Translations under genes and position numbers: made by a program
NCBI RefSeq assembly: GCF_008642295.1
Contig: NZ_CP029190.1
Location: forward strand, 1,302,001-1,366,000
Reading direction: 5' to 3'
DNA: 64,000 nt
Source: Streptomyces venezuelae
Lineage (GTDB): Bacteria; Actinomycetota; Actinomycetes; Streptomycetales; Streptomycetaceae
Notes under the pieces: generated by a model
What the model was told of the DNA's origin: nothing
The model's database searches: none
What the model saw: the letters and a program-made list of their open reading frames with translations, nothing else
In this document: piece after piece, positions 1 through 64,000 of the stretch
Position numbering within the stretch: position 1 is the stretch's first letter
How the letters are laid out: the number at the start of each line of letters is the position of its first letter

Positions 1-497
1 ATGGCCACGCCCCAGGAGGTGTACCGGAAGACCAGCAGGAAGACGGTAATCAGCAGGCCGGCGGCGAGGATCGCGGCGATCCGGGTCTGGGCCAGGGTGA
101 CCGGTCCGAGGCGTACCACCGCGCTGCCCCAGGGGTCGCCGAGTGAGAGGACGTCGGTGCCGATGCGGCGGGTGAGGTCGGTGATGAGCAGGATGTCGAC
201 GCCGATGGTGACGATGGCCAGGACGCTCTGGTCCTGGCCCCGGTAGCGGCGCATGACGAGGAATTCGATGCCCGCGCCGACGGCGGCAGCCGCGGCCACC
301 CCGACCGCGAGTGCGAGCCAGAAGCCGAGGTCCTCGTGGAGGGTCGCGGTGACATAGCCGCCGGCCAGCAGCAGCGAGGCGTGGGCGAAGTTGACCACCT
401 CGGTGGCCTTGAAGATGACCACGAAGCCCAGCGCGATCAGGGCGTAGACGGAACCCATGGACAGCCCGCCGAGCAGCAGTTCGAGGAAGGTGCTCAT
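1..497 (-). CDS. livH: Branched-chain amino acid ABC transporter permease LivH (3' truncated by window edge)
   Basis: Inner-membrane permease of a LivFGHMK-type importer for branched-chain amino acids, or for amides and urea in some relatives. The visible 165 residues begin MSTFLELLLGG and are almost wholly hydrophobic. They include the family-typical N-terminal pattern GGLSMGSVYALIALGFV followed by NFAHASLLLAGGYV, and later a glycine-rich helix around VGAGIEFLVMRRYRGQ. Its ATG overlaps the livG stop by four bases, so it is translationally coupled as the third gene of livF-livG-livH. The gene runs off the left edge, where livM and the binding protein would be expected. LivH is preferred over LivM because of the short N-terminus and the NFAH motif. 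Confidence 0.9.
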   Translation of the reverse strand, partial: MSTFLELLLGGLSMGSVYALIALGFVVIFKATEVVNFAHASLLLAGGYVTATLHEDLGFWLALAVGVAAAAAVGAGIEFLVMRRYRGQDQSVLAIVTIGVDILLITDLTRRIGTDVLSLGDPWGSAVVRLGPVTLAQTRIAAILAAGLLITVFLLVFRYTSWGVA

Positions 498-1369
498 GCC
501 TCCTCCCCCAGGTAGGCCCGGACCACGGCCGGATCGTTCTGCACCTCGGCGGGGCTGCCCCCGCCGATCCGCTTTCCGAAGTCGAGTACGGTCACCGCGT
601 CCGCGAGCCGCATCACCACCCCCATGTCGTGTTCGACCAGCACGATCGAGATGCCGAGACCGTCGCGGACACCGGCGATGACGGCGGCCGTGCGCTGCCG
701 CTCGTCGGCCGTCATACCGGCGACGGGTTCGTCGAGGAGCAGCAGCCGGGGCTCTGTGCACAGGGCCCGGGCCAGCTCGACGAGCTTCTGTTTTCCGTAC
801 GGAAGGGAGCCCGCGGGCGCCGCGAGATCGCCTTCCAGGCCGACGAACGCGGCGATCTCCCGGACCCGCTCGCGGTGCCGGCGGTCCTCGCGGGCGGCGG
901 CCGGCAGCCGGAGGCCGGTGGCCAGGAATCCGGACCGCATCAGCCGGTGGCGGCCGAGCAGCAGGCTGTCGGCGACGGTGGTGTGCGGGGGCAGCGCCAG
1001 GTTCTGGAAGGTGCGGGCGACCCCGAGGGCGGCCACCGCGTGCGGGGCGAGGCCGGTGAGTTCGGTCCCGCCGAACCGGACACTGCCCGAGGTGGCCCGG
1101 TACACGCCGGAGAGCACGTTGAAGCAGGTGGACTTGCCGGCTCCGTTGGGGCCGATGACGGCGTGCACGCTGCCGGGCGCCACGGTGAAGGAGACCGCGT
1201 CGAGGGCGGTGAGTCCGGCGAACCGGACGGTGACGCCGTCGACGACGAGCTCGGCGGACACGGTCTCGGGGGACACCGTCTCGGGGGACCCGGTCTCGGG
1301 GGACCCGGTCTCGGGGGACCCGGTCTCGGGGGACCCGGTCTCGGGGGACCCGGTCTCGGGGGTGCTCAT
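494..1369 (-). CDS. livG: Branched-chain amino acid ABC transporter ATP-binding protein LivG
   Basis: ATPase subunit energising the Liv importer. 291 residues: a repetitive N-terminal tail (residues 4-38), then a normal ABC domain with Walker A GPNGAGKST at 73-81, the LivG-type signature LPYGKQ, Walker B LLLLDEP, and the H-loop in VEHDMGVV. The C-terminal AYLGEEA end is typical of LivG. It overlaps livF upstream (ATGA, 1366-1369) and livH downstream. The odd feature is the tail: five PETGS and two PETVS pentapeptides sit between the start codon and the first ABC strand, encoded by a 15-bp tandem repeat. No internal start with a good ribosome site lies after the repeat, so the tail is probably translated. 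Confidence 0.95.
   Translation of the reverse strand: MSTPETGSPETGSPETGSPETGSPETGSPETVSPETVSAELVVDGVTVRFAGLTALDAVSFTVAPGSVHAVIGPNGAGKSTCFNVLSGVYRATSGSVRFGGTELTGLAPHAVAALGVARTFQNLALPPHTTVADSLLLGRHRLMRSGFLATGLRLPAAAREDRRHRERVREIAAFVGLEGDLAAPAGSLPYGKQKLVELARALCTEPRLLLLDEPVAGMTADERQRTAAVIAGVRDGLGISIVLVEHDMGVVMRLADAVTVLDFGKRIGGGSPAEVQNDPAVVRAYLGEEA
1262..1366. repeat. 15-bp tandem repeat, seven copies, inside the 5' end of livG
   Basis: Seven head-to-tail 15-bp units (plus strand ggtctcgggggaccc and close variants) occupy about 105 bp immediately after the livG start codon. The five copies nearest the start are nearly identical and encode PETGS; the two inner copies carry a changed base and encode PETVS. 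Because the unit is a multiple of three, copy number can change without breaking the frame. The uniform outer copies suggest recent slippage expansion. Confidence 0.95.
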
Positions 1370-2157
1370 GCGGACCACCTGCGCAGCTCCCGGGCGGGCC
1401 GGCGCGGCCCCGGCACCCCGGGCTCGCCGATGCCCAGGTAGCGGCGGCGGACCTCGTCGGAGGCCGCCAGCTCGGCGGCCGGGCCCTCCAGGGTGACCTC
1501 GCCGACCTCCAGTACGTACGCCCGGGAGGCCAGCCGCAGCGCCAGCGCCGCGTTCTGCTCGACCAGCAGCACGGACGTACCGGCGGCATTGATCTCGGTG
1601 ACCGTCTCGGCGATGGTCGCGGCCATCTTCGGAGCCAGCCCGAGGGACGGCTCGTCGAGCAGCAGCAGCCGGGGCCGGGCCATCAGGGCCCGCCCCAGGG
1701 CGAGCATCTGCTGCTCGCCGCCGGACAGCAGCCCGGCCCGCTGCCGGGACCGCCGGGCCAGCACCGGGAACAGCTCGTGCACCCGGGCGAGCGAGGCGGC
1801 CACTTCGGCCCGGGAGCCGGCCCGCGCACCGAGCGTCCCGGCCCGCAGGTTGTCCGCCACGCTCATCCGGGCGAACACCTGCCGCCCCTCCGGAACCTGT
1901 ACCACCCCGGCGGCCACCACCTCGGCCGGGCTCAGACCGTCCAGCGGCCGTCCGTCGAAGCTGATGCCTCCCCCGGTGACGGCGCCCCGGTGGAACCCCA
2001 GGGTCCGGGACACCGCGCGCAGCAGCGTGGACTTCCCCGCGCCGTTGCCTCCCAGTACGACGGCCACGGCACCGGCCGGCACCTCCAGCGACACGGAGCG
2101 CAGCGCCCGCACCGGCCCGTAGCCGATGGACAGCGCCCGCACCTGAAGCGAACCCAC
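1366..2157 (-). CDS. livF: Branched-chain amino acid ABC transporter ATP-binding protein LivF
   Basis: Second ATPase of the Liv importer, first gene of the operon. 263 residues with Walker A GGNGAGKST at 36-44, signature LLSGGEQQMLALGRAL, Walker B LLLLDEPSLGLAP and the LivF-typical VEQNAALAL H-loop region; it ends near YLGIGEPG. The GTG start at 2157 is chosen because a good ribosome site (AAGGGAGAGGAC) lies just upstream and the domain begins at once. Its stop overlaps the livG start (ATGA). The 177-bp gap to the divergent PucR gene must hold the operon promoter, and that regulator is the natural candidate to control it. Confidence 0.95.
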   Translation of the reverse strand: MGSLQVRALSIGYGPVRALRSVSLEVPAGAVAVVLGGNGAGKSTLLRAVSRTLGFHRGAVTGGGISFDGRPLDGLSPAEVVAAGVVQVPEGRQVFARMSVADNLRAGTLGARAGSRAEVAASLARVHELFPVLARRSRQRAGLLSGGEQQMLALGRALMARPRLLLLDEPSLGLAPKMAATIAETVTEINAAGTSVLLVEQNAALALRLASRAYVLEVGEVTLEGPAAELAASDEVRRRYLGIGEPGVPGPRRPARELRRWSA

Positions 2158-2334
2158 GTCCTCTCCCTTCCTTGTGCTGGCGCACACACCAGCACCGGCC
2201 GGACCGCGCGTCCACGGCCGGAAGCCGAATCGCTGCCGATGACCAGCCGGAAGCGGGGTGCGGTTGTGCAGGCGCACAGACCTGCGGTCGCGGTCCATGA
2301 CGGGAGCCGGGCGGGGGTGACATCCTCTGCGGCC
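2158..2334. promoter_or_regulatory. Divergent promoter region between livF operon and PucR gene
   Basis: Shared 177-bp control region for the leftward liv operon and the rightward regulator gene. I see no convincing -35/-10 pair or strong inverted repeat. The only supported sites are the livF ribosome site next to 2158-2175 and a GGGGGTGA stretch at 2313-2320 that may serve the PucR start. Regulation of liv by the adjacent PucR protein is inferred from position only. Confidence 0.5.
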
Positions 2335-3579
2335 ATGGGCGGGCAGAGAGCGCGTACGGACGTGGAGTGGTCGGTTCTGCTGGGGGCTGCCGAGGTGCTG
2401 ATGGACCGGATCCCGGCCCTCACCGACCAGTTGATCGGCGACCTGGTGAAACATTCACCGCTGTTCGATCTGGCGGTCCCGCGGGACGAGCACTGGCAGC
2501 AGGTGAGCGAGGCGATGCACTACGGCATCGAGGCCTTCGCCGCGCGCCGTTCCGAACCCCGCAAGGACCTCGTCTACGCGGAGGAACTGGGGCGCCGGCG
2601 GGCGGGCCAGGGGCTCCCGCTGGACCTGCTGCTGTACGCGTACCGGCGGGCGGGGCGGCTGACCTGGGAGGCCCTGCTGGACATCGTCACCGAACGGGAT
2701 CCGGACGCCCTGCCGGTGCTCGCCCGTACCGCGGGTGCGATGTGGGCGGGCATCGAGCAGCAGGCCGCGGCGACGGCGGAGGCGTACCGGACCGCGGAGC
2801 GGGAGATGCGGCAGCGCAGCGACGAACGGGTCCAGGCGCTGCTGGACGCGCTGCTGGAGGGCGAGGCGGGGGTGGAACTGGCGGCCCGCGCCGCCGCCGG
2901 CCTGGACCTGCCGGAACAGGGGCGGTACGCGGTGGTGGTGCTGCCGGCCGACCGGAGGGACGCGCTGCACCGCATCGAGGCGGTCGGCGGGATGCGGCTG
3001 TTCTGGCGGATGCGGACGGAACGGGAACTGGCGGTGGTGGCCCTCGGGCCGTGCTCGCTGGACGACCTCACGGCGGAACTGACCGACCGCTGCCCGGGGC
3101 CGGGCGGGATCAGCCCGGTGGTGGACGGCCTCACCGAACTCGGCCGGGCCCGCCGACTGGCGGAAACCGCCCTGCGCACCTGCGGTCCGGAGGACCGCGC
3201 GCTGGTCCGCCTCACGGACCGGCTGCCCACCGCGCTGGTCGTGCGCCAGCCCGAACTCGCGGCGGAACTCATCGCCTCGGTCCTCGGCCCGCTGCTGGAA
3301 CTGGACCCGGCGGACCGGGCGGTCCTGCTGGACACGCTGGACGCGTGGCTGGCCTCGGAGGGCTCGGCGGGCCGGGCGGCCACCCGCCTGTACTGCCACC
3401 GCAACACGGTCTTCAACCGCCTGCGCCGCCTGGAACAACTCACCTCCCGCTCCCTCTCCCGCCCCCACGACCTCACGGCCCTGACCCTGGCCCGCGACGC
3501 ATACCGCCTGTCGACAACGCCACCCCCGACACTTTTCCCTCGTCAGACCGAGGAGCAAGATCATAAAATCAGGCCATGA
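2335..3579 (+). CDS. PucR/CdaR-type helix-turn-helix transcriptional regulator
   Basis: 414-residue DNA-binding regulator of the PucR C-terminal HTH_30 class, whose members commonly control purine, amino acid or nitrogen utilisation genes. The last 70 residues hold the diagnostic helix-turn-helix: RAATRLYCHRNTVFNRLRRL at about 347-366, where HRNTV is the family hallmark. The N-terminal two thirds resembles the RsbRD-like sensor region (IPALTDQL, then DLVYAEELGRRRAGQGLPLD) followed by a GGDEF-like fold remnant. ATG 2335 is used; an in-frame GTG at 2317 would add six residues. It is divergent from livF and its stop overlaps the cupin start. No TM segment is seen, so it is cytoplasmic. The effector is unknown. 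Confidence 0.85.
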   Translation: MGGQRARTDVEWSVLLGAAEVLMDRIPALTDQLIGDLVKHSPLFDLAVPRDEHWQQVSEAMHYGIEAFAARRSEPRKDLVYAEELGRRRAGQGLPLDLLLYAYRRAGRLTWEALLDIVTERDPDALPVLARTAGAMWAGIEQQAAATAEAYRTAEREMRQRSDERVQALLDALLEGEAGVELAARAAAGLDLPEQGRYAVVVLPADRRDALHRIEAVGGMRLFWRMRTERELAVVALGPCSLDDLTAELTDRCPGPGGISPVVDGLTELGRARRLAETALRTCGPEDRALVRLTDRLPTALVVRQPELAAELIASVLGPLLELDPADRAVLLDTLDAWLASEGSAGRAATRLYCHRNTVFNRLRRLEQLTSRSLSRPHDLTALTLARDAYRLSTTPPPTLFPRQTEEQDHKIRP

Positions 3580-4097
3580 CCCAGGAAACGCCCCTTGAGA
3601 CCCCGTCCGCCTCGCCGTTCGCGCCGGTGCTGACCCGTCATGCCGACGCCGAGACCTGCGCGGACCCCAGCAGTGTGATGACGCTGCTCGCCGACTCGGA
3701 CAGCACGGACGACGGCTTCACCAGCTACCGGTCCACGTTCGCCAAGGGGGCCGTGGGAGCGCCCGCGCACTTCCACACCAAGGCGACGGAGCTGTTCTTC
3801 GTGATCAGCGGTTCCCTCCAGGTGCTGGTGGGCGAGGAGGTCACCGTCCTGGAGGCGGGCGACTTCCTGGCCGTTCCGCCCCACACGCCGCACGCCTTCG
3901 CGGCGGCGCCGGGCTGCGAGGCGGACGTCCTGTTCGTCTTCACCCCGGGCATGGGCCGCTTCGACTACCTCCGTCTGCTCGGCCGGGTCATGCGTGGCGA
4001 GGCCGATCCGAAGGAGATCGCCGAGTCCGCCGAACGGTTCGACAACCACTACGTCGACAGCCCGGCCTGGCGTGCCGCCCTGGAGGCGTCGGCGTGA
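3576..4097 (+). CDS. Single-domain cupin protein (quercetin dioxygenase-like)
   Basis: 173-residue cupin. The metal-binding pattern is intact: HFH at 65-67, Glu72 in TELFF, then PPHTPH with His106, giving the usual three-His-one-Glu site inside a small beta barrel. A C-terminal helical extension (GRFDYLRLLGRVMRG) matches proteins annotated as quercetin 2,3-dioxygenase-like, but nothing shows the actual substrate. The start ATG overlaps the PucR stop by four bases and the stop overlaps the VOC gene, so PucR, cupin and VOC look like one transcript. Probably a small metal-dependent dioxygenase, isomerase or ligand-sensing protein. Confidence 0.85.
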   Translation: MTQETPLETPSASPFAPVLTRHADAETCADPSSVMTLLADSDSTDDGFTSYRSTFAKGAVGAPAHFHTKATELFFVISGSLQVLVGEEVTVLEAGDFLAVPPHTPHAFAAAPGCEADVLFVFTPGMGRFDYLRLLGRVMRGEADPKEIAESAERFDNHYVDSPAWRAALEASA

Positions 4098-4492
4098 TCG
4101 ACGCAGCGCTGCACGTCCGGGTGGCACGGCCCTCCCGGGACCTCGCCGCCGCGGAACGCTTCTACGTGCACGGCCTCGGCCTGGACGTCCTGTGGCGCAC
4201 CACCGAACGCGTCCCGGGCGAGCACGACCTCCTGATGGTCGGCCCGCCCGGTGCCGGCTGGCACTTCGAGCTGACGCACGACCCCGAGCACCCGCTGGAG
4301 CCGACCCCGACGGTGGACGACCTGTTCGTGGTCTACCTCGGCACTCCCGTGGACGAGTCCTCGGTCGACCGCCTGGTGGCGGCCGGCGGAACCCGTGTCC
4401 CAGCGCACAACCCGTACTGGGACGAGCACGGCGTGACGATCGCCGACCCGGACGGCTACCGCCTGGTGCTGTGCTCGCGCACCTGGGCTTGA
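4094..4492 (+). CDS. VOC (glyoxalase/bleomycin resistance/dioxygenase) family protein
   Basis: 132 residues with the two beta-alpha-beta-beta-beta halves of the vicinal-oxygen-chelate fold: LHVRVARPSRDLAAAERFYV opens the first half and VDRLVAAGGTRVPAHNPYWD leads to the typical close ITIADPDGYRLVLC-like strand (here VTIADPDGYRLVLC). A GTG start at 4094 overlaps the cupin stop (GTGA). Metal-binding sites in this family are one His or Glu per repeat; His7 and the Glu near the end of each half could serve, but I cannot assign them firmly. Function could be lactoylglutathione lyase-like, isomerase or antibiotic binding. The chemistry is unknown. Confidence 0.8.
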   Translation: MIDAALHVRVARPSRDLAAAERFYVHGLGLDVLWRTTERVPGEHDLLMVGPPGAGWHFELTHDPEHPLEPTPTVDDLFVVYLGTPVDESSVDRLVAAGGTRVPAHNPYWDEHGVTIADPDGYRLVLCSRTWA

Positions 4493-4554
4493 CCTCGATC
4501 TTGGTCGAGGTTGTTGGGTGAGTGGTGGCCGCAATCGCAGCCACCACTCACCCA
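4493..4554 (+). promoter_or_regulatory. Two hairpins in the gap before the SnoaL-like gene
   Basis: Right after the VOC stop codon a 6-bp stem (cctcga/tcgagg, 4493-4510) is followed by a perfect 15-bp stem at 4515-4529 and 4540-4554 with a 10-base loop. No T-run follows. The second hairpin ends 26 bases before the next start codon. It may be a terminator for the PucR-cupin-VOC transcript or an operator or attenuator for the SnoaL-like gene. Confidence 0.7.
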
Positions 4555-4580
4555 CCCGCCCGGAACGGAAGGACACCGTC

Positions 4581-5000
4581 ATGTCGACTGACATTCTCAT
4601 AGTGGGAACGATCTCGCCGGGGACCCAGGCCGCAGTGACCGCTGTGGTGAAGGGCCTGGAGCATGCGTTCAACACGAAGGACCCGGTCGCACTCGGCGAG
4701 CAGTTCACCGAACACGCCTCCTGGACCAACGCGGGGGGCACGCGACTTGACGGCAGGCCGGCCATCGTCGAGTTCAGCGGCCCGGCGATGAAGACCTTCC
4801 TCCGCGACTCCTTCGCCCGGTACGACGTGGCCAAGATGCTGGAGATAGCCCCCGAAGTCATCGCGGTGAACGTGGTCCAGACCCGCACGGACAGCGCAGG
4901 CAACCCGGTGGACGGCCCACAAGGAGCGACGCTCTACGTAATCACCAAGGAAGCAGACAGCTGGCGCATCGCGGCCGGCCAAAACATGGCCGTCGCCTAA
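4581..5000 (+). CDS. SgcJ/EcaC-family SnoaL-like (NTF2 fold) protein
   Basis: 139 residues resembling the SgcJ/EcaC branch of the SnoaL/NTF2 superfamily: an N-terminal helix AVVKGLEHAFNTKDPVALGE, the beta-strand FTEHASWTNAGGTRLDGRPA that forms the pocket rim, and a C-terminal strand VITKEADSWRIAAGQN. These proteins are small ligand-binding or isomerase-like folds, often of unknown role. ATG 4581 follows a clear GGAACGGAAGGA ribosome site, so longer upstream starts are not needed. It stands alone behind a strong hairpin, suggesting its own regulation. No signal peptide is seen. Confidence 0.75.
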   Translation: MSTDILIVGTISPGTQAAVTAVVKGLEHAFNTKDPVALGEQFTEHASWTNAGGTRLDGRPAIVEFSGPAMKTFLRDSFARYDVAKMLEIAPEVIAVNVVQTRTDSAGNPVDGPQGATLYVITKEADSWRIAAGQNMAVA

Positions 5001-5047
5001 CGCTCGCGCCGCCCCGCCTGATGGGGTCCCGACTCCGCCGGATCGGA

Positions 5048-5072
5048 ACTCCCCACCCGCAAGGCGGGGAGT
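5048..5072 (+). terminator. Terminator-like hairpin after the SnoaL-like gene
   Basis: A 7-bp stem ACTCCCC/GGGGAGT (5048-5054 with 5066-5072) and an 11-base loop lies 48 bases after the stop codon. It has no T-run, as is common in high-GC actinobacteria. Confidence 0.5.
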
Positions 5073-5345
5073 CGACCGGCCCGCTTGCCGCCTCACTGCC
5101 GGAGGGCATCGTGGTCGTTGGCGGTCTATGTCCGGCCCACAGGCGGCCTGGGGACGCCGAACCGGCGGGAGCGCGTAGCGATCTGGTGCGTTCCCGGGGC
5201 TCCGACCCGCCCGGCCAGTCCCGGGTTCGCTCTGCCACGGCTCACCGCCCGACAGGGCGGCCGGTCGGCCGGAGCCGCCGGCCGGCCTTCCCAGCCAAGC
5301 CGCATCCGGGGCGGGTCCCCCTTGCCGTCCCTCCCCCGGGGGCCG

Positions 5346-5477
5346 CCCGACAGTCCTTGTCTTTCCGGGACCGGCCGTCCTGTCAAGGGTGGAGCGCAGC
5401 GACATCGCGGAGCGACGCGACGAAGGAGCGCCCTTGACAGGGCGGACGGGCACGGAAGGACACTGAGGACTGACGGG
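5346..5477. repeat. Large imperfect palindromic intergenic element
   Basis: Two arms of about 44-47 bases face each other around a core of about 41 bases. The inner ends are a perfect inverted pair cctgtcaaggg (5379-5389) and cccttgacagg (5431-5441). Outward, cccgacagtccttgtctttcc on the left matches the reverse complement of the right arm (up to 5477) with small gaps. It sits in the 613-bp gap 5001-5613 between the SnoaL-like and alkylation-repair genes. The rest of that gap is GC-rich, with the hairpin at 5048-5072 and no gene I can support. It looks like a REP/MITE-type mobile palindromic unit or a strong bidirectional structure. Confidence 0.75.
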
Positions 5478-5613
5478 CAGCCCCCGGGCCACCCGCACCC
5501 CCGCGCCCCCTCGCTCCGCCCCAGAGAAAACACCCGCCCCAGCCCCCCGCCCCGTATCCTTGATGTCGGAAAACCGCCAGCCGCGGCACCCCCACCCCCC
5601 GGATGCTGGATCC

Positions 5614-7125
5614 ATGCACACCGACACCGAGCGTTGCGTCAGGGCCGTCCAGTCGAAGGACGCGCGGTTCGACGGGTGGTTCTTCACCGCCGTGCGGACC
5701 ACCGGGATCTACTGCCGGCCGAGCTGCCCCGCCGTGCCCCCCAAGGTCGAGAACATGACCTTCCTGCCCAGTGCCGCGGCCTGCCAGCAGGCCGGCTACC
5801 GGGCCTGTAAACGGTGCCGGCCGGACACCAGTCCCGGTTCGCCGGAGTGGAACGCCCGGGCCGATGCCGTGGCGCGGGCCATGCGGCTCATCCGGGACGG
5901 GGTCGTCGACCGGGAAGGCGTGCCGGGGCTGGCCGCCCGGCTGGGGTATTCGACCCGGCAGGTGGAACGGCAGCTGAACGCCGAGCTCGGGGCCGGGCCG
6001 CTGGCCCTGGCCCGGGCGCAGCGCGCCCAGACCGCGCGGCTGCTGATCGAGACCTCGGCGCTGCCGATGGCCGACATCGCCTTCGCGGCCGGCTTCTCCT
6101 CCATCCGGACCTTCAACGAGACAGTCCGCGAAGTGTTCGCCCTGGCCCCCGGTGAACTGCGCGCCCGAGCCGGACACACCAGGAGCAACGGCAACGGCAA
6201 CGGTCCGGCCCCCTCCCCCTCCCAGACCCCCGGCACCCTGTCCCTCCGCCTCCCCTACCGCGCCCCGCTCAACCCGGACAACCTCTTCGGGCATCTCGCG
6301 GCAACGGCCGTCCCCGGGGTGGAGGAGTGGCGGAACGGGGCCTACCGGCGGACGCTCCGCCTGCCGTACGGGACCGGGGTGGTGTCCCTGACCCCGCAGC
6401 CGGACCACATCGGCTGCCAGCTGGCCCTGACCGACCTGCGGGATCTGACGATCGCGATCAGCCGGTGCCGGTGGATGCTGGACCTGGACGCCGATCCGGA
6501 GGCGGTGGACGAGCAGCTGCGGGCCGATCCGCTGCTGGCGCCGCTGGTGGACAAGGCGCCCGGGCGCCGGGTGCCGCGTACGGTCGATGCGGCGGAGTTC
6601 GCCGTACGGGCCGTACTCGGCCAGCAGGTGTCCACAGCAGCGGCCCGCACCCATGCGGGTCGGCTGGTCGCCGCGCACGGTGAGCCGGTGGCCGATCCGG
6701 ACCCCAGCGGGGGCCTGACCCATCTCTTCCCCTCCCCCGAGGCGCTCGCCGGGCTGGACCCGGAGACGCTCGCACTGCCCCGCAGCCGCCGGACGACGCT
6801 GACCACGCTGGTCGGAGCGCTGGCGGACGGTTCACTGCCACTGGGCATCGACAGCGACTGGGAGGCCGCGCGGGCACAGCTCGCGGCGCTGCCGGGGTTC
6901 GGGCCGTGGACCACCGAGGTGATCGCCATGCGCGCGCTGGGTGACCCGGATGCGTTCCTTCCGTCCGATCTCGGGGTACGTCGGGCCGCGGCCGGGCTGG
7001 GACTGCCGTCCTCGCCCTCCGCTCTGACCGCCCGGGCGGCGGGCTGGCGGCCGTGGCGAGCGTACGCCGTCCAGTACCTGTGGGCGACGGACGACCACCC
7101 CATCAACCTGTTGCCCACCGTCTGA
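5614..7125 (+). CDS. Ada-type regulator fused to AlkA 3-methyladenine DNA glycosylase
   Basis: 503 residues, three parts. Residues 1-75 are the Ada zinc domain with all four cysteines (Cys34, Cys38, Cys65, Cys68; GIYCRPSCPA and ACKRCRPD) that in Ada accept methyl groups from phosphotriesters. Residues 80-175 are an AraC-type helix-turn-helix (LAARLGYSTRQVERQL; MADIAFAAGFSSIRTFNETV). Residues 210-503 are AlkA: N-terminal barrel, then HhH-GPD with LPGFGPWTTEVIAMRALGD and the catalytic Asp in LPSDLGVRRA. The Ada methylguanine domain is absent; that activity is supplied by the next gene. Actinobacterial AdaA-AlkA fusions of this layout are known. The start MHTDTERC is chosen because the domain begins there. 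Confidence 0.92.
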   Translation: MHTDTERCVRAVQSKDARFDGWFFTAVRTTGIYCRPSCPAVPPKVENMTFLPSAAACQQAGYRACKRCRPDTSPGSPEWNARADAVARAMRLIRDGVVDREGVPGLAARLGYSTRQVERQLNAELGAGPLALARAQRAQTARLLIETSALPMADIAFAAGFSSIRTFNETVREVFALAPGELRARAGHTRSNGNGNGPAPSPSQTPGTLSLRLPYRAPLNPDNLFGHLAATAVPGVEEWRNGAYRRTLRLPYGTGVVSLTPQPDHIGCQLALTDLRDLTIAISRCRWMLDLDADPEAVDEQLRADPLLAPLVDKAPGRRVPRTVDAAEFAVRAVLGQQVSTAAARTHAGRLVAAHGEPVADPDPSGGLTHLFPSPEALAGLDPETLALPRSRRTTLTTLVGALADGSLPLGIDSDWEAARAQLAALPGFGPWTTEVIAMRALGDPDAFLPSDLGVRRAAAGLGLPSSPSALTARAAGWRPWRAYAVQYLWATDDHPINLLPTV

Positions 7126-7188
7126 CCGCCCGCCCCCTCCCCTCCCCTCCCATCCCCCCACCACCGTTCACTTCTCAGGAGAGTCATC

Positions 7189-7695
7189 GTGAACAGCAAG
7201 CACCACGCAGTCGTCGACAGCCCCTACGGGCCGCTCACCCTGGTCGCCACCGAGGGCGTCCTCAGCGGCCTCTATATGACCGGGCAGCGGCACCGGCCGC
7301 CGGAGGAGGCCTTCGGTGTGCGGGTCGATGCCGCCGAGGAGCCCTTCCCCGAGGTGGCGCGGCAGCTGACGGCGTACTTCGCCGGGGAGTTGACCGAGTT
7401 CGACCTGCCGGTCCGCCTCGAGGGCACCGAGTTCCAGCGCAGCGTCTGGGCGCAGCTCCAGCGCATCCCGTACGGCGAGACCTGGTCGTACGGGGAACTG
7501 GCCGGCCGGCTCGGGAAGCCGAACGCCTCCCGGGCGGTAGGCCTGGCCAACGGGAAGAACCCGGTCGGGATCATCGTGCCCTGCCACCGGGTGATCGGGG
7601 CGTCGGGGAGCATGACCGGGTACGGCGGCGGGGTGGATCGGAAGGAGCGGCTGCTGGCCTTCGAGGCAGGCGAACGCACCCTCCTGGACAACTGA
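7189..7695 (+). CDS. ogt: Methylated-DNA-[protein]-cysteine S-methyltransferase
   Basis: 168-residue suicide repair enzyme that moves the alkyl group of O6-alkylguanine to its own cysteine. The active site PCHRVIG (VGIIVPCHRVIGASGSMTGY) and the conserved recognition segment NPVG are intact, with the preceding helix SYGELAGRLGKPNASRAVG. The length fits Ogt/MGMT without the Ada zinc domain. GTG 7189 is supported by AGGAGAG seven bases upstream. It lies 63 bp after the Ada-AlkA fusion on the same strand and likely shares its adaptive control. Together the two genes reconstitute the Ada response with the parts split differently from E. coli Ada. Confidence 0.95.
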   Translation: MNSKHHAVVDSPYGPLTLVATEGVLSGLYMTGQRHRPPEEAFGVRVDAAEEPFPEVARQLTAYFAGELTEFDLPVRLEGTEFQRSVWAQLQRIPYGETWSYGELAGRLGKPNASRAVGLANGKNPVGIIVPCHRVIGASGSMTGYGGGVDRKERLLAFEAGERTLLDN

Positions 7696-7740
7696 ACCTC
7701 GCGTCGCCCCGCCCCAGCCCGCGTACCGCGCCCAGCCCGC

Positions 7741-8169
7741 CTAGACCACGTTCACCGGGACAAGGAGCGCGAAGGCCACTCCCATCTCGACCGCGTACCC
7801 GTACATCGAGGGGTGCGGGACGGGGGCGGCCATGATGACCATGCTCTGCTGGGTGGCAGCCGCCGCAATCCATTCGGTGGGGGCGCCGATGGTGCCCTGG
7901 TACCAGCCCTCGCAGGCGCCCGGGCCGCTGACCAGCAGGACGTCGTCATGGCGGCGGTATTCGGCGAGCCAGCCAGGAGCAGTCTGGGCCCAGCCGTCGT
8001 AGTCGGTGAAGTGGGCCCAGCCGCCGTCCCGGATGGCGCTGTCGAAGAGCCAGACGGGCTGTCCGTCGGGCGTGGTTTCGCTGCCCGACTGTTCCTCGGT
8101 GGTGAAGTGGACCATCGGCAGAGCGTCGGGCCCGTCGGCGGTGCTGGGCCAGGCGTACATGGTGATCAT
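7741..8169 (-). CDS. Hypothetical protein
   Basis: 142 residues that I do not recognise. It begins MITMYAWPSTADGPDALPMV, is rich in Trp (AWP, VWLF, GGWAHF, DGWAQ, PGWLAEY, CEGWYQG) and ends with a hydrophobic stretch VEMGVAFALLVPVNVV. There is no signal peptide and no clear catalytic motif. An AGGACAG ribosome site precedes ATG 8169; a second ATG at 8160 is less favoured. It follows the Nudix gene on the same strand, but a strong hairpin at the Nudix stop suggests separate transcription. The aromatic-rich compact sequence would fit an immunity or SUKH-like small protein, but that is a guess. Confidence 0.65.
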   Translation of the reverse strand: MITMYAWPSTADGPDALPMVHFTTEEQSGSETTPDGQPVWLFDSAIRDGGWAHFTDYDGWAQTAPGWLAEYRRHDDVLLVSGPGACEGWYQGTIGAPTEWIAAAATQQSMVIMAAPVPHPSMYGYAVEMGVAFALLVPVNVV

Positions 8170-8222
8170 GATCTGATTCTGTCCTGCTCGATGTAGGCGC
8201 TGTGTTACTGCGCTGTGTTGCT

Positions 8223-8242
8223 GCACCCCGTCAGCGGGGTGC
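8223..8242 (-). terminator. Hairpin terminator overlapping the Nudix stop codon
   Basis: Perfect 8-bp stem GCACCCCG/CGGGGTGC with loop TCAG. Read on the minus strand, the Nudix stop codon TGA lies within the loop. A compact GC stem at the end of a gene fits an intrinsic-type terminator without a U-run. Confidence 0.65.
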
Positions 8243-8728
8243 CGGGCTGCCGTTCTCCAGTTCCGCGGTGCCCTCGCCCGACTCCAGGACCCGGTAGGCC
8301 TCTTGGATGCGGCGGCCGAGCGATCCGGGGAGGTGGGCGGTGAGTTCGGCGGGCTCGACGAGCTTCCAGGAGAGGAGTTCCTCCTCCTGGAGCTTGATGG
8401 AGCCGAGCTGTTCCCCGTCGAGTACGCCGCCGTCGTAGACGTACGCGACCAGCGGCGGACGGGCGGTGCCCAGCACCCAGTCGACGGCGAGCAGACGGCC
8501 GAGCGGGAGGTCCAGGCCGATTTCCTCGGCGCTCTCGCGGCGGGCCGCGGTGCGCGGGGACTCACCCCGGTCGGATTCGATGGTGCCGCCGGGAAGGGCC
8601 CAGCCCTCGCGGTAGTTGGGTTCCACGAGCAGGACCCGCCCCTCGGCGTCGCGGAAGAGCGCGGCGGCGCCGGCCAGCACCCGGGGCAGGCTCGCGATGT
8701 AGGCGGCGTAGTCGTCTGTGGTGGTCAC
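8231..8728 (-). CDS. Nudix hydrolase
   Basis: 165 residues hydrolysing a nucleoside diphosphate linked to some other moiety; substrate unknown. The Nudix helix is GGTIESDRGESPRTAARRES followed by AEEIGL. All catalytic Glu/Arg residues are present, but there are two extra residues between the first glycine and the first conserved Glu relative to the classic GX5E spacing, a variation seen in other actinobacterial members. The preceding strand WALPGG is typical. The start is GTG 8728 with an AGGGTGG site upstream. It is the first gene leftward after the BCCT transporter end (41 bp) and ends in a hairpin. Confidence 0.88.
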   Translation of the reverse strand: MTTTDDYAAYIASLPRVLAGAAALFRDAEGRVLLVEPNYREGWALPGGTIESDRGESPRTAARRESAEEIGLDLPLGRLLAVDWVLGTARPPLVAYVYDGGVLDGEQLGSIKLQEEELLSWKLVEPAELTAHLPGSLGRRIQEAYRVLESGEGTAELENGSPAPR

Positions 8729-8769
8729 GCCGCCACCCTACCGAGCCGCGCCAGGCCCGTTCAGGGGGG

Positions 8770-10470
8770 TCAGAACGGGCCGTCCTCAGGATCGTGGCTG
8801 CGGGATTCGGCGGCGCGGCGGAGCCGGAAGTGGCGGCCCGGGGCCTGTTCGGTGAGGGCGTCGCCGACCATGGCGCGGACGGCGTCCCGCATACCGTGCA
8901 GGGCGTGGTGCCGGGCGGGGCCGGCCCCGGGGTCGGTGCGGAGTTCCTTCACCAGCGCCCAGCAGACGAGCAGCATCACGATCACAAAGGGCAGTGCGAC
9001 CAGGATGGTGGCGGTCTGGAGGGATTTGAGGCCGCCGGCGACCAGCAGGACTGCGGCCACGGCGGCCATCAGCACGCCCCAGGTGACCACCAGCCAGGTG
9101 GGCGGGTGCAGGGAGCCGCGGCTGGTGAGCGAGCCCATGACGAGGGAGGCGGAGTCCGCGCTCGTCACGAAGTAGGTCATGACCAGCAGCATGGCCACAT
9201 ACGAGGTGACGGTGCCCAGCGGCAGGGCGTCGAGCATGGCGAAGAGGGAGGCCTCGGCACCGTCCTTGATCTTGACGGTGAGGTCGGCGACGCCGGTGGA
9301 GTCCAGGCGGATGGCGGTGCCGCCCATCACGCAGAACCAGACCACGGTGGCGCCGGACGGGACGAGGAGGACGCCGATGAGGAATTCGCGGATGGTGCGG
9401 CCGTGCGAGATGCGGGCGATGAAGGTGCCGACGAAGGGCGCCCAGGAGAGCCACCAGGCCCAGTAGAAGATGGTCCACGCGCCCAGCCAGGCGCTGTCGG
9501 TGAAGGCGCCGGTACGGGTGGCCATGGGCAGGAGTTCGTGCAGGTAGCTGCCGATGCTCGCGGGGACCACATCGAGGATGTAGACGGTGGGACCGAGCAG
9601 GAAGACGAAGGTCATCAGCGAGGCGGCCAGCACGACGTTGACGGTGCTGAGCCATTTGACGCCCTTGTGCAGGCCGGAGAAGGCGGAGAGCACGAAGGCG
9701 GCGGAGAGCGAGCCGATGATGATCAGTTCGAGGGCGGTGGAGTCCTCGATCCCGGTGGTGATGTGGAGGCCCTCGGCGACCTGGAGGGCGCCGAGTCCGA
9801 GGCTGGTCGCGGTTCCGAAGACGGTGGCGAAGACGGCGAGCAGGTCGATGGCCTGGCCGGGCCGGCCGTCGGCGCGGCGTTGGCCGATGAGGGGGACGAA
9901 GGCGGAGCTGAGCCGGTTGCCGCGGCCCTTGCGGAAGGTGGCGTAGGCGAGGGCGAGGCCGGCGATGCCGTAGATCGCCCAGGGGGTGAGGGTCCAGTGG
10001 AAGAAGGAGTAGTCGAGGGCCGCCTGGGCGGCGTCGCCGCTCTGCGGGGCGGCGCCGGAGGCGGGCGGCGGATGCAGGTAGTGGGTGAGGGGTTCGCCGA
10101 CGCCGTAGAACATGAGGCCGATGCCCATGCCCGCGCTGAACATCATCGCGATCCACGCGAGGTTGGTGAACTCGGGTTCGGAGTCGTCGGCGCCGAGCCT
10201 GATCCGGCCGAAACGGCTGATCGCCAGGACCACGCACATGACGAGGAAGACGTCCGCGGCGATCACGAACAGCCAGGCGAAATTGGCCAGGACCCAGGCC
10301 AGGGCGGAGCTCGAGGCGCTGTCGAAGGAGTCCTTGGCGAGGGCTGCCCAGGCGACCACGGCCAGTACGGCGATCACTCCTACGGTGACCACCGTGCGGT
10401 CGGGGGCGGCGCCCCCGGGGGCGTCCGCCGGGCGGTCCGGGCGTGGCTGTTCCAGTGGATCCGTACTCAT
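8770..10470 (-). CDS. BCCT-family betaine/carnitine/choline-type transporter
   Basis: 566-residue membrane carrier of the betaine-choline-carnitine family, importing quaternary ammonium osmoprotectants with Na+ or H+. About twelve TM helices are visible, starting TVVTVGVIAVLAVVAWAALA. Family hallmarks are the glycine stretch FSAGMGIGLMFYGVGEP in TM3 and the tryptophan-rich TM8 WAWWLSWAPFVGTFIARISH. The short charged C-terminal tail (residues about 525-566, ending HDPEDGPF) is of the osmosensing type, but shorter than in BetP. ATG 10470 is preceded by a GTGGGG ribosome site inside a small inverted repeat (CCCCA-cta-TGGGG, 10475-10487), which could pair and occlude it. Confidence 0.93.
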   Translation of the reverse strand: MSTDPLEQPRPDRPADAPGGAAPDRTVVTVGVIAVLAVVAWAALAKDSFDSASSSALAWVLANFAWLFVIAADVFLVMCVVLAISRFGRIRLGADDSEPEFTNLAWIAMMFSAGMGIGLMFYGVGEPLTHYLHPPPASGAAPQSGDAAQAALDYSFFHWTLTPWAIYGIAGLALAYATFRKGRGNRLSSAFVPLIGQRRADGRPGQAIDLLAVFATVFGTATSLGLGALQVAEGLHITTGIEDSTALELIIIGSLSAAFVLSAFSGLHKGVKWLSTVNVVLAASLMTFVFLLGPTVYILDVVPASIGSYLHELLPMATRTGAFTDSAWLGAWTIFYWAWWLSWAPFVGTFIARISHGRTIREFLIGVLLVPSGATVVWFCVMGGTAIRLDSTGVADLTVKIKDGAEASLFAMLDALPLGTVTSYVAMLLVMTYFVTSADSASLVMGSLTSRGSLHPPTWLVVTWGVLMAAVAAVLLVAGGLKSLQTATILVALPFVIVMLLVCWALVKELRTDPGAGPARHHALHGMRDAVRAMVGDALTEQAPGRHFRLRRAAESRSHDPEDGPF

Positions 10471-10624
10471 GTGGCCCCACTATGGGGAGGAAAATCACCT
10501 TTTAGCGGTATGGCGCGCCGGGTGCAGGCGCGGCGTGATCCAGGACACCCATGGGCATAGGAGGATCCTCCGGATAGGCTCGGGGTGGCGCGACTGCACG
10601 TTCGATAGCAAGGGATCAAGCAAG

Positions 10625-11773
10625 GTGGCGGACGGAGCAGTAACTGAGGCCGCGCGCGTTCTCATCGCCGCGGACAAATTCAAGGGCTCGCTCACGGCCG
10701 TACAGGTCGCGGAGCGGGTGACGGCGGGCCTTCGCAAGGCCGTACCGGGCGTGGAGGTCGAGACCCTCCCCGTCGCGGACGGCGGCGACGGTACCGTGGC
10801 GGCTGCTGTGGCGGCCGGTTTCGAACGCCGGGAGGTACGGGTCACCGGGCCCCTCGGTGAGCAGGTCACGGCGGCTTTCGCGCTGCGCGACGGTACCGCG
10901 GTGGTCGAGATGGCGGAGGCCTCCGGGCTGCAGCTGCTGCCGGCCGGCGTTTTCGCGCCGCTGACGGCGACCACGTACGGCTCGGGTGAGGTACTGAAGG
11001 CCGCGCTGGACGCGGGTGCGCGCTCGATCGTCTTCGGGGTGGGCGGCAGCGCCACCACCGACGGCGGTGCGGGCATGCTGGCCGCACTCGGCGCGGTGTT
11101 CCTGGACGCCGAAGGGGAGCCGGTCGGTCCGGGCGGTGGCGCGCTGGCGTCGCTGGCCTCGGCGGACCTGTCGGGCATCGACCCGCGCTTCGCGGAGGTC
11201 GATTTCGTCCTCGCGAGCGATGTGGACAACCCGCTGACCGGCCCGAAGGGCGCGCCGGCGGTGTACGGGCCGCAGAAGGGGGCCACCCCGGAGGACGTGG
11301 CGACGCTGGATGCGGCGCTGGCGCACTTCGCGCAGGTCCTGGAGAAGGCGATCGGGCCGAAGGCCGCGGAGCTGGCGGCCTCCCCGGGCGCGGGCGGCGC
11401 GGGCGGTATCGGCTATGGCGCCCTGCTGCTCGGTGCGAGCTTCCGGCCCGGTATCGAGCTGATGCTGGAGGTGCTGGGCTTCGCCCCGGCCCTGGAGCGC
11501 GCCACCCTGGTGATCACGGGTGAGGGCTCCCTGGACGAGCAGACCCTGCACGGCAAGGCGCCGGCGGGCGTGGCCGCGGCTGCACGGGCGGCGGGCAAGC
11601 CGGTGGTGGCGGTGTGCGGTCGGCTGCTGCTGGAGCAGGAGGCGCTGCAGGCGGCGGGTATCCGCCGCGCCTATCCGCTGACCGAGGTCGAGCCGGACAC
11701 CGCGAAGTGCATCGCGAACGCGGGTCCGCTGCTGGAGCAGGTCGCGGCGAACATCGCGGCCGACGTGCTCTGA
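10625..11773 (+). CDS. Glycerate kinase (GlxK/GarK type)
   Basis: 382-residue cytoplasmic enzyme phosphorylating D-glycerate, linking glyoxylate or glycerate catabolism to glycolysis. It shows the whole type-1 pattern: IAADKFKGSLTAVQVAERV at the N-terminus, PVADGGDGTVAAAVAAGF, the long glycine loop FGVGGSATTDGGAGMLAALG, DVDNPLTGPKGAPAVYGPQKG, and near the end VITGEGSLDEQTLHGKAP. Length is normal. GTG 10625 is used, with AAGGG upstream; upstream in-frame sequence lacks family similarity. It stands alone, divergent from the BCCT gene, and is ended by a strong bidirectional terminator. Glyoxylate from the allantoin genes at 55-58 kb is one possible source of substrate. Confidence 0.93.
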   Translation: MADGAVTEAARVLIAADKFKGSLTAVQVAERVTAGLRKAVPGVEVETLPVADGGDGTVAAAVAAGFERREVRVTGPLGEQVTAAFALRDGTAVVEMAEASGLQLLPAGVFAPLTATTYGSGEVLKAALDAGARSIVFGVGGSATTDGGAGMLAALGAVFLDAEGEPVGPGGGALASLASADLSGIDPRFAEVDFVLASDVDNPLTGPKGAPAVYGPQKGATPEDVATLDAALAHFAQVLEKAIGPKAAELAASPGAGGAGGIGYGALLLGASFRPGIELMLEVLGFAPALERATLVITGEGSLDEQTLHGKAPAGVAAAARAAGKPVVAVCGRLLLEQEALQAAGIRRAYPLTEVEPDTAKCIANAGPLLEQVAANIAADVL

Positions 11774-11842
11774 CCGTACGCAGTAAGCCGTACGCCATAC
11801 GCCGCACCCAGTACGCGTTGCGGCAGGCGCCGCGGACGAAAG

Positions 11843-11882
11843 AGGCCCCTGGCCCCGGGATGCTTCCCGGGGCCAGGGGCCT
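11843..11882. terminator. Strong bidirectional terminator between convergent genes
   Basis: A perfect 18-bp stem (11843-11860 with 11865-11882) has loop TGCT. Followed by TT on the plus strand and preceded by AA, giving short U-runs in both directions. It separates glycerate kinase from the convergent macro-domain gene. Confidence 0.92.
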
Positions 11883-11892
11883 TTCCGGATCG

Positions 11893-12411
11893 CTACGGGG
11901 CGTGGAGCTGCTCGGCGAAGGCCGCGTAGGCACGGTCGTCGAAGAGGACGAACCGGACCTCTTCCACGGGGGCCAGGGCCGCCGTGCGGGCGGTCTCCAC
12001 CGCGATACGGGCGCCGTCGTCCATCGGCCAGCCGTAGATTCCGGTGGAGATGGCCGGGAAGGCCACCGTACGGGCGCCCAGCTCGGCGGCGATCCGCAGC
12101 GACTCGCGGTAGCAGGAGGCCAGCAGCGCCGAGCGGTCCTCCTCGCGCGACCAGACCGGGCCGACCGTATGGATCACATGCTCGGCGGAGAGCCGGCCGG
12201 CGGTGGTGGCGACGGCCTGGCCGGTGGCGAGGCCCTTGCCGTAGTGGGAGGCGCGCAGGGCCCGGCAGGCGGCCAGGATCTCGGGGCCGCCGCGGCGGTG
12301 GATGGCGCCGTCGACCCCTCCGCCGCCGAGGAGGGAGGAGTTGGCGGCGTTGACGATCGCGTCGGCCGTCTCGGCCGTGATGTCGCCCTGGACCAGGGTG
12401 ATGCGCACCAT
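11893..12411 (-). CDS. Macro-domain O-acetyl-ADP-ribose deacetylase-like protein
   Basis: 172 residues forming a single MacroD-type macro domain, which binds ADP-ribose and typically removes acetyl groups from O-acetyl-ADP-ribose or mono-ADP-ribose from proteins. Diagnostic segments are VQGDITAETADAIVNAANSS, the loop LLGGGGVDGAIHRRGG and FPAISTGIYGWPMDDGARI. The catalytic Asn/Asp/GGVD region is intact. ATG 12411 lies just five bases after the stop of the FAD oxidoreductase, so the two are one operon (oxidoreductase first). The strong terminator at 11843-11882 ends the transcript. Coupling of an ADP-ribose hydrolase to a desaturase-like flavoprotein is not obvious biochemically. Confidence 0.93.
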   Translation of the reverse strand: MVRITLVQGDITAETADAIVNAANSSLLGGGGVDGAIHRRGGPEILAACRALRASHYGKGLATGQAVATTAGRLSAEHVIHTVGPVWSREEDRSALLASCYRESLRIAAELGARTVAFPAISTGIYGWPMDDGARIAVETARTAALAPVEEVRFVLFDDRAYAAFAEQLHAP

Positions 12412-12416
12412 CGGGA

Positions 12417-13838
12417 TCAGCGGGCCCTTCTGAGGTGGCGCCAGACCGCCTTCGCCGCGTTGTGCCCGGACATGCCGTGGACGCCGGGGCCGGGTGGGGT
12501 GGCCGAGGAGCAGAGGTACACGGCCGGGTGGGCCGTGGTGTAGGGGAACAGGGAGAGTTTGGGGCGGAGCAGGAGCTGGAGGCCGGAGGCCGCGCCGCAG
12601 GCGATGTCGCCGCCGATGTAGTTGGGGTTGCGGGCGGCGAGCTGGGGCGGGCCGGCCGTGGCGCGGGCGAGGACCAGGTCGCGGAATCCGGGGGCGAAGC
12701 GCTCCAGCTGCCGTTCGACGGCGTCGGTGAGGTCGCCGTCCCAGCCGTGCGGGACATGGCCGTAGGCCCAGAAGACGTGCTTGCCCTCGGGGGCCCGGGT
12801 GGAGTCGACCAGGCTGGGCTGGGCGGTGATCAGGAACGGGGCGCGGGGGGCGCGGCCGGAGGTGGCGAGTTGCAGGGCGGCGTCGATGTCGCGGGTGCGG
12901 GGGCCGATCTGGACGGTGCCGGCGCGGCGGGCGGCTTCGGCGGTCCACGGGACCGGGCCGGACAGCGCGTAGTCGATCTTGAAGGCGGCTGCGCCGTAGC
13001 GGTAGCCGTCGTAGGCGTGTCCCAGGCCGGCGATCCGGGCCAGTGCGGTGGGCGAGGTGTCGAAGACGTAGGCGCGGGCCGGGGGGAGATCGTCGAGGCG
13101 TTTGACCTCGAAGCCGGTGTGTACGGTGCCGCCGAGCTCGCGGAGGTACCCGGCGAGGGCGTCGGGGATCGCCTGGGAGCCGCCGCGCGGCATCGGCCAG
13201 CCGTTGGCGTGCGCGGCCAGGGCGAAGACCAGGCCGACCGCGCCGGTGGCGATCCCGCCGAGCGGGGCGATGACGTGCGCGACCAGGCCGGCGAACAGGG
13301 CCCGGGCCCGCTCGTCGTGGAAGCGGCTCAGCAGCCAGGTGGCGGGCGGCAGCCCGGCGAGGCCGAACCGGGCCAGGGTCACCGGGTCCCGGGGCAGCGC
13401 GGTGGACGGCAGGGACATGAAGTCCCGGGCGAGGGTGTCCCAGCGGCCGAGGAAGGGGTTGACCAGGCGCCGGTAGGTTCCGGCGTCGCGCGGCCCGAGG
13501 GAGGCGGCGGTCTCGGCCACCGAGCGGGACAGCACGGCGGCCGTCCCGTCGTCGAAGGGGTGGGCCATGGGCAGGGGGGCGTGCAGCCACTCCAGGCCGT
13601 GGCGGGCGAGCGGCATCGTGGCGAAGACGGGGGAGCCGGCGGCCAGCGGGTGCACCGCCGAACAGGGGTCGTGCCGGAAGCCGGGCAGGGTCAGCTCCTC
13701 GGTTCTGGCCCCGCCGCCGATGGTGTCCGCCGCTTCGAACACGGCGACCGAGAATCCGCGCCGGGCGAGTTCGACGGCGGCCGTCAGCCCGTTGGGCCCC
13801 GCCCCCACGACGACCGCGTCGAGAATCGACGGCACCAT
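12417..13838 (-). CDS. FAD-dependent phytoene desaturase-like oxidoreductase (PYROXD2-like)
   Basis: 473 residues. The N-terminal dinucleotide-binding motif [20 protein letters not shown] and the following [20 protein letters not shown] are characteristic of the CrtI/PYROXD2 flavoprotein family. The C-terminal close [20 protein letters not shown] is the FAD pyrophosphate-contact segment (GxGVHGxxG). No crt partners (phytoene synthase, cyclase) are nearby, so carotenoid synthesis is not supported; PYROXD2-like proteins of unknown substrate are a better guess. ATG 13838 has a clear AAGGAG site. It is first in a two-gene unit with the macro-domain protein. Confidence 0.85.
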
Positions 13839-13926
13839 GCGACTCCTTCGTCCGGTTCGTCCAGCTGTCCTTCGTCTGCCTGCGGCACTGGCTGCACGGC
13901 TGCACTGGCCCTGGAGGGCCAGCGTA

Positions 13927-14763
13927 TTACCGGTCGCCGCGGAGCAGACCCCTGATCCGCGCCACGGTGGGCTCGTCTCGGGCGACGACGAACGGCAGGG
14001 CGTTGTCCCGGTCGATGCGGAACGGCTCGTCCGCCACCGTGCTCTGGGCTCCGCCCGCCTCGGCCACGAGCAGCAGACCGGCCGCGTGGTCCCAGGCCGA
14101 GGGCCAGTTGAAGGCGAGGGCGTCCATTTCGCCGCGGGCCACCTTCAGGTACTCCAGGCCGGCCGATCCGCAGGGCCGGGGGGCGACACCGGGGACATCC
14201 AGCCGGGCCAGGATTCTTTTGTCATGTTCGCTGGTGTAGAGCGGGTGCGCGGTGGCCACCCGCAGCTCGGCGCCGGGCTCCGGGGAGCCGCTGCGGATGG
14301 TCTCGCCGTCGACCTGGGCACCCTGGCCGCGGACGGCGGTGGCGAGGGTCTCCAGGGCGGGGGCGTAGGTCCAGGAGGCGTGGATCTCGCCGTGCAGGGC
14401 CAGGGCGACGAGGGTGCAGAAGGCGGCTTCGCCGTTGACGAACTGCCGGGTGCCGTCGACCGGGTCGACGATCCAGACGGGCGCGTCGCCGCGGAGCGCC
14501 CCGTACACGGTGGGGTCGGCGTGCACGGCCTCCTCGCCGACCACCACCGAGCCGGGCAGCAGCTTGGTGAGGGAGGCGGTGAGGTGCTCCTCGGCCATCC
14601 GGTCGGCGACCGTCACCAGGTCGTGCGGGCCGCTCTTCTGGTCGACCTCGTGCTCGGCGAGCTGCCGGAACCTCGGCATGATCTCGACTGCTGCGGCCTT
14701 GCGGACGGCCTCTTCGACATCGGGGAGGCGGCGTGCCAGAAACTCATCGATCATGCGGTCCAT
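13927..14763 (-). CDS. Inositol monophosphatase family protein
   Basis: 278-residue Mg-dependent phosphatase of the IMPase/CysQ/HisN group. The metal and substrate motifs are present: [24 protein letters not shown] (GEE), [18 protein letters not shown] and, near the end, [19 protein letters not shown]. Substrate could be inositol phosphate, histidinol phosphate or PAP; actinobacteria use this fold for HisN as well. The start is uncertain: ATG 14763 and ATG 14754 both lack a good ribosome site, and a TTG at 14784 has GGTGGGGA immediately beside it, too close to be useful. The gene is single, separated from the CrtI-like gene by 88 bp. Confidence 0.88.
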
Positions 14764-14876
14764 CAGACCACGCCGGGCCGACAATCCCCACCGGTATGGG
14801 TGACGGCCGGATGAACCCCGCCAACCTGCCCGGATGACCGAACGGCCCCGCCGGTCCGCCGACCGGGTCCGCGCCC

Positions 14877-14935
14877 GCCCGTCACGGACGGGAATCGAAC
14901 GCCTGTCAGACAGAGTTCCACCAACCGGTACGGGC
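14877..14935 (-). other. tRNA-like relic in the gap upstream of the phosphatase gene
   Basis: On the minus strand, this 59-base stretch starts GCCCGTA and ends ACGGGC, which can pair as an acceptor-like stem, and it contains GTTCGATTCCCGTC, strongly reminiscent of a T-arm. The D and anticodon arms do not fold properly and two T-stem pairs mismatch, so it is not a functional tRNA. The rest of the 345-bp gap 14764-15108 contains nothing else I can support beyond the terminator of the gene to its right. Confidence 0.3.
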
Positions 14936-15108
14936 GTCTCCCGGTTCGTGTGGGGACCTCATGAGGGAACCTGCCGGATTTCAACTGGCGTTGATTCACG
15001 TCAAACCATGGTTGATAACCGGGCGTTGAGCCGCTACGGTCCTCGGGAAGGCCATGGCATGGCGCACACGTCGGTGGCTGACGCGGTAGCCCGAACGGCC
15101 GCCGGCCG

Positions 15109-16365
15109 TCAGGTCCCGCCGGTGAGGGCACGCCCACGGGGGTGGAGTGCCCTCACCGGCGCCGGCGCGAGCGCCCGGGAGATCGACACCAGGAGATCGC
15201 GGTCCGCCGCCTCCGCGGCACGCACCGCGGCCACCGCGAGGGCGCCCTGCTCCGTCGACTCCGCCGCCGGTGGCGAGGTACGGGCCCGCGCCTCCGCCGC
15301 CGCCGTGAACATGGCGGCGAGGCCGGCGGCCACCGCCTCGCGCTCCGCGACCCCGCCCTCCTTCGCCTGCCGGTAGCCCGCCTCACGCGCCTCGTCGGTG
15401 CAGTGGACGCACAGCGAGAGCATCCAGTCGTGGATGGTGGTCATCCGGTAGAGGAGGGCCTGCTCGGGTCCGGCGTACCACGGCGGGGGGAGGAACATCC
15501 TGCTGCCGGGGGTCAGCCCGGACCGGGTGACCAGACGCCACAGGGGCCGCAGGGCCCTGATGCCGAGCAGGGGGTGCCACACCCGGTCGATCAGCGCGGG
15601 CCCGTACGCCGGTACGAGGAGCCCGACCCCGATCATCATCCCGCTGGCCGACATGAAGGGCGACAGGCTGTTGTTGAGCACGTCCCAGTCCCGGCCGGCC
15701 CAACGGGCGGCGATGGCGGTCAGCTTGAACAAGCCGAAGACGATGTTGGCCAGGGCGGCGACCACCAGCACGAGCAGCCCGATCTGCAGGGGCCGGTCGA
15801 CCGAGGTCTTGGTCTCCTGCCGCGCCGTCCGCCTTCCGACGTCGAGAAGCCAGCTCCAGCAGACGACGGTGGTGGCCACCCCGGCCGCGATGTACCCGAG
15901 CAGATAGAGCACCAGCATTTCGCTGATGAACGGGGTGGCGGCGTAGTACGTGTCGAAGTCCCGCGGACGCTCCACCGGGACATCGCCCAGCGCGAACAGC
16001 CCCACCAGGGCGGCGATCACCACGCAGCAGCCGGTCTTCCACACCCGTACGCGTCGGCGCGTACGGGGACAGTCCGCCGACTCCGCCCGCCAGTAGTCCA
16101 GCAGCACCAGGGACGCACACGCATAGGCGGTCATGATGCAGTGGACGAGGAGGGCCGAGAGGTTGCTGATGCCGGTGAGCCGGTTGACGGCGGTGACGGT
16201 CGGCGGGGAGGAGAGGATGAAGCCTGCGCAGGGCAGGAGCAGCAGGGCGTTCACCGTACGGACCGTCGCGCTGCGCCACCCGCGCACCAGGGCCGGCAGC
16301 TTCGCCAGCAGGGCCGCGCCCAGGACGGCGGCGGGCACGTAGTAGTCGGCGCCTTCGTGTATCAC
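15109..16365 (-). CDS. MAB_1171c-type seven-TM membrane protein
   Basis: 418 residues. The N-terminal 230 hold about seven hydrophobic segments: VPAAVLGAALLAKLPALV, NALLLLPCAGFILSS, LLVHCIMTAYACASLVLL, CCVVIAALVGLFALG, MLVLYLLGYIAAGVATTVV, IGLLVLVVAALANIVFGLF and a glycine-rich seventh near 270. The remaining 150 are soluble (ALRPLWRLVTRSGLTPG then an alanine-rich helical tail). It resembles the putative transporter family MAB_1171c with a C-terminal DUF6545-like domain; transport is not shown. The GTG start overlaps the peptidase stop (GTGA), so it is translationally coupled. Third gene of the XRE-peptidase-membrane cassette. A receptor or sensor role is as plausible as transport. Confidence 0.8.
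   Translation of the reverse strand: MIHEGADYYVPAAVLGAALLAKLPALVRGWRSATVRTVNALLLLPCAGFILSSPPTVTAVNRLTGISNLSALLVHCIMTAYACASLVLLDYWRAESADCPRTRRRVRVWKTGCCVVIAALVGLFALGDVPVERPRDFDTYYAATPFISEMLVLYLLGYIAAGVATTVVCWSWLLDVGRRTARQETKTSVDRPLQIGLLVLVVAALANIVFGLFKLTAIAARWAGRDWDVLNNSLSPFMSASGMMIGVGLLVPAYGPALIDRVWHPLLGIRALRPLWRLVTRSGLTPGSRMFLPPPWYAGPEQALLYRMTTIHDWMLSLCVHCTDEAREAGYRQAKEGGVAEREAVAAGLAAMFTAAAEARARTSPPAAESTEQGALAVAAVRAAEAADRDLLVSISRALAPAPVRALHPRGRALTGGT
15118..15160 (-). terminator. Hairpin at the 3' end of the MAB_1171c-type gene
   Basis: Perfect 13-bp stem (15118-15130 with 15148-15160) and 17-base loop, lying inside the last codons of the membrane-protein gene rather than after it. It is likely the terminator of the three-gene cassette. 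Confidence 0.6.
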
Positions 16366-16847
16366 CGGCCCCCCAGGGACTCCCAGATGCGCCCGTCCCG
16401 CTCGCCGGGGGGCGTGCTGCTGCGGGTGCCGAGCAGGAAGGGCCGGAACTTGGCCCCCAGCAGCCGGCCGAACCGCTCCGCCCGCCGTTCCTCGGCGAGG
16501 TCGTAGTCGGTGCGCGCCGCAACCTGGGCGGCCCCGCCGGAGCGGTCCTCGGCCTCCCTGCGGTGCCACAACTCGTGGCCCAGGATCACCATCTGATGGA
16601 CCGGCAGGGTGTTCTGCTCCACCGCGATCACTTCGTGGTCACCCAGGTCGATCCAGAGCCCGCTGACCGTGCCCGGCGGGAACGGCTCCAGCATCAGACG
16701 GACCTCGCGCCCGCTGCTCGCCGACACGAAGGCGCAGACCGCGTACAGCAGTTCACGCGGTGCCGGTGCGAGCGGGCGCATCACCCCGTCGAACAACTCG
16801 TCCCGGTGGCGCTTCATTTCACGGGATATACGCACCGCGTCCCACAT
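16362..16847 (-). CDS. ImmA/IrrE-like zinc metallopeptidase
   Basis: 161 residues with the zinc motif HELWH at 91-95 (VILGHELWHRREAE) and a downstream helix EERRAERFGRLLGAKF that supplies the third ligand, the layout of ImmA/IrrE peptidases. Such enzymes cleave XRE-type repressors to induce genes (ImmA with ImmR; IrrE with DdrO). It has no TM segment, so it is cytoplasmic. ATG 16847 with GGGGAAG just upstream is preferred over a GTG at 16880. It follows an XRE gene and is coupled to a seven-TM gene, which makes repressor cleavage regulated through the membrane protein an attractive inference. It is often annotated merely as a toxin component. Confidence 0.82.
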   Translation of the reverse strand: MWDAVRISREMKRHRDELFDGVMRPLAPAPRELLYAVCAFVSASSGREVRLMLEPFPPGTVSGLWIDLGDHEVIAVEQNTLPVHQMVILGHELWHRREAEDRSGGAAQVAARTDYDLAEERRAERFGRLLGAKFRPFLLGTRSSTPPGERDGRIWESLGGR

Positions 16848-16987
16848 GTCTTCCCCACCCGGACGCTGTTGCCGGCACACCGCTCATCGAGCCCCCCGAA
16901 CGGATGCACGGCACTCTGTCAGTCGTGCGCCCGCGACAGTAGCCACTCGGGACGGCGGAGGCAACTGCGGTCCAGCACGGGCATCGT

Positions 16988-16999
16988 CCCTGGCCAGGG
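16988..16999. promoter_or_regulatory. Perfect 12-bp palindrome between XRE and peptidase genes
   Basis: CCCTGGCCAGGG lies just after the XRE stop codon in the 157-bp gap before the peptidase start. A loop-free palindrome suits a dimeric regulator such as the adjacent XRE protein better than a terminator. No other repeat of it was noticed upstream of the XRE gene. Confidence 0.4.
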
Positions 17000-17004
17000 G
17001 CCGT

Positions 17005-17754
17005 TTACCGGCTCTCCCGGGCACGTTCCTCGCGCGAGCGCCGGGCAATGGACTCGATGAGGGCGATGATGGGCTGTGCGGTGTCGTCGGGGACGTCGGC
17101 GAGCGCCCGTGCGGCATAGCCGACGACGCCGAGATCGGAACCGGAGGCAGCACCGGAACCGGCAGAACCGACAGAACCGGCAGAGGCCAGGGTGTCTGCG
17201 TTCCTGAGGCGCTGGATGTGCTCGTCCTGGCGCGCCACGGTCCGCTCCAGCAGGTCCTTGTGGATCCGCTGGAGCACCCGGTCCAGGGCCTCGGCGGGCT
17301 CGGCGACCAGGAACTCGATGCTCTCTCCGAAGAAGTCGGCTATCCCGGCCGCGTGATCGAGGTTCGGGGCCTTCCCCGTCTTGATCATCTTGTCGAGCCA
17401 CTGCGCGCTCGTTCCCGCACCGGCCGCGATGTCCGCCAGCGAGTACGCACGCCGCTGGCCGTCGGGGGTGGTCCGCAGCCGGGTACGGCGCAGGAAGACG
17501 ATCCGGGCGACCACCCGGCGGTGGCGCTCTTCCACCGGGTCCACCCGGTCCGCCGCTCCGCCGCCGTTGCCCGGCGCCTGTTGCTGACCGCGCAACAGCG
17601 CGTGTACGTCCTCGACGGGCAGCCCGGAGGCGTACGAGAGGCCGCCCTCGCCCTCCACCCGGAGCAGGTCCTCGCCTTCGAGACCGGCACGTTCGAGCAG
17701 GGACCTGATGCGCCCGGCGGTCCTGACGGGATCCGCGGCGGACCTCTCGCTCAT
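17005..17754 (-). CDS. XRE-type helix-turn-helix regulator of the peptidase/membrane cassette
   Basis: 249 residues. A lambda-repressor-like helix-turn-helix spans about 82-150: VARIVFLRRTRLRTTPDGQR, then SLADIAAGAGTSAQWLDKMI and NLDHAAGIADFFG, with a long inter-helix loop typical of Streptomyces BldD/XRE relatives paired with peptidases. The N-terminal 75 residues are an unusual extension and the C-terminus a helical region (RIHKDLLERTVARQDEHIQR) followed by a Ser/Gly/Ala linker and an end helix. ATG 17754 has a GGGGGAGCAGGA site. It heads the cassette, and is a likely cleavage substrate of the next gene's peptidase by analogy with ImmR and DdrO. Confidence 0.82.
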   Translation of the reverse strand: MSERSAADPVRTAGRIRSLLERAGLEGEDLLRVEGEGGLSYASGLPVEDVHALLRGQQQAPGNGGGAADRVDPVEERHRRVVARIVFLRRTRLRTTPDGQRRAYSLADIAAGAGTSAQWLDKMIKTGKAPNLDHAAGIADFFGESIEFLVAEPAEALDRVLQRIHKDLLERTVARQDEHIQRLRNADTLASAGSVGSAGSGAASGSDLGVVGYAARALADVPDDTAQPIIALIESIARRSREERARESR

Positions 17755-17849
17755 TCCTGCTCCCCCGCTCCATGACTGGGCCGATGCCGAATCAGAGCGT
17801 CAAACACTATCGACTCCGGCTCGGCATCAGCAACCAAAGATGAAAGACA

Positions 17850-18854
17850 TCAGCCCGCATTGACCGCCGGGATGATGCGGGAGCCGTACGCGTCGATGGT
17901 GGCCTCCCTGGCATCGTGCATGTCGTAGACGGCGAACTGGTCGACGCCGAGGTCACGCAGGGCCCGCAGCTTCTCGATATGGGCCTCGGCGGGCCCCAGC
18001 AGGCAGAACCGGTCGACGATCTCGTCCGGCACGAAGTCGGTGGACGGGTTCCCGGCGCGGCCGTGGTGGCTGTAGTCGTAGCCCTGCCGGGCCTTGATGT
18101 ACTCGGTGAGTGCCTCCGGGACCATCGAGGAGTGCTCCCCGTAGCGGCTGACCAGGTCGGCGACATGGTTGCCGACCATGCCGCCGAACCAGCGGCACTG
18201 ATCCCGGGCATGGCCGAGGTCATCGCTCACGTATGCGGGGGCCGCCACGCAGATGGTGATCGCGGCGGGGTCCCGGCCGGCCGCGGCGGCGGCCTCGCGG
18301 ACCGCTTGGACCATCCATTCGGTGAGGTAGAGGTCGGCGAGCTGGAGGATGAATCCGTCGGCCTTCGCCCCGGCGAGGGCGAGGGCCTTCGGCCCGTACG
18401 CGGCCATCCAGACCGGCAGCTTGCCGCCCTTGACCCACGGGATGCGGATCGGGTTGCCGTCCACGGTCGCCTCGCGCCCCTCGGCGAGATCGCGGATGAC
18501 CTCGATGGCCTCGCCCAGCCGGGCCAGGGTGTTGGGCTTGCGGCCGGCCACCCGCATGGCCGAGTCCCCGCGGCCGATCCCGCAGACGGTGCGGTTGCCG
18601 TACATGTCGTTGAGGGTGGCGAAGGTGGAGGCGGTGACCTCCCAGGTGCGGGTGCCCGGGTTGGTCACCATCGGGCCGATGTGCATCTTCTGCGTGTTGG
18701 CGAGGATCTGGCTGTAGATGACGAAGGGTTCCTGCCAGAGCACGGCCGAGTCGAAGGTCCAGCCGTAGCGGAAGCCGTTGCGTTCGGCGCGCTTCATGAG
18801 GCTGACGACCTGGGAGGCCGGCGGGTCGGTCTGGAGGACGAGGCCGAAGTCCAT
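17850..18854 (-). CDS. LLM-class F420-dependent oxidoreductase (TIGR03842-like)
   Basis: 334-residue luciferase-like (alpha/beta) barrel oxidoreductase using F420 or FMN. The N-terminus MDFGLVLQTDPPASQVVSLM, the segment GWTFDSAVLWQEPF, and the cofactor-contact stretch RTVCGIGRGDSAMRVAGRKP match the TIGR03842 branch, whose members sit by hydantoinase genes. The C-terminus LGVDQFAVYDMHDAREATID is also typical. It is the last gene of the leftward operon, 13 bp after the dihydropyrimidinase stop, with AGGAGAG before ATG 18854. Its reaction is unknown. Given the context, oxidation or reduction of a pyrimidine or hydantoin ring is the leading inference; see findings. Confidence 0.9.
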   Translation of the reverse strand: MDFGLVLQTDPPASQVVSLMKRAERNGFRYGWTFDSAVLWQEPFVIYSQILANTQKMHIGPMVTNPGTRTWEVTASTFATLNDMYGNRTVCGIGRGDSAMRVAGRKPNTLARLGEAIEVIRDLAEGREATVDGNPIRIPWVKGGKLPVWMAAYGPKALALAGAKADGFILQLADLYLTEWMVQAVREAAAAAGRDPAAITICVAAPAYVSDDLGHARDQCRWFGGMVGNHVADLVSRYGEHSSMVPEALTEYIKARQGYDYSHHGRAGNPSTDFVPDEIVDRFCLLGPAEAHIEKLRALRDLGVDQFAVYDMHDAREATIDAYGSRIIPAVNAG

Positions 18855-18867
18855 GCGGGGACTCTCC

Positions 18868-20268
18868 TTACAGGTACTGGCAGGTGGAGCGGTGGACGAA
18901 GGCCCCGTGTCCGGCCCGGCCGGTGTACTCGCGCCGGTCGATGACCAGCTCGCCGCGCGAGAGGACGGTGTCGACCCGCCCGGTGATCCGCTTGCCCTCG
19001 TACGCCGAGTAGTCCACGTTCATGTGGTGGGTCTCGGCGGAGATGACCTGCTCGGCGTGCGGATCGTAGAGGACGATGTCGGCGTCCGAGCCGGGGGCGA
19101 TGGTGCCCTTCTGCGGGTACATGCCGAACATCCGGGCCGGGGTCGCGCAGGCGATCTCGATCCAGCGGCGGCGGCTGATGTGCCCGTCCAGGACCGCCTG
19201 ATGGAGGAGGTCCATCCGGTTCTCCACCCCCGGAAGCCCGTTGGGGATCTTCGAGAAGTCGCCCCGGCCGAGTTCCTTCTGGCCGCGGAAGCAGAACGGG
19301 CAGTGGTCGGTGGAGACCACCTGGAGGTCGTTGGTGCGCAGGCCGCGCCAGAGGGCCGCCTGGTGCTCCCTGGGGCGCAGCGGCGTGGAGCAGACGTACT
19401 TGGCGCCCTGGAAGTCGGGCTCGGCGAGGTTGTCGGTGGAGAGGAAGAGGTATTGGGGGCAGGTCTCGCCGAAGACGGGCAGCCCCTTGTCCCGGGCCGC
19501 GGCGAGCTCGGCGACGGCCTCCTCGGCCGAGACATGGACCACGTACAGCGGGGAGCCGGCCACCCGGGCCAGTTGGATGGCCCGGTGGGTGGCCTCGGCC
19601 TCCAGCAGCACCTTGCGGACCTCGCCGTGGTGGCGCGGGTCGGTCTCGCCGCGCGCCAGGGCCTGTTCCACCAGGACGTCGATGGCGATGCCGTTCTCGG
19701 CGTGCATCATGATCAGCCCGCCGTTGGCGGCGCCGCGCTGCATCGCGCGCAGGATCTGTCCGTCGTCGCTGTAGAACACCCCGGGGTAGGCCATGAACAG
19801 CTTGAAGGAGCTGATGCCCTCCTCCACCAGGAGGTCCATCTCCTTGAGGGTGTGCTCGTTGACGTCGGAGAGGATCATGTGGAAGCCGTAGTCGATGGCG
19901 CAGTTGCCGTCGGCTTTGGCGTACCAGGCGTCGAGGCCCTCGCGGAGCGAGTGGCCGACGCTCTGGACGGCGAAGTCCACGATGGTGGTGGTGCCGCCCC
20001 AGGCGGCGGCCCGGGTGCCGGTCTCGAAGGTGTCGGAGGCGAAGGTGCCGCCGAAGGGCAGTTCCATGTGGGTGTGGGCGTCGACGCCGCCCGGGATGAC
20101 GTACTTCCCGGTCGCATCGATCGTACGGTCGGCCGTCCAGGCCCCGGCGGCTGCGGAGCCGTGGGCGGCCAGGGCGGCCACCCGGCCGTCCTCGACGAGG
20201 ACGTCCGCGTGGAGTTCGTCGGCGGCGGTGATGACCAGGCCGCCGCGGATCAGGGTGCGGATGCTCAT
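18868..20268 (-). CDS. hydA: Dihydropyrimidinase / D-hydantoinase
   Basis: 466-residue binuclear zinc amidohydrolase opening 5,6-dihydrouracil or hydantoin rings. All metal ligands are visible: DAHTHMELPFGG with His65 and His67, carboxylated Lys156 in SSFKLFMAYPG, His189 in LIMMHAENG, His245 in VVHVSAEEA and Asp321 in STDHCPF. The substrate segment CPQYLFLS is present. It is third in nitrilase-aminotransferase-dihydropyrimidinase-LLM. The nitrilase would then act on N-carbamoyl-beta-alanine, and the aminotransferase on beta-alanine. No deviation from the family is seen. Confidence 0.96.
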   Translation of the reverse strand: MSIRTLIRGGLVITAADELHADVLVEDGRVAALAAHGSAAAGAWTADRTIDATGKYVIPGGVDAHTHMELPFGGTFASDTFETGTRAAAWGGTTTIVDFAVQSVGHSLREGLDAWYAKADGNCAIDYGFHMILSDVNEHTLKEMDLLVEEGISSFKLFMAYPGVFYSDDGQILRAMQRGAANGGLIMMHAENGIAIDVLVEQALARGETDPRHHGEVRKVLLEAEATHRAIQLARVAGSPLYVVHVSAEEAVAELAAARDKGLPVFGETCPQYLFLSTDNLAEPDFQGAKYVCSTPLRPREHQAALWRGLRTNDLQVVSTDHCPFCFRGQKELGRGDFSKIPNGLPGVENRMDLLHQAVLDGHISRRRWIEIACATPARMFGMYPQKGTIAPGSDADIVLYDPHAEQVISAETHHMNVDYSAYEGKRITGRVDTVLSRGELVIDRREYTGRAGHGAFVHRSTCQYL

Positions 20269-20280
20269 GGTGCGGTCCCC

Positions 20281-21576
20281 CTACTGGATGGCGCCCAGGG
20301 CCTGTTCGAGGATGGCTGCGCCCTCTTCCGCCTCGGTGACGGTGAGGGAGAGCGGAGGCGCGATGCGCAGCACGCTGGTGTTGTGGCCGCCGCCCTTGCC
20401 GAGCAGCAGGCCGCCTTCGCGGGCCGCTTCGAGGACGGCGCCGGCCGCGTCGGGGGCGGCCTGGTCGGTGCCCGGCCGGGTGAGTTCGATGCCGGCCATC
20501 AGGCCGCGGCCCCGGACATCGCGGACGGCGGGCACGGCGGCGCCGATGGCGCGCAGCCGCTCCAGGAGCAGGCCGCCGACCCGGCGGGCGTTGCCCTGGA
20601 GGTCGTGTTCGAGGAGGTAGCCGAGGTTGGCGAGGCCGGCCGCCATGGTGACGGGTGAACCGCCGAAGGTGGAGATGGAGTTGGCGTCCAGGCAGTTCAT
20701 GATCTCGGCGCGGGCGACGACCCCGCCGATGGACATGCCGTTGCCGATGCCCTTGGCGAAGGTGAGGATGTCCGGCGGGCCGTTCTGGGCGTGCGCCTGC
20801 CAGCCCCAGAAGTGGTCGCCGGTGCGGCCCCAGCCGGTCTGCACCTCGTCGCTGATCCAGAGGATGCCGTGCCGGTCGAGGACCTCGCGGAAGGCCCCGT
20901 ACAGGCCGTCGGGCGGGGAGGTGAACCCGCCGACGCCCTGGATGGGTTCGGCGATCAGGGCGGCCACTCCCCCGCGGGCCTGGCCGAGTACGTCCTCCAG
21001 ATCGGCGACGGCCGCGGCGGTGAAGGCGGTGTCGTCGAGGTCGGCGAAGGGGCCGCGGCTGCGGACGGCGCCGTGCACGTAGTACGTCTGGAGGGGCGAC
21101 AGGCTGGTCGGGGACCAGCCGCGGTTGCCGGTGATCGAGACGGTGGAGAAGGACCGGCCGTGGTAGCTGTTGCGCATCGCCAGGATCTGGTTGGAGCGGC
21201 GGTACGCGGTGGCCAGGAGCAGGGCGGTGTCGTTGGCCTCGGTGCCGGAGGTGGTGAAGAAGACCCGGGCGTCGGGGATGCCGGAGAGGGCCGCGACGCG
21301 TTCGGCGAGTTCCACCATGGGGCGGTTGAGGTAGAGGGTGGAGGAGTGGATGATCCGCCCGGCCTGGTCGGCGACGGCCTTGGTGACCTCGGGGAGGGCG
21401 TGGGCGGTCATGGTGGTGAGGATGCCGCCGAAGAAGTCCAGGTAGCGGTTGCCTTCGGCGTCCCAGACGTGCCGGCCCTCGCCGTGGGTGAGCTCGATGG
21501 GGTGCCGGTAGTAGAGGGCCAGCCAGTCGGGGAGGACGTTTTGGTGCCGGTGGTGCAGGCTGTTCGGGTCGGTCAC
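20281..21576 (-). CDS. Class III omega-aminotransferase (beta-alanine/GABA type)
   Basis: 431-residue PLP enzyme moving an amino group from a terminal amine such as beta-alanine to pyruvate or 2-oxoglutarate. Class III landmarks: TTSGTEANDTALLLATAYRR, NSYHGRSFSTVSITG, ISDEVQTGWGRTGDHFWGWQ, and Lys275 in LTFAKGIGNG as the Schiff-base residue. GTG 21576 overlaps the nitrilase stop (GTGA). In this operon it most likely takes beta-alanine (from uracil) or 3-aminoisobutyrate (from thymine) to a semialdehyde. Similar sequences are labelled AGT2-like/aspartate aminotransferase family. No dehydrogenase for the resulting semialdehyde is in the window. Confidence 0.95.
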   Translation of the reverse strand: MTDPNSLHHRHQNVLPDWLALYYRHPIELTHGEGRHVWDAEGNRYLDFFGGILTTMTAHALPEVTKAVADQAGRIIHSSTLYLNRPMVELAERVAALSGIPDARVFFTTSGTEANDTALLLATAYRRSNQILAMRNSYHGRSFSTVSITGNRGWSPTSLSPLQTYYVHGAVRSRGPFADLDDTAFTAAAVADLEDVLGQARGGVAALIAEPIQGVGGFTSPPDGLYGAFREVLDRHGILWISDEVQTGWGRTGDHFWGWQAHAQNGPPDILTFAKGIGNGMSIGGVVARAEIMNCLDANSISTFGGSPVTMAAGLANLGYLLEHDLQGNARRVGGLLLERLRAIGAAVPAVRDVRGRGLMAGIELTRPGTDQAAPDAAGAVLEAAREGGLLLGKGGGHNTSVLRIAPPLSLTVTEAEEGAAILEQALGAIQ

Positions 21577-22415
21577 GGCTGAACCAGTCCTCCGTAGGCG
21601 TCGGGGCGGCGGTCGCGGTAGAAGGCCCACTGGGTCCGGACCTCGGTGATCAGGTCGAAGTCCAGGTCGCGGACGAGGAGTTCCTCCTCCTTGTCGCTGG
21701 CGACCTCGCCGACGAACTGGCCGCGGGGGTCGACGAAGTAGCTGGTGCCGTAGAAGTCGTTGTCCCCGTACTCCTCCCGGCCGACGCGGTTGATGGCGGC
21801 GACGAAGTACTCGTTGGCCACGGCGGATGCGGGCTGCTCCAGCTGCCACAGGTGGGAGGAGAGCCCGCGGTGGGTGGCGGAGGGGTTGTAGACGAGCTGG
21901 GCTCCGGCGAGGCCGAGCTGGCGCCAGCCCTCCGGGAAGTGCCGGTCGTAGCAGATGTAGACGCCGACCTTGCCGACGGCGGTGTCGAACACCGGCCAGC
22001 CGAGGTTGCCCGGGCGGAAGTAGTACTTCTCCCAGAACCCCTTGACCTGGGGGATGTGGTGCTTGCGGTACTTGCCGAGGTAACTGCCGTCGGCGTCGAT
22101 GACGGCGGCGGTGTTGTAGTAGAAGCCCGAGCTCTCCACCTCGAAGACCGGTACGACGATCACCATGCCGGTCTCGCGGGCGAGGTCCTGCATCCGGCGG
22201 AGGGTGGGGCCGTCCGGGACGGGCTCCGCCCAGCGGTAGTGCTCGGGCTCCTGCACCTGGCAGAAGTAGGGCGCGTTGAAGACCTCTTGGAAGCCGATGA
22301 TGCGGGCGCCCTGGGAGGCAGCCCGACGGGCGTGCTCCTCGTGTTTGGCGATCATCGAGTCGGTGTCGCCGGTCCAGGAAGCCTGGACCAGCGCGGCGCG
22401 GACGATGTGGGCCAT
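21573..22415 (-). CDS. Nitrilase-superfamily beta-ureidopropionase / N-carbamoyl amide hydrolase
   Basis: 280-residue carbon-nitrogen hydrolase with the catalytic Glu-Lys-Cys triad at Glu44 (GFQEVFNAPYF), Lys118 (KYRKHHIPQVKG) and Cys155 (VYICYDRHFPEGW). These segments closely follow beta-ureidopropionase rather than classic nitrilase, consistent with cleaving N-carbamoyl-beta-alanine to beta-alanine, CO2 and ammonia. First gene of the operon; GAGGAGC precedes ATG 22415, and an inverted-repeat operator starts 17 bases upstream. It is translationally coupled to the aminotransferase. Confidence 0.95.
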   Translation of the reverse strand: MAHIVRAALVQASWTGDTDSMIAKHEEHARRAASQGARIIGFQEVFNAPYFCQVQEPEHYRWAEPVPDGPTLRRMQDLARETGMVIVVPVFEVESSGFYYNTAAVIDADGSYLGKYRKHHIPQVKGFWEKYYFRPGNLGWPVFDTAVGKVGVYICYDRHFPEGWRQLGLAGAQLVYNPSATHRGLSSHLWQLEQPASAVANEYFVAAINRVGREEYGDNDFYGTSYFVDPRGQFVGEVASDKEEELLVRDLDFDLITEVRTQWAFYRDRRPDAYGGLVQP

Positions 22416-22431
22416 GAGCTGCTCCTCGCCT

Positions 22432-22456
22432 CTACGCACGTAGACGATGTGCGTAG
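22432..22456 (-). promoter_or_regulatory. Inverted-repeat operator upstream of the pyrimidine-amide operon
   Basis: CTACGCAC (22432-22439) and its exact complement GTGCGTAG (22449-22456) flank nine bases, one of which starts another half site (CGTAG at 22439-22443). The site is 17 bases before the first start codon of the operon, the position of a repressor operator. Half sites of this form suit a GntR- or PucR-type dimer; no dedicated regulator gene adjoins it here. Confidence 0.7.
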
Positions 22457-22552
22457 GTACGAGACCGTAAGCCTCGCCACAGTCCGGGGCAAGACCACCG
22501 CGCACGGTCGGAGTAGTCGATCAAGTCAGGTCTTCCGGCGGTCGGAATCGAC

Positions 22553-24142
22553 TCAATTCCGTTCGTTTTTCAGGCCGGCCACGCGCAGGGCATGGACCAG
22601 ATCGCGGTGGCAGCGGGCGGAGACCGCGCCCGCGGTTTCGAGCAGCCACGGAGCCAGCCGGTCCGGGTCGCGGCGGGCCAGCCGGGCGGCTTCCTCGGCG
22701 GGGCGGGCCCGGACGAACGCGTCGAGCAGCGCCTCGGCCTCGCCGGTACGGCCGGCCGCGCCGAGGGCGAGGACGGCCTCGGCGATCTCGGCGGCGGGGC
22801 GGGCGACGCCCTCGCGCAGCAGCCGGCCGCGGTCCGGCTCGCGGCCGGCCGCGCCGAGCGCGGTCGCCGCCGCGCTCAGCCGCTCGGGCGGCAGGGTGGC
22901 CGCGGCCTCCCAGAGCAGCGTGGCCCAGTCGGGGGCCAGCCCGGCCCGCTCCAACTCGCCTGCGAGGAGCGGCAGCCGCTGGGCGGGCCAGGCGGCGGCT
23001 TCGCAGAGCAGGACGTGCGCCTCGCCGGTACGGCCTTGGCCCCGCAGCCCGATGAGCTCCGCGACGAGCCGGGGGACGGCGAGTTCCGCGGGGGCGGGGG
23101 CCGCGGCCGGGGGCTGTGCGGGGGCCGGGCCCGGCTCCTCCGGCGCCGGGTCCGGCCGCCCGTAACGGGCACCCCGGGGAGCGGCCTGCGGCTGCTGCTG
23201 GTGCGGCAGTTCGGGCACCACCGCTCCGGCGGCCGGGGCCCCGCCGTAGCGGGCGCCGCCGCCACTGCGCCGGGCCGCTCCGCGCAGCCGCCGACCGCCG
23301 GGAACCGGCGCCGGCCGGGACCCACCGTCCCCACCGTCTCCGGCCGCCTCCTGCCCCGGCCGCTGCCGCGGTACTCCGGGCAGCGAGCCGGCGTCCGGGT
23401 CCGGGTCCGGGCCGGCGGCGGGCCACGGCGCGGGTACGGGCGGTGCGGGTACGCCCGGCGAGGCCGTGGGCGGTGAGGCCAGGGGCCTCGATGGCGCAGG
23501 CGACGGGTCCGCGGACGGCGAGACCACGGGCGGTGGGACCACGGACCATGAGGCCACGGGCGGTGAGGCCGCAGGGGGTGGGGCCACGGGCCCTGAGGCC
23601 ACGGGCGGTGGGGTTGCTAACGCGGCCAGGCGTTGCGCCAGGTCCCGGCAGCGTGCGGCGGCGCGGGCCAGGTCGTCCTGGGTCCAGGAGTACTCGCCGG
23701 TCAGGAACTCCGACTCGGCCGGGTCCGCGGACCTCTCCAGCCGGGCCGACAGCGCGTGCAGGGCCGCCTCGGAGGCGGCCCGCTGCGCGCCCGCCGAGGC
23801 GAGCAGCGAGCGGAGTTCCTCCGCTCCGCCGGGCAGCCGGTCGTATTCGGCCACCGCCGCCTGCCGGAGCTCCGCCGCCCGGGCTGCCGCGCGGGCCGTG
23901 AACTCCTCGCCCGCGACCGCCGCCAGGTCCTGGAAGAGCGACTCCAGGACGTCCCACGGCGGCATCGCGCTGCCGTTCAGGCAGGCCCGCATGCCTTCCG
24001 GATCTCTGCGCAGGAACTCGCCGTACCAGCCCGAGCCGGGGTCCAGGTGGGTGGTCAGCCGCCTCAGGTGGGCCGCCAGCCGGTCGATCGCCGTCGCTCC
24101 GTCGAGAGAAGTCGCGGTCTCCATGGGCGCATTGGACCGCAT
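22553..24142 (-). CDS. Proline/alanine-rich protein of unknown function with C-terminal helical repeats
   Basis: About 530 residues, no family recognised with confidence. Residues 1-80 contain RRDPEGMRACLNGSAMPPWD, which resembles the degenerate XRE-like N-terminus of some Streptomyces proteins. Residues 100-175 are predicted coiled helices. Then comes a 170-residue low-complexity Pro/Ala/Ser linker, and residues 365-525 are short alanine-rich helices spaced like TPR/HEAT repeats (AELIGLRGQGRTGEAHVLLC; ALGAAGRTGEAEALLD). A rare TTA leucine codon lies at 23618-23620, so full translation should need the bldA tRNA. Starts at 24142 and 24124 are both possible; neither has a good ribosome site. 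Perhaps a development-linked cytoplasmic scaffold. Confidence 0.7.
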   Translation of the reverse strand: MRSNAPMETATSLDGATAIDRLAAHLRRLTTHLDPGSGWYGEFLRRDPEGMRACLNGSAMPPWDVLESLFQDLAAVAGEEFTARAAARAAELRQAAVAEYDRLPGGAEELRSLLASAGAQRAASEAALHALSARLERSADPAESEFLTGEYSWTQDDLARAAARCRDLAQRLAALATPPPVASGPVAPPPAASPPVASWSVVPPPVVSPSADPSPAPSRPLASPPTASPGVPAPPVPAPWPAAGPDPDPDAGSLPGVPRQRPGQEAAGDGGDGGSRPAPVPGGRRLRGAARRSGGGARYGGAPAAGAVVPELPHQQQPQAAPRGARYGRPDPAPEEPGPAPAQPPAAAPAPAELAVPRLVAELIGLRGQGRTGEAHVLLCEAAAWPAQRLPLLAGELERAGLAPDWATLLWEAAATLPPERLSAAATALGAAGREPDRGRLLREGVARPAAEIAEAVLALGAAGRTGEAEALLDAFVRARPAEEAARLARRDPDRLAPWLLETAGAVSARCHRDLVHALRVAGLKNERN

Positions 24143-24169
24143 CCGTGTTACAGGAGGACTACGGGAATC

Positions 24170-24604
24170 TCAAACCTTGACGGCGATGCCGGTGTGCGGG
24201 CGACGCCCGAGCCGGACGGCCGCGGCGGGCAGGTCCACGATCCAGAACTGCCAGCTGTACTTCCGCGCCATCAGCTTCCGCACCCTCCGCAGCCCGGCCT
24301 CGTCGAGCAGCCGCGCCGTACCCTCCAGGACGGGGGTGCCGGGCGTGATGCGTCCGCGCCGGTCGCAGGCGGAGAGGGTGACGTGCCCGTTGGCGCGGAT
24401 CCGCCTGACCTTCCAGGAGTCCTCTCGGGTCCAGATGTACAGCTCCCCCGCGTCGGCCACCGCCCAGACCGGCGTGGCCACCGGGGTGCCGTTCTTGCGG
24501 AAGGTGGTCAGGCTGACGTACCTGGCCCGGCCGAGCTCCTCGATCGTCACCCCGCCCGCGTTCCCGCCGGCTCCTGCTCCAGCCCCTGTCCCTGTCCCTG
24601 TCAT
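24170..24604 (-). CDS. PPOX-class F420-dependent oxidoreductase
   Basis: 144 residues of the split-barrel flavin/F420-binding fold. After a glycine-rich leader the domain begins TIEELGRARYVSLTTFRKNG and continues TPVATPVWAVADAGELYIWT and KVRRIRANGHVTLSACDRRG, closely matching actinobacterial F420-dependent biliverdin reductase-like and FDOR-B enzymes. The KxR pair in the last segment is the usual F420 phosphate contact. The substrate is unknown. ATG 24604 overlaps the stop of a tiny upstream gene (ATGA). The leader (TGTGAGAGAGG) is encoded by a short CCTGTC repeat and may not be structured. Confidence 0.85.
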   Translation of the reverse strand: MTGTGTGAGAGAGGNAGGVTIEELGRARYVSLTTFRKNGTPVATPVWAVADAGELYIWTREDSWKVRRIRANGHVTLSACDRRGRITPGTPVLEGTARLLDEAGLRRVRKLMARKYSWQFWIVDLPAAAVRLGRRPHTGIAVKV

Positions 24605-24744
24605 GGGCCCAGCCTAGGGGGTGTCCGGTGGCGGGCGTGGGAGTGGCTGTCCGGGGTGGTGCAGGCGGCGACGAGCAGGCCGCCCGCGAGCAGGGCACCG
24701 ATGAGTCCGAGACCGATCCGCTTGACTGCGTTGTGTGCTGACAC
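24601..24744 (-). CDS. Very small putative lipoprotein (47 aa)
   Basis: A short reading frame starting GTG 24744: basic start (NAVKRI), one hydrophobic stretch GLGLIGALLAGGLLVAAC with lipobox VAAC at Cys30, and a 17-residue polar tail (TTPDSHSHARHRTPPRLGP). It overlaps the PPOX start codon by four bases, the same coupling style as real gene pairs in this window. Against it: no strong ribosome site, and its size. If real, it is exported and lipid-anchored. Confidence 0.45.
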   Translation of the reverse strand: MSAHNAVKRIGLGLIGALLAGGLLVAACTTPDSHSHARHRTPPRLGP

Positions 24745-24841
24745 GGGTTCAGCTGTGCCCGGTGGAGCGCGGCCCGCACCGCCCGTTGGGCCGTTCGGCC
24801 GCCCGGCCGGGCGGTCTGACCGGGCCGCCCGGCCCGCCGGC

Positions 24842-25093
24842 TCAGGCCGCGACGAAGGCGCAGCGGCGCAGCAGGTCGTCCATGGACAGGCCGAGGGCCT
24901 GGGCGAGGGCGGCGATCGTGAAGAAGGCGGGGGTGGGGGCCCGGCCGGTCTCGATCTTGCGGAGGGTTTCGGCGGAGAGACCGGCGGAGGCCGCGACCTC
25001 GACCATGCTCCGGCTGCCGCGCGCCTCGCGCAGCAGCAGGCCCAGCCGCTCGCCGCGCTCGCGCTCTTCGGGGGTGAGGGGGGTACGGACCAT
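24842..25093 (-). CDS. Small XRE-family helix-turn-helix regulator
   Basis: 83 residues comprising little more than a lambda-repressor-type DNA-binding domain: LGLLLREARGSRSMVEVAAS then AGLSAETLRKIETGRAPTPA and IAALAQALGLSMDDLLRRC. It is divergent from a methionine aminopeptidase gene with only 64 bp between the two start codons. That gap contains TATACCGGTATA and the half site ATACCGG. It is therefore a strong candidate to repress the aminopeptidase and itself. No sensor domain is present. ATG 25093 is used. Confidence 0.9.
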   Translation of the reverse strand: MVRTPLTPEERERGERLGLLLREARGSRSMVEVAASAGLSAETLRKIETGRAPTPAFFTIAALAQALGLSMDDLLRRCAFVAA

Positions 25094-25105
25094 GCACCCA
25101 TTCTA

Positions 25106-25150
25106 ATACCGGCCCAGCCCCGCCCCACCCCATTTTTATACCGGTATAGT
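25106..25150. promoter_or_regulatory. Operator/promoter of the XRE and methionine aminopeptidase genes
   Basis: Perfect palindrome TATACCGGTATA at 25137-25148 overlaps a -10-like TATAGT (25145-25150) that ends seven bases before the aminopeptidase ATG. A half site ATACCGG at 25106-25112 lies near the XRE start. No -35 box and no ribosome site are seen for the rightward gene, so its mRNA probably begins at or next to the ATG (leaderless). Binding at the palindrome would block the rightward promoter. Confidence 0.75.
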
Positions 25151-25157
25151 TATTGGC

Positions 25158-25925
25158 ATGGTGGAACTGAAGACCGAACACGAGATCGAGCAGATGCGCG
25201 CCGCCGGCCGGGTGGTGGCCACCGCCCTGGCCGCCGTACGGGAAGCGGCCCGGCCGGGGGTCTCGCTGCTGGAACTGGACGCGGTGGCCCGCGAGGTGCT
25301 CCGCGAGGCGGGCGCCGGCTCGCCCTTCCTCGGCTACCGGCCGCACTTCGCGCCGGTGCCCTTCCCCGGGGTGATCTGCACCTCGGTCAACGACGCCATC
25401 GTGCACGGGATCCCCGGCAGCCGGCGGCTGGGAGACGGCGATCTGGTCAGCATCGACTGCGGCGCCCTGCTGGACGGCTGGGCCGGCGACGCGGCGATCA
25501 GCTTCACCGTCGGCCGGGCCCGCCCCGCCGACCGACGGCTGATCGCCACCGCCGAGGCGGCGCTGGCCGCCGGAATCGAGCAGGCCCGGCCCGGCAACCG
25601 GATCGGCGACATCGCGCACGCCATCGGCACGGTCTGCCGCACCGCCGGCTACGGCATCCCGGACGGGTACGGCGGCCACGGTATCGGCCGCGCCATGCAC
25701 GAGGACCCGGGCGTACCCAACGAGGGCCGCCCGGGCCGCGGCATGCTGCTGCGCGCCGGCATGGTGCTGGCGATCGAGCCGATGGTGACCGGGGGCGGCG
25801 GGGACGGCTACCGCACCGACCGCGACGGCTGGACCCTGCGCACCACCGACGGCAGCCGGGCCGCCCACGCCGAGCACACCGTCGCGATCACCCCGGCCGG
25901 CCCCCGGATCCTCACCACGCTGTAG
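25158..25925 (+). CDS. map: Type I methionine aminopeptidase
   Basis: 255-residue metalloprotease removing N-terminal methionine. The pita-bread signature is clear: VNDAIVHGIPGSRRLGDGDL, IDCGALLDGWAGDAAISF with the two metal Asp residues, YGGHGIGRAMHEDPGVPN with the His ligand, IEPMVTGGGG, and the last Glu ligand in RAAHAEHTVAITPAG. It has no N-terminal zinc-finger or SH3 linker. Streptomyces usually carry another map near the ribosomal genes, so this one looks like a regulated accessory copy under the divergent XRE protein. ATG 25158 sits seven bases after a -10-like element without a ribosome site. Its stop abuts the stop of the convergent gene with no base between. Confidence 0.95.
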   Translation: MVELKTEHEIEQMRAAGRVVATALAAVREAARPGVSLLELDAVAREVLREAGAGSPFLGYRPHFAPVPFPGVICTSVNDAIVHGIPGSRRLGDGDLVSIDCGALLDGWAGDAAISFTVGRARPADRRLIATAEAALAAGIEQARPGNRIGDIAHAIGTVCRTAGYGIPDGYGGHGIGRAMHEDPGVPNEGRPGRGMLLRAGMVLAIEPMVTGGGGDGYRTDRDGWTLRTTDGSRAAHAEHTVAITPAGPRILTTL

Positions 25926-27719
25926 CTAGTGCTGCGGCCGGACCACCATGGCCGAGCCGCCGCCCCGCCGGGTCTTCTCCGCCGCCGCCAGCCAGCGGCC
26001 GTCCGGCAGCCGCTGCACCCCGGTGGCCGCGCCGATCTCCGGGTTCTGCCGGAAGCCCTGTCCCAGCGCTTCGAGTTCGGCCCGCAGCGGGCTGTTCCAC
26101 AGCCCCGGTTCCAGCTCGGTGGTGGTCTGGTTGCGCTGGCTGGCCCGCGGCGCGGCAATGGCCTCGACCAGCGGCAGGCCGCGGTCCAGGTGGCCGGTCA
26201 GGGTCTGCAGCACGGTGGTGATGATGGTGGCGCCGCCCGGGGAGCCCACCGCGAGGACCGGACGCCCGTCCTCCAGGACGATGGTCGGCGACATCGAGGA
26301 CCGCGGCCGTTTGCCGGGTCCGGGCAGGTTGGGGTCCGGCACGCCGGGCGCGGCCGGGGCGAAGGAGAAGTCGGTCAGTTCGTTGTTGAGGAGGAACCCG
26401 CGGCCCGGCACGGTGATGGCGCTGCCGCCGGTGGACTCGATGGTGAGCGTGTAGGAGACGACGTTGCCCCAGCGGTCGGCGACCGTGAGGTGGGTGGTGT
26501 TCTCGCCCTCGTAGGTGGTCGGGGCGGTCTGCCCGGTACTGCCGCACGGAACCGGACGGCGCGGGTCACCGGGGGCGAGCGGGCTGGTCAGGGCCCGGTC
26601 CGGGCGGATCAGGCAGCCGCGCGTGTCGGCGTACCGCTGGGAGAGCAGCTCCCGGGTGGGCACGTCCTCGAAGGCCGGGTCCCCGACCCAGCGTCCGCGG
26701 TCGGCGAAGGAGATCCGGGAGGCCTCGATGAACCGGTGCAGGTACTGGCTCTCGGAGAGCCCGGCCAGATCGGTGCCCTCCAGGATGTTGAGGGCCTCTC
26801 CCACGGTGGTGCCGCCCGAGGAGGACGGGGCCATGCTGTAGACGTCCAGGCCCCGGTAGCGCACATGGGTGGGCGCCTGCCGCTTGGTCCCGTACGCCCG
26901 CAGATCGGCGGCGGTCAGATCACCCGGCCGGACGATCCGGGTCGCCGCCGGGTCCACGGGCGGGGTGCGGACGGTGTTGACGATGTCCCGGGCGATCGGG
27001 CCCCGGTACATGGCCCCGGTGCCCTTGCGGGCGATCTCCGCGTAGGTGTCGGCCAGATCGGGGTTCTTGAAGGTGGAGCCGACCACCGGCAGCTGCCCGC
27101 CGGGCAGGAACAGCTCGCGGGTGGCGGGGAAGTCCCGGAACCGGGCCTCGTTGGCCTCGGTCTGGGCGCGGAAGGTGGGGTCCACGGTGAAGCCGTGGCG
27201 GGCCAGCTTCTCGGCCGGGCGCAGGAGCTGTCCCAGCGGGCGGCTGCCCCAGGAGTCGAGCACGGTCCGCCAGGTGGCGGGGGTGCCGGGGACGCCGACG
27301 CCCCGGCCGCTGGTCTGGCCCTCGGCGAAGGGGATGGGGACGCCGTTCTCCTGGAACAGCTCCGCGGTGGCGCTGGCCGGTGCGGTCTCGCGGCCGTCGA
27401 CGGTGTGCACCCGGCGGCTCTTCGCGTCGTAGTAGACGAAGTACCCGCCGCCGCCGATGCCCGCCGAGTACGGCTCGGTCACCCCGAGTGCGGCGGCGGT
27501 GGCCACGGCCGCGTCCACCGCGTTGCCGCCGGACCGCAGCACCGCGATCCCGGCGGCCGAGGCGTCGGGGTCCACGCTGGCCACGGCCCCGCCCCGGCCG
27601 ACCGCCTCCGGCACCTTGGGCGGAACCGCCACGGACGTGGGCGGAGCGGCGGCCCCGGTGGAGACCAGGGCCCCGGCGAGGGCGACGAGCGCTAACTGAC
27701 GTGCCGCGGGACGACGCAT
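25926..27719 (-). CDS. ggt: Gamma-glutamyltransferase, secreted, TTA-containing
   Basis: 597 residues, made as a precursor that self-cleaves. Residues 1-35 form a signal peptide (RQLALVALAGALVSTGAAA). The large subunit has SAGIGGGGYFVYY and DGRETAPASA. The autocatalytic threonine is Thr408 in GENTTHLTVAD, and the small subunit follows with SMSPTIVLEDGRP and VGSPGGATIITTV. It transfers or hydrolyses gamma-glutamyl groups of glutathione-like peptides outside the membrane. Codon 9 is TTA (27693-27695), so translation should depend on bldA. GGAGGAAC precedes ATG 27719. Confidence 0.96.
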   Translation of the reverse strand: MRRPAARQLALVALAGALVSTGAAAPPTSVAVPPKVPEAVGRGGAVASVDPDASAAGIAVLRSGGNAVDAAVATAAALGVTEPYSAGIGGGGYFVYYDAKSRRVHTVDGRETAPASATAELFQENGVPIPFAEGQTSGRGVGVPGTPATWRTVLDSWGSRPLGQLLRPAEKLARHGFTVDPTFRAQTEANEARFRDFPATRELFLPGGQLPVVGSTFKNPDLADTYAEIARKGTGAMYRGPIARDIVNTVRTPPVDPAATRIVRPGDLTAADLRAYGTKRQAPTHVRYRGLDVYSMAPSSSGGTTVGEALNILEGTDLAGLSESQYLHRFIEASRISFADRGRWVGDPAFEDVPTRELLSQRYADTRGCLIRPDRALTSPLAPGDPRRPVPCGSTGQTAPTTYEGENTTHLTVADRWGNVVSYTLTIESTGGSAITVPGRGFLLNNELTDFSFAPAAPGVPDPNLPGPGKRPRSSMSPTIVLEDGRPVLAVGSPGGATIITTVLQTLTGHLDRGLPLVEAIAAPRASQRNQTTTELEPGLWNSPLRAELEALGQGFRQNPEIGAATGVQRLPDGRWLAAAEKTRRGGGSAMVVRPQH

Positions 27720-27804
27720 CCGTTCCTCCAAACGTGAGGTCGGCACTGTAACTTCACCGCACCCCCCGCGTCAGGAGCGCAACGGTGCAGCTACCATCCG
27801 CCGC

Positions 27805-28530
27805 ATGAACGACGACGTGCGCGACATCCTGCTCGGGTTGATAGCCGCCGCGCTCAGTGCCGGGGTCGGCTGGTCGGCGCGGACCTACCTGTGGCGCCGC
27901 AGGCTCCGCCGCAAGCAGGCGTTCTTCGGCCTGCCGACCGGCTGCGACTGCCTGTTCGTGGTCAACCGGCAGATGGGCGGCAAGGAATCCTCGGTGCACC
28001 GCAACGACGCGTTCGCACTGCTGGAGATATCGGCGTTGATCAAGGACTGCGGGGCGAACGTGCAGATCGTCACGCACGACGAGGCGCGCCAGGGCTTCGG
28101 CGACCGCGCCGAGTTCTGTGTCGGCGGCCCGTCCTCCAACACCCGTACGGTGGCGCACCTGGCCTCGATGCTGCCGGGGGTACGGGTCAACACCGGCGCC
28201 GATCCGGTGCCGGACCGGGGCGCGATCCAGGTGGGCGGCGAGACCTACCGGTGGGAGCCGGGCCAGGCGGAGTACGTCCTGCTGGCCCGGCTGAAGGGCG
28301 GGGAGGGCGGCCGGCCGGTGTTCCTGCTGTCGGGGCAGACGGCGGTGAGCAACCAGGCCGCCGCCCGCTACCTGGCCCGGCACCACGAGCGGCTGGCCCG
28401 GAAGCACGGGTCGGATCCGTTCTGTCTGCTCCTGAAGGTGGTCAACTCGCAGGCGTACGGTCCCGATGTGTCCGAGCTGACCGCGGATGTCACCCGGGCC
28501 GCCCTGACACCCGCAGCGGCAGCCGCGTGA
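27805..28530 (+). CDS. Conserved-looking membrane-anchored protein of unknown function
   Basis: 241 residues that I do not recognise. One N-terminal TM helix (DILLGLIAAALSAGVGWSAR) then a basic segment (YLWRRRLRRKQ), so the bulk should be cytoplasmic. The soluble part alternates strands and helices: GCDCLFVVNRQMGG, FALLEISALIKDCGANVQIV, AEFCVGGPSSNTRTVAHLAS (a nucleotide- or ligand-loop-like turn), PVFLLSGQTAVSNQAAARYL, FCLLLKVVNSQAYGPDVSEL. This suggests a Rossmann-like domain with three tight ligand-contacting loops. It is convergent with, and overlaps by 41 bp, the P450 gene. No ribosome site is strong. It could be a nucleotide-responsive membrane sensor; no function is assigned. Confidence 0.65.
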   Translation: MNDDVRDILLGLIAAALSAGVGWSARTYLWRRRLRRKQAFFGLPTGCDCLFVVNRQMGGKESSVHRNDAFALLEISALIKDCGANVQIVTHDEARQGFGDRAEFCVGGPSSNTRTVAHLASMLPGVRVNTGADPVPDRGAIQVGGETYRWEPGQAEYVLLARLKGGEGGRPVFLLSGQTAVSNQAAARYLARHHERLARKHGSDPFCLLLKVVNSQAYGPDVSELTADVTRAALTPAAAAA

Positions 28531-29752
28531 TCCCGTTGATGAAGTTCGACACCAGCCGGCGCGGCGGGGCGGCCAGTTCGGGCGGCGGCATCAGGGCGGT
28601 CCACTCCTCGTAGAAGGTGCGCAGCTGGAGCCGGGCGAAGTGGGCGCCGAGGCAGACGTGCGGGCCGTCCCCGAAGGAGACGTGCGGGTTGGGTGCCCGG
28701 TCGAGGTCCAGCCGTGCCGGGTCGGTGAAGACGCGCTCGTCGTGGTTGGCCGAGGCGTGGAAGACCACCACCTTCTCCCCCGCCCGGATCCGCTGCCCGG
28801 CCAGTTCGGTGTCGACGGCGGCCGTGCGGCGGAAGCTGAGCACCGGCGGGTGCACGCGCAGGAGTTCGTCCACGGCCCGGGCCGGGTCGGTCCGTCCCTC
28901 GGCCAGTCTCCGGTATGCGTCCGGGGCGGCGGCCAGCGCCAGCAGCCCGCCCGGGGCCGCGCTGCGGACGGTGTCGTTGCCGGCGACGGTGAGCAGGAAG
29001 AAGAACATCTCCAGTTCGGCATCGGCCAGTCCGGCTTCGGCGAGGGTGGTCATCAGGTCTTCGGCGGGATGCCGGCGTTTGTGGGCGGCGAGCTCGCGGG
29101 CGTACTCGAACATTTCGCCGAGCAGGGCCGGGGAGCGCGGGTTGACGGGCCGCCCGTCCGGGCCGAGCACCGGTGCCGGGGCGTCCTCCGGGTCCTGGTA
29201 GCCGATGATCCGCACGGTCCAGTCCAGCAGCAGGCCGCGGTCGGCGGCCGGGACTCCCAGCAGGTCGGTGAGGTTGAGCAGGGCGTACTCGTCGGTGACC
29301 GTGCGGACCAGGTCGGCGGTGCCGTCCTCGGCGGCGTCCCGGGCGGCGGTCAGCAGGGTACGGGCGCGGTCGCGGACCCGGCCGGCGAAGGCCTCGATGC
29401 GGCCGGGGGTGAAGGCGCGGGCGGCCAGCCGGCGCAGCCGGCCGTGCTCCGGAGGGTCCTGGTTGAGCATGGTGCGGCGGAGGAAGGGCAGGTCGGCGGG
29501 GTCGGGGTCGCGGATCTGGGTGGCGCCCAGGCAGGAGGAGTACGTGCGGTGGTCGCGCAGTACCCGGACGGTGTCGGCGTGCCGGGTGACCGCCCAGAAG
29601 CCGGGCCCGGCCGGCCAGCCGAGGAGCTCGGGCTCGCTCTGCCGGGCCACCGGATGGTGGTCGCGGAGCCTGCGGTAGCGGTCGTGCGGGATGCCCTCGG
29701 CATAGCGGCGGGGGTCGAAGACGTCCGGGATGCCGGGGGCGGGTTGCTCCAT
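28490..29752 (-). CDS. Cytochrome P450 (CYP124/125/142-like)
   Basis: 420-residue haem monooxygenase. I-helix oxygen-binding motif AGNDT at 257-261, ExxR as ELLR at 296-299, and haem loop FGDGPHVCLG at 360-369 with Cys367. The segment VVVFHASANHDERVFTDPAR and PNPHVSFGDGPHVCLGAHFA are close to mycobacterial CYP124/125/142, which hydroxylate methyl-branched lipid and sterol side chains, so such a substrate is the best guess. No ferredoxin gene is adjacent. ATG 29752 starts in a short leader. It shares 41 bp of 3' end with the convergent unknown gene. Confidence 0.92.
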   Translation of the reverse strand: MEQPAPGIPDVFDPRRYAEGIPHDRYRRLRDHHPVARQSEPELLGWPAGPGFWAVTRHADTVRVLRDHRTYSSCLGATQIRDPDPADLPFLRRTMLNQDPPEHGRLRRLAARAFTPGRIEAFAGRVRDRARTLLTAARDAAEDGTADLVRTVTDEYALLNLTDLLGVPAADRGLLLDWTVRIIGYQDPEDAPAPVLGPDGRPVNPRSPALLGEMFEYARELAAHKRRHPAEDLMTTLAEAGLADAELEMFFFLLTVAGNDTVRSAAPGGLLALAAAPDAYRRLAEGRTDPARAVDELLRVHPPVLSFRRTAAVDTELAGQRIRAGEKVVVFHASANHDERVFTDPARLDLDRAPNPHVSFGDGPHVCLGAHFARLQLRTFYEEWTALMPPPELAAPPRRLVSNFINGITRLPLRVSGRPG

Positions 29753-29847
29753 GGCCGCCACAGTGCGTGCCGGGGCCGCGGCTCCGCAAGACCGCGGCCG
29801 TCGGACGGTCATGGCCGGGCCCGGCCATGACCCACCGGACACCCCTC

Positions 29848-30381
29848 CTAGTTCAGGCCGCAGCGTTCCGCCGGCAGGCTGCCGTCGGGGCCGGTCAGGA
29901 CCAGCTCGGACGACCCCCGGCCGGGGGTGGCGAAGGCGACGGTGCACAGCACCTGACGGCGGGCGAGCGGGCTCAGCCTGGCGACCGGGAAGCCCACCCG
30001 GACCTCGAGAACACCGTCCGAGCGGTTGGTGAAGGCGGTCGCGTGGAAGAGGTCCTTCTCGGGCCCGGAGGGCAGCTCGGTGGTCAGGCCGGCCGCGGTG
30101 TCCGCCTCCTCGGGGCCGTTCATCAGCAGCCGGACAAGCTCCGGGGCGGAGTAGGGCGGGTACCGGTGGCGGGGCACCGGGGCGAGCCGGCCGGCCGGGT
30201 CGACCAGGTAGATCATGGCGGTCCCGTTGGGGTCGCCGACGCTGACGGAGGCCGCCTGGCCGCTCTCGATCACCCAGGTGGGCTCGATGCCGCAGCCGGA
30301 GAGCAGCAGGGCGAGCAGTGCGGCGGCGCCGGCCGCGGCGACCGGGCGCCCGCCGCGACGGGGGCGGAGTCTGCGGTTCAT
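29848..30381 (-). CDS. Lipoprotein of the two-component system operon
   Basis: 177 residues with signal peptide AAAGAAALLALLLSGCGIEP; the lipobox LSGC makes Cys31 the lipidated N-terminus. The mature part has a beta-rich pattern (YSAPELVRLLMNGPEEADTA; GLTTELPSGP; VLEVRVGFPVARLSP; VLCTVAFATPG) similar to GerMN-type domains. It overlaps the kinase stop (ATGA at 30378-30381), so kinase and lipoprotein are co-translated. A lipoprotein beside an AfsQ2-like kinase is also the S. coelicolor afsQ arrangement as I recall it. It may modulate the sensor outside the membrane; that is inference. Confidence 0.82.
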   Translation of the reverse strand: MNRRLRPRRGGRPVAAAGAAALLALLLSGCGIEPTWVIESGQAASVSVGDPNGTAMIYLVDPAGRLAPVPRHRYPPYSAPELVRLLMNGPEEADTAAGLTTELPSGPEKDLFHATAFTNRSDGVLEVRVGFPVARLSPLARRQVLCTVAFATPGRGSSELVLTGPDGSLPAERCGLN

Positions 30382-31823
30382 TCGCGGGCCTCCAGCGGCA
30401 TGTCGACGGTGAACACCGCACCACCGGCGGCTCCGTTGGCGGCGCGCACGGTCCCGCCGTGCAGCCGGATGTTCTCCAGGGTGATGGCCAGGCCCAGACC
30501 GCTGCCGGAGGAGCGGGCCCGGGAGGCGTCGGCCTTGAAGAAGCGGTCGAAGATGTGCGGCAGCACCTCGGGGGCGATACCGGGTCCCCGGTCGGCGACC
30601 TCGACCACCAGCCGGTCCCCGCCGGAGCCCGCCGCGGTGTGCACGGAGACCTGGACGGGGGCCTCGCCGTGCTTGAGGGCGTTGCCGACCAGGTTGGCGA
30701 GGATCACGTCGAAGCGGCGCGAGTCCAGCCGGGCCCGGACGTTCCGGGGCAGCTGGGTGACGACCTGGCCGGGCCCCCACTGGCGGCGCTCCAGGGTCTT
30801 GGAGACGGCCTCGGCGATGTCCACGTCGTCCAGGTTGAGTTCGGCGGCGCGGGCGTCGAAGCGGGAGATCTCCATCAGGTCCTCGACCAGCACGGCGAGC
30901 TTGCCGGTCTCGGTGCTGACCAGCCGCAGTGCCCTGGCGGTGTCGGGGTCGAGATGTTCGGCGTCCTCGTCGAGGACCTCGGTGACGGCGAGCATCCCGG
31001 CCAGCGGGGTGCGCAGTTCGTGCGAGACGTCGGCGGCGAACCGGCGGGCCCGGGCCTCGGCCTGCTGGAGTTCGTCCACCGACTTCTCCAGGGCCCGGGC
31101 GGTCTCGTTGAAGGTCCGGGCGAGGCCCGCGAGTTCGTCGGCGCCCCGCACCTCCAGCCGGGTGTCCAGCCTGCCCTGCCCGATCCGCTGGGTGGCGCGC
31201 CGCAGGTCGCGGACCGGCCGGAGCACGCTGCGGGCGGCGATCAGGGCCGGCACCAGGGCGATGGCGAGGCCGGGGAGGGCGCCCTGGCGGGCGGCGTCGA
31301 CCATCAGGCTGACGGTGGCCTGCTCCGAGATCAGCGGCATGGTGAGGTAGAAGACCAGCCCGGTGGGCTGCCGGATGCCGTCGTGGGTGAAGGCGGCCGG
31401 CATGCCGACGACCAGGGTGGGGGTGCCGTCCGGGCCGGTGACCCGCTGGAAGGCGGCGAGGTTCCCGCCCGTCACCCGGGCCCGCAGCTCCGGGGTGATC
31501 AGGGGGGAGGTGGGCCGGTCGGTGGTGGAGATCCGGATCGAGCCGTACTCGGCGTACAGGTACCAGGGGTGCGGCTTGCTGCGCTTGGCGATCTCGTTGA
31601 TCATGCGGCGCAGGGCCTGCTCGTCGAGGGGCAGGGGGATCGCGGCCAGGTTCTCGACCTGGTCGCGGAGGGTTTCTACGGCCACGTCCTGGGACTGCCG
31701 CAGGATGGCGGTACGCGCCTCCCGGTAGGTGAACGCGGCGGTGCTCACCGCACTGATCGCGGCCACCAGCAGGAAGGCGGCGATCAGGCGGGTGCGCAGG
31801 CCGAGCGGGCGGAAACGTATCAC
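30378..31823 (-). CDS. AfsQ2-like HAMP sensor histidine kinase
   Basis: 481 residues. TM1 about 13-31, an extracytoplasmic domain 32-180, TM2 about 181-200, HAMP to 255, then HisKA with phosphoacceptor His268 in ADVSHELRTPLAGM, and HATPase_c with NLVGNALKHGE, VADRGPGIAPEVLPHIFDRF and SGSGLGLAITLENIRLHGG. The kinase region resembles AfsQ2 of S. coelicolor, whose system responds to nitrogen excess such as glutamate and to antibiotic timing. GTG 31823 is used with a weak ribosome site. It is 31 bp after the response regulator and coupled to the lipoprotein. The neighbouring MurJ and Fem genes hint at a cell-wall signal. Confidence 0.92.
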   Translation of the reverse strand: MIRFRPLGLRTRLIAAFLLVAAISAVSTAAFTYREARTAILRQSQDVAVETLRDQVENLAAIPLPLDEQALRRMINEIAKRSKPHPWYLYAEYGSIRISTTDRPTSPLITPELRARVTGGNLAAFQRVTGPDGTPTLVVGMPAAFTHDGIRQPTGLVFYLTMPLISEQATVSLMVDAARQGALPGLAIALVPALIAARSVLRPVRDLRRATQRIGQGRLDTRLEVRGADELAGLARTFNETARALEKSVDELQQAEARARRFAADVSHELRTPLAGMLAVTEVLDEDAEHLDPDTARALRLVSTETGKLAVLVEDLMEISRFDARAAELNLDDVDIAEAVSKTLERRQWGPGQVVTQLPRNVRARLDSRRFDVILANLVGNALKHGEAPVQVSVHTAAGSGGDRLVVEVADRGPGIAPEVLPHIFDRFFKADASRARSSGSGLGLAITLENIRLHGGTVRAANGAAGGAVFTVDMPLEARE

Positions 31824-31854
31824 CGAGGTGCCCCGGTGCTCGTCGTCACGCCGG

Positions 31855-32535
31855 TCACAGCGGGCCGAAGCGGTAGCCGAAGCCCCGCACGGTCTGGATG
31901 TAGCGGGGGTTGCCCGCCGGGTCCTCGATCTTGGTACGGAGGCGGCGGACGCAGGCGTCCACCAGCCGGGCGTCCGCGTGGTAGCTGTGCTCCCACACGT
32001 ACTCCAGGAGCTGCTGGCGGCTGAAGACCTGCTCGGGCGAGGCCGACAGGTGGAGCAGCAGCTTGAGCTCGCTGGGGGCGAGGGCGACCCGCTCGCCGTT
32101 CTTGGCGACGGTCAGGCCGGCCCGGTCCACGGCGAGCTCGCCGTGGAACTCGACGCCGGGGCGGGCGCCGGGGTCGGAGAGCCTGCGCAGCACCGCCTTG
32201 ATCCGGGCCTCGATGACCTCGGTGCGGGCGGGTTTGACGATGTAGTCGTCGGCTCCGGCCTCCAAGCCGACGACCACGTCGAAGTCGTCGCCGCGCGCGG
32301 TCAGCATGATGATCGGGATCTGGCTGGTCTCGCGGATGCGGCGGCACACCTGGACGCCGTTGATCCCGGGGAGCATCAGGTCGAGCAGCACCAGCTCGGG
32401 GCGGAACCCGGGCAGCAGGGCCAGGCCGGCTTCACCGGTCTCGGCGGCGCTGACCTCGTGGCCGCGGCGGCGCAGCCCGAGGCCGACCCCTTCCCGTACG
32501 GAGGGGTCGTCCTCGATCAGGAGTACGCGTGGCAT
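31855..32535 (-). CDS. AfsQ1-like OmpR-family response regulator
   Basis: 226 residues. Receiver: MPRVLLIEDD, phosphorylated Asp52 in LVLLDLMLPGINGVQVCRR, and Lys in DYIVKPARTE. Effector: winged helix with LAPSELKLLLHLSASPEQVF, SRQQLLEYVWEHSYHADARL, VDACVRRLRTKIEDPAGNPR and TVRGFGYRFGP. It is close in pattern to AfsQ1 but with enough differences that I do not give the symbol. First gene of regulator-kinase-lipoprotein, 58 bp from the murJ stop, and may be co-transcribed with it. Its targets are unknown; wall and nitrogen genes nearby are candidates. Confidence 0.92.
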   Translation of the reverse strand: MPRVLLIEDDPSVREGVGLGLRRRGHEVSAAETGEAGLALLPGFRPELVLLDLMLPGINGVQVCRRIRETSQIPIIMLTARGDDFDVVVGLEAGADDYIVKPARTEVIEARIKAVLRRLSDPGARPGVEFHGELAVDRAGLTVAKNGERVALAPSELKLLLHLSASPEQVFSRQQLLEYVWEHSYHADARLVDACVRRLRTKIEDPAGNPRYIQTVRGFGYRFGPL

Positions 32536-32593
32536 CGGGTCAGTATCCCAGGGGTGTCAGTGGTGTCGGGGGGTGAGGTCGGGGGGCTTCCTG

Positions 32594-34294
32594 CTACCGG
32601 CCGATGCGGCGGCGCAGGGAGTCCAGCGGGCCGGTGATCTCGGTCAGGCGCAGCGGGCGGGCGAGGAGCACGACGACGAGGGCGAGGGCCGCGGTTCCCG
32701 CGGCGAGCGCCGCGAGGTTGCCGAGGCCTTCGGCGGACCGGGCCGCCGCCCAGCCCGCCGCGCCGGCCGGGATGCTCGCGGCCAGCAGCCGCAGGTGCGT
32801 ACGGAGGGCACTGGTGCGGCGTTCGGTCCGGGTGCCGCCGCGCGGGCCGAGCCGGCGGGCCAGGGTGTACGCGGTGACCGCGCAGCCGGCGATCAGCGCG
32901 AGCGAGTAGGCGCCGGCCATACCGGTGACGGCCCACCGGGCGGGCAGCAGCCAGTAGGCGGCGGCCGACAGCCCGGCGTTCAGCCCGGCGATCACCAGGT
33001 TCAGGAAGAACGGGGTCCGGGTGTCGGAGAGGGCGTAGAACCCGCGGGAGAGGACGTACTGGCCGGAGAAGGCGATCAGGCCGGGCGCGAACGCGATCAG
33101 CATGCCCGCCATGAGCTCGATGTCGGCGGCACCGGTGCGCCCGTACTCGAAGACGCTGCCCATGACCCAGGGGGCGAGCGCGGCGAACAGGCAGGCGGCG
33201 GGGACCACGAAGGCGGCGCTGGTGCGCAGGGCCTGCGAGACGTCGCGGCGGACGGCGCTGAGGTCGCCGTCGGTGGCGGCGGCGCTCATCCGCGGCATCA
33301 GGGCGGTCACCAGGGAGACCGTGATGATGCCCTGGGGGACGATCCACAGCTGGTAGGCGTTGCTGTAGGCGGTGTAGCCGGCGCCGCCCGCGATGCCCTC
33401 GGCCACCGCCTGGGTCCCGGTGGTGGTGGAGAGCCGGGTCACCACCCAGTAGGCGATCTGGTTGGTGAGGACCAGCAGGACCAGCCAGCCGCCATTGCGC
33501 AGCGGGCGGGCCAGGCCGCTGCCGCGCCAGTCGAAGCGGGGGCGCCAGCGGAACCGGGCCGCCCGCAGGGAGGGGACCAGGGCGAGGGCCTGGACGACGA
33601 TTCCCGCGGTGGTGCCGAGGCCGAGGAGCCGGGTCTCGGCCGCGGTCAGGCCGTCGGCCGCGTCGTGGGAGACGTACAGGAACAGGCCGAACACACCGAT
33701 GATCACGATGTTGTTGAGGACGGGAGTCCACATCATGGCGCCGAACCGGCCGCGGGCGTTGAGGACCTGTCCGAGCAGGGTGAACAGGCCGTAGAAGAGG
33801 ATCTGCGGCAGGCAGTAGCGGGCCAGTGCCACGGTGGTGCTCGCCTCGGCGCCCTGGTACGGGGTGTACGCGGCCACGATCAGCGGTGCGGCGAGCACCG
33901 CGGCGGCGGTGAGGACCAGCAGGGCGGCGGTGCAGGCGGTCAGCAGCCGGTCGGTGTAGGCCCGGCCGCCGTCGGCGTGTTCCTTGGCGGCCCGGACCAG
34001 CTCGGGGACGAACACCGCGTTGAGCGCGCCGCCGATGAGCAGCATGTACAGGATGTTCGGGACGGTGTTGGCGACGGCGTAGGTGTCGCCGAGCAGTCCG
34101 GTGCCGAGGGCGGCGACGACCACGGCGGAGCGGATGAAGCCGGTGGCGCGGGAGACGATGGAGCCGGCCGCCATCAGGGCGCCGCTGCGGAGTATCGAGG
34201 CCTTGGGCTGCTGCTGCTCCGCCACGGGTATGGGTTCGGGCCCGGCGGTCATGGGTGCCGTGGCAGCCGGGCCGGCCGTGGTGCTGTTGGTCAC
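32594..34294 (-). CDS. murJ: Lipid II flippase MurJ
   Basis: 566-residue MOP-superfamily integral membrane protein with about 14 TM helices, moving lipid II across the membrane. Hallmarks: ILRSGALMAAGSIVSRATGF, RSAVVVAALGTGLLGDTYAV, NTVPNILYMLLIGGALNAVF (conserved N-terminal cavity), VPELVRA, ILFYGLFTLLGQVLNARGRF, and QGIITVSLVTALMPRMS. Residues 1-40 are a Pro/Ala/Thr-rich leader. It lacks the C-terminal kinase-like tail of mycobacterial MviN. The GTG start overlaps the Fem-gene stop (GTGA). Peptidoglycan assembly links it to the Fem and L,D-transpeptidase genes on its left in transcription. Confidence 0.94.
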   Translation of the reverse strand: MTNSTTAGPAATAPMTAGPEPIPVAEQQQPKASILRSGALMAAGSIVSRATGFIRSAVVVAALGTGLLGDTYAVANTVPNILYMLLIGGALNAVFVPELVRAAKEHADGGRAYTDRLLTACTAALLVLTAAAVLAAPLIVAAYTPYQGAEASTTVALARYCLPQILFYGLFTLLGQVLNARGRFGAMMWTPVLNNIVIIGVFGLFLYVSHDAADGLTAAETRLLGLGTTAGIVVQALALVPSLRAARFRWRPRFDWRGSGLARPLRNGGWLVLLVLTNQIAYWVVTRLSTTTGTQAVAEGIAGGAGYTAYSNAYQLWIVPQGIITVSLVTALMPRMSAAATDGDLSAVRRDVSQALRTSAAFVVPAACLFAALAPWVMGSVFEYGRTGAADIELMAGMLIAFAPGLIAFSGQYVLSRGFYALSDTRTPFFLNLVIAGLNAGLSAAAYWLLPARWAVTGMAGAYSLALIAGCAVTAYTLARRLGPRGGTRTERRTSALRTHLRLLAASIPAGAAGWAAARSAEGLGNLAALAAGTAALALVVVLLARPLRLTEITGPLDSLRRRIGR

Positions 34295-35457
34295 CGGCGC
34301 GCCAGGTAGGCCTGGAAGGCCTTGTAGAGCGCCGAGTTGGCGTATCCGTCCATCGGGATCTCCCATTCGCCGAGTGTTTCCACGATCTGCCCACCGGTAC
34401 CGAGCTTCCAGCGCAGCAGTCCGAAGGAACGTTCGTCGGGGTCGAGGGTGGAGGGTACCCCGCGCATGTCGTACTCGTCGGCGCCGAGGGCGTGGGCGTC
34501 ACACAGCATGCGCCACTGGAGGGCGTTGCTGGGGCGGACCTCGCGGCGGTGGTCGGCGGAGGCACCGGTCTGGTACCAGACCCGGCGGCCGGCCACGATC
34601 ATGGTGTGGGCGGCGAGGATCTCGCCCTGGTGGGTGGCCAGGTAGAGGCGCATCCGGCCGGGTGCCTCGGCGTTCAGGGCCTCGTACTGCTGCCGGTAGT
34701 AGGCGAGGGAGCGGCCGAGCCGGAATCCGTCGCGTTCCTCGGTGAGCTGGAGCAGCCGGTAGAACTCGGGGAGGTCCTCGGCGGTGCCGACGGTGGTTTC
34801 CACGCCGGCCTTGTCGGCCTTGCGCACGTTGCGGCGCCATTCCTGGTTGAGGCCGGACCACAGGTCGTCGAGGGAGCGGCCGGCCAGCGGGACCCGGAAG
34901 ACGTGCCGGGGCTGGGCGTCCCCGTCGTCCTCCCCGCCGCAGCGCTTCCAGCCGCGGGTGCGCAGCCGGTCGGCGACGGCGGTGCCGAGCGGGTCGGCCT
35001 CGGTGGCGAGGACGTCGGATATCTGCCGGCCGGGGCCGGCGGCGGCCTTGGCGGCGGCGGCGTCCCAGCGGCGGTAGGTGGGGGTGGGGCCGATCCGTAC
35101 GGCGAAGGCGCCGGCGGCCCGGAGGTGGCGCATCAGGGGGGTGAGCCAGCGGTCGATGTGCGGGTCGGCCCAGTCCGCCACCGGCCCTTCGGGCAGATAG
35201 GCGAAGTACTTACGGGTACCGGGGAGCTGGCGGTAGAGGACGAGGGCGCCGCCGAGGATGTCCCCGGCCGGGCCGTGCCAGCCGACCCGCTCCGAGCGCC
35301 AGAGGTTCTTCACCCCGGCCCAGGACGGGTACTGAAGGAAGCTGGCCTGCCGGTGCCGGGCGAGGAAGGCCTGGTACTCGGGGACGGACAGGGTCCGGAC
35401 GCGGAGCTCCGGTTCGAGCTGGGGCGAGGCGGGCGGGGTCACGAGCAGGGCACACAC
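34291..35457 (-). CDS. Fem-type peptidoglycan bridge aminoacyltransferase (FemX-like)
   Basis: 388 residues of the FemABX acyl-CoA N-acyltransferase fold adding an amino acid (glycine in Streptomyces) to the lipid II stem Lys/DAP from aminoacyl-tRNA. Typical pieces are ASFLQYPSWAGVKNLWRSER, LNQEWRRNVRKADKAGVETT, LPEFYRLLQLTEERDGFRLG and AAHTMIVAGRRVWYQTGASA with NALQWRMLCDAHALGADEYD. GTG 35457 follows GGAAGGAC eight bases upstream; a domain-less upstream extension is dismissed. It is coupled to murJ. A weakly basic membrane-associated role is expected; no TM segment is present. Confidence 0.9.
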   Translation of the reverse strand: MCALLVTPPASPQLEPELRVRTLSVPEYQAFLARHRQASFLQYPSWAGVKNLWRSERVGWHGPAGDILGGALVLYRQLPGTRKYFAYLPEGPVADWADPHIDRWLTPLMRHLRAAGAFAVRIGPTPTYRRWDAAAAKAAAGPGRQISDVLATEADPLGTAVADRLRTRGWKRCGGEDDGDAQPRHVFRVPLAGRSLDDLWSGLNQEWRRNVRKADKAGVETTVGTAEDLPEFYRLLQLTEERDGFRLGRSLAYYRQQYEALNAEAPGRMRLYLATHQGEILAAHTMIVAGRRVWYQTGASADHRREVRPSNALQWRMLCDAHALGADEYDMRGVPSTLDPDERSFGLLRWKLGTGGQIVETLGEWEIPMDGYANSALYKAFQAYLARR

Positions 35458-35679
35458 GGCTGACCGTCCTTCCGGTGGTCCGGTACGTCCGATGGGGATG
35501 CACAGGACTTTCACAGCCGTCCATGACCGAGGTGCGCGGCGATTGTGACCGGACGATGACCGTTCTGCTGCGGTCCACGTCACAGGAAAGAGTGAAGCTT
35601 TTTCCGCTTCGGAGGGAACCTAAAGTCGTGTTCGTCCGCTCTTGGCTTGCGGACGCACTTTGCATCGGAGGGGTTTTCG

Positions 35680-36876
35680 TTGAGCCGTACACGCCGTACC
35701 GCCCGTCACGCCGCGCTTGCCGGCACCGCGCTGCTGGCCGCCGCGCTGACCGCCTGTTCGGGCGGTTCCGGTGGCTCGGGCAGCGGCGACGGCAAGAACG
35801 CGGAAATGAAGCCGAAGGCACCCATGGCCATCTCGGTCAACCTGACCGGGACCGAGGTCAAGGCGGGTGAGCCGGTCAAGGTGACCGTGGCCGAGGGCAA
35901 GCTGACGCAGGTGAAGGTGACCGATGCCAAGGGCGGTGAGCTGGTCGGCCAGATATCGCCGGACGGCAAGACCTGGACCTCGGAGCGGAACGCCTCGCCG
36001 GGCGGGCAGTACAAGGTGGAGGCCCAGAACGCCGACAGCCAGACCGCGACCGCGCAGTTCAAGACAAGCGCCGCGGACAAGGTGAACAAGGTCTCGATCT
36101 TCCCGGGCAAGAACTCCACGGTGGGCGTGGCCCAGCCGGTGTCGCTGGTCTTCGACAACCCGGTGAAGAACAAGGCCGAGGTGGAGAAGCACCTGAAGGT
36201 GACCACCTCGAACAACACCGAGGGCTCCTGGGGCTGGATGACGGACTACTCGGGCAAGGACCGGGTGGACTGGCGGCCGAAGGAGTACTGGAAGTCCGGC
36301 ACCGACGTCAAGGTGCAGATGAACCTCAACGGGGTGGACTCCGGCCAGGGCGGCGGCTACTTCGTCCGCGACTACAGCACCGAGTTCAAGACCGGCAAGG
36401 ACCGCCGGCTCCTGGTGAACCTCGACACCAAGCAGATGACGGTGACCGAGGAGGGGCAGACGGTGAAGACGATCCCGGTGTCGGCGGGCACGCCCGGCGG
36501 CCAGAAGGCGTCCTGGTCCGGGAAGATGGCGCTGATGTCGAAGGAGGGCACCATCAACATGAACTCCGAGACGGTGGGCCTGGGCGACGCCTACGACAAG
36601 ATGGTCGACTACTCGATGCGGGTGACCTGGTCCGGGATGTACATCCACGCCGCCCCCTGGAACTCCGGGAACTTCGGCCGCGCCAATGCCAGTTCCGGCT
36701 GTGTGGGGATGAGCGACGGCAATGCCGCCGCCCTGTTCGCCATGGCCCAGGTGGGCGATGTGGTCGAGGTGACCGGCGGCGGTTCGAAGGGCAACGCCAA
36801 GCTGGGCAACGGCTACACGGAGTGGAACCTCTCCTGGGAGGAGTGGAAGACCAAGTCCGCCCTGGCCGGCAACTGA
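35680..36876 (+). CDS. L,D-transpeptidase lipoprotein with Ig-like domains
   Basis: 398 residues starting at TTG 35680, with GGAGG eight bases upstream; a 33-base longer ATG form lacks such a site. Signal peptide HAALAGTALLAAALTAC with lipobox LTAC, Cys26 lipidated. A Ser/Gly linker, two Ig-like domains (50-130, 131-240), then the YkuD catalytic domain: MYIHAAPWNSGNFGRA with His323 and SSGCVGMSDGNA with Cys341. The residue before GC is Ser rather than the usual His of SHGC, so the site is a variant. A C-terminal Trp-rich tail ends it. It forms 3-3 peptidoglycan cross-links. Divergent from the femX-murJ operon. Confidence 0.9.
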   Translation: MSRTRRTARHAALAGTALLAAALTACSGGSGGSGSGDGKNAEMKPKAPMAISVNLTGTEVKAGEPVKVTVAEGKLTQVKVTDAKGGELVGQISPDGKTWTSERNASPGGQYKVEAQNADSQTATAQFKTSAADKVNKVSIFPGKNSTVGVAQPVSLVFDNPVKNKAEVEKHLKVTTSNNTEGSWGWMTDYSGKDRVDWRPKEYWKSGTDVKVQMNLNGVDSGQGGGYFVRDYSTEFKTGKDRRLLVNLDTKQMTVTEEGQTVKTIPVSAGTPGGQKASWSGKMALMSKEGTINMNSETVGLGDAYDKMVDYSMRVTWSGMYIHAAPWNSGNFGRANASSGCVGMSDGNAAALFAMAQVGDVVEVTGGGSKGNAKLGNGYTEWNLSWEEWKTKSALAGN

Positions 36877-36888
36877 ATCTCATTCAAT

Positions 36889-36945
36889 CGTTACCGGCAC
36901 GTAACTTACTGATGGGTTACTTTCGGTAACGCGCTCCCGTTACCG
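36889..36945 (+). promoter_or_regulatory. Cluster of GTTAC/GTAAC repeats before the CocE-type hydrolase gene
   Basis: Five copies of GTTAC or GTAAC occur in 57 bases: 36890, 36901, 36916, 36926 and 36939. The last two form a perfect inverted repeat CGGTAACG-N6-CGTTACCG (36924-36945), and a first CGTTACCG starts at 36889. The stretch begins 12 bases after the L,D-transpeptidase stop and ends 29 bases before the GAGGAG ribosome site of the next gene. It could be an operator or part of a terminator. Confidence 0.7.
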
Positions 36946-36986
36946 TCGGGTCACTTTGATGACCCGGCGCACCCGAGGAGCGATTG

Positions 36987-38606
36987 ATGGCACGCACCCC
37001 CACAGCTGCCGCAACCGTGACGGCACTGCTGGCCGCAGCCGCCCTGGGCCTGGCCCCCCACCAGGCCCAGGCGGCGCCCGCCGCCGCCGTCCCTGCCACC
37101 ACCGGCACCACCGGCACCACCGGCACTGCCGCCGCCGAGCAGAGCGGACCGAGCTTCCACGACATCCCGGGCTCCGGCGGGATCACCCTCAAGGGCAATG
37201 TCTTCACCCCGGCCGGCGCCCAGGCCGGCCGGAAATACCCGCTGATCGTGCTCCCCACCAGCTGGGGCATGCCGCAGATCGAATACATCGCGCAGGCCAA
37301 GAAGCTCGCCGACTCCGGCTATGTGGTGGTCAGTTACACCTCCCGCGGGTTCTGGCTCTCCGGCGGCGAGATCGAGGTGGCCGGCCCGCCGGACATCGCC
37401 GATGTCTCGGCCGTCATCGACTGGGCGCTCGCCAACAGCCCGGCCGACCCCGGCCGCATCGGCCTGGGCGGGGTCTCCTACGGCGCCGGCATCAGCCTGC
37501 TCGCCGCCGCCCACGATGCCCGTATCAAGACCGTGGTCGCCCTCAGCGGCTGGGCCGACCTGATCGAGTCGATCTACTCCGGCCGCACCCAGCATCGCCA
37601 GGCCGCCGGTCTGCTCGGGGCCGCCGGATACCTCACCGGCCGCCCCGGCGGCGAACTGAAGCAGATCCTCGGCGACTTCCTCGGCTCCAACCTGGCCAAG
37701 GAGCAGCAGATGATCGAGTGGGGGAAGAAGCGCTCGGCCGCCGAGCAGATCGACCGGATCAACGCCAACGGTGCCGCGATCATGCTGGGCAATGCCTGGG
37801 GCGACACCATCTTCCCGCCCAACCAATACGCCGAGTTCTTCGAGAAGCTGACCGGCCCCAAGCGCCTGGAGTTCCGCCCGGGCGACCACGCCACCGCCGA
37901 GGCGGGCGGCCTGCTGGGCCTGCCCAACGACACCTGGACCAGTGCCCACCGCTGGTTCGACCACCACCTCAAGGGCGAGCGCAACGGGGTGGACACCGAG
38001 GCCCCGGTCCGGCTGAAGTCCCGTAGCACGGGCGGCTACGAGGATTACCCGGACTGGAAGTCGGTCGGCGCGGCGGGCACCGAGCGGCTGGCGCTCTCCG
38101 ACAGCGAGCACCTCTTCACGGGCGTGGACTCCGGCGCCAACGGCGGCCTCGTCTTCCTGTCCAGCATCCTGGACCAGTTCGTCAAGGCTCCCCCGGTCGC
38201 ATCCGTTCCGCTGCTTCCCCGCGCCTTCGCCGCCGTCTGGCAGTCCGGCCGCTACGAGGAGGCCCGCCGCATCCGCGGCACCGTCAGGCTGCACACCACC
38301 GTCACCCCCACCCGGGCGGACGGCACCTTCGTGGCCTACCTCTACGACGTCGGCCCGCTCGGCATCGGCAAGCTGGTCTCCAACGCCCCGTACACCTTCC
38401 ACGGGAAGACCCCCGGGCAGTCCTTCGGGGTGGATCTGGAGCTGTTCTCCACCGCCTACGACGTGCCCGAGGGGCATCGGCTCGCTCTGGTCATCGACAC
38501 GGTCGACCCGCTCTACATCGAGCACAACCCCACCGGCGCGCAGCTGACCTTCTCCTCGCCGCGGTCCGATCCCTCGTACGTCTCGGTCCCGCTGCGCGAG
38601 CAGTGA
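36987..38606 (+). CDS. Secreted CocE/NonD-family alpha/beta hydrolase
   Basis: 539 residues. Signal peptide ATVTALLAAAALGLAPHQAQ then an Ala/Thr/Gly repeat linker (TTGTTGTTGTAAA). The alpha/beta hydrolase core has PLIVLPTSWGMP (oxyanion), GYVVVSYTSRGFW and the nucleophile elbow GLGGVSYGAGISLL with Ser in GVSYGAG; the acid and histidine lie in NAWGDTIFPP and FRPGDHAT. A C-terminal jelly-roll (about 380-539) is like X-Pro dipeptidyl peptidase C-domains. It probably acts outside the cell on acyl or peptide substrates; the family includes cocaine esterase. ATG 36987 has GAGGAG. It is single and framed by repeats. Confidence 0.88.
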   Translation: MARTPTAAATVTALLAAAALGLAPHQAQAAPAAAVPATTGTTGTTGTAAAEQSGPSFHDIPGSGGITLKGNVFTPAGAQAGRKYPLIVLPTSWGMPQIEYIAQAKKLADSGYVVVSYTSRGFWLSGGEIEVAGPPDIADVSAVIDWALANSPADPGRIGLGGVSYGAGISLLAAAHDARIKTVVALSGWADLIESIYSGRTQHRQAAGLLGAAGYLTGRPGGELKQILGDFLGSNLAKEQQMIEWGKKRSAAEQIDRINANGAAIMLGNAWGDTIFPPNQYAEFFEKLTGPKRLEFRPGDHATAEAGGLLGLPNDTWTSAHRWFDHHLKGERNGVDTEAPVRLKSRSTGGYEDYPDWKSVGAAGTERLALSDSEHLFTGVDSGANGGLVFLSSILDQFVKAPPVASVPLLPRAFAAVWQSGRYEEARRIRGTVRLHTTVTPTRADGTFVAYLYDVGPLGIGKLVSNAPYTFHGKTPGQSFGVDLELFSTAYDVPEGHRLALVIDTVDPLYIEHNPTGAQLTFSSPRSDPSYVSVPLREQ

Positions 38607-38646
38607 TCTCCGGCTGCTGCCGGGGCCGCGGCCGGCTCTGCGCGGG

Positions 38647-39552
38647 TCAGCTCTGTCCCGGCAGCACCGGCCTCGGCTCGGGCGGGGCGACATGGCCCGC
38701 ATCGGTCTTGGGGCTGCGCCGCTGACGCTTGGCCACCCAGGTGGCGAACCAGGACAGCAGCATGCACATCCCGATGTAGATGGGCGAGATGATCATCACG
38801 ACCGGGATGAAGGGCAGATCGTAGTCGAGGTTGGAGGCGATCAGCTTGCCCGCGTGCAGGAACTCCTCGTAGGTGATCAGGTAGCCGAGCGAGGTGTCCT
38901 TCAGGGCGACCACCAGCTGGCTGATGATGGTCGGCAGCATGGCCCGGAGCGCCTGGGGGGCCAGTACGTACGTCATCACCTGGGTCTTGCGCATGCCCAG
39001 CGCATACGCCGCCTCGCGCTGGCCGCGCTCCACCGCGTTGATGCCGGTGCGGAACACCTCGGCCAGGACCGAGCCGTTGTAGAGGGTCAGTCCGGCCACC
39101 AGCGCGGGCAGCGGCTGGACCTTCAGCGCCACGAAGATGAAGAAGATCATCACCAGGACCGGCATGGCCCGGAAGAACTCCACGCAGACGGTGGACAGCC
39201 AGCGCACCGGCCGGTGCACCGACAGCCGGCCGGTCGCGAGCACCCCGCCGAGCAGCAGCGAGAGCACGGAGGCGTAGGCGAAGGCCTTGAGGGTGTTCCC
39301 CAGGCCCCTGAGCACCAGTTCCTGGATGCCCTCGTAGGTGAAGGGGCTCCATTTGTCGGCGGTGAACTGCCCGGTCGAGAAGAGCAGGTAGAGGATCCAG
39401 CCGAGCAGGGCCAGCACCACCACGGTGGAGAGGATCCCGTAGAGGAAGTGCCGGCGCCGAGCCCGGGGGCCGGGGATGTCGTAGAGGGCGGTGGACTCGG
39501 TGTCGGCATGCCGCCCGGGTGCGGGCGCGGTCCCGGTCTCGGTGGCGGTCAT
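38647..39552 (-). CDS. gluD: Glutamate-type ABC transporter permease (GluD)
   Basis: 301 residues with a 50-residue cytoplasmic leader and six hydrophobic helices. The permease-ATPase interface EAA loop GQREAAYALGMRKTQVMTYV is present, preceded by FFRAMPVLVMIFFIFVALKV. It belongs to the polar amino acid His/Glu/Gln/Arg permease group. The stop/start overlap with GluC is four bases (39549-39552). It is the fourth gene of gluABCD. The extra leader and a C-terminal RQRRSPKTDAG tail match Corynebacterium GluD-type proteins. The convergent hydrolase gene ends 40 bp away. Confidence 0.92.
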   Translation of the reverse strand: MTATETGTAPAPGRHADTESTALYDIPGPRARRRHFLYGILSTVVVLALLGWILYLLFSTGQFTADKWSPFTYEGIQELVLRGLGNTLKAFAYASVLSLLLGGVLATGRLSVHRPVRWLSTVCVEFFRAMPVLVMIFFIFVALKVQPLPALVAGLTLYNGSVLAEVFRTGINAVERGQREAAYALGMRKTQVMTYVLAPQALRAMLPTIISQLVVALKDTSLGYLITYEEFLHAGKLIASNLDYDLPFIPVVMIISPIYIGMCMLLSWFATWVAKRQRRSPKTDAGHVAPPEPRPVLPGQS

Positions 39553-40193
39553 CGGGCGATCCCCCAACGCTTTTCGAGGACGTTGAACAGCGCGCTGATG
39601 GACAGGGTGATGATCAGATAGCCCACGGCGATCCAGAAGAAGGTCCAGATGATGCTGTAGCCGAGCTCGCTGAGCGTCTTGTACGTGCCCAGCAGCTCGT
39701 TGACGCTGAAGGCGCCGGCGATGGCCGTGTTCTTGGCCAGCGCGATCAGGGTGGAGCCGATCGGCGGGATCACCGACCGGAACGCCTGGGGCAGCACCAC
39801 GTCGCCGAGGGTCTGGCCGAAGGACATCCCCAGGCTGCGGGCGGCCTCGCCCTGCCCCTTGGGCACGGTGTTGATGCCCGAGCGCAGCGCCTCGCAGATG
39901 AAGGCGGAGGTGTAGCAGCCGAGGGCGATGACGGCGAACACCTCGAAGGGCAGGACCAGCCCGAAACGCGGCAGTCCGAGCAGGACCGCGAAGAAGAGCA
40001 GGGTCAGGGGGGTGTTGCGGAGCACCGTCACCCACACCGTGCCGAAGACCCGGAAGGAACCGACGGGGGCGACCCGGAAGGAGGCCATGAGGAAGCCGAG
40101 GACCAGGGCGAGCAGCGAGGAGTAGACGGTGAGTTCGACGGTGCCGAGGAAGCCCTTGCCGTAGAGGGCGAAGTTGTCGGTGAGTACGTCCAT
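39549..40193 (-). CDS. gluC: Glutamate-type ABC transporter permease (GluC)
   Basis: 214-residue partner permease with five or six helices: GTVELTVYSSLLALVLGFLM, VTVLRNTPLTLLFFAVLLGL, and the EAA loop KGQGEAARSLGMSFGQTLGD. It forms the heterodimeric channel with GluD. Start ATG 40193 lies 15 bp after the binding-protein stop. Nothing unusual is seen. Confidence 0.93.
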   Translation of the reverse strand: MDVLTDNFALYGKGFLGTVELTVYSSLLALVLGFLMASFRVAPVGSFRVFGTVWVTVLRNTPLTLLFFAVLLGLPRFGLVLPFEVFAVIALGCYTSAFICEALRSGINTVPKGQGEAARSLGMSFGQTLGDVVLPQAFRSVIPPIGSTLIALAKNTAIAGAFSVNELLGTYKTLSELGYSIIWTFFWIAVGYLIITLSISALFNVLEKRWGIAR

Positions 40194-40208
40194 GCCGGTG
40201 CGGTCCCC

Positions 40209-41147
40209 TCAGTTCGCCGGGTAGCGGTCGATGGCGGGCGGCGCCGGGGCGGGCGTTCCCGACAGGCCGAGCGTGGCGTCGTACGCCTTCTTCCAGTTGC
40301 CGTTCTTCTCGTTGGCGGCGAGGGCGTCGTCGAGGGCGAAGCGCAGGGCGTTGTCGCCGCGCGGGACGCCGATGCCGTAGGGCTCCCGGGAGAAGGGCTT
40401 GCCGACGACCTTGAGCTCCTCGGGCACCTTGGCCGCGTAGCCGAGGAGGATGGAGTCGTCGGTGGAGACCGCGTCGACCTGGTAGGTCAGCAGGTTGTCG
40501 ACGCAGACCGAGTAGGTGTCGTAGGTGACCAGGTCGGCCTGGGGGTATTCGCGTTCGAGCCGCTGGGCGGGGGTGGAGCCGGCCGCCGAGCAGACCCGTT
40601 TGCCGGCCAGGTCCTCGGGGCCCTTGATGTCCTCCTCGTCGCGGCGGACCAGCAGGGACTGGCCGGCCATGTAGTAGGGCCCGGCGAAGCCGACCTGCTT
40701 CTTGCGGTTGTCGTTGATGGTGTAGGTGCCGACGTAGTAGTCGATCTGGCCGTTCTGCAGGGCGGTCTCGCGGTTGGCGGAGGCGACCGTCTTGAACTCG
40801 ATCTGATCGGGGCGGAAGCCGAGGGAGGCGGCCATCATCTTGGCGATCTCGATGTCGAAGCCGGAGTACCGGCCGCTGGCGGGGTCCTTCTCGCCCAGGT
40901 AGGGCTGGTCCTCCTTGACGCCGATCACCAGCCGGCCGCGTTTCTTCGCGCGCTGCCAGGTCGGCGAGTCGGGCAGGCTGAAGCCGGTGGCGACCTGGTA
41001 GACGGGGAGGTCCTCGGGCTGCGGCCCCTTGACGGGCGGGCTGCCGTCCTTTCCGCAGCCGGTGACGGCCGCGACGAGGGCGAGGAGCAGTACGAGGATC
41101 AGGGCGGGGCGGTGTGCGGGCAGGCGGGAGCGGCTGGGGGTGGTCAT
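40209..41147 (-). CDS. gluB: Glutamate-type ABC transporter substrate-binding lipoprotein (GluB)
   Basis: 312 residues. Signal peptide PALILVLLLALVAAVTGC with lipobox VTGC gives the lipid anchor at Cys31. The SBP_bac_3 (PBPb) domain follows: RLVIGVKEDQPYLGEKDPAS, YSGFDIEIAKMMAASLGF, NGQIDYYVGTYTINDNRKKQ and KRVCSAAGSTPAQRLEREYP. Two internal cysteines (near 220 and 236) may form a disulphide. It captures glutamate or a related polar amino acid outside the membrane. Second gene of gluABCD, 14 bp after gluA; GAGGGG precedes ATG 41147. Confidence 0.94.
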   Translation of the reverse strand: MTTPSRSRLPAHRPALILVLLLALVAAVTGCGKDGSPPVKGPQPEDLPVYQVATGFSLPDSPTWQRAKKRGRLVIGVKEDQPYLGEKDPASGRYSGFDIEIAKMMAASLGFRPDQIEFKTVASANRETALQNGQIDYYVGTYTINDNRKKQVGFAGPYYMAGQSLLVRRDEEDIKGPEDLAGKRVCSAAGSTPAQRLEREYPQADLVTYDTYSVCVDNLLTYQVDAVSTDDSILLGYAAKVPEELKVVGKPFSREPYGIGVPRGDNALRFALDDALAANEKNGNWKKAYDATLGLSGTPAPAPPAIDRYPAN

Positions 41148-41161
41148 CGGTCCGGGGCCCC

Positions 41162-41905
41162 TCAGTGCTTGAGGATCTTGGAGAGGAAGTCCCTGGCCCG
41201 GTCGCTCTCGGGAGCGGTGAAGAACTGCTCCGGGGTCCGGTCCTCGACGATCCTGCCATCGGCCATGAACACGACGCGGTTGGCGGCGGAGCGGGCGAAG
41301 CCCATCTCGTGGGTGACCACGACCATGGTCATCCCGTCCCGGGCGAGCTGCTGCATGACCTCCAGCACCTCGTTGATCATCTCCGGGTCCAGGGCGGAGG
41401 TGGGCTCGTCGAAGAGGAGGGCCTTGGGGTCCATGGCGAGGGCCCGGGCGATGGCCACCCGCTGCTGCTGGCCGCCGGAGAGCTGGGCCGGGTACTTCTC
41501 CGCCTGGGAGGCGAGGCCGACCCGGTCCAGGAGTTCCCGGGAGCGCTTGTCGGCCTCGTCCCGCTTCCGTTTGCGGACCTTGACCTGGGCCAGGGAGACA
41601 TTGGCGAGGACGGTCTTGTGGGCGAAGAGGTTGAAGGACTGGAAGACCATGCCAACCTCGGCGCGCAGTGCCGCCAGCTCCTTGCCCTCGTCGGGCAGGG
41701 GCTGTCCGTCCAGGCGGATGGTGCCGGACTCGATGGTCTCCAGCCGGTTGATGGTCCGGCAGAGGGTGGATTTCCCGGAGCCGGAGGGGCCGATGATCAC
41801 CACCACCTCCCCGCGGCCGACGGTGAGGTTGATGTCTTGGAGGACGTGCAGTTGCCCGTAGTACTTGTTGACGTCCCGCAGCTCGATCAACGGATCGACG
41901 GCCAT
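41162..41905 (-). CDS. gluA: Glutamate-type ABC transporter ATP-binding protein (GluA)
   Basis: 247-residue ATPase. Walker A GPSGSGKSTL, Q-loop VGMVFQSFNLFAHKTVLANV, signature LSGGQQQRVAIARAL, Walker B ALLFDEPTSALDPEM, H-loop VVVTHEMGFARS are all classic for polar amino acid importers. ATG 41905 is chosen, with GTGGGG upstream; a GTG 12 bases earlier is less likely. First gene of gluABCD. An upstream inverted repeat at 41927-41980 may control it. AfsQ1 controls glutamate-linked genes in S. coelicolor, but a link to the AfsQ-like pair here is only inference. Confidence 0.95.
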   Translation of the reverse strand: MAVDPLIELRDVNKYYGQLHVLQDINLTVGRGEVVVIIGPSGSGKSTLCRTINRLETIESGTIRLDGQPLPDEGKELAALRAEVGMVFQSFNLFAHKTVLANVSLAQVKVRKRKRDEADKRSRELLDRVGLASQAEKYPAQLSGGQQQRVAIARALAMDPKALLFDEPTSALDPEMINEVLEVMQQLARDGMTMVVVTHEMGFARSAANRVVFMADGRIVEDRTPEQFFTAPESDRARDFLSKILKH

Positions 41906-41917
41906 ACGCTGCCCCAC

Positions 41918-42004
41918 TTTTTGGCTGTGTCGAGGTCAGCGCAAACTATCCAGTCGGGGAAGGGCACTTCACCTCGACACGCGTAAATGGGGCATAAAGC
42001 CAAA
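41918..42004 (-). promoter_or_regulatory. Nested inverted repeats upstream of gluA
   Basis: GTGTCGAGGT (41927-41936) and its exact complement ACCTCGACAC (41971-41980) are 34 bases apart; outside them TTTGGC (41920-41925) and GCCAAA (41999-42004) also match. Between the inner arms the minus strand contains GGATAGTTT, a possible -10. The pair could be a two-site operator looping over the promoter. Confidence 0.6.
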
Positions 42005-42057
42005 TGTCCCCCGTTCGAGGGATGATCGGCCCCCGGCCGCGATCCGCCGGACACCCT

Positions 42058-42498
42058 TTAGATCTCGGAAGCCTCGGCATAGGCCTGGCAGAGCTCCGGG
42101 GAGCCGGTCATGGCCCAGGCGACCCCCGACTCGACCACGTTCAGCTCACGGCCCGAGGCCAGCCGGATCACCGGCTGGCCATTGGGCCACACCTGCCAGC
42201 CGGACCCGGGCACGGTCCGGATGATCACCGTGCCCAGATAGAAGCCGGCGTCGTTGCCCAGCCACGGCGTGATCTCCGGGTCCCGGCGCCAGCGCGGCAT
42301 CATCTGGTCCAGGGCCTCCAACGAGGCCGGGCTCTCGTCGAGTTCCAGCCCGCCCGCTCTCGCCTGGACGCGCAGCATCTCGCACTCGGAGAACATCTCG
42401 GTGACGCCCTCGGGGTCGTCGGCGAGCGCCGAGGCCAGCGCCGCACCCTGTCCGGTCTCGTGCCGATTCAGCCAGTTGTCCAGGAAAGGGATGTTCAT
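42058..42498 (-). CDS. DUF6278-like conserved protein
   Basis: 146 residues resembling the actinobacterial DUF6278 family, which has no known role. It starts MNIPFLDNWLNRHETGQGAA, then ALADDPEGVTEMFSECEMLR, a helix-rich half, and a beta-rich half with PWLGNDAGFYLGTVIIRTVP, VWPNGQPVIRLASGRELNVV. The split resembles a small compact domain; no catalytic motif stands out and there is no signal peptide. ATG 42498 is backed by GGAGAG. It is 16 bp downstream of the exonuclease III gene on the same strand, so the two are likely co-transcribed. Confidence 0.78.
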   Translation of the reverse strand: MNIPFLDNWLNRHETGQGAALASALADDPEGVTEMFSECEMLRVQARAGGLELDESPASLEALDQMMPRWRRDPEITPWLGNDAGFYLGTVIIRTVPGSGWQVWPNGQPVIRLASGRELNVVESGVAWAMTGSPELCQAYAEASEI

Positions 42499-42514
42499 AC
42501 TCTCCAGCGTCGCA

Positions 42515-43294
42515 CTAGACGTCGAGATCGACAATGACCGGCGCGTGGTCCGAAGCACCCTTGCCCTTGCGCTCCTCGCGGTCGACATAGGCGTCCTTGA
42601 CGGCCTTCGCGAAGGCCGCATTGCCGTAGACCAGGTCGATGCGCATGCCCCGGTTCTTGGGGAAGGCGAGCTGGCGGTAGTCCCAGTAGGTGTACGGCCG
42701 GTCGTACTTGAGGGCGCGCGGCAGGATGTCCGAGAGCCCGGCGGCACGCAAGGCCTCCAGGGCGGCCCGCTCGGCCGGGGTGACATGCGTCAGGCCCTCG
42801 AAGACCGCCGGGTCGAAGACGTCCTCGTCGGTCGGGGCCACGTTGAAATCGCCGAGCACCGCGAACGGGCGCGGGCCGGCGGCGTCTTCCGCGACCGCGT
42901 CGCGCAGGGCGCGGAACCACTCCAGCTTGTAGCCGTAGTGGTCGTGCAGGACCTCGCGGCCGTTGGGCACGTACACCGACCACAGGCGTACTCCGCCGCA
43001 GGTCGCGGAGATCGCGCGGGGCTCCTGCACGCCCTCGTACTCCGGGCCGCCGGTCAGGCCGGTGACCACGTCCTCCAGGCCGACCCGGGAGATCAGGGCG
43101 ACGCCGTTCCACCGGCCGGTGGCGTGGACGGCCGACTCGTACCCCAGCTCGCGCAGCGCGTCGGCCGGGAACTGCTCGGCCGCGCACTTGGTCTCCTGGA
43201 TGCAGAGCACATCGGTGCCGGAGGACTCCAGCCAGGCCAGCAGCCGGGGCAGCCGGGCGGTGATCGAGTTGACGTTGAACGTGGCGATACGCAT
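42515..43294 (-). CDS. xth: Exodeoxyribonuclease III
   Basis: 259-residue AP endonuclease/3'-5' exonuclease of base excision repair. The endonuclease/exonuclease/phosphatase fold shows MRIATFNVNSITARLPRLLA, LCIQETKCAAEQFP (metal Glu), YVPNGREV, VLGDFNVAPTDEDVFDP, the Tyr/Asp loop WDYRQLAFPKNRGMRIDLV, and the closing GASDHAPVIVDL with the catalytic His. ATG 43294 starts right at the first strand; earlier codons carry no similarity. Upstream (31 bp) is the MBL hydrolase on the same strand. Confidence 0.96.
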   Translation of the reverse strand: MRIATFNVNSITARLPRLLAWLESSGTDVLCIQETKCAAEQFPADALRELGYESAVHATGRWNGVALISRVGLEDVVTGLTGGPEYEGVQEPRAISATCGGVRLWSVYVPNGREVLHDHYGYKLEWFRALRDAVAEDAAGPRPFAVLGDFNVAPTDEDVFDPAVFEGLTHVTPAERAALEALRAAGLSDILPRALKYDRPYTYWDYRQLAFPKNRGMRIDLVYGNAAFAKAVKDAYVDREERKGKGASDHAPVIVDLDV

Positions 43295-43324
43295 GCCAAC
43301 CAACCTACCGCCCGGCACCGACAG

Positions 43325-43957
43325 CTACCGGGTGGCGCTCTCTCCGGCGGTCATCCGGGTGTGCGGGGCGCCGCCCAGGCCGGCCAGGGCGGAGTCGTAG
43401 ACCGGCCGGGCGATGTCGGAGAGGTAGGCGTCGTGGATGTCGATCGCCACCCCCGGCTTGACCTCGCGTACGTAGTCGATCACCTCGGAGATCTTGCTCC
43501 AGGGCGCGTGCACGGGGAGCATCAGCGTCTCCACCGGGGTGCCGGGCACGGTCAGCGCGTCCCCGGGGTGGAAGAGGGAACCCTCCACCAGGTAACCGAC
43601 GTTGGTGATCCGCGGGAGGTCGGGGTGGATCACGGCGTGCAGTTCGCCGTGCACCTGGACCTCGAAGCCGGCCGCGGTGAAGGTGTCGCCGTGGCCGACC
43701 GTGTGCACCCGCCCCGGATAAGCCCCGGCCAGCCGGTCCGCGACGCTGCGCAGGGTCCACAGCTCGGCGCCCGGGCGGGCGTCGAGGGCGGCCCGCAGCC
43801 GGCCCTCGTCGAAGTGATCGGGGTGCTCGTGGGTGACCAGCAGGGCATCGGCCCCCAGGCCCGCGTCGGGCTCGCTGAAGGCACCCGGGTCGATGACGAG
43901 CACGCGCCCGTCCTTCTCCAACTGGACGCAGGAGTGCAGCTTCTTGGTCAGCTTCAT
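43325..43957 (-). CDS. MBL-fold metallohydrolase
   Basis: 210-residue metallo-beta-lactamase fold similar to UlaG/YtnP-like or metal-dependent hydrolases of the lactonase type. The metal motif is HEHPDHFDEGRL (HxHxDH-like, here THEHPDHF) and later HGELHAVIHPDLP, LFHPGDALT and VAIDIHDAYLSD supply the remaining ligands. The N-terminus KLTKKLHSCVQLEKDGRVLV is characteristic of this small group. Substrate unknown. ATG 43957. It precedes exonuclease III by 30 bp on the same strand, which might mean a repair-linked operon, but the family gives no support for it. Confidence 0.87.
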   Translation of the reverse strand: MKLTKKLHSCVQLEKDGRVLVIDPGAFSEPDAGLGADALLVTHEHPDHFDEGRLRAALDARPGAELWTLRSVADRLAGAYPGRVHTVGHGDTFTAAGFEVQVHGELHAVIHPDLPRITNVGYLVEGSLFHPGDALTVPGTPVETLMLPVHAPWSKISEVIDYVREVKPGVAIDIHDAYLSDIARPVYDSALAGLGGAPHTRMTAGESATR

Positions 43958-43986
43958 GATCCCCAGGGTAGGGGCCGGAGCCTGCG

Positions 43987-44586
43987 CTAGGGGGTGGCTG
44001 TGGATACCACGTAGACCCGGGGCTTTTCCGGGTCGGTCAGGTCGACCGTGATGTCCTGGGTGGGGCGCGGGTCCTGCTGGTCGTGGGTGGTGCCGAACCA
44101 GTGCTGCTCCGGGGCCCAGCTCCAGCCCGCCACGTGGGCGTCGCGCTCCCCGATGGAGACGCCGGGGGTGAGGGCGTCCCGGCTGGTGCCGATGGCCTTC
44201 AGGAAGAAGTCCAGGTCCACCGGGTTGGTGGTGAACTGCACGTACAGCCGGCTGGTACGCCAGTTGTTGGTCTCGTAGAAGCCGACGCCGGTGGACCAGT
44301 CCGGGACCGGTACCTCGTAGATGCTGCGCTGGACCCGGGAGGGCCAGCCGGAGCGCACCTGGTCGGCGGCTGCCTTGGCGGCCTTGACCCGCCCGCTGCT
44401 GCGGCTCTGCTCGGCGGAGACCGCCAGGTAGCCGGCGGGAATCCCGATCAGCAGCACGATGATGATCGCGGTGAGCCAGCGGCGCCGGACCGTGTGCCGG
44501 CGGTCCTCGGCCGGCTGTACAGGGCCGGGGCTACCCTCGTCGGAGGCGGGTGCCTGGCGCGGCAGGGTGGTGGGGGGCGGGGTCAC
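43987..44586 (-). CDS. Single-TM membrane protein, unknown function
   Basis: 199 residues. Pro-rich N-terminus, basic stop (HTVRRRWL), one TM helix about 38-58 (TAIIIVLLIGIPAGYLAVSA), and a 140-residue C-terminal domain expected outside. The latter has aromatic-rich strands (PDWSTGVGFYETNNWRTSRL; LYVQFTTNPVDLDFFLKAIG; AHVAGWSWAPEQHWFGTTHD) and no known catalytic signature. GTG 44586 overlaps the ROK kinase stop (GTGA), making it the last gene of the sugar-transport operon. It might be a small sensor or a transporter accessory. Not recognised. Confidence 0.75.
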   Translation of the reverse strand: MTPPPTTLPRQAPASDEGSPGPVQPAEDRRHTVRRRWLTAIIIVLLIGIPAGYLAVSAEQSRSSGRVKAAKAAADQVRSGWPSRVQRSIYEVPVPDWSTGVGFYETNNWRTSRLYVQFTTNPVDLDFFLKAIGTSRDALTPGVSIGERDAHVAGWSWAPEQHWFGTTHDQQDPRPTQDITVDLTDPEKPRVYVVSTATP

Positions 44587-45742
44587 TGCGGTTCCTGTTC
44601 CTCGGGCCCGGGTGCACCGCGCAGGCCCAGGTAGCGTTCGTAGCGTTCGTACCGCTCGACCCGGCGGCGGTTGGCCCGGCGGAACCGGCGGGCGACCAGG
44701 CGGGCCAGGTCGGCGGCGCCGACCATACCGGCTTCGGGGCCGAGCTGGGCCTTGGCGATCCGGGCCTCGGGCCGGTACCCGCGGCCCGTCAGGTGGCGCC
44801 GGAAGGCGTCCCGGGCGGGACCGATGAGCAGGTCGTCCGCGGCGCTGACGCCACCGCCGATGACAAAGCAGGACGGGTCGAGGGCGGCGGCCAGGTTGGC
44901 GATGCCGACGCCGAGCCACTGCCCGATGTCCTGGAGCAGCTCGATGCACATGGCATCGCCCTCGCGGGCCAGCTCGGTGATGAGCGGCCCGGTGATCTCG
45001 GGGACGTTCCCGCCGACCCGGGCGATGATGTTGTACGCGACCGGGGAGTCGGCGGCGGCCAGCTCGCGGGCCTCGCGGACCAGGGCGTTGCCGGAGCTGT
45101 ACTGCTCCCAGCAGCCGCGGTTGCCACAGGGGCAGCGGTGCCCGCCGGGCACCACCTGCATATGGCCGAACTCGCCGGCCACCCCGAACTTTCCCCGCTT
45201 GACCTGGCCGCCCTCCAGGATGGCGCCGCCGATGCCGGTGCCCAGGGTGATCATGACGAGGTGGTCCTCGCCGCGTCCGGCGCCGAACCGCCATTCCGCC
45301 CACGCCGCGGTGTTGGCGTCGTTGTCCACCATCACCGGGACGGCCAGCCGGGACTGCAGGGCGTCCCGGAGCGGCTCGTCGCGCCAGGCCAGGTGGGGGG
45401 CGAACAGCACCCGGGAGCGGTTGGCGTCCACCCAGCCGGCCGCACCGATGCCCACCGCGTGCACGTCGTGCCGGTCGGAGAGGTCCAGCACCAGCTCGGT
45501 GATGGTGTCCTCGACCACCTTGGGACTCTTGGACTTGTCCGGGGTCTCGGTGCGGATCTTCTCCAGGATCACGCCGTCGGCGTCCACGACGCCCGCCATC
45601 ACCTTGGTGCCGCCGATGTCGATGCCGACGGTCGGGACGCGGGGGGCGGTCAGGTGCGACCGGCGCTCACGGGTCCCGACGGTCCGCAGGACGGTGCCAC
45701 GCGCCGACCCGCGGTGGGCGAGCGTGAAGTCCCGGTACGTGC

Positions 45743-45746
<4 letters not shown>
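44583..45746 (-). CDS. ROK-family sugar kinase (glucokinase-like)
   Basis: 387 residues. ATP phosphate motif GIDIGGTKVMAGVVDADG, substrate loop VDNDANTAAWAEW, TLGTGIGGAILEGGQVKRGK and the ROK zinc-binding stretch GHRCPCGNRGCWEQYSSGNA. It phosphorylates a hexose such as glucose or N-acetylglucosamine on entry. A 38-residue N-terminal extension (LAHRGSARGTVLRTVGTRER) precedes the core and is rich in basic residues; it is not a winged helix, so this is a kinase rather than a NagC-type repressor. ATG 45746 overlaps the ATPase gene stop. Part of the operon binding protein-permease-ATPase-kinase-membrane protein. Confidence 0.93.
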
Positions 45747-46569
<823 letters not shown>

Positions 46570-46573
<4 letters not shown>

Positions 46574-47616
46574 TTGGCCTCCGCCCGCTTCCGCACCCAG
46601 GCGTTCAGCAGGGTGGCCAGGAGGAGCATCGCTCCGAGGAAGAATTTGAACCAGTCGGGGTTCCACTGCGCGTACACGATGCCGTTGCTGGTCATGCCGA
46701 AGATGAAGGCGCCGACGGCCGAGCCGATGGCGGAGCCGTAGCCGCCGGTCATCAGACAGCCGCCGATCACGGCCGCGATGATGTAGAGGAACTCGTTGCC
46801 CACGCCCTCGCCGGACTGGACCACGTCGTACGAGAACAGGATGTGCTGGCCGGAGATCCAGGCGCACAGGGCCACACCCATGTACAGCCCGATCCGGGTC
46901 CTGACCACCGGCACGCCGACCGCGCGGGCCGCCTCGGCGGCACCGCCCACCGCGAAGATCCAGTTACCGGCGCGGGTGCGCAGCAGGATCCAGGTGGCGA
47001 GGGCGACCAGCGCCAGCCACCACAGGACGGTGACCTTGAGGGTGACGTCGCCGATGGTCCACTGCGAGGCGAAGAGGGCCTTGGCGGAGGGGAAGCCCTC
47101 CATGTCGGCGATGGACTTGGTGGAGACCGAACCGCTGATCAGCTTGGTGAAGCCCAGGTTCAGGCCGGTCAGCATCAGGAAGGTGCCGAGGGTGATGATG
47201 AAGCTGGGCAGCTTGGTCCGGGTGAGCATGAACCCGTTGAAGAACCCGATCGCGAGGGTGACCAGCAGGGACACCCCGACGCCGACCCACACGTTGGCCG
47301 TCAGCTGGTAGCTGACCATCGAGCTGATCAGGGCCGAGCTGGTGACCATCACACCGGCCGACAGGTCGAACTCGCCGCCGATCATCAGCATCGCCACCGG
47401 CACCGCCATGATCCCGATGGTCGAGGCCGAGTACAGGATCGTGCTCAGGCTGGAGGCCTGGAGGAAGCTGGGGGCGGCAAAGGAGAAGAACACGAAGACG
47501 GCGACCGCGCCGACCACCGCGCCGAGCTCCGGGCGGCCCAGCAGACGCCGGACCAGGGAGACGTGCGCCAGGCGTTCGTCGCGGGCGGCGGGCGGCGGAG
47601 CGGTGGCGGTGCTCAT
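46570..47616 (-). CDS. Sugar ABC transporter permease (RbsC/XylH-like)
   Basis: 348-residue BPD_transp_2 permease with about ten helices: LGAVVGAVAVFVFFSFAAPS, MAVPVAMLMIGGEFDLSAGV (family hallmark IGGEFDLSAG), FFNGFMLTRTKLPSFIITLG, and IIAAVIGGCLMTGGYGSAIG. It imports a pentose or hexose with the adjoining binding protein. ATG 47616 overlaps the binding-protein stop (ATGA). Its stop overlaps the ATPase start. Nothing unusual. Confidence 0.93.
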
Positions 47617-48647
47617 CGGGTCACCCGCTTGATGTACTCCTCGAGCTCGGCCGCCTCGTCCTTGGTGACGATCTGCGGGCCGGTGAGCACCGGACGGCCG
47701 CCGCCCAGGGTGTTCGCGTTGTACTTGTAGAGCCAGAGCAGGTCCACGGCCTCGTAGCCCTGGAGGTAGGGCTGCTGGTCCACGGCGAAGCCGAGGGCGC
47801 CGGACTTCAGGTCCCGGGCCACGGACTCGTTGAGGTCGAAGGTGTCGATCTCGGCCTTGCTGCCGGCCGCATCCTTGGCCTTGACGGCCGTGGGCGCGAA
47901 GGGCGCGCCCAGGGTGAGGACCGCGTCCAGGTCCGGCTCGGCCTGCAGCTTGGCCTGGATGGCCGCCTGCACGGAGGGCATGTTGGTGCCCTCGACGTAC
48001 AGGTTCTCCATGGTGCCGCCGAAGGTCTTCTTCGCTCCGGCACAGCGCTGCTCGTGGCCCACGTTGCCCTGTTCGTGCAGGACGCAGACGGCCTTCTTGC
48101 GCCCGCGCTTGGTCAGCTCGGTGCCGACCGCCTCGCCGGCGATCTCCTCGTCCTGCCCGATGTGGGTGAGGGCGCCGTACTCCTTGGACTGGGCGGAACC
48201 GGAGTTCACGGTGATCACCGGGATGCCGGCCTTGGCCGCCTTGCCGAGGACGTCCTTGAGGGCCTCGGGCTTGGCCAGGCTGACGATGATGCCGTCGACC
48301 TTCTGGTCGATCGCGGCCTGCACGAACTGGGCCTGCTGCTGTGCCTGGTCGTCGTGCGAGTAGAGGAAGTTGATGTTGTCCTTGGCCGCGGCCTCCTTGG
48401 CGCCCTTCTGCACGATGTCCCAGAAGGTGTCGCCATCGCCCGCGTGGGTGACCATCGCGAAGGTCCAGCGCGGGGTGGACACGGCCGGCCGGCCCTGCGC
48501 CGCCGCCTTGGCCCGGTCTTCCGCCCGCTTGCCCCCGGTACTGCTGCAGCCGGCGAGGGAGGCCCCCAGTACCGCGGCGAGCACGGCGCCCACGACGCGT
48601 GCCCCTGTCCGAATCCTGGTCACGTCCCTGCGCCTGCCTTTCGCCAT
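47613..48647 (-). CDS. Sugar ABC transporter substrate-binding lipoprotein
   Basis: 344 residues with a lipoprotein signal (VGAVLAAVLGASLAGC, lipobox LAGC) and a PBP type I (peripla_BP_4) domain: FAMVTHAGDGDTFWDIVQKG, FLYSHDDQAQQQAQFVQAAI, DQKVDGIIVSLAKPEALKDV, AGIPVITVNSGSAQ. The two-lobe layout matches ribose/xylose/inositol binding proteins. First gene of the transport operon; starts at 48647 and 48665 are both weak, so the N-terminus is uncertain. The Gfo/Idh/MocA gene diverges 124 bp away, and a polyol or inositol-like sugar would fit that pairing. Confidence 0.92.
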   Translation of the reverse strand: MAKGRRRDVTRIRTGARVVGAVLAAVLGASLAGCSSTGGKRAEDRAKAAAQGRPAVSTPRWTFAMVTHAGDGDTFWDIVQKGAKEAAAKDNINFLYSHDDQAQQQAQFVQAAIDQKVDGIIVSLAKPEALKDVLGKAAKAGIPVITVNSGSAQSKEYGALTHIGQDEEIAGEAVGTELTKRGRKKAVCVLHEQGNVGHEQRCAGAKKTFGGTMENLYVEGTNMPSVQAAIQAKLQAEPDLDAVLTLGAPFAPTAVKAKDAAGSKAEIDTFDLNESVARDLKSGALGFAVDQQPYLQGYEAVDLLWLYKYNANTLGGGRPVLTGPQIVTKDEAAELEEYIKRVTR

Positions 48648-48771
48648 CACTTCACTGCCGGTCATCGAAGCCGGTCATTCCGGTGTCAGCCGCCCAGTAT
48701 CCGCCACAGTGGATGATGAAGGGCCATCGGGGCAGATTGACAGCCGACCCGCTCGGGTTCAGGTTGAGTGC

Positions 48772-49776
48772 ATGCGCATCGGGATCGTGGGAACCGGCCG
48801 GATCGGCTCGTTCCATGCGGCGGCGCTCAGCCGGCACCCGGAGGCGGGGTCGTTGCTGCTCGCCGACGCCGATCCGGCGCGGGCGGCTCGGGTGGCCACC
48901 CGGCTGGGGGCCACGGCCGCGCCGGGTGTCGACGAGGTGTTCCGGTGGGGTGTGGACGCCCTGGTGGTGGCCTGTTCCACGGCCGGCCATCCGGAGCTGG
49001 TGATCCGGGCCGTACGGGCCGGGCTGCCGGTGTTCTGCGAGAAGCCGGTGGCCCCGGACCTGCCCGGCACCCTGACGGTGCTGCGCGAGGTGGCCGCCGC
49101 CGGCGGGGTGCTCCAGCTGGGCTTTATGCGCCGCTTCGACGCGGGCTACCTGACCGCGCGGGAGCTGGTCCGCTCCGGGGCGCTGGGACGGCTGCACACC
49201 GTACGGACGATGACCGCCGACCCGGCCCCGCCGCCGGCCGGATATCTGGAGACCTCGGGGGGCCTGTACCGGGACTGCCTGGTGCACGACTTCGACATGG
49301 TGCGCTGGGTGACCGGGCAGGAGGTGACGGAGGTGTACGCGGCCGGCTCGGACGCGGGGCCGGCGCAGTTCCGGGCGGCCGGGGACGTGGACACGGCCGC
49401 CGCCGTACTGACCCTGGCCGACGGGGCGCTGGCCACCTGTACGGGCACCCGCTGCAACGGCGCCGGGTACGACGTGCGAATGGAGCTGGCCGGGGAGCTG
49501 GACCAGGTGTCCGCCGGGCTGGACGACCGTACGCCGATCGCCTCGACCGAGCCGCACGGCCCGCCGCCGGCGAGCAAGCCGTGGACCGGGTTCCTGGAGC
49601 GGTTCGGTCCGGCGTACGAGGCCGAGCTGGCGGCCTTCGTCCGGCTGGTCCGCGGCGAGGGCAACAACCCGTGCGACGGCCGGCAGGGACTGGCCGCGCT
49701 GCGGGTCGCGGAGGCCTGCGAGACCTCGCGGCGGGAGCGGCGGCCGGTGTACCTGGCGGAGCTGCCGGACCTCTGA
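48772..49776 (+). CDS. Gfo/Idh/MocA-family NAD(P)-dependent oxidoreductase
   Basis: 334 residues. N-terminal Rossmann fold MRIGIVGTGRIGSFHAAALS, LLLADADPARAARVATRLGA, then the conserved FCEKPVAPDL (EKP) with catalytic Lys, and a C-terminal sheet with YRDCLVHDFDMVRWVTGQEV carrying the usual Asp/His pair. The family oxidises polyols such as myo-inositol or sugars. It is divergent from the sugar importer, so the imported sugar may be its substrate. ATG 48772 has an AGG-like site (AGGTTGAG). Confidence 0.92.
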   Translation: MRIGIVGTGRIGSFHAAALSRHPEAGSLLLADADPARAARVATRLGATAAPGVDEVFRWGVDALVVACSTAGHPELVIRAVRAGLPVFCEKPVAPDLPGTLTVLREVAAAGGVLQLGFMRRFDAGYLTARELVRSGALGRLHTVRTMTADPAPPPAGYLETSGGLYRDCLVHDFDMVRWVTGQEVTEVYAAGSDAGPAQFRAAGDVDTAAAVLTLADGALATCTGTRCNGAGYDVRMELAGELDQVSAGLDDRTPIASTEPHGPPPASKPWTGFLERFGPAYEAELAAFVRLVRGEGNNPCDGRQGLAALRVAEACETSRRERRPVYLAELPDL

Positions 49777-49797
49777 CGGCGGTGCGGCCATCGGCGG

Positions 49798-50985
49798 CTA
49801 CCAGCGGACCGGGAGCTTCACGACCCCGCGCATCAGGGTGCCGCTGATCCAGTCCCGCGGTCCGGCCGCGGGGTCCTCGGCGAGCCCGGGGAAGCGTTCG
49901 AGCAGGGACCGGACGGCGATGGCGCCCTCGATCCGGGCCAGCGGGGCGCCGATGCAGTAGTGGATGCCGTGGCCGAAGGCGAGGTGTCCCTGGGGGCCCC
50001 GGCGGATGTCGAAGGTGTCGGGTTCCGGGAACCGGGCCGGGTCGCGGTCGGCTCCGGCGAGGCAGACCAGCACGGATCCGCCGGCCGGGATGAGGGTGCC
50101 GCCGACCTCGAGGGGTTCGCGGGCCCAGCGGAAGGTGGCGTTCTCCACCGGGCCGTCGTAGCGGAGCATCTCCTCCACCGCACCGTCCAGCAGCCCGTCG
50201 AAGTCGGCGCGCAGGGCGGCCAGCTGTGCGGGGTGCGCGAGCAGGGCCCGTATCCCGTTCCCGATCAGGTTGACGGTGGTTTCGTGGCCGGCCACCAGCA
50301 GCAGGAAGGCCATCCCGATCAACTCGTCGGAGGTGAGCCGGTCGCCGTCCTCGTCCCGGGTCCTGATCAGGGCGCTGAGCAGGTCCTCGCCGGGGTCCTC
50401 GGCCTTGGCGGCGATCAGGTCGGCGAGATAGCCGGACAGCTCGGCCAGCGCGAGGTTGTCGGGGACGCCGGCCGGGGGCGCCACGATCTCCTGGGACCAG
50501 TACCGGAAGCGGGCGCGGTCCAGGTCGGGGACGCCGAGCAGTTCGCAGATGACGGTCATGGGAAGGGGGAAGGCGAGCGCCGCGATCAGGTCGGCGGTCC
50601 GGCCGGGCCGGGCGGCCATGGCGTCCAGGAGCTCGTCGGTGACCTGCTGGACCCGGGGGCGCAGGGCCTCCATGCGCCGGGCGGTGAAGGCGCGGACCAC
50701 GAGCTTGCGGAGCCGGGTGTGGTGCGGTGGGTCCGCTTCGAGCATGTTGGCGTTGGCGGCGGTGACCTTCAGGTCCTCCCAGTGCCCGGAGTCCTGCCAG
50801 TTCTTGGACAGGGCGGGGTGGTTGAGGGCGTACCGGGCCTCGTCGTGGCCGACGATCAGCCACGCCTCCTGGCCTTCGGTGACCGTGACCCGGTGGACGG
50901 GTCCGTCCTCGCGCAGCCGGGCGTAGTACGGATAGGGGTCGGCGTTGAAGTCATCGCCGAATCCGGTGAAGTCCGCGACGGGCAT
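49798..50985 (-). CDS. Cytochrome P450 (CYP107-like)
   Basis: 395 residues. I-helix AGHETT at 232-237, ExxR in EEMLRYDGPV, haem loop FGHGIHYCIG at 337-346 with Cys344, all of the bacterial secondary-metabolite type. The C-helix ADPPHHTRLRKLVVRAFT and the segment NMLEADPPHHTRLR support the CYP107/CYP105 group. Substrate unknown; no ferredoxin and no biosynthetic cluster is adjacent. It contrasts with the CYP124-like gene at 28.5 kb. ATG 50985 is used. The minisatellite at 51061-51195 lies upstream of it. Confidence 0.93.
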   Translation of the reverse strand: MPVADFTGFGDDFNADPYPYYARLREDGPVHRVTVTEGQEAWLIVGHDEARYALNHPALSKNWQDSGHWEDLKVTAANANMLEADPPHHTRLRKLVVRAFTARRMEALRPRVQQVTDELLDAMAARPGRTADLIAALAFPLPMTVICELLGVPDLDRARFRYWSQEIVAPPAGVPDNLALAELSGYLADLIAAKAEDPGEDLLSALIRTRDEDGDRLTSDELIGMAFLLLVAGHETTVNLIGNGIRALLAHPAQLAALRADFDGLLDGAVEEMLRYDGPVENATFRWAREPLEVGGTLIPAGGSVLVCLAGADRDPARFPEPDTFDIRRGPQGHLAFGHGIHYCIGAPLARIEGAIAVRSLLERFPGLAEDPAAGPRDWISGTLMRGVVKLPVRW

Positions 50986-51060
50986 TGGCCCACAGTACGG
51001 CGGCCCGCCGGTTCCGCGGCCTCGATTTCCGGCCATGGTCCGGCGACTGCGGGCAGGTTT

Positions 51061-51195
51061 CAGACGGCTGCGGGCTTCAGACGGCTGCGGGCTTCAGACG
51101 GCTGCGGGCTTCAGACGGTTGCGGGCTTCAGACGGCTGCGGGCTTCAGACGGCTGCGGGCTTCAGACGGTTGCGGGCTTCAGATGGCTGCGGCGC
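51061..51195. repeat. 17-bp minisatellite spanning the stop codon of the EamA gene
   Basis: Seven head-to-tail copies of cagacggctgcgggctt begin at 51061, 51078, 51095, 51112, 51129, 51146 and 51163, and an eighth partial copy at 51180 lies in the last codons of the exporter gene. Copies four and seven have T for C at one site (ggttg). The unit is not a multiple of three and contains TCTGA, so each copy carries a stop in the exporter's frame. The array fills most of the gap to the P450. Confidence 0.95.
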
Positions 51196-52090
51196 GGCGG
51201 CCCCAGGCGGTGCCGGCCAGGACCAGGGCGGCCCCGGCGCATCCGACGGCGCCCAGGTGTTCGCCGCCGAGGGCGATGCCGGCCGCGGCGGCCCACAGCG
51301 GTTCGGTGCCGAGCAGCAGGCTGACCCGGGACGGGGAGGTCCGGCGGACGGCCCACATCTGTACGAAGAAGGCGAACAGGGTGCAGAAGACGGCGAGGAA
51401 GGCCAGCCCGGCCCACTCGGCGGGGCCGAAGTCCGCGGCGGCGGCCCAGGGCGTCGCGCCGGTGCCGGGCAGGGCGGCGAGCAGCGCGAAGACCAGCACG
51501 GCAGCGCCCAGTTGCACGGTGGTGAGGGACAGCGCGTCGGCGTCCTGGACGGACTTGATCCGGGCCATCAGCAGCACGTGCAGGGTCCGGGCCAGCGCCG
51601 CCCCGAGGATCAGGAGGTCCCCGGAGCCGGGGGCGGTGAACCCGGCGCCCTGGGTGAGCAGCACCACGCCCGCGACGGACAGCCCGGCGGCGGCGAGGAA
51701 GGCGCCGGAGGGCCGGGTCCGGCGGACGGCGGCCTCGGCGAGCGGGGTGAAGATCATGGTCAGGCTGATGATCAGCCCGGCGTTGGTGGCGGAGGTGTGC
51801 ACCACCCCGTAGGTCTCCAGCAGGAAGATCCCGCCGAGCACGAGCCCCAGCAGCCCGGCGCCGCGCAGCTGGGCGGGGCTGAGGGCGCGCAGCGACCTCC
51901 GGCAAGCGAGCACCAGCACCGGCAACACCAGGGCGAAGCGCAGCACGAGGACGGCGATCACGGTGTGGGTGGTGGTGATGCCCTTGGCGGCGAGGTAGCT
52001 GCCGCCCCAGACGACGGCGACGAGCAGCACGGGCAGGTCGGCGGCCCAGGTCCGGCGGGGGGCGAGGGCGGGCGCGGCGAGGGTGGACAC
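51179..52090 (-). CDS. EamA (DMT superfamily) exporter
   Basis: 303-residue membrane protein with ten predicted helices in two five-helix EamA halves: LPVLLVAVVWGGSYLAAKGI, HTVIAVLVLRFALVLPVLVL, LVLGGIFLLETYGVVHTSAT, AFLAAAGLSVAGVVLLTQGA and, in the second half, ALARTLHVLLMARIKS and FLAVFCTLFAFFVQMWAVRR. Exports amino acids or small metabolites. GTG 52090 has GGAGAACCC just upstream and is preferred to a GTG 48 bases earlier. The last four codons and stop coincide with the first repeat of the downstream minisatellite. Confidence 0.88.
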   Translation of the reverse strand: MSTLAAPALAPRRTWAADLPVLLVAVVWGGSYLAAKGITTTHTVIAVLVLRFALVLPVLVLACRRSLRALSPAQLRGAGLLGLVLGGIFLLETYGVVHTSATNAGLIISLTMIFTPLAEAAVRRTRPSGAFLAAAGLSVAGVVLLTQGAGFTAPGSGDLLILGAALARTLHVLLMARIKSVQDADALSLTTVQLGAAVLVFALLAALPGTGATPWAAAADFGPAEWAGLAFLAVFCTLFAFFVQMWAVRRTSPSRVSLLLGTEPLWAAAAGIALGGEHLGAVGCAGAALVLAGTAWGRRAAAI

Positions 52091-52180
52091 CGGGTTCTCC
52101 AACGGCTCGGGGCGGGTGGAGACTACGGCGGCTCGCACGCGGGCGTGGTCACGCTACCGGAGCGGATCTTGCCGGTCGAG

Positions 52181-52208
52181 CGGATTGTCCCGCCCGGATT
52201 GTCCCGCC
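52181..52208. repeat. Two tandem 14-bp repeats in the divergent gap
   Basis: cggattgtcccgcc occurs twice in a row, at 52181 and 52195, with a third half copy following. It lies between the divergent EamA gene and membrane-protein gene, upstream of the leader hairpin. Confidence 0.7.
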
Positions 52209-52219
52209 CGGCGCGCAGT

Positions 52220-52264
52220 CTGCCGCGGTCCCGCCCGGCTGCGTGCCGGGCGGGAGCGCGGCAG
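52220..52264 (+). promoter_or_regulatory. Strong leader hairpin just before a start codon
   Basis: An 8-bp stem (52220-52227 with 52257-52264) continues, after one mismatch, into a 10-bp stem (52229-52238 with 52246-52255), loop 7 bases. It ends nine bases before GTG 52274, with the ribosome site CTGGAAGG wedged between. It could be a terminator for an upstream transcript, but the upstream gene is divergent, so translational control is more likely. Confidence 0.75.
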
Positions 52265-52273
52265 GCTGGAAGG

Positions 52274-53071
52274 GTGACGGAAGAGGCGCCGGGGAAGGTC
52301 CGTGCCGGACTCGCCGGGTTCCTGGAGAACCCCGTGGTCGGGATGGCGCCCTGGATCGTGTTCTCCCTGCTGGTCGGGCCGGGCCGGTTCGAGCTCGCGG
52401 TGGGGCTGGCACTGGGGGTGACGGTCGCCCTGATCGCCGCCGGGCACCTGCTGCACCCGGGGTCCTCCTGGAAGCTGCTGGAAGTGGCCGACCTGGTCTT
52501 CTTCGCGGCGATGACGGTGGTCGGCGCGCTGGCCGACGACGGGACCCGGCGCTGGCTGGAGACGTACGCCGGAGAGGTGTCCAACATCGCGCTGACCCTG
52601 ATCGCGTTCGGGTCGATGGCGGCGCGGATGCCGTTCACCCTCCAATACGCCCGGGAGCAGGTCGATCCGGCGTACTGGCACACCCGTGAGTTCCTGCGCA
52701 CCAACTACGCGATCACCGGGGTGTGGGGGCTGGCCTTCCTGGTGGCGGCTCTGGCGGGCGCGTACGGCGATCTGGTGCTGCACAACCCGAACAACATCTG
52801 GACCGGATGGATCATCCAGATCCTGGCCATCGTGGCGGCCCTGAAGTTCACCGCCTGGTACCCGGAGGTGGCCCGTGCCCGCGCGCTGCGCGCCCGTGGG
52901 GAGCCGGGCCCGGAGCCGCCCGGACCGGCCGGACTGCTGCTGCCGCTGGCCGGGATGCTGGTGCCGGTGGGGATCGCCGTACTGATCTTCGACAACGGGC
53001 TGTGGTGGCTCGGCGTCGGGCTGATCGTGGGCGGCGGCCTGCTGACCAAGGCGCTGCGGGGCGCGGACTGA
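52274..53071 (+). CDS. Multi-spanning membrane protein of unknown function
   Basis: 265 residues with seven or eight helices: MAPWIVFSLLVGPGRFELAV, GLALGVTVALIAAGHLLHPG, LLEVADLVFFAAMTVVGALA, IALTLIAFGSMAARMPFTLQ, AITGVWGLAFLVAALAGAYG, WIIQILAIVAALKFTAWYPE, LLPLAGMLVPVGIAVLIF, and LWWLGVGLIVGGGLLTKALR. A conserved-looking FTLQYAREQVDPAYWHTREF sits between helices four and five. I do not recognise the family. GTG 52274 is supported by the hydrophobic start and by an adjacent GGAAGG, but a strong hairpin precedes it. The convergent DHFR-like gene ends 20 bp away. Confidence 0.75.
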   Translation: MTEEAPGKVRAGLAGFLENPVVGMAPWIVFSLLVGPGRFELAVGLALGVTVALIAAGHLLHPGSSWKLLEVADLVFFAAMTVVGALADDGTRRWLETYAGEVSNIALTLIAFGSMAARMPFTLQYAREQVDPAYWHTREFLRTNYAITGVWGLAFLVAALAGAYGDLVLHNPNNIWTGWIIQILAIVAALKFTAWYPEVARARALRARGEPGPEPPGPAGLLLPLAGMLVPVGIAVLIFDNGLWWLGVGLIVGGGLLTKALRGAD

Positions 53072-53091
53072 ACGGCTCGGCCTGAACCGGC

Positions 53092-53709
53092 TCAGTCGCC
53101 GATCTGGCCGAAGGCGGCGCGGCCGGTGGGACGGTAGGTGTGGATGGCGGTGCCGGCCGGGGTGGTACGGGAGTCGAGCAGTTCGCACGCGGTGGGCAGG
53201 CCTCCGGTGGGGAACAGCCGACGGCCGGCTCCGAGGAAGACGGGGAAGATCAGCAGGTTGAACTCGTCGACGAGGTCGCGGGCGAGCAGGTACTGGGCGA
53301 GCTGCCCGCTGCCGTGCACCTGGAGTTCGCCTTCGGTGGCGTCCTTGGCGCGTACCACCTCGGCCTGGAGGTTCTCCCCGTCGATGACGGTGGTCCCGGC
53401 CCATTCGGGGTCCTTGAGGGTGGTGGAGGCCACGTACTTGGGGAGGGTGTTGAGCGGCGAGGCGATCGGGTCCGACGGGTCGGTCTGCCGGGGCCAGTAG
53501 CCCGCGAAGATGTCGTACGTCCGCCTGCCGAGGAGGAACGCGCCGGCCCGGCCGAAGACCTCCGTGACGAACTCCAGCATGCCTTCGTCGACGTAGGGCG
53601 CGACCCAGCCGCCGTAGGCGAAGCCGCCGCTGGTGTCCTCCTGCGGGCCTCCGGGGGCCTGCAGTACGCCGTCGAGGGACAGAAAGGTGGTGAGGGTCAG
53701 CTTGCCCAT
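53092..53709 (-). CDS. Dihydrofolate reductase-like (RibD C-terminal) protein
   Basis: 205 residues of the DHFR/RibD-C fold. MGKLTLTTFLSLDGVLQAPG, then GGWVAPYVDEGMLEFVTEVF, LLGRRTYDIFAGYWPRQTD, PKYVASTTLKDPEWAGTTVI, and ELQVHGSGQLAQYLLARDLV are all family-typical. NADPH-dependent reduction is implied. No folate-specific site is obvious, so this is a general DHFR-like reductase. Start ATG 53709. It is divergent from the SDR gene 173 bp away. Confidence 0.9.
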   Translation of the reverse strand: MGKLTLTTFLSLDGVLQAPGGPQEDTSGGFAYGGWVAPYVDEGMLEFVTEVFGRAGAFLLGRRTYDIFAGYWPRQTDPSDPIASPLNTLPKYVASTTLKDPEWAGTTVIDGENLQAEVVRAKDATEGELQVHGSGQLAQYLLARDLVDEFNLLIFPVFLGAGRRLFPTGGLPTACELLDSRTTPAGTAIHTYRPTGRAAFGQIGD

Positions 53710-53882
53710 GGCTCCGCGCTCCCAGGTCGAGGTCGGTACACCGATTCAGACTCCCGGAGCGCGCGGAACTCATCGGTCAGGCACGCGCGAACGCGAGGTC
53801 GGATTCCCGCCAGCGCGCAGGGATCATCCCAGATTTCATTGAACCCGCAACCAATCATTCGGCGGGAACAGGGAGCGAACCC

Positions 53883-54614
53883 ATGGCCGGCAAAGCGGTA
53901 CTGATCACCGGTGGCAGCCGCGGCATCGGCGCGGCCACGGCACTGCGGCTGGCGAGGGAGGGCGCCGATGTGGCGTTCACCTACGCCAGTGACGCGGAGG
54001 CGGCGGCCGGGGTGGCGGGGAAGATCGAGGCGACCGGGCGGCGCGGGCTGGCGCTGCGGGCCGACGCCCGGGACGCGGCGGCGTTGGACTCGGCGGTCGA
54101 GCAGGCCGTTGCCGCGTTCGGGCGGCTCGACGTACTGGTCAACAACGCGGGGATCGGGGTGCTGGGTCCGCTGGACGGGCTGAGCACGGCCGATGTGGAC
54201 CGGGTGCTGGACGTGAACGTCCGCGGCACGTTCCTGGCCACCCGGGCCGCGGCTGCCCACCTCGGCCGGGGCGGCCGGATCATCACGATCGGCAGCTGTA
54301 TGACCCAGCGGGTACCGGGCCCGGGCGGCACGCTGTACGCGATGAGCAAGGCGGCGCTGACCGGCCTGAACCGGGCGCTGGCCCGGGAACTGGGCGACCG
54401 CGGCATCACCGCGAACCTGGTCCACCCGGGCCCGGTGGACACGGACATGAACCCGGCGGACGGCCCACTGGCGGCGGGCCAGACGGCACTGACGGCGGTG
54501 GGCCGCTTCGGCCGGGCGGAGGAGATCGCGGCGATGGTGGCGTTCCTGGCGGGCGAGGAGGCCGGGTTCATCACGGGCGCGGAATTCACCATCGACGGCG
54601 GCCACGCGGCCTGA
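53883..54614 (+). CDS. Short-chain dehydrogenase/reductase
   Basis: 243 residues, classical SDR. Cofactor motif VLITGGSRGIGAATALRLAR (TGxxxGIG), NNAG in VLVNNAGIGVLG, and the catalytic Ser/Tyr/Lys set: IGSCMTQ, then YAMSKAALTGLNRALARELG. C-terminal sequence ADVAF and FITGAEFTIDGGHAA is usual for NADP(H) FabG-like 3-ketoacyl reductases. Substrate unknown. AGGGAG precedes ATG 53883. It stands between two repeat-bearing regions. Confidence 0.95.
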   Translation: MAGKAVLITGGSRGIGAATALRLAREGADVAFTYASDAEAAAGVAGKIEATGRRGLALRADARDAAALDSAVEQAVAAFGRLDVLVNNAGIGVLGPLDGLSTADVDRVLDVNVRGTFLATRAAAAHLGRGGRIITIGSCMTQRVPGPGGTLYAMSKAALTGLNRALARELGDRGITANLVHPGPVDTDMNPADGPLAAGQTALTAVGRFGRAEEIAAMVAFLAGEEAGFITGAEFTIDGGHAA

Positions 54615-54619
54615 CCGGG

Positions 54620-55590
54620 GCCAGCCCCGGACGCACCCCTGCCACCCGTCGGGCCTGGCCCACACCGCGGCTCCGTGTGGACCTGGCGGGCCGGGCGGAG
54701 CCCGCCGACCCGGCGGCCCGGCGGCCCGGAAACATCGCCGGGCGAAGCCAGCGGGCGCGGGGCGGGTGCCCCCGGGAGCCGGGTACCGGGCGCAGCCCGC
54801 ACCTCCGGCGAAGCCGGGGCCCGGCCCCGCGCCGGGCTCTGCCCGGCGGCCCGGACGCATCGCCGGACGAAGCCGGCGGGTGCGGGGTGCAACCCCGCCA
54901 GGAACCCGGGGCGGAGCCCCGGGAGCCCGGGGTACCGGGCGCGGCCCGCGGCTCCGGCGGGCCCGGGCACAGCCCCGGACCCGGGGCCGGGAAGCATCGC
55001 CGGGCGAAGCCGGCAGGCGCGGGGTGCAGCCCCGCACGGGCCCCCGGGGCGGAGCCCCCGGGAGCCGGGGTGCAGCCCTCGGGTGCCGGCGGGACCAGAG
55101 GGCCCAGCCCCGGGCCGGGCTCCGGCGGCCCGGAAACTTCGCCGGGCGAAGTCGGCGGGTGCGGGGTGCAACCCCGCACAGGACCTGAGGCGGAGCCCCG
55201 GTAAACGACCGCCGCGGAGCAGGCGCCGGACCGCAGGGCCGGCTCGCGTCGCCCGGTCACCCCCGGGGCGGAGCTCCGTACCTGCGGAACGAAGCCCCGC
55301 AAGGGGCCTGGGGGCGGAGCCCCCGCACAGGGCCCGGTGCGGAGCCCCGGTGAGCGACCGTCGTGGAGCAGGCGCCGGACCGCAGGGCCGGCTCGCGCGG
55401 GCCGGTCGCCCCCGGGGCGAAGCCCCGTACGTGCGCGGGGCGCAGCCCCGCAACGGGGCTGGGGCGGAGCCCCGGTGGGCGACCGCCGCGGCACGGGCGG
55501 CCGAACCGCAGGGCCGGCTCGCGCCGCCCGGTCGCCCCCGGGGCGGAGCCCACCGCGCGGGGCACGGGGCGGAGTCCCGTAGGGGGTGGG
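54620..55590. repeat. Island of short GC-rich hairpin repeats (about 970 bp)
   Basis: No gene is supported here. Roughly two dozen short palindromes of the form (c)ggggcggagcccc(g), with loops gga, gaa or gca, follow each other. In the right half they sit in a larger unit marked by accgcagggccggctcgcg at 55230, 55379 and 55505 (spacings 149 and 126 bp). The long reading frames here are artefacts of the repeats. The region may act as multiple terminators or as a recombination-built array. Confidence 0.85.
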
Positions 55591-56709
55591 TCAGCCTGCG
55601 AGTTCCTGGTGGCGGGCCGTCAGGGCCGTGGTGCCCGCGTCCGTCAGGGAACCGTACAGGCGCAGGCGGGAGAAGCCGCCGTCCGGGAAGATGTCGATCC
55701 GGACGTGCGTGCCGACCGCCGGAGCGTCCAGTACGAAGCGGTGGTTCGTGTCGGGCTGCAGGCGGGTCCGCGGCAGGAACTCCTGCCACTCGCCCTCCTC
55801 GCCGGTCTTCACCGACAGCGACGCCCAGCCCGCCGAGTTGCCCTTGAGGTAGGCGGTGTCGATCTCGACCGCGCGGATCTCCGATTCGGCGACCAGCTGG
55901 TAGCGGATCCAGTCGTTGCCGTTGTCACGGCGGCGCGCGGTCTCCCAGCCGTCGTCCATCTTGCGGGAGCGGCCCGGGTTGATGGTGTTGGTCGGCGGGG
56001 AGTAGAAGCGGTTGGACGCGTCCTGGACCGAGCCGCCGTTCTCCAGGGCGACGACGTCGAAGGAGCCGAGGGCGTCCAGCCACTTCGGGTCCGGGAGGAC
56101 CTCGCCGTAGACGCGGAGGCGGGCGATACCGCCGTCCGGGTGCTGGTTGACGCGGAGGTGGGTGAACCGCTGCTCGACGGTGACCTCGAAGCCGTTGGCC
56201 GCGTGGCCGCCGACCGGCGTGCGCGGGACGATCGTCGTCCACTTCACCTCGTCGCCCTGGAGCTCCTCCGGGGTCGGCGCGAGCGCACCCTGCCAGTTGG
56301 TGGCCTCGATGGAGACCGCCTGCGGCATGTTGCCGCGGAAGTGCGCGGTGTCGACCACGATGCCGCGGATCACACCGGGCGCACCCAGGCGTACCAGCGC
56401 CCAGTCGTGGTCCTCGGCCGTCGGCCACGGCTGGGTGGCGGAGACGCCACGGCGGCGGCGGGTCTCCCAGCCGTCCATGACCTTGCCCTTGTGGCCGAAG
56501 TGCTCCGGGTCGAAGTGCGCGGCCTCGGCGATCAGCAGGTTCTCGCGCTGGGCGAAGAACTCGTCGTTGGCGGCGATGACACCGGCGCCGAGCTCACGGG
56601 CGGCGAGGTTCGCGTACTGGGTGAAGGGGAAGTCCGCGGTGCGGTAGTCCGCGTACGGGTCGCCGCCTCCGTACGGGTTCGCGTTGCCGGTGAAGGTGGG
56701 GATCGCCAC
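55591..56709 (-). CDS. alc: Allantoicase
   Basis: 372 residues converting allantoate to ureidoglycolate and urea. Two homologous jelly-roll repeats: KVMDGWETRRRRGVSATQPW, DHDWALVRLGAPGVIRGIVV, TAHFRGNMPQAVSIEA in the first, and RKMDDGWETARRRDNGNDWI, AVEIDTAYLKGNSAGWASLS in the second. DGWETxRRR occurs in both, the family hallmark. GTG 56709 is used, AAAGG upstream. It begins two bases after the allB stop, so they are one operon. Normal length. Confidence 0.97.
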   Translation of the reverse strand: MAIPTFTGNANPYGGGDPYADYRTADFPFTQYANLAARELGAGVIAANDEFFAQRENLLIAEAAHFDPEHFGHKGKVMDGWETRRRRGVSATQPWPTAEDHDWALVRLGAPGVIRGIVVDTAHFRGNMPQAVSIEATNWQGALAPTPEELQGDEVKWTTIVPRTPVGGHAANGFEVTVEQRFTHLRVNQHPDGGIARLRVYGEVLPDPKWLDALGSFDVVALENGGSVQDASNRFYSPPTNTINPGRSRKMDDGWETARRRDNGNDWIRYQLVAESEIRAVEIDTAYLKGNSAGWASLSVKTGEEGEWQEFLPRTRLQPDTNHRFVLDAPAVGTHVRIDIFPDGGFSRLRLYGSLTDAGTTALTARHQELAG

Positions 56710-56711
56710 TG

Positions 56712-58055
56712 TCAGTTCTGCCTTTCGAGGAGGAGGCCGGTGGGCTCGGAGGGGGTGCCGTGGTCCGCGATCTGCCGCCCGCGCAGCCAGGTGGACTTCA
56801 CGACGCCGTGCAGGGTCTTGCCCGCGTACGCCGTGACCTGGTTGCGGTGGTGGAGCTCGGCCGGGTCCACAGTGAACGTTTCTTCAGGGGCCAGGACCGC
56901 GAAGTCGGCGTCCCGGCCGGCCTCGATGGCGCCCTTCTGGGACAGGCCCGCGAGTCGCGCCGGGGCGGCGGACATCCAGCGGACGACGTCCTCGAGGGAG
57001 TGTCCACGGCGGCGCGCCTCGGTCCAGATCGCCGGAAGGCCCAGCTGCAGGGAGGAGATGCCGCCCCACGCGGTGGAGAAGTCCGGGGTCTTCAGGTCCG
57101 CGGTGGAGGGCGAGTGGTCGGAGACGATGCAGTCGATCGTGCCGTCGGCGAGCGCGTCCCACAGGAGGTCCTGGTTGGCGGCCTCACGGATGGGCGGGCA
57201 GCACTTGAACTCGCTCGCGCCGTCCGGCACTTCCTCGGCGGTGAGGGTGAGGTAATGCGGGCAGGACTCGACGGTGATCGACACGCCCTCGGCCTTGGCG
57301 GCGGCGATCAGCGGCAGCGCGTCGGAGGAGGACAGGTGCAGGACGTGCACCCGCGCGTCGAGGCGCTTGGCCTGGGCGATCAGGTTCTCGATCGCGGTGT
57401 TCTCGGCGTCGCGCGGCCGGGAGGCCAGGAAGTCGGTGTACTTGGGGCCGGGCACGACCGGCGCCGAGTCCAGGTGGTGCGGGTCCTCGGCGTGCACGAT
57501 CATCAGGCCGCCGAATCCGGCGATCTCCGCGAGGGAGGCGGCCAGCTGCTCCTGGTCGAGCTCGGGGAACTCGTCGACGCCGGAGGGCGACAGGAAGCAC
57601 TTGAAGCCGAAGACACCGGCGTCGTGCAGCGGGCGCAGGTCCTTGACGTTGTCGGGCAGGGCGCCGCCCCAGAAGCCGACGTCGACATGGGCCTTCTCGC
57701 GCGCCACGTCCTGCTTGACGACCAGGTTGCCGGCCGTGGTGGTGGGCGGCAGGGAGTTGAGGGGCATGTCGAGGATCGTGGTGATGCCGCCGGCCGCGGC
57801 GGCGCGGGTGGCCGTCCAGAAGCCCTCCCACTCGGTGCGGCCGGGGTCGTTCACGTGGACGTGGGTGTCGACCAGGCCGGGGAGCAGCACATCGTCCCCG
57901 AAGTCCTGCAGGCGGGCGCCGGCGGGCACCTCCGCCTCGTACGGCAGTACGGCCGCGATCTTCCCGGCGGCGACGGCCACCGAGGCGGCGCGCGTCCCCT
58001 CGGGGGTGATGACGCGCGTCGAGCGTAGTACCAGTTCCACTGCCACGTCAGACAC
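56712..58055 (-). CDS. allB: Allantoinase
   Basis: 447-residue amidohydrolase opening allantoin to allantoate. Zinc ligands: [20 protein letters not shown] (His pair), carboxylated Lys in [39 protein letters not shown] and [12 protein letters not shown]. The AllB-specific pattern after the Lys ([12 protein letters not shown]) is clear. GTG 58055 with GGGGAGG six bases upstream is preferred; an ATG at 58070 with GGAAG is possible. First gene of allB-alc. AllR-like sites lie just upstream. Confidence 0.97.
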
Positions 58056-58074
58056 CCGGAACCTCCCCATCTAC

Positions 58075-58218
58075 TTCCACAGAGCGAAATTCAACGTTCT
58101 GTTGACGGAGTCTTCACGCCGATCCTGGGCCCGTCAAGAGCAGCCGGACGGACAGCCCACCCACCCGATCCACCATTGGAGGTTTCCACAGAATGGAATT
58201 AAGATTTCGCTCTACAGA
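58075..58218. promoter_or_regulatory. Repeated AllR-like operator sites between allB and allR
   Basis: TTCCACAGAGCGAAATT at 58075-58091 and TTCCACAGAATGGAATT at 58184-58200 differ at three positions. A third, inverted copy (58201-58218; reverse TTCTGTAGAGCGAAATCTT) overlaps AGAGCGAAAT/ATTTCGCTCT complementarity with the first. The second contains TTCCA-N5-TGGAA. They flank the allB promoter and the allR leader. The rest of the 328-bp gap 58056-58383 holds no other feature. Confidence 0.75.
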
Positions 58219-58383
58219 ACGTAGCTACCACCACGGGGAGCCCGGCAGGCGCCCCGCGGAGGACGTCCGCCACCCGGACAAACCCCCTCTGACCGGCGGG
58301 GACGGCACCGCCCCGGCACTAGGGCGGACGGCCGGTGCCGGGTAGGCTGCTTCCTTGCCTGCCAGCACCGAAAGGACCGCGCC

Positions 58384-59187
58384 GTGCCGACGTCCAGCGC
58401 CAGCACCACCGACGCTTCCTCAAAGACGCCCGCCGCCAGCGGTGGCGTCCAGTCCCTCGAGCGCGCCTTCGATCTGCTCGAACGGATGGCCGATGCCGGG
58501 GGTGAGGTCGGCCTGAGCGAGCTTTCCGCCGCCAGCGGACTGCCCCTGCCCACCATCCACCGTCTTATGCGCACCCTGGTGGCCTGCGGCTACGTACGGC
58601 AGCAGCCCAACCGGCGGTACTCGCTCGGCCCGCGCCTGATCCGGCTCGGCGAGTCGGCCTCCCGGCTGCTCGGCACCTGGGCGCGCCCGTACCTCGCCAG
58701 GCTGGTCGAGGAGACCGGCGAGACGGCCAACATGGCCCTGCTCGACGGTGACGAGATCGTGTACGTCGCCCAGGTGCCGTCCAAGCACTCCATGCGGATG
58801 TTCACCGAGGTCGGGCGCCGGGTGCTGCCGCACTCCACCGGCGTGGGCAAGGCGCTGCTCGCGCACACCCCGGCGGAGGAGGTCCGGGCGCTGCTCGCCC
58901 GTACCGGCATGCCGGCCGCGACCGAGAAGACCATCACCACGCCCGAGGGCTTCCTGGAGGCGCTAGAGCAGGTCCGCAAGTCCGGCTACGCGGTCGACGA
59001 CAACGAGCAGGAGATAGGGGTCCGCTGCCTGGCCGTGTCGGTGCCGAACTCGCCGACCGCCGCCGCGATCTCGATCTCCGGCCCGGCGGGTCGGGTGACG
59101 GAGGCGGTGGCCGAGTCCTTCGTACCGATCCTCCAGGGCGTGGCAGCCGAACTCTCGGTGGCCCTGGCCAACCAGAACCCGGCGTAA
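58384..59187 (+). CDS. allR: IclR-family allantoin regulator AllR
   Basis: 267 residues. An N-terminal winged helix (SGGVQSLERAFDLLERMADA; LSELSAASGLPLPTIHRLMR; LVACGYVRQQPNRRYSLGPR) and a C-terminal IclR effector domain: ETANMALLDGDEIVYVAQVP, RVLPHSTGVGKALLAHTPAE, DDNEQEIGVRCLAVSVPNSP. In S. coelicolor AllR represses allantoin and glyoxylate genes and is released by allantoin-pathway intermediates; the gene order alc-allB-allR here is the same as there, as I recall it. GTG 58384 has AAAGGA upstream. It is divergent from allB. Confidence 0.94.
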   Translation: MPTSSASTTDASSKTPAASGGVQSLERAFDLLERMADAGGEVGLSELSAASGLPLPTIHRLMRTLVACGYVRQQPNRRYSLGPRLIRLGESASRLLGTWARPYLARLVEETGETANMALLDGDEIVYVAQVPSKHSMRMFTEVGRRVLPHSTGVGKALLAHTPAEEVRALLARTGMPAATEKTITTPEGFLEALEQVRKSGYAVDDNEQEIGVRCLAVSVPNSPTAAAISISGPAGRVTEAVAESFVPILQGVAAELSVALANQNPA

Positions 59188-59205
59188 CGCTCCGCGCGCT
59201 TGCGG

Positions 59206-59765
59206 GGCGCAGCCCCGCGTGGCCTGGGCGGAACCCGGCGTGACCTGGGCGGAGCCGGGCGTGGCCCGGGCGCAGCCCCGCGTGGCCTGGGCGGAGCCCG
59301 CGTTGGCCCGGGTGGGCCCGGTGCCGTGGGCGCAGCCCCGCGTGGCCCGGGCAGAGCCCAGTGGCTCGGCGGGTGTGCCGCCGGGTACAGGCTCAACCGG
59401 CGCACGGGCCGGGCTCGGCGAGGCCGGCGCAGCGCTCCGCGCGGGGCCGGCCGGCCCACAGCGCACGGCGATGGCCCCGACCGCCCGGACAGGCGGCTGG
59501 GGCCATCGCCCGTCCCGGGCCCGCCCCCCGGCGAGCCCGGGGACCCGGCACAGCCCCACGTGGCCCGGGCGGAGCCCCGCGTGGCCGGGCGGAGCCCTGC
59601 GTTGGCCCGGGCGGAACCCGGCGGCCCGGGCAGGGCCCCATGTGGCCCGGGCAGAGCCCGGTGACACGGTGGGTGTGCCGCCGGGCATGGGCCGGGCTCG
59701 GCGAGGCCGGCGGGGCGCCGAGCCGGGGCTCCGTACCGAGCTCGCCCGACCCCCGGCCAGGGCGT
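59206..59765. repeat. Second island of hairpin repeats with 21-bp period
   Basis: No gene is supported. From 59218 a 21-bp unit cgtggcctgggcggagcccgg repeats with drift (59218, 59239, 59260, 59281 and on), and a similar set returns at about 59565-59680. Each unit holds a small palindrome cgggc-gga-gcccg like those in the island at 54.6-55.6 kb. Between the two sets the sequence (59360-59560) is GC-rich and unique. Confidence 0.8.
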
Positions 59766-59767
59766 GG

Positions 59768-60448
59768 CTACGCCGGGACGGAGTCCGTGAGGCGGCCGTC
59801 GGTCATCGTGACCGTGTGGTCCACCGCGGCGAGGTGCGCGCGGTCGTGGGTGACCAGGACCGTGGCCGTCGCCCGCTCCCGGGTCAGCGAGACCAGCAGG
59901 TCCAGCACGGCCGCGCCGCGCTCGTGGTCGAGGGCGCTGGTGGGCTCGTCCACCAGCAGTACCGCGGGCTCGTTCATCAGCGCCCGGGCGATGTTCACCC
60001 GCTGGCGCTGTCCCCCGGACAGCTGGTGCGGACGCCGGTCCGCCTTGTCCGCCAGGCCCACCGCCGCCAGCAGTTCCAGCGCCCGGCGCCGCAGCTGCCG
60101 GGAGGGCCGGCCGGAGAGGTGGGCCATCACCTGGAGCTGCTCGGCCGCGGTCAGTGCGGGCAGCAGGTTCGGCTGCTGGAAGACGATGCCGATCCGCGAC
60201 CGCCGCAGCGCCGACTTCTCCGCCGCCGTCAGCTTCCCGGTGTCCTGGCCGGCGATCACCACCCGGCCCGAGTCCGGGGTCACCAGGGTGGCGGCGACCG
60301 CCAGCAGGCTGGACTTGCCCGAGCCGGACGGCCCGACCACCGCGGTGAGGGTGCCGGCCGGTACGTCGAGGTGGACCCGGTCGAGGGCGGTGAGCCGGCC
60401 CTCGCCGTCCGGGTAGGTCAGGGTGACGTCGTGGACGAGGAGGGTCAT
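59768..60448 (-). CDS. ABC transporter ATP-binding protein (MacB/LolD-like)
   Basis: 226-residue ATPase. Walker A GPSGSGKSSLLAVAATLV, Q-loop RIGIVFQQPNLLPALTAAEQ, signature HQLSGGQRQRVNIARALMNE, Walker B VLLVDEPTSALD, and H-loop LVTHDRAHLAAVDHTV. This small cassette with an FtsX-like permease belongs to the MacB/LolD group that exports peptides, lipoproteins or antibiotics. ATG 60448 overlaps the permease stop (60445-60448). It is last in a two-gene operon and followed by the repeat island. Confidence 0.95.
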   Translation of the reverse strand: MTLLVHDVTLTYPDGEGRLTALDRVHLDVPAGTLTAVVGPSGSGKSSLLAVAATLVTPDSGRVVIAGQDTGKLTAAEKSALRRSRIGIVFQQPNLLPALTAAEQLQVMAHLSGRPSRQLRRRALELLAAVGLADKADRRPHQLSGGQRQRVNIARALMNEPAVLLVDEPTSALDHERGAAVLDLLVSLTRERATATVLVTHDRAHLAAVDHTVTMTDGRLTDSVPA

Positions 60449-61527
60449 CGGGCGCTCCCGAGGGCGGTGAGGGGGTCGACGGCGGTGATCCGCCGGATGG
60501 AGAGGGCCGCACCGGCCGCGCCGAGCAGGATCATGACCGCGGCCGGCACCAGCACGGTGGCCGCGTCCAGGACGAACGGCACGTCGCCGCCGCTGATCAG
60601 CGCGCCGATACCGGCGGCGAGCAGGGTCCCGGTCCCGGTGCCGGCGGCCAGCATCAGCACGGCCTGGCCGAGGGCGTCCTTCAGCAGGTACGGGGTGGAG
60701 GCGCCGAGGGCCTTCAGGACCGCGACGTCCCCGCTGCGCTGGATCGTCCAGACCGTGAAGAACGCCCCGATGACCAGCGCGGAGATGGCGAACAGGAAGC
60801 CCCGCATCAGCTGCAGGGAGCCGTTCTCGGCCGCGTAGGAGCCGATGGCGCCGAGCGCCTCGTCCACGCTCTGCGTCTTGGTCCCGGCCGCCCGGTCGCC
60901 GGCCGCCCAGTCCGTGCCGGAGTCCCCGTCCAGGGCCACGACGGTGGCCAGGGTGTCGGGGGACGTCCCCGGGTTCCCGATCCGCTGCCAGTCGTTGAGG
61001 TCCGCCCAGACCACCGGGGTGTGGCTGTGGGAGGCGGTGCCGGAGACCGCCCGGACGGTCAGCTCCAGGGTGCCGATCTTCAGGGTGCCGCCGGCCTGCA
61101 GCCCGCCGAGTTCCTTCGCGGCCCGCTCGGAGAGGATCACCTGCCCCTGGGTGAGCCCGGCCGGGGCCAGTCCGCCGTCGGCCTCGACGCCGAAGACGGA
61201 GACGGAAGCCGTGCGGTCACCGGCGACTGCGTTGGTGGTGCGGATGCCGACCGGCTGCGCCGAGGTCACTCCGGGCCGCTTGCGCCACTCCAGCCAGGCC
61301 GGCTCGGCCACCTGGGAGCTGCTGAAGGAGACCTTCTGGTCCCCCTCGGGCGCGGCGAAGGCGATGTGTGAGGCGGGCAGCCCGGTGACGGCCGAGATGT
61401 TCTCCCGGGCCAGGCCGGCGGTGAGCCCGGACAGCAGCCCCACCAGCAGCGTGATCAGCACGACGACCGTGCCCATGAGGGCGAACCGGCCCTTGGCGAA
61501 CCTGAGATCTCTCCATGCGACGAACAT
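60445..61527 (-). CDS. FtsX/MacB-type ABC transporter permease
   Basis: 360 residues: one N-terminal TM helix (FALMGTVVVLITLLVGLLSG), a 200-residue extracytoplasmic domain, and three C-terminal helices (GFLFAISALVIGAFFTVWTI; LGQAVLMLAAGTGTGTLLAA; VLVPAAVMILLGAAGAALSI), the FtsX layout. The ending ITAVDPLTALGSAR is the MacB-type tail. With the ATPase it forms a membrane exporter. GTGGGGAAC precedes ATG 61527. A two-component system diverges 135 bp away and could control it, as often happens for MacB-like exporters. Confidence 0.93.
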   Translation of the reverse strand: MFVAWRDLRFAKGRFALMGTVVVLITLLVGLLSGLTAGLARENISAVTGLPASHIAFAAPEGDQKVSFSSSQVAEPAWLEWRKRPGVTSAQPVGIRTTNAVAGDRTASVSVFGVEADGGLAPAGLTQGQVILSERAAKELGGLQAGGTLKIGTLELTVRAVSGTASHSHTPVVWADLNDWQRIGNPGTSPDTLATVVALDGDSGTDWAAGDRAAGTKTQSVDEALGAIGSYAAENGSLQLMRGFLFAISALVIGAFFTVWTIQRSGDVAVLKALGASTPYLLKDALGQAVLMLAAGTGTGTLLAAGIGALISGGDVPFVLDAATVLVPAAVMILLGAAGAALSIRRITAVDPLTALGSAR

Positions 61528-61662
61528 GTTCCCCACCCTGCTCCCGGCCCCGCCCGCACGGCATCGAGCCGTGGTCCCGATCCTGGTATCGAAGGGAGCA
61601 GCCGGACATCGAACTTTTGGTTGAGCGGGTCGGCCGGGCGACCCGCCTAGGCTGGTCGGGTC

Positions 61663-62880
61663 ATGACTTTTCTGGAATCCCGTCCCGAATCCCGGCCCCC
61701 CAAGCCCCCCACCCCCGTCTCCCGCATGCTGCGGCTGTGTCTGCACGCCCTGCTGCTCGGGCTCCTCGGACTGGCATCGGCCCGCGCCCTGGCCGATGCC
61801 GCGCCCGGGGCCGGCGCCGTGGTGGCGGTCTGCCTGCTGATGGCCCTGGTGTACGCGGCGGGGGTGCGGACCCCCGCCGTGCACCGGTCCCCGCGGGCCG
61901 GTGCGCTGTGGCTGGCGGCCCTCGGCGCGGCCTGGGCGGGGCTGCTCGTGGTCTCCCCCGACGGGCTGTGGATCGCCTTCCCGCTGTACTTCCTCCAGCT
62001 GCACCTGCTGCCGCTGCGCTGGGGCCTGCCGGCGGTGGCGGTGACCGCGGGTGCGGCCATCGGAGGCTTCCTGGCGCACAGCAAGGCGGTCACCCCGGGC
62101 GCCTTCCTCGGGCCGCTGCTGGGGGGTGCGGTGGCCGTGGCGACCGTACTGGGCTACCAGGCGCTGTACCGGGAGAGCGAGCGGCGCCGGGAGCTCATCG
62201 AGGAGCTGATCACCACCCGGGCGGAGCTGGCCGCCGCCGAGCGGGACGCGGGTGTGCTGGCCGAGCGGGAGCGGCTGGCCCGGGAGATCCACGACACCCT
62301 GGCGCAAGGTCTGTCCTCGATCCAGCTGCTGCTGCGGGCGGCCGAGCGGACCCTGCCGGCCGATGCGCCGGCCGGGCCGCACATCGCCCGGGCCCGGGAG
62401 GCCGCGCAGGAGAACCTGGCGGAGGCCCGGCGGTTCGTACGGGCCCTGACTCCGCCGGACCTGGAGCACGGCTCACTGGCCGCGGCCCTGGAGCGCCTGT
62501 GCGGGTCGGCGCCCGGGCCACGGGTCAGGTTCTCGCTGAGCGGGCCGGCCCGGCCCACCCCGCTGCCCACCCCGTACGAGGTGGCGCTGCTGCGGATCGC
62601 CCAGTCGGCGCTGGCCAATGTGGTCCGGCATGCCGGGGCCGGGCGCGCCGAGATCACCCTGACCTTCATGGACGCCTCGGTGACCCTGGACATCGTGGAC
62701 GACGGCAAGGGCTTCGAGCCGTCGTCCGCCCCGGCCGGTGCCGGCGGTTTCGGGCTGCCCGCGATGCGCTCCCGGGCCGAGTCGCTGGGCGGGATCTTCA
62801 CCGTGGAGTCCGCACCCGGCCAGGGCACCGCCGTGGCCGTGACCCTTCCGCTGCCGCTGCCCGTGGAGGCCCGATCATGA
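61663..62880 (+). CDS. NarL-type sensor histidine kinase
   Basis: 405 residues with six hydrophobic segments in the N-terminal 165 (LCLHALLLGLLGLASARALA; VVAVCLLMALVYAAG; LWLAALGAAWAGLLVVS; WIAFPLYFLQLHLLPLRWGL; AVAVTAGAAIGGFLAHS; VAVATVLGYQALYR), then HisKA_3 with His210 in LAREIHDTLAQGLSSIQLLL, and HATPase_c with NVVRHAGAGRAEITL, VDDGKGF and GGFGLPAMRSRAESLGG. No large extracytoplasmic domain, so it senses within the membrane. It overlaps the response regulator start (ATGA). Confidence 0.94.
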   Translation: MTFLESRPESRPPKPPTPVSRMLRLCLHALLLGLLGLASARALADAAPGAGAVVAVCLLMALVYAAGVRTPAVHRSPRAGALWLAALGAAWAGLLVVSPDGLWIAFPLYFLQLHLLPLRWGLPAVAVTAGAAIGGFLAHSKAVTPGAFLGPLLGGAVAVATVLGYQALYRESERRRELIEELITTRAELAAAERDAGVLAERERLAREIHDTLAQGLSSIQLLLRAAERTLPADAPAGPHIARAREAAQENLAEARRFVRALTPPDLEHGSLAAALERLCGSAPGPRVRFSLSGPARPTPLPTPYEVALLRIAQSALANVVRHAGAGRAEITLTFMDASVTLDIVDDGKGFEPSSAPAGAGGFGLPAMRSRAESLGGIFTVESAPGQGTAVAVTLPLPLPVEARS

Positions 62881-63506
62881 CCATCCGGCTGCTGCTGGCC
62901 GACGACCACCCGGTGGTCCGGGCCGGGCTGCGCGCGGTACTGGACACCGAACCGGGGTTCACGGTGGTCGCGGAGGCGGCCACCGCCGAGCGGGCGGTGG
63001 AGCTGGCCGCCTCGGAGGCCGTGGACGTGGTCCTGATGGACCTGCAGTTCGGGCCGGGCATGCACGGCTCGGCGGCCACCGCGGCGATCACCGCGCGGCC
63101 CGGCGGGCCCCGGGTGCTCATCCTGACCACGTACGACACCGATGCCGACATCCTGGCGGCGGTGGAGGCCGGCGCGGCCGGCTATCTGCTCAAGGACGCC
63201 CCGCCGGAGGAACTCGCGGCGGCCGTGCGCACGGCGGCGGCCGGGCAGTCGGCGCTGGCCCCGGCGGTGGCGCTGCGGCTGATGGACCGGATGCGGACGC
63301 CGGCGGAGGCGCTGACGAAGCGGGAGCTCGAGGTGTTGCAGCTGGTGGCGGACGGGCTGTCGAACCAGCAGATCTCCAAGCGATTGTTCCTCAGCCAGGC
63401 GACCGTGAAGTCCCACCTGGTGCACATCTACGCGAAGCTGGGCGTCGACTCCCGTACGGCCGCGGTGGCCGCGGCCGGCACCCGCCGCCTGATCCGCACC
63501 CCGTAA
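62877..63506 (+). CDS. NarL/FixJ-type response regulator
   Basis: 209 residues: receiver with MTIRLLLADDHPVVRAGLRA, phosphorylated Asp55 in VVLMDLQFGPGMHGSAA, LILTTYDTDADILAAVEAGA, AGYLLKDAPPEELAAAV, and a LuxR-type HTH with LTKRELEVLQLVADGLSNQQ, ISKRLFLSQATVKSHLVHIY and AKLGVDSRTAAVAAAG. Overlaps the kinase stop by four bases. The regulated target is probably the divergent MacB-type exporter, inferred from position only. Confidence 0.95.
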   Translation: MTIRLLLADDHPVVRAGLRAVLDTEPGFTVVAEAATAERAVELAASEAVDVVLMDLQFGPGMHGSAATAAITARPGGPRVLILTTYDTDADILAAVEAGAAGYLLKDAPPEELAAAVRTAAAGQSALAPAVALRLMDRMRTPAEALTKRELEVLQLVADGLSNQQISKRLFLSQATVKSHLVHIYAKLGVDSRTAAVAAAGTRRLIRTP

Positions 63507-63518
63507 CGGGGCAGCCGC

Positions 63519-64000
63519 TCAGGCCACCCAGTACGGGCGGTCCACCGCCGGGGGCAGCGGGACCCCCTCGTGGAAGGCCGTGGCCAGGCGGCGGACGGCC
63601 TCCTCCAGCCGGTCCGCCGGGAGGGTGTACGGGATCCGGAGCCGGTGTTCGAAGGTGCCCGGGTCCACGCCGAACCGGGCACCCCGGCCGATGAACACCC
63701 CGGCCGCCGCCGCCCGCTCGGCCAGCGCGGAGCTGACGGGTTCGCCGAGGTCGACCCAGAGCGAGAGACCGCCCGGCGGAAACCGCCAGGACCATTCCGG
63801 GGTGTGCCGCTGGAGCGCCTCGGCCAGCGCCTGCCGCCGGGCCCGGAGCTGGTCGAGCCGGGCGGGCAGGCCCGCGTCCAGGCCGGCCAGCAGCGGGAGC
63901 GCAAGCAGCTGGTCCAGGACCGAGCCGGTCATGTCCGCGGCGACCCGGACCGCCGTCACCTCGTTGATCAGCTTGGCGGTGGCGCGGATCCAGCCCACCC
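63519..64000 (-). CDS. PLP-dependent aminotransferase/MocR-type protein (5' truncated by window edge)
   Basis: 160 C-terminal residues of an aminotransferase class I/II domain. MTGSVLDQLLALPLLAGLDA, LRARRQALAEALQRHTPEWS, FPPGGLSLWVDLGEPVSSAL, GVFIGRGARFGVDPGTFEHR and LRIPYTLPADRLEEAVRRLA are typical of the substrate-binding lobe of MocR-type GntR regulators and related aminotransferases; the conserved Arg in LRIPY contacts the carboxylate. The PLP lysine and any N-terminal GntR domain lie beyond the right edge. Start not visible. Confidence 0.85.
   Translation of the reverse strand, partial: VGWIRATAKLINEVTAVRVAADMTGSVLDQLLALPLLAGLDAGLPARLDQLRARRQALAEALQRHTPEWSWRFPPGGLSLWVDLGEPVSSALAERAAAAGVFIGRGARFGVDPGTFEHRLRIPYTLPADRLEEAVRRLATAFHEGVPLPPAVDRPYWVA

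What the first reader, a model, noticed from the sequence alone, without database searches (positions are those of the whole stretch)
15109..17754. XRE regulator - ImmA/IrrE-like peptidase - seven-TM protein cassette: candidate membrane-linked repressor-cleavage system
Seen: three consecutive same-strand genes, the last two overlapping (GTGA), with a helix-turn-helix protein, an HELWH peptidase with the third-ligand helix, and a seven-TM protein with a soluble C-terminal domain; a perfect 12-bp palindrome lies between the first two and a hairpin ends the set. Established: ImmA and IrrE peptidases cleave XRE-type repressors (ImmR, DdrO). Inference: the membrane protein senses a signal and gates peptidase attack on the XRE protein, a layout like one-component membrane signalling rather than a toxin-antitoxin pair. 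The MAB_1171c name is only a putative transporter label and no function is established that I know of.
Basis: partly seen in the sequence, partly recalled or inferred. Interest (0 to 1): 0.78.

Follow-up and report, generated by a model that had tools for sequence, protein, structure and literature searches.

The report
EspR-type regulator, peptidase and membrane sensor
A three-gene Streptomyces unit that probably lets a membrane sensor direct a small zinc peptidase against a DNA-binding regulator proves to be one copy of a module found in many actinobacteria, and the same peptidase and membrane genes sit beside the EspR regulator in about half of the EspR-bearing relatives searched.

Summary
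The cassette is real: XRE regulator (17005-17754), HExxH peptidase (16362-16847), seven-TM DUF6545 protein (15109-16365), same strand, GTGA overlap. It is one of many: of 77 such TM matches in 70 actinobacterial loci, 62 have the peptidase directly upstream and 49 an XRE within 2.5 kb. The closest solved relatives of these XREs are EspR structures; the window XRE joins them by profile comparison only. In 98 genomes of the espR-bearing genus the 54 strongest peptidase hits all lie beside espR. Where the peptidase/TM pair is absent, EspR's C-terminal half has diverged (residues 81-97: 0.183 against 0.039; 98-137: 0.355 against 0.173) although its HTH has not (0.052 against 0.059) and neutral yardsticks point the other way. 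Ten sites are near-invariant only with the pair. I read this as the peptidase acting on the XRE's dimerisation domain, probably controlled by the membrane protein; cleavage and gating are inferred, and independent losses are few. TM-less and XRE-only versions of one site argue against a toxin-antitoxin pair. M78 membership is sub-threshold; no structure was predicted.

The parts
17005..17754 (-). XRE/EspR-type regulator, 249 aa: degenerate N-terminal HTH-like stretch (about residues 34-56, my reading), EspR-like HTH (about 102-147), Gly/Ala/Ser-rich linker, conserved C-terminal domain (about 208-245) with the loop AARA (214-217)
   Evidence: hhalign to the EspR-type alignment A4 prob 96.9, E 1.6e-10
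16362..16847 (-). HExxH zinc-peptidase-like protein, 161 aa; H91, E92, H95, E120 (alternative GTG start 16880)
   Evidence: Peptidase_M78 only 13 bits (cut-off 22)
15109..16365 (-). seven-TM protein, predicted N-out/C-in, cytosolic DUF6545 tail
16362..16365 (-). GTGA start/stop overlap of peptidase and TM genes
17829..17836 (-). TGGTTGCT element; TGGTTG found 47-108 nt upstream in 13 of 14 window-type upstream regions including the window; overlaps a -35-like TTGCTG (17828-17833, with TAGTGT at 17804-17809, 18-nt spacer, read by eye); candidate operator/promoter
17780..17831 (.). imperfect 18-bp inverted repeat (78%) with 16-nt spacer upstream of the XRE start; its 8-bp cores recur with one mismatch each in the near relative L039, with other spacing in L042, not in the other 11 regions as a pair
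15117..15161 (-). terminator-like hairpin inside the last codons of the TM gene
   Evidence: z -4.9
16988..16999 (.).

Best explanation
The cassette is a membrane-to-DNA signalling unit. An EspR-type XRE regulator dimerises through its C-terminal domain and binds DNA. A small cytosolic HExxH peptidase of IrrE/ImmA style acts on that C-terminal domain, most likely in the loop with A-x-R-A/T (AARA, residues 214-217 of the window protein), so that the regulator can no longer dimerise and its hold on its targets is lost or changed. The seven-TM protein with a cytosolic DUF6545 tail senses something outside or in the membrane and holds or releases the peptidase. Shown here: the gene unit, its breadth, its kinship with EspR, and the constraint on EspR's C-terminal half that goes with presence of the pair. 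Inferred: proteolysis, the exact site, the direction of control by the TM protein, the signal.
For: Linkage over Actinomycetes: 62 of 77 TM matches with the peptidase directly upstream, profile-end gaps 6-194 nt, 49 with an XRE within 2.5 kb (47 if the XRE must score 50 bits); XRE-peptidase 65 of 79. Kinship: 17 DUF6545-linked XREs, espR itself left out, find the EspR structures at E about 3e-37. espR genus: 56 convergent espR-peptidase pairs in 53 of 98 genomes, 20 tandem XRE-peptidase pairs, 4 of 82 peptidase hits away from an EspR-like XRE. Constraint test on 88 usable espR genes (48 with pair, 40 without): C-terminal half conserved only with the pair, HTH equal in both, fourfold-site and neighbour-gene divergence higher in the with-pair class; A109 in 47 of 48 with, 2 of 40 without; T111 in 47 of 48 against 4 of 40; ten such sites, none the other way. 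Analogy, read in passages: IrrE cuts DdrO between Leu106 and Arg107, in a C-terminal-domain loop, abolishing dimerisation and DNA binding (PMC8072749); loss of 10 C-terminal residues of EspR prevents dimerisation and ablates espACD activation (PMC3315491). Predicted topology N-out/C-in.
Against: No cleavage was shown and no structure was obtained. The same passage of PMC3315491 says that EspR short of its last 10 residues still binds DNA, so loss of dimerisation need not mean release from DNA. The C-terminal motif is also kept in the 6 Streptomyces XREs that have no adjacent peptidase, so it serves the XRE itself too. The 10-site pattern rests on few independent events (6 changes on the espR HTH-DNA tree, 4 forced by well-supported branches; 4 and 3 on the neighbour-gene tree), so a clade-specific cause is possible. 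T111 is genus-specific: the wider family mostly has A there. 30 of 79 copies of one XRE group lack the TM gene, so the peptidase can persist without it, and many Streptomyces peptidase-TM pairs have no A2-type XRE next to them (58 of 149). M78 scores are sub-threshold. In the wide TM family the best-conserved positions lie in the cytosolic tail and TM7, not in the outward loops, so no common ligand site shows.
Confidence: 0.56

Rival explanations
1. Toxin-antitoxin pair: the peptidase is the toxin ('toxin-antitoxin system, toxin component' in database names), the XRE the antitoxin, the membrane protein an accessory.
For: Source names of many relatives; COG2856-XRE pairs were predicted as a TA type (PMC2701414, passages).
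Against: XRE alone, XRE+peptidase and all three occur at one syntenic site (4, 23 and 8 loci with all four flanking genes found); 58 of 149 listed Streptomyces-genus peptidases have the TM gene but no A2-type XRE beside them. PMC2701414 itself left three XRE-membrane-protein pairs out of its TA list.
Confidence: 0.07
2. Transport or processing unit: the seven-TM protein exports or imports a compound, the peptidase matures a peptide or the TM protein, and the XRE is only a local autoregulator.
For: The family name is 'putative transporter'; a MAB_1171c mutant had about 50% less biofilm mass (PMC8707978, passages). FAD-type oxidoreductase adjacent in 21 of 70 loci.
Against: No transporter family over its cut-off for the window protein in three libraries; 30 of 79 copies of one XRE group keep peptidase and XRE without the TM gene; the EspR constraint test points at the regulator.
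Confidence: 0.2
3. The peptidase fold is a non-proteolytic partner (chaperone or anti-regulator) that binds the XRE C-terminal domain and blocks dimerisation without cutting.
For: Explains the constraint on the C-terminal half without needing cleavage.
Against: HExxH and the third-ligand glutamate are invariant in 42 of 42 and 34 of 34, which argues for catalysis.
Confidence: 0.12

Closest known systems
IrrE-DdrO (Deinococcus) and ImmA-ImmR (ICEBs1): M78/COG2856 peptidase with XRE repressor
   Same: Paired XRE regulator and small HExxH...E peptidase; XRE with a C-terminal dimerisation domain (by analogy to EspR); conserved candidate loop in that domain.
   Different: Peptidase below the M78 threshold; XRE of EspR type (no DdrO or ImmR entry among the 8 PDB sequences hit); a DUF6545 seven-TM gene joined to the peptidase gene.
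EspR (ESX-1 regulator, nucleoid-associated protein)
   Same: DUF6545-linked XREs of other families match EspR over HTH and dimerisation domain; espR itself lies next to the TM/peptidase pair in 53 of 98 genomes.
   Different: The window XRE has an extra N-terminal HTH-like stretch and a long linker and is reached only by profile-profile comparison; window-type A2 alone gives no PDB hit at E<=0.1.
DUF6545 / MAB_1171c family 'putative transporter'
   Same: DUF6545 tail over cut-off.
   Different: Below the MAB_1171c_fam cut-off (89.1 against 100); the one paper found that names MAB_1171c (passages) labels it a transporter by annotation and shows a biofilm effect, not transport.

Membership tests
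Peptidase M78 (IrrE/ImmA, COG2856) | profile score over Pfam PF06114 gathering cut-off | tested here: not met
   P0002 13 bits against 22; 14 of 42 relatives match at E<=0.1, best 1.9e-4; 13 of 34 wider relatives at E<=0.01, the one score shown is 19.4 bits; no IrrE hit in the PDB
Peptidase M78 (IrrE/ImmA, COG2856) | HExxH with downstream glutamate ligand (E..A[NDE].F-like, recalled) | tested here: met
   invariant H91, E92, H95, E120 in 42 of 42; equivalents in 34 of 34
Peptidase M78 (IrrE/ImmA, COG2856) | cleaves its cognate XRE regulator | not testable with these tools
   no experiment; constraint test only
EspR family of XRE regulators | EspR-like HTH plus C-terminal dimerisation domain in one profile match | tested here: inconclusive
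   met for DUF6545-linked XREs of other actinobacteria; for the window protein only through A4 (hhalign prob 96.9, 101 columns), no direct PDB hit
DUF6545 (PF20182) | profile score over gathering cut-off | tested here: met
   32 bits against 24.4
MAB_1171c family putative transporter (NF042915) | score over NCBI cut-off of 100 bits | tested here: not met
   89.1 bits, full length
Type II toxin-antitoxin system | toxin and antitoxin genes kept together | tested here: not met
   XRE-only loci (6 of 79) and peptidase-TM loci without an A2-type XRE beside them (58 of 149); an unrecognised antitoxin elsewhere is not excluded
anti-phage defence systems | PADLOC model hit | tested here: not met
   0 hits for the three proteins at E<=0.01

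The most novel reading that the evidence does not exclude
Actinobacteria share a receptor pathway in which a seven-TM receptor switches a small zinc peptidase that cuts nucleoid-type EspR regulators in their dimerisation domain; in Streptomyces the ligand may be made by the FAD oxidoreductase often coded beside it, and EspR regulators without the pair are members that lost their peptidase and receptor and have since drifted in the cut site.
Probability: 0.32. Interest if true: 0.9.

Novelty: new variant of a known kind. Interest (0 to 1): 0.76.

Why it matters
EspR is a much-studied regulator (recalled), yet no title or abstract start listed in my searches on EspR or on M78/XRE/Streptomyces shows a link to a peptidase; these lists were partial (20 of 47, 20 of 2,059), so a published link is not excluded. 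The module gives EspR-type proteins a candidate control step with a named site, and gives DUF6545 membrane proteins a testable role as sensors. It would add a membrane-linked branch to the peptidase/XRE mechanism known from Deinococcus and mobile elements, repeated within Streptomyces genomes (seven DUF6545 genes in this one).

Tried and rejected
Palindrome 16988-16999 as operator: chance level and not conserved. EspR consensus TTTGC[TC][GA] upstream of XREs: 0 of 69 and 6 of 64 regions, no excess over shuffles; the shared TTGCT core with the window's TGGTTGCT stays an impression. CA[AT]CN4GTTG as a family-wide operator: 4 of 69 and 11 of 64 regions, above shuffles but a minority. 'The C-terminal motif is conserved only for the peptidase': refuted for Streptomyces, where the 6 peptidase-less XREs read keep it. 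'Outward loops of the TM protein hold a family-wide ligand site': not seen in 71 wide-family rows, though one outward loop is highly conserved in the 36 nearest (with the topology). First version of the EspR constraint test used only the best-scoring with-pair loci, a biased sample; I fetched the others and replaced it, where the effect was smaller but stood. Dropped: 6 of 94 loci whose espR piece was shorter than 118 codons, and one identical row. G343, G356 and G400 (espR fragments) were never fetched, nor was the second G351 copy. The neighbour-gene yardstick holds one outlier row on each side (L348, L295); without them it still points the same way (0.329 with, 0.262 without). Solved-structure searches for the peptidase gave nothing of use. 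Literature: PMC8707978, PMC3315491, PMC2701414 and PMC8072749 were seen in passages only; all other papers as search listings.
Full report
OBSERVATION. Searches confirm three minus-strand genes: XRE 17754-17005 (249 aa), peptidase 16847-16362 (161 aa from the better-placed ATG), seven-TM protein 16365-15109 (418 aa), the last two overlapping by GTGA. HELWH is residues 91-95; E120 is the likely third ligand; H91, E92, H95 and E120 are invariant in 42 of 42 aligned relatives, their equivalents in 34 of 34 wider relatives. Hydropathy averaged over 36 relatives gives seven peaks, and K+R counts suggest N-out/C-in with a cytosolic tail. The tail is DUF6545 (32 bits, cut-off 24.4); the MAB_1171c model is missed (89.1 against 100). 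The hairpin is real (z -4.9). The palindrome is not notable: 42 perfect 12-bp palindromes in the window against 46.6 expected, not conserved in 12 related gaps.

ONE UNIT AMONG MANY. The genome is a single 7.5-Mb contig with seven DUF6545 genes. In 101 genomes of the genus, 75 have a peptidase match, 49 an A2-type XRE match, 68 a TM match. I joined the listed places; the peptidase and TM lists were cut by the tool (149 peptidase places after merging the two pieces of the window's own, 150 TM places). 65 of 79 XRE matches have a peptidase directly downstream; of the 14 others, 6 are the other half of tandem XRE genes. 93 of 149 peptidases have a TM gene within 600 nt downstream; 35 have both neighbours, 58 only TM, 30 only XRE, 26 neither, these last mostly low-scoring. 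In 246 genomes of the class, 44 have a DUF6545 match at E<=0.001, 42 over the cut-off, in 20 of 103 genera. I fetched the neighbourhoods of all listed matches but the window's own (stretches; L247 and L248 gave no TM hit with my profile). Of 77 TM matches in the other 70, 62 have a peptidase directly upstream, 49 an XRE within 2.5 kb (47 at 50 bits or more), 41 both (profiles iterated on my own loci). Of the 15 without a peptidase directly upstream, some have it one gene away on either side (L177, L179, L207) or behind a tandem TM copy (L219, L230); in L205, L214, L223, L229 and L242 I found none.

A FOURTH GENE. In 21 of those 70 loci, all from the window's genus, a FAD oxidoreductase-type gene of about 460 aa lies next to the TM gene (three examples scanned match FAD_binding_3). 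The window cassette lacks it.

SAME SITE, THREE STATES. One group of 79 Streptomyces XREs carries XRE-peptidase-TM (43), XRE-peptidase (30, one of them, L109, at a contig end) or XRE alone (6); with all four flanking genes of the site found: 8, 23 and 4. On the XRE tree the three states need 9 changes. The tree is unrooted as to direction; if these are losses, components go from the membrane end inwards, as expected if TM acts through the peptidase and the peptidase through the XRE, and not as expected of a toxin with its antitoxin. This is inference from pattern.

THE REGULATOR IS EspR-LIKE. XREs linked to DUF6545 in other families match the solved structures of EspR at E 2.8e-46 (one row of that alignment being espR itself) and, with espR left out, at about 3e-37 (one row, L193, is a non-espR paralogue from the espR genus). 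The window type is reached by profile-profile comparison, prob 96.9, E 1.6e-10, over HTH and C-terminal domain; by itself it finds no PDB entry at E<=0.1. It has in front a second, degenerate HTH-like stretch (GGLSYASGLPVEDVHALLRG; my reading of the alignment) and a variable Gly/Ala/Ser linker before the C-terminal domain.

espR ITSELF. Three of the DUF6545 loci (L241, L244, L246) hold espR, convergent with TM and peptidase. Of 98 genomes of that genus, 97 have an espR match and 65 a peptidase match. 56 convergent espR-peptidase pairs in 53 genomes (1.1-2.7 kb apart), 20 tandem EspR-like XRE-peptidase pairs, 2 pairs a few kb apart, 4 of 82 peptidases with no such XRE near; the TM gene lies between in the 29 with-pair loci. 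In loci without the pair, espR is followed on the same strand by the gene (dn218) that lies beyond the pair in L241: 41 of 41 examined then, gap 72-207 nt.

CONSTRAINT TEST. 94 espR loci, 51 with pair and 43 without; 88 usable genes (48 and 40; 6 too short), 47 and 40 distinct proteins. Mean pairwise amino-acid difference, with/without: residues 10-29 0.038/0.024; HTH 30-80 0.059/0.052; 81-97 0.039/0.183; 98-137 0.173/0.355. Fourfold third-base difference 0.536/0.413 and the upstream neighbour's protein 0.347/0.268 (22 and 28 rows; 0.329/0.262 without an outlier on each side) show that the with-pair class is not the younger one. Ten sites (77, 97, 99, 102, 109-113, 117) are near-invariant with the pair and variable without; none the reverse. 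Site 109: A in 47 of 48 against 2 of 40; site 111: T in 47 of 48 against 4 of 40. The most recent-looking loss (L284) differs from the with-pair consensus at two of the ten sites, 109 and 111. The solved EspR has Q and A there (alignment), like the pair-less class. Independent events are few: 6 changes on a tree of the espR HTH DNA, 4 forced; 4 and 3 on the neighbour's tree. The loop A-x-R-A/T recurs in the wider family: 93 of 97 long XREs (195-260 aa) have AxRA before LP/VP/LS, and in A2 A214 is invariant and A215, R216, A217 are in at least 90%.

MECHANISM. In DdrO, IrrE cuts between Leu106 and Arg107 in a loop of the C-terminal domain and so abolishes dimerisation and DNA binding (PMC8072749, passages). 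EspR needs its C-terminus to dimerise and to activate espACD, though the shortened protein still binds DNA (PMC3315491, passages). By analogy the peptidase here would cut at or near A-x-R-A/T and change, perhaps rather than abolish, what the regulator does on DNA. The TM protein, sensor-like in predicted topology and tightly coupled to the peptidase gene, would control access. Steps shown: unit, kinship, constraint. Steps inferred: cutting, site, gating, signal.

AGAINST. The C-terminal motif is kept in 6 Streptomyces XREs without peptidase; the M78 scores are sub-threshold; TM-less copies are common; many peptidase-TM pairs have no A2-type XRE beside them; few independent events support the constraint test; no structure was predicted.

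OPERATOR. Window-type XREs share TGGTTG 47-108 nt upstream (13 of 14 regions), in the window overlapping a -35-like TTGCTG; a candidate for autoregulation. It is not family-wide (TGGTTGC in 12 of 133 regions).

VERDICT. Rated a new variant of the peptidase/XRE kind.

Noticed in passing
window 16362-16847: The window peptidase and its near relative P0148 lack some 20-40 residues that most aligned relatives have between HELWH and the third-ligand helix; all ligands are kept.
   Followed up: partly
L207 1124-2038; G083, G046, G074, G012, G054, G071: Tandem duplication of the XRE module within one open frame (about 350-490 aa) upstream of the peptidase.
   Followed up: partly
L206 5447-6886, L228 3542-4933 and 19 further loci: FAD-type oxidoreductase next to the TM gene in copies of the window's genus; possible ligand maker.
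   Followed up: partly
L179 (own genome C1:6598780-6609211) and L177; L178 (own genome C1:1053123-1063557): Gene order TM-XRE-peptidase in L177 and L179 instead of XRE-peptidase-TM; L178 has XRE and TM but no peptidase found.
   Followed up: no
window 1-64000: CCCTGGCCAGGG with up to 2 mismatches occurs 34 times, 15.4 expected from dinucleotide shuffles, none of 100 as many; unexplained.
   Followed up: no
window 17850-21576: Upstream of the cassette, same strand: likely LLM-type oxidoreductase, dihydropyrimidinase and aminotransferase genes (recognised by eye from the translations, not searched); downstream an inositol-phosphatase-like gene (13927-14763).
   Followed up: no
window 11893-12411: Macro-domain-like protein (recognised by eye).
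   Followed up: no
L038, L047/L234: Copies of the cassette genes that appear broken (pieces in different frames), a sign of decay.
   Followed up: no
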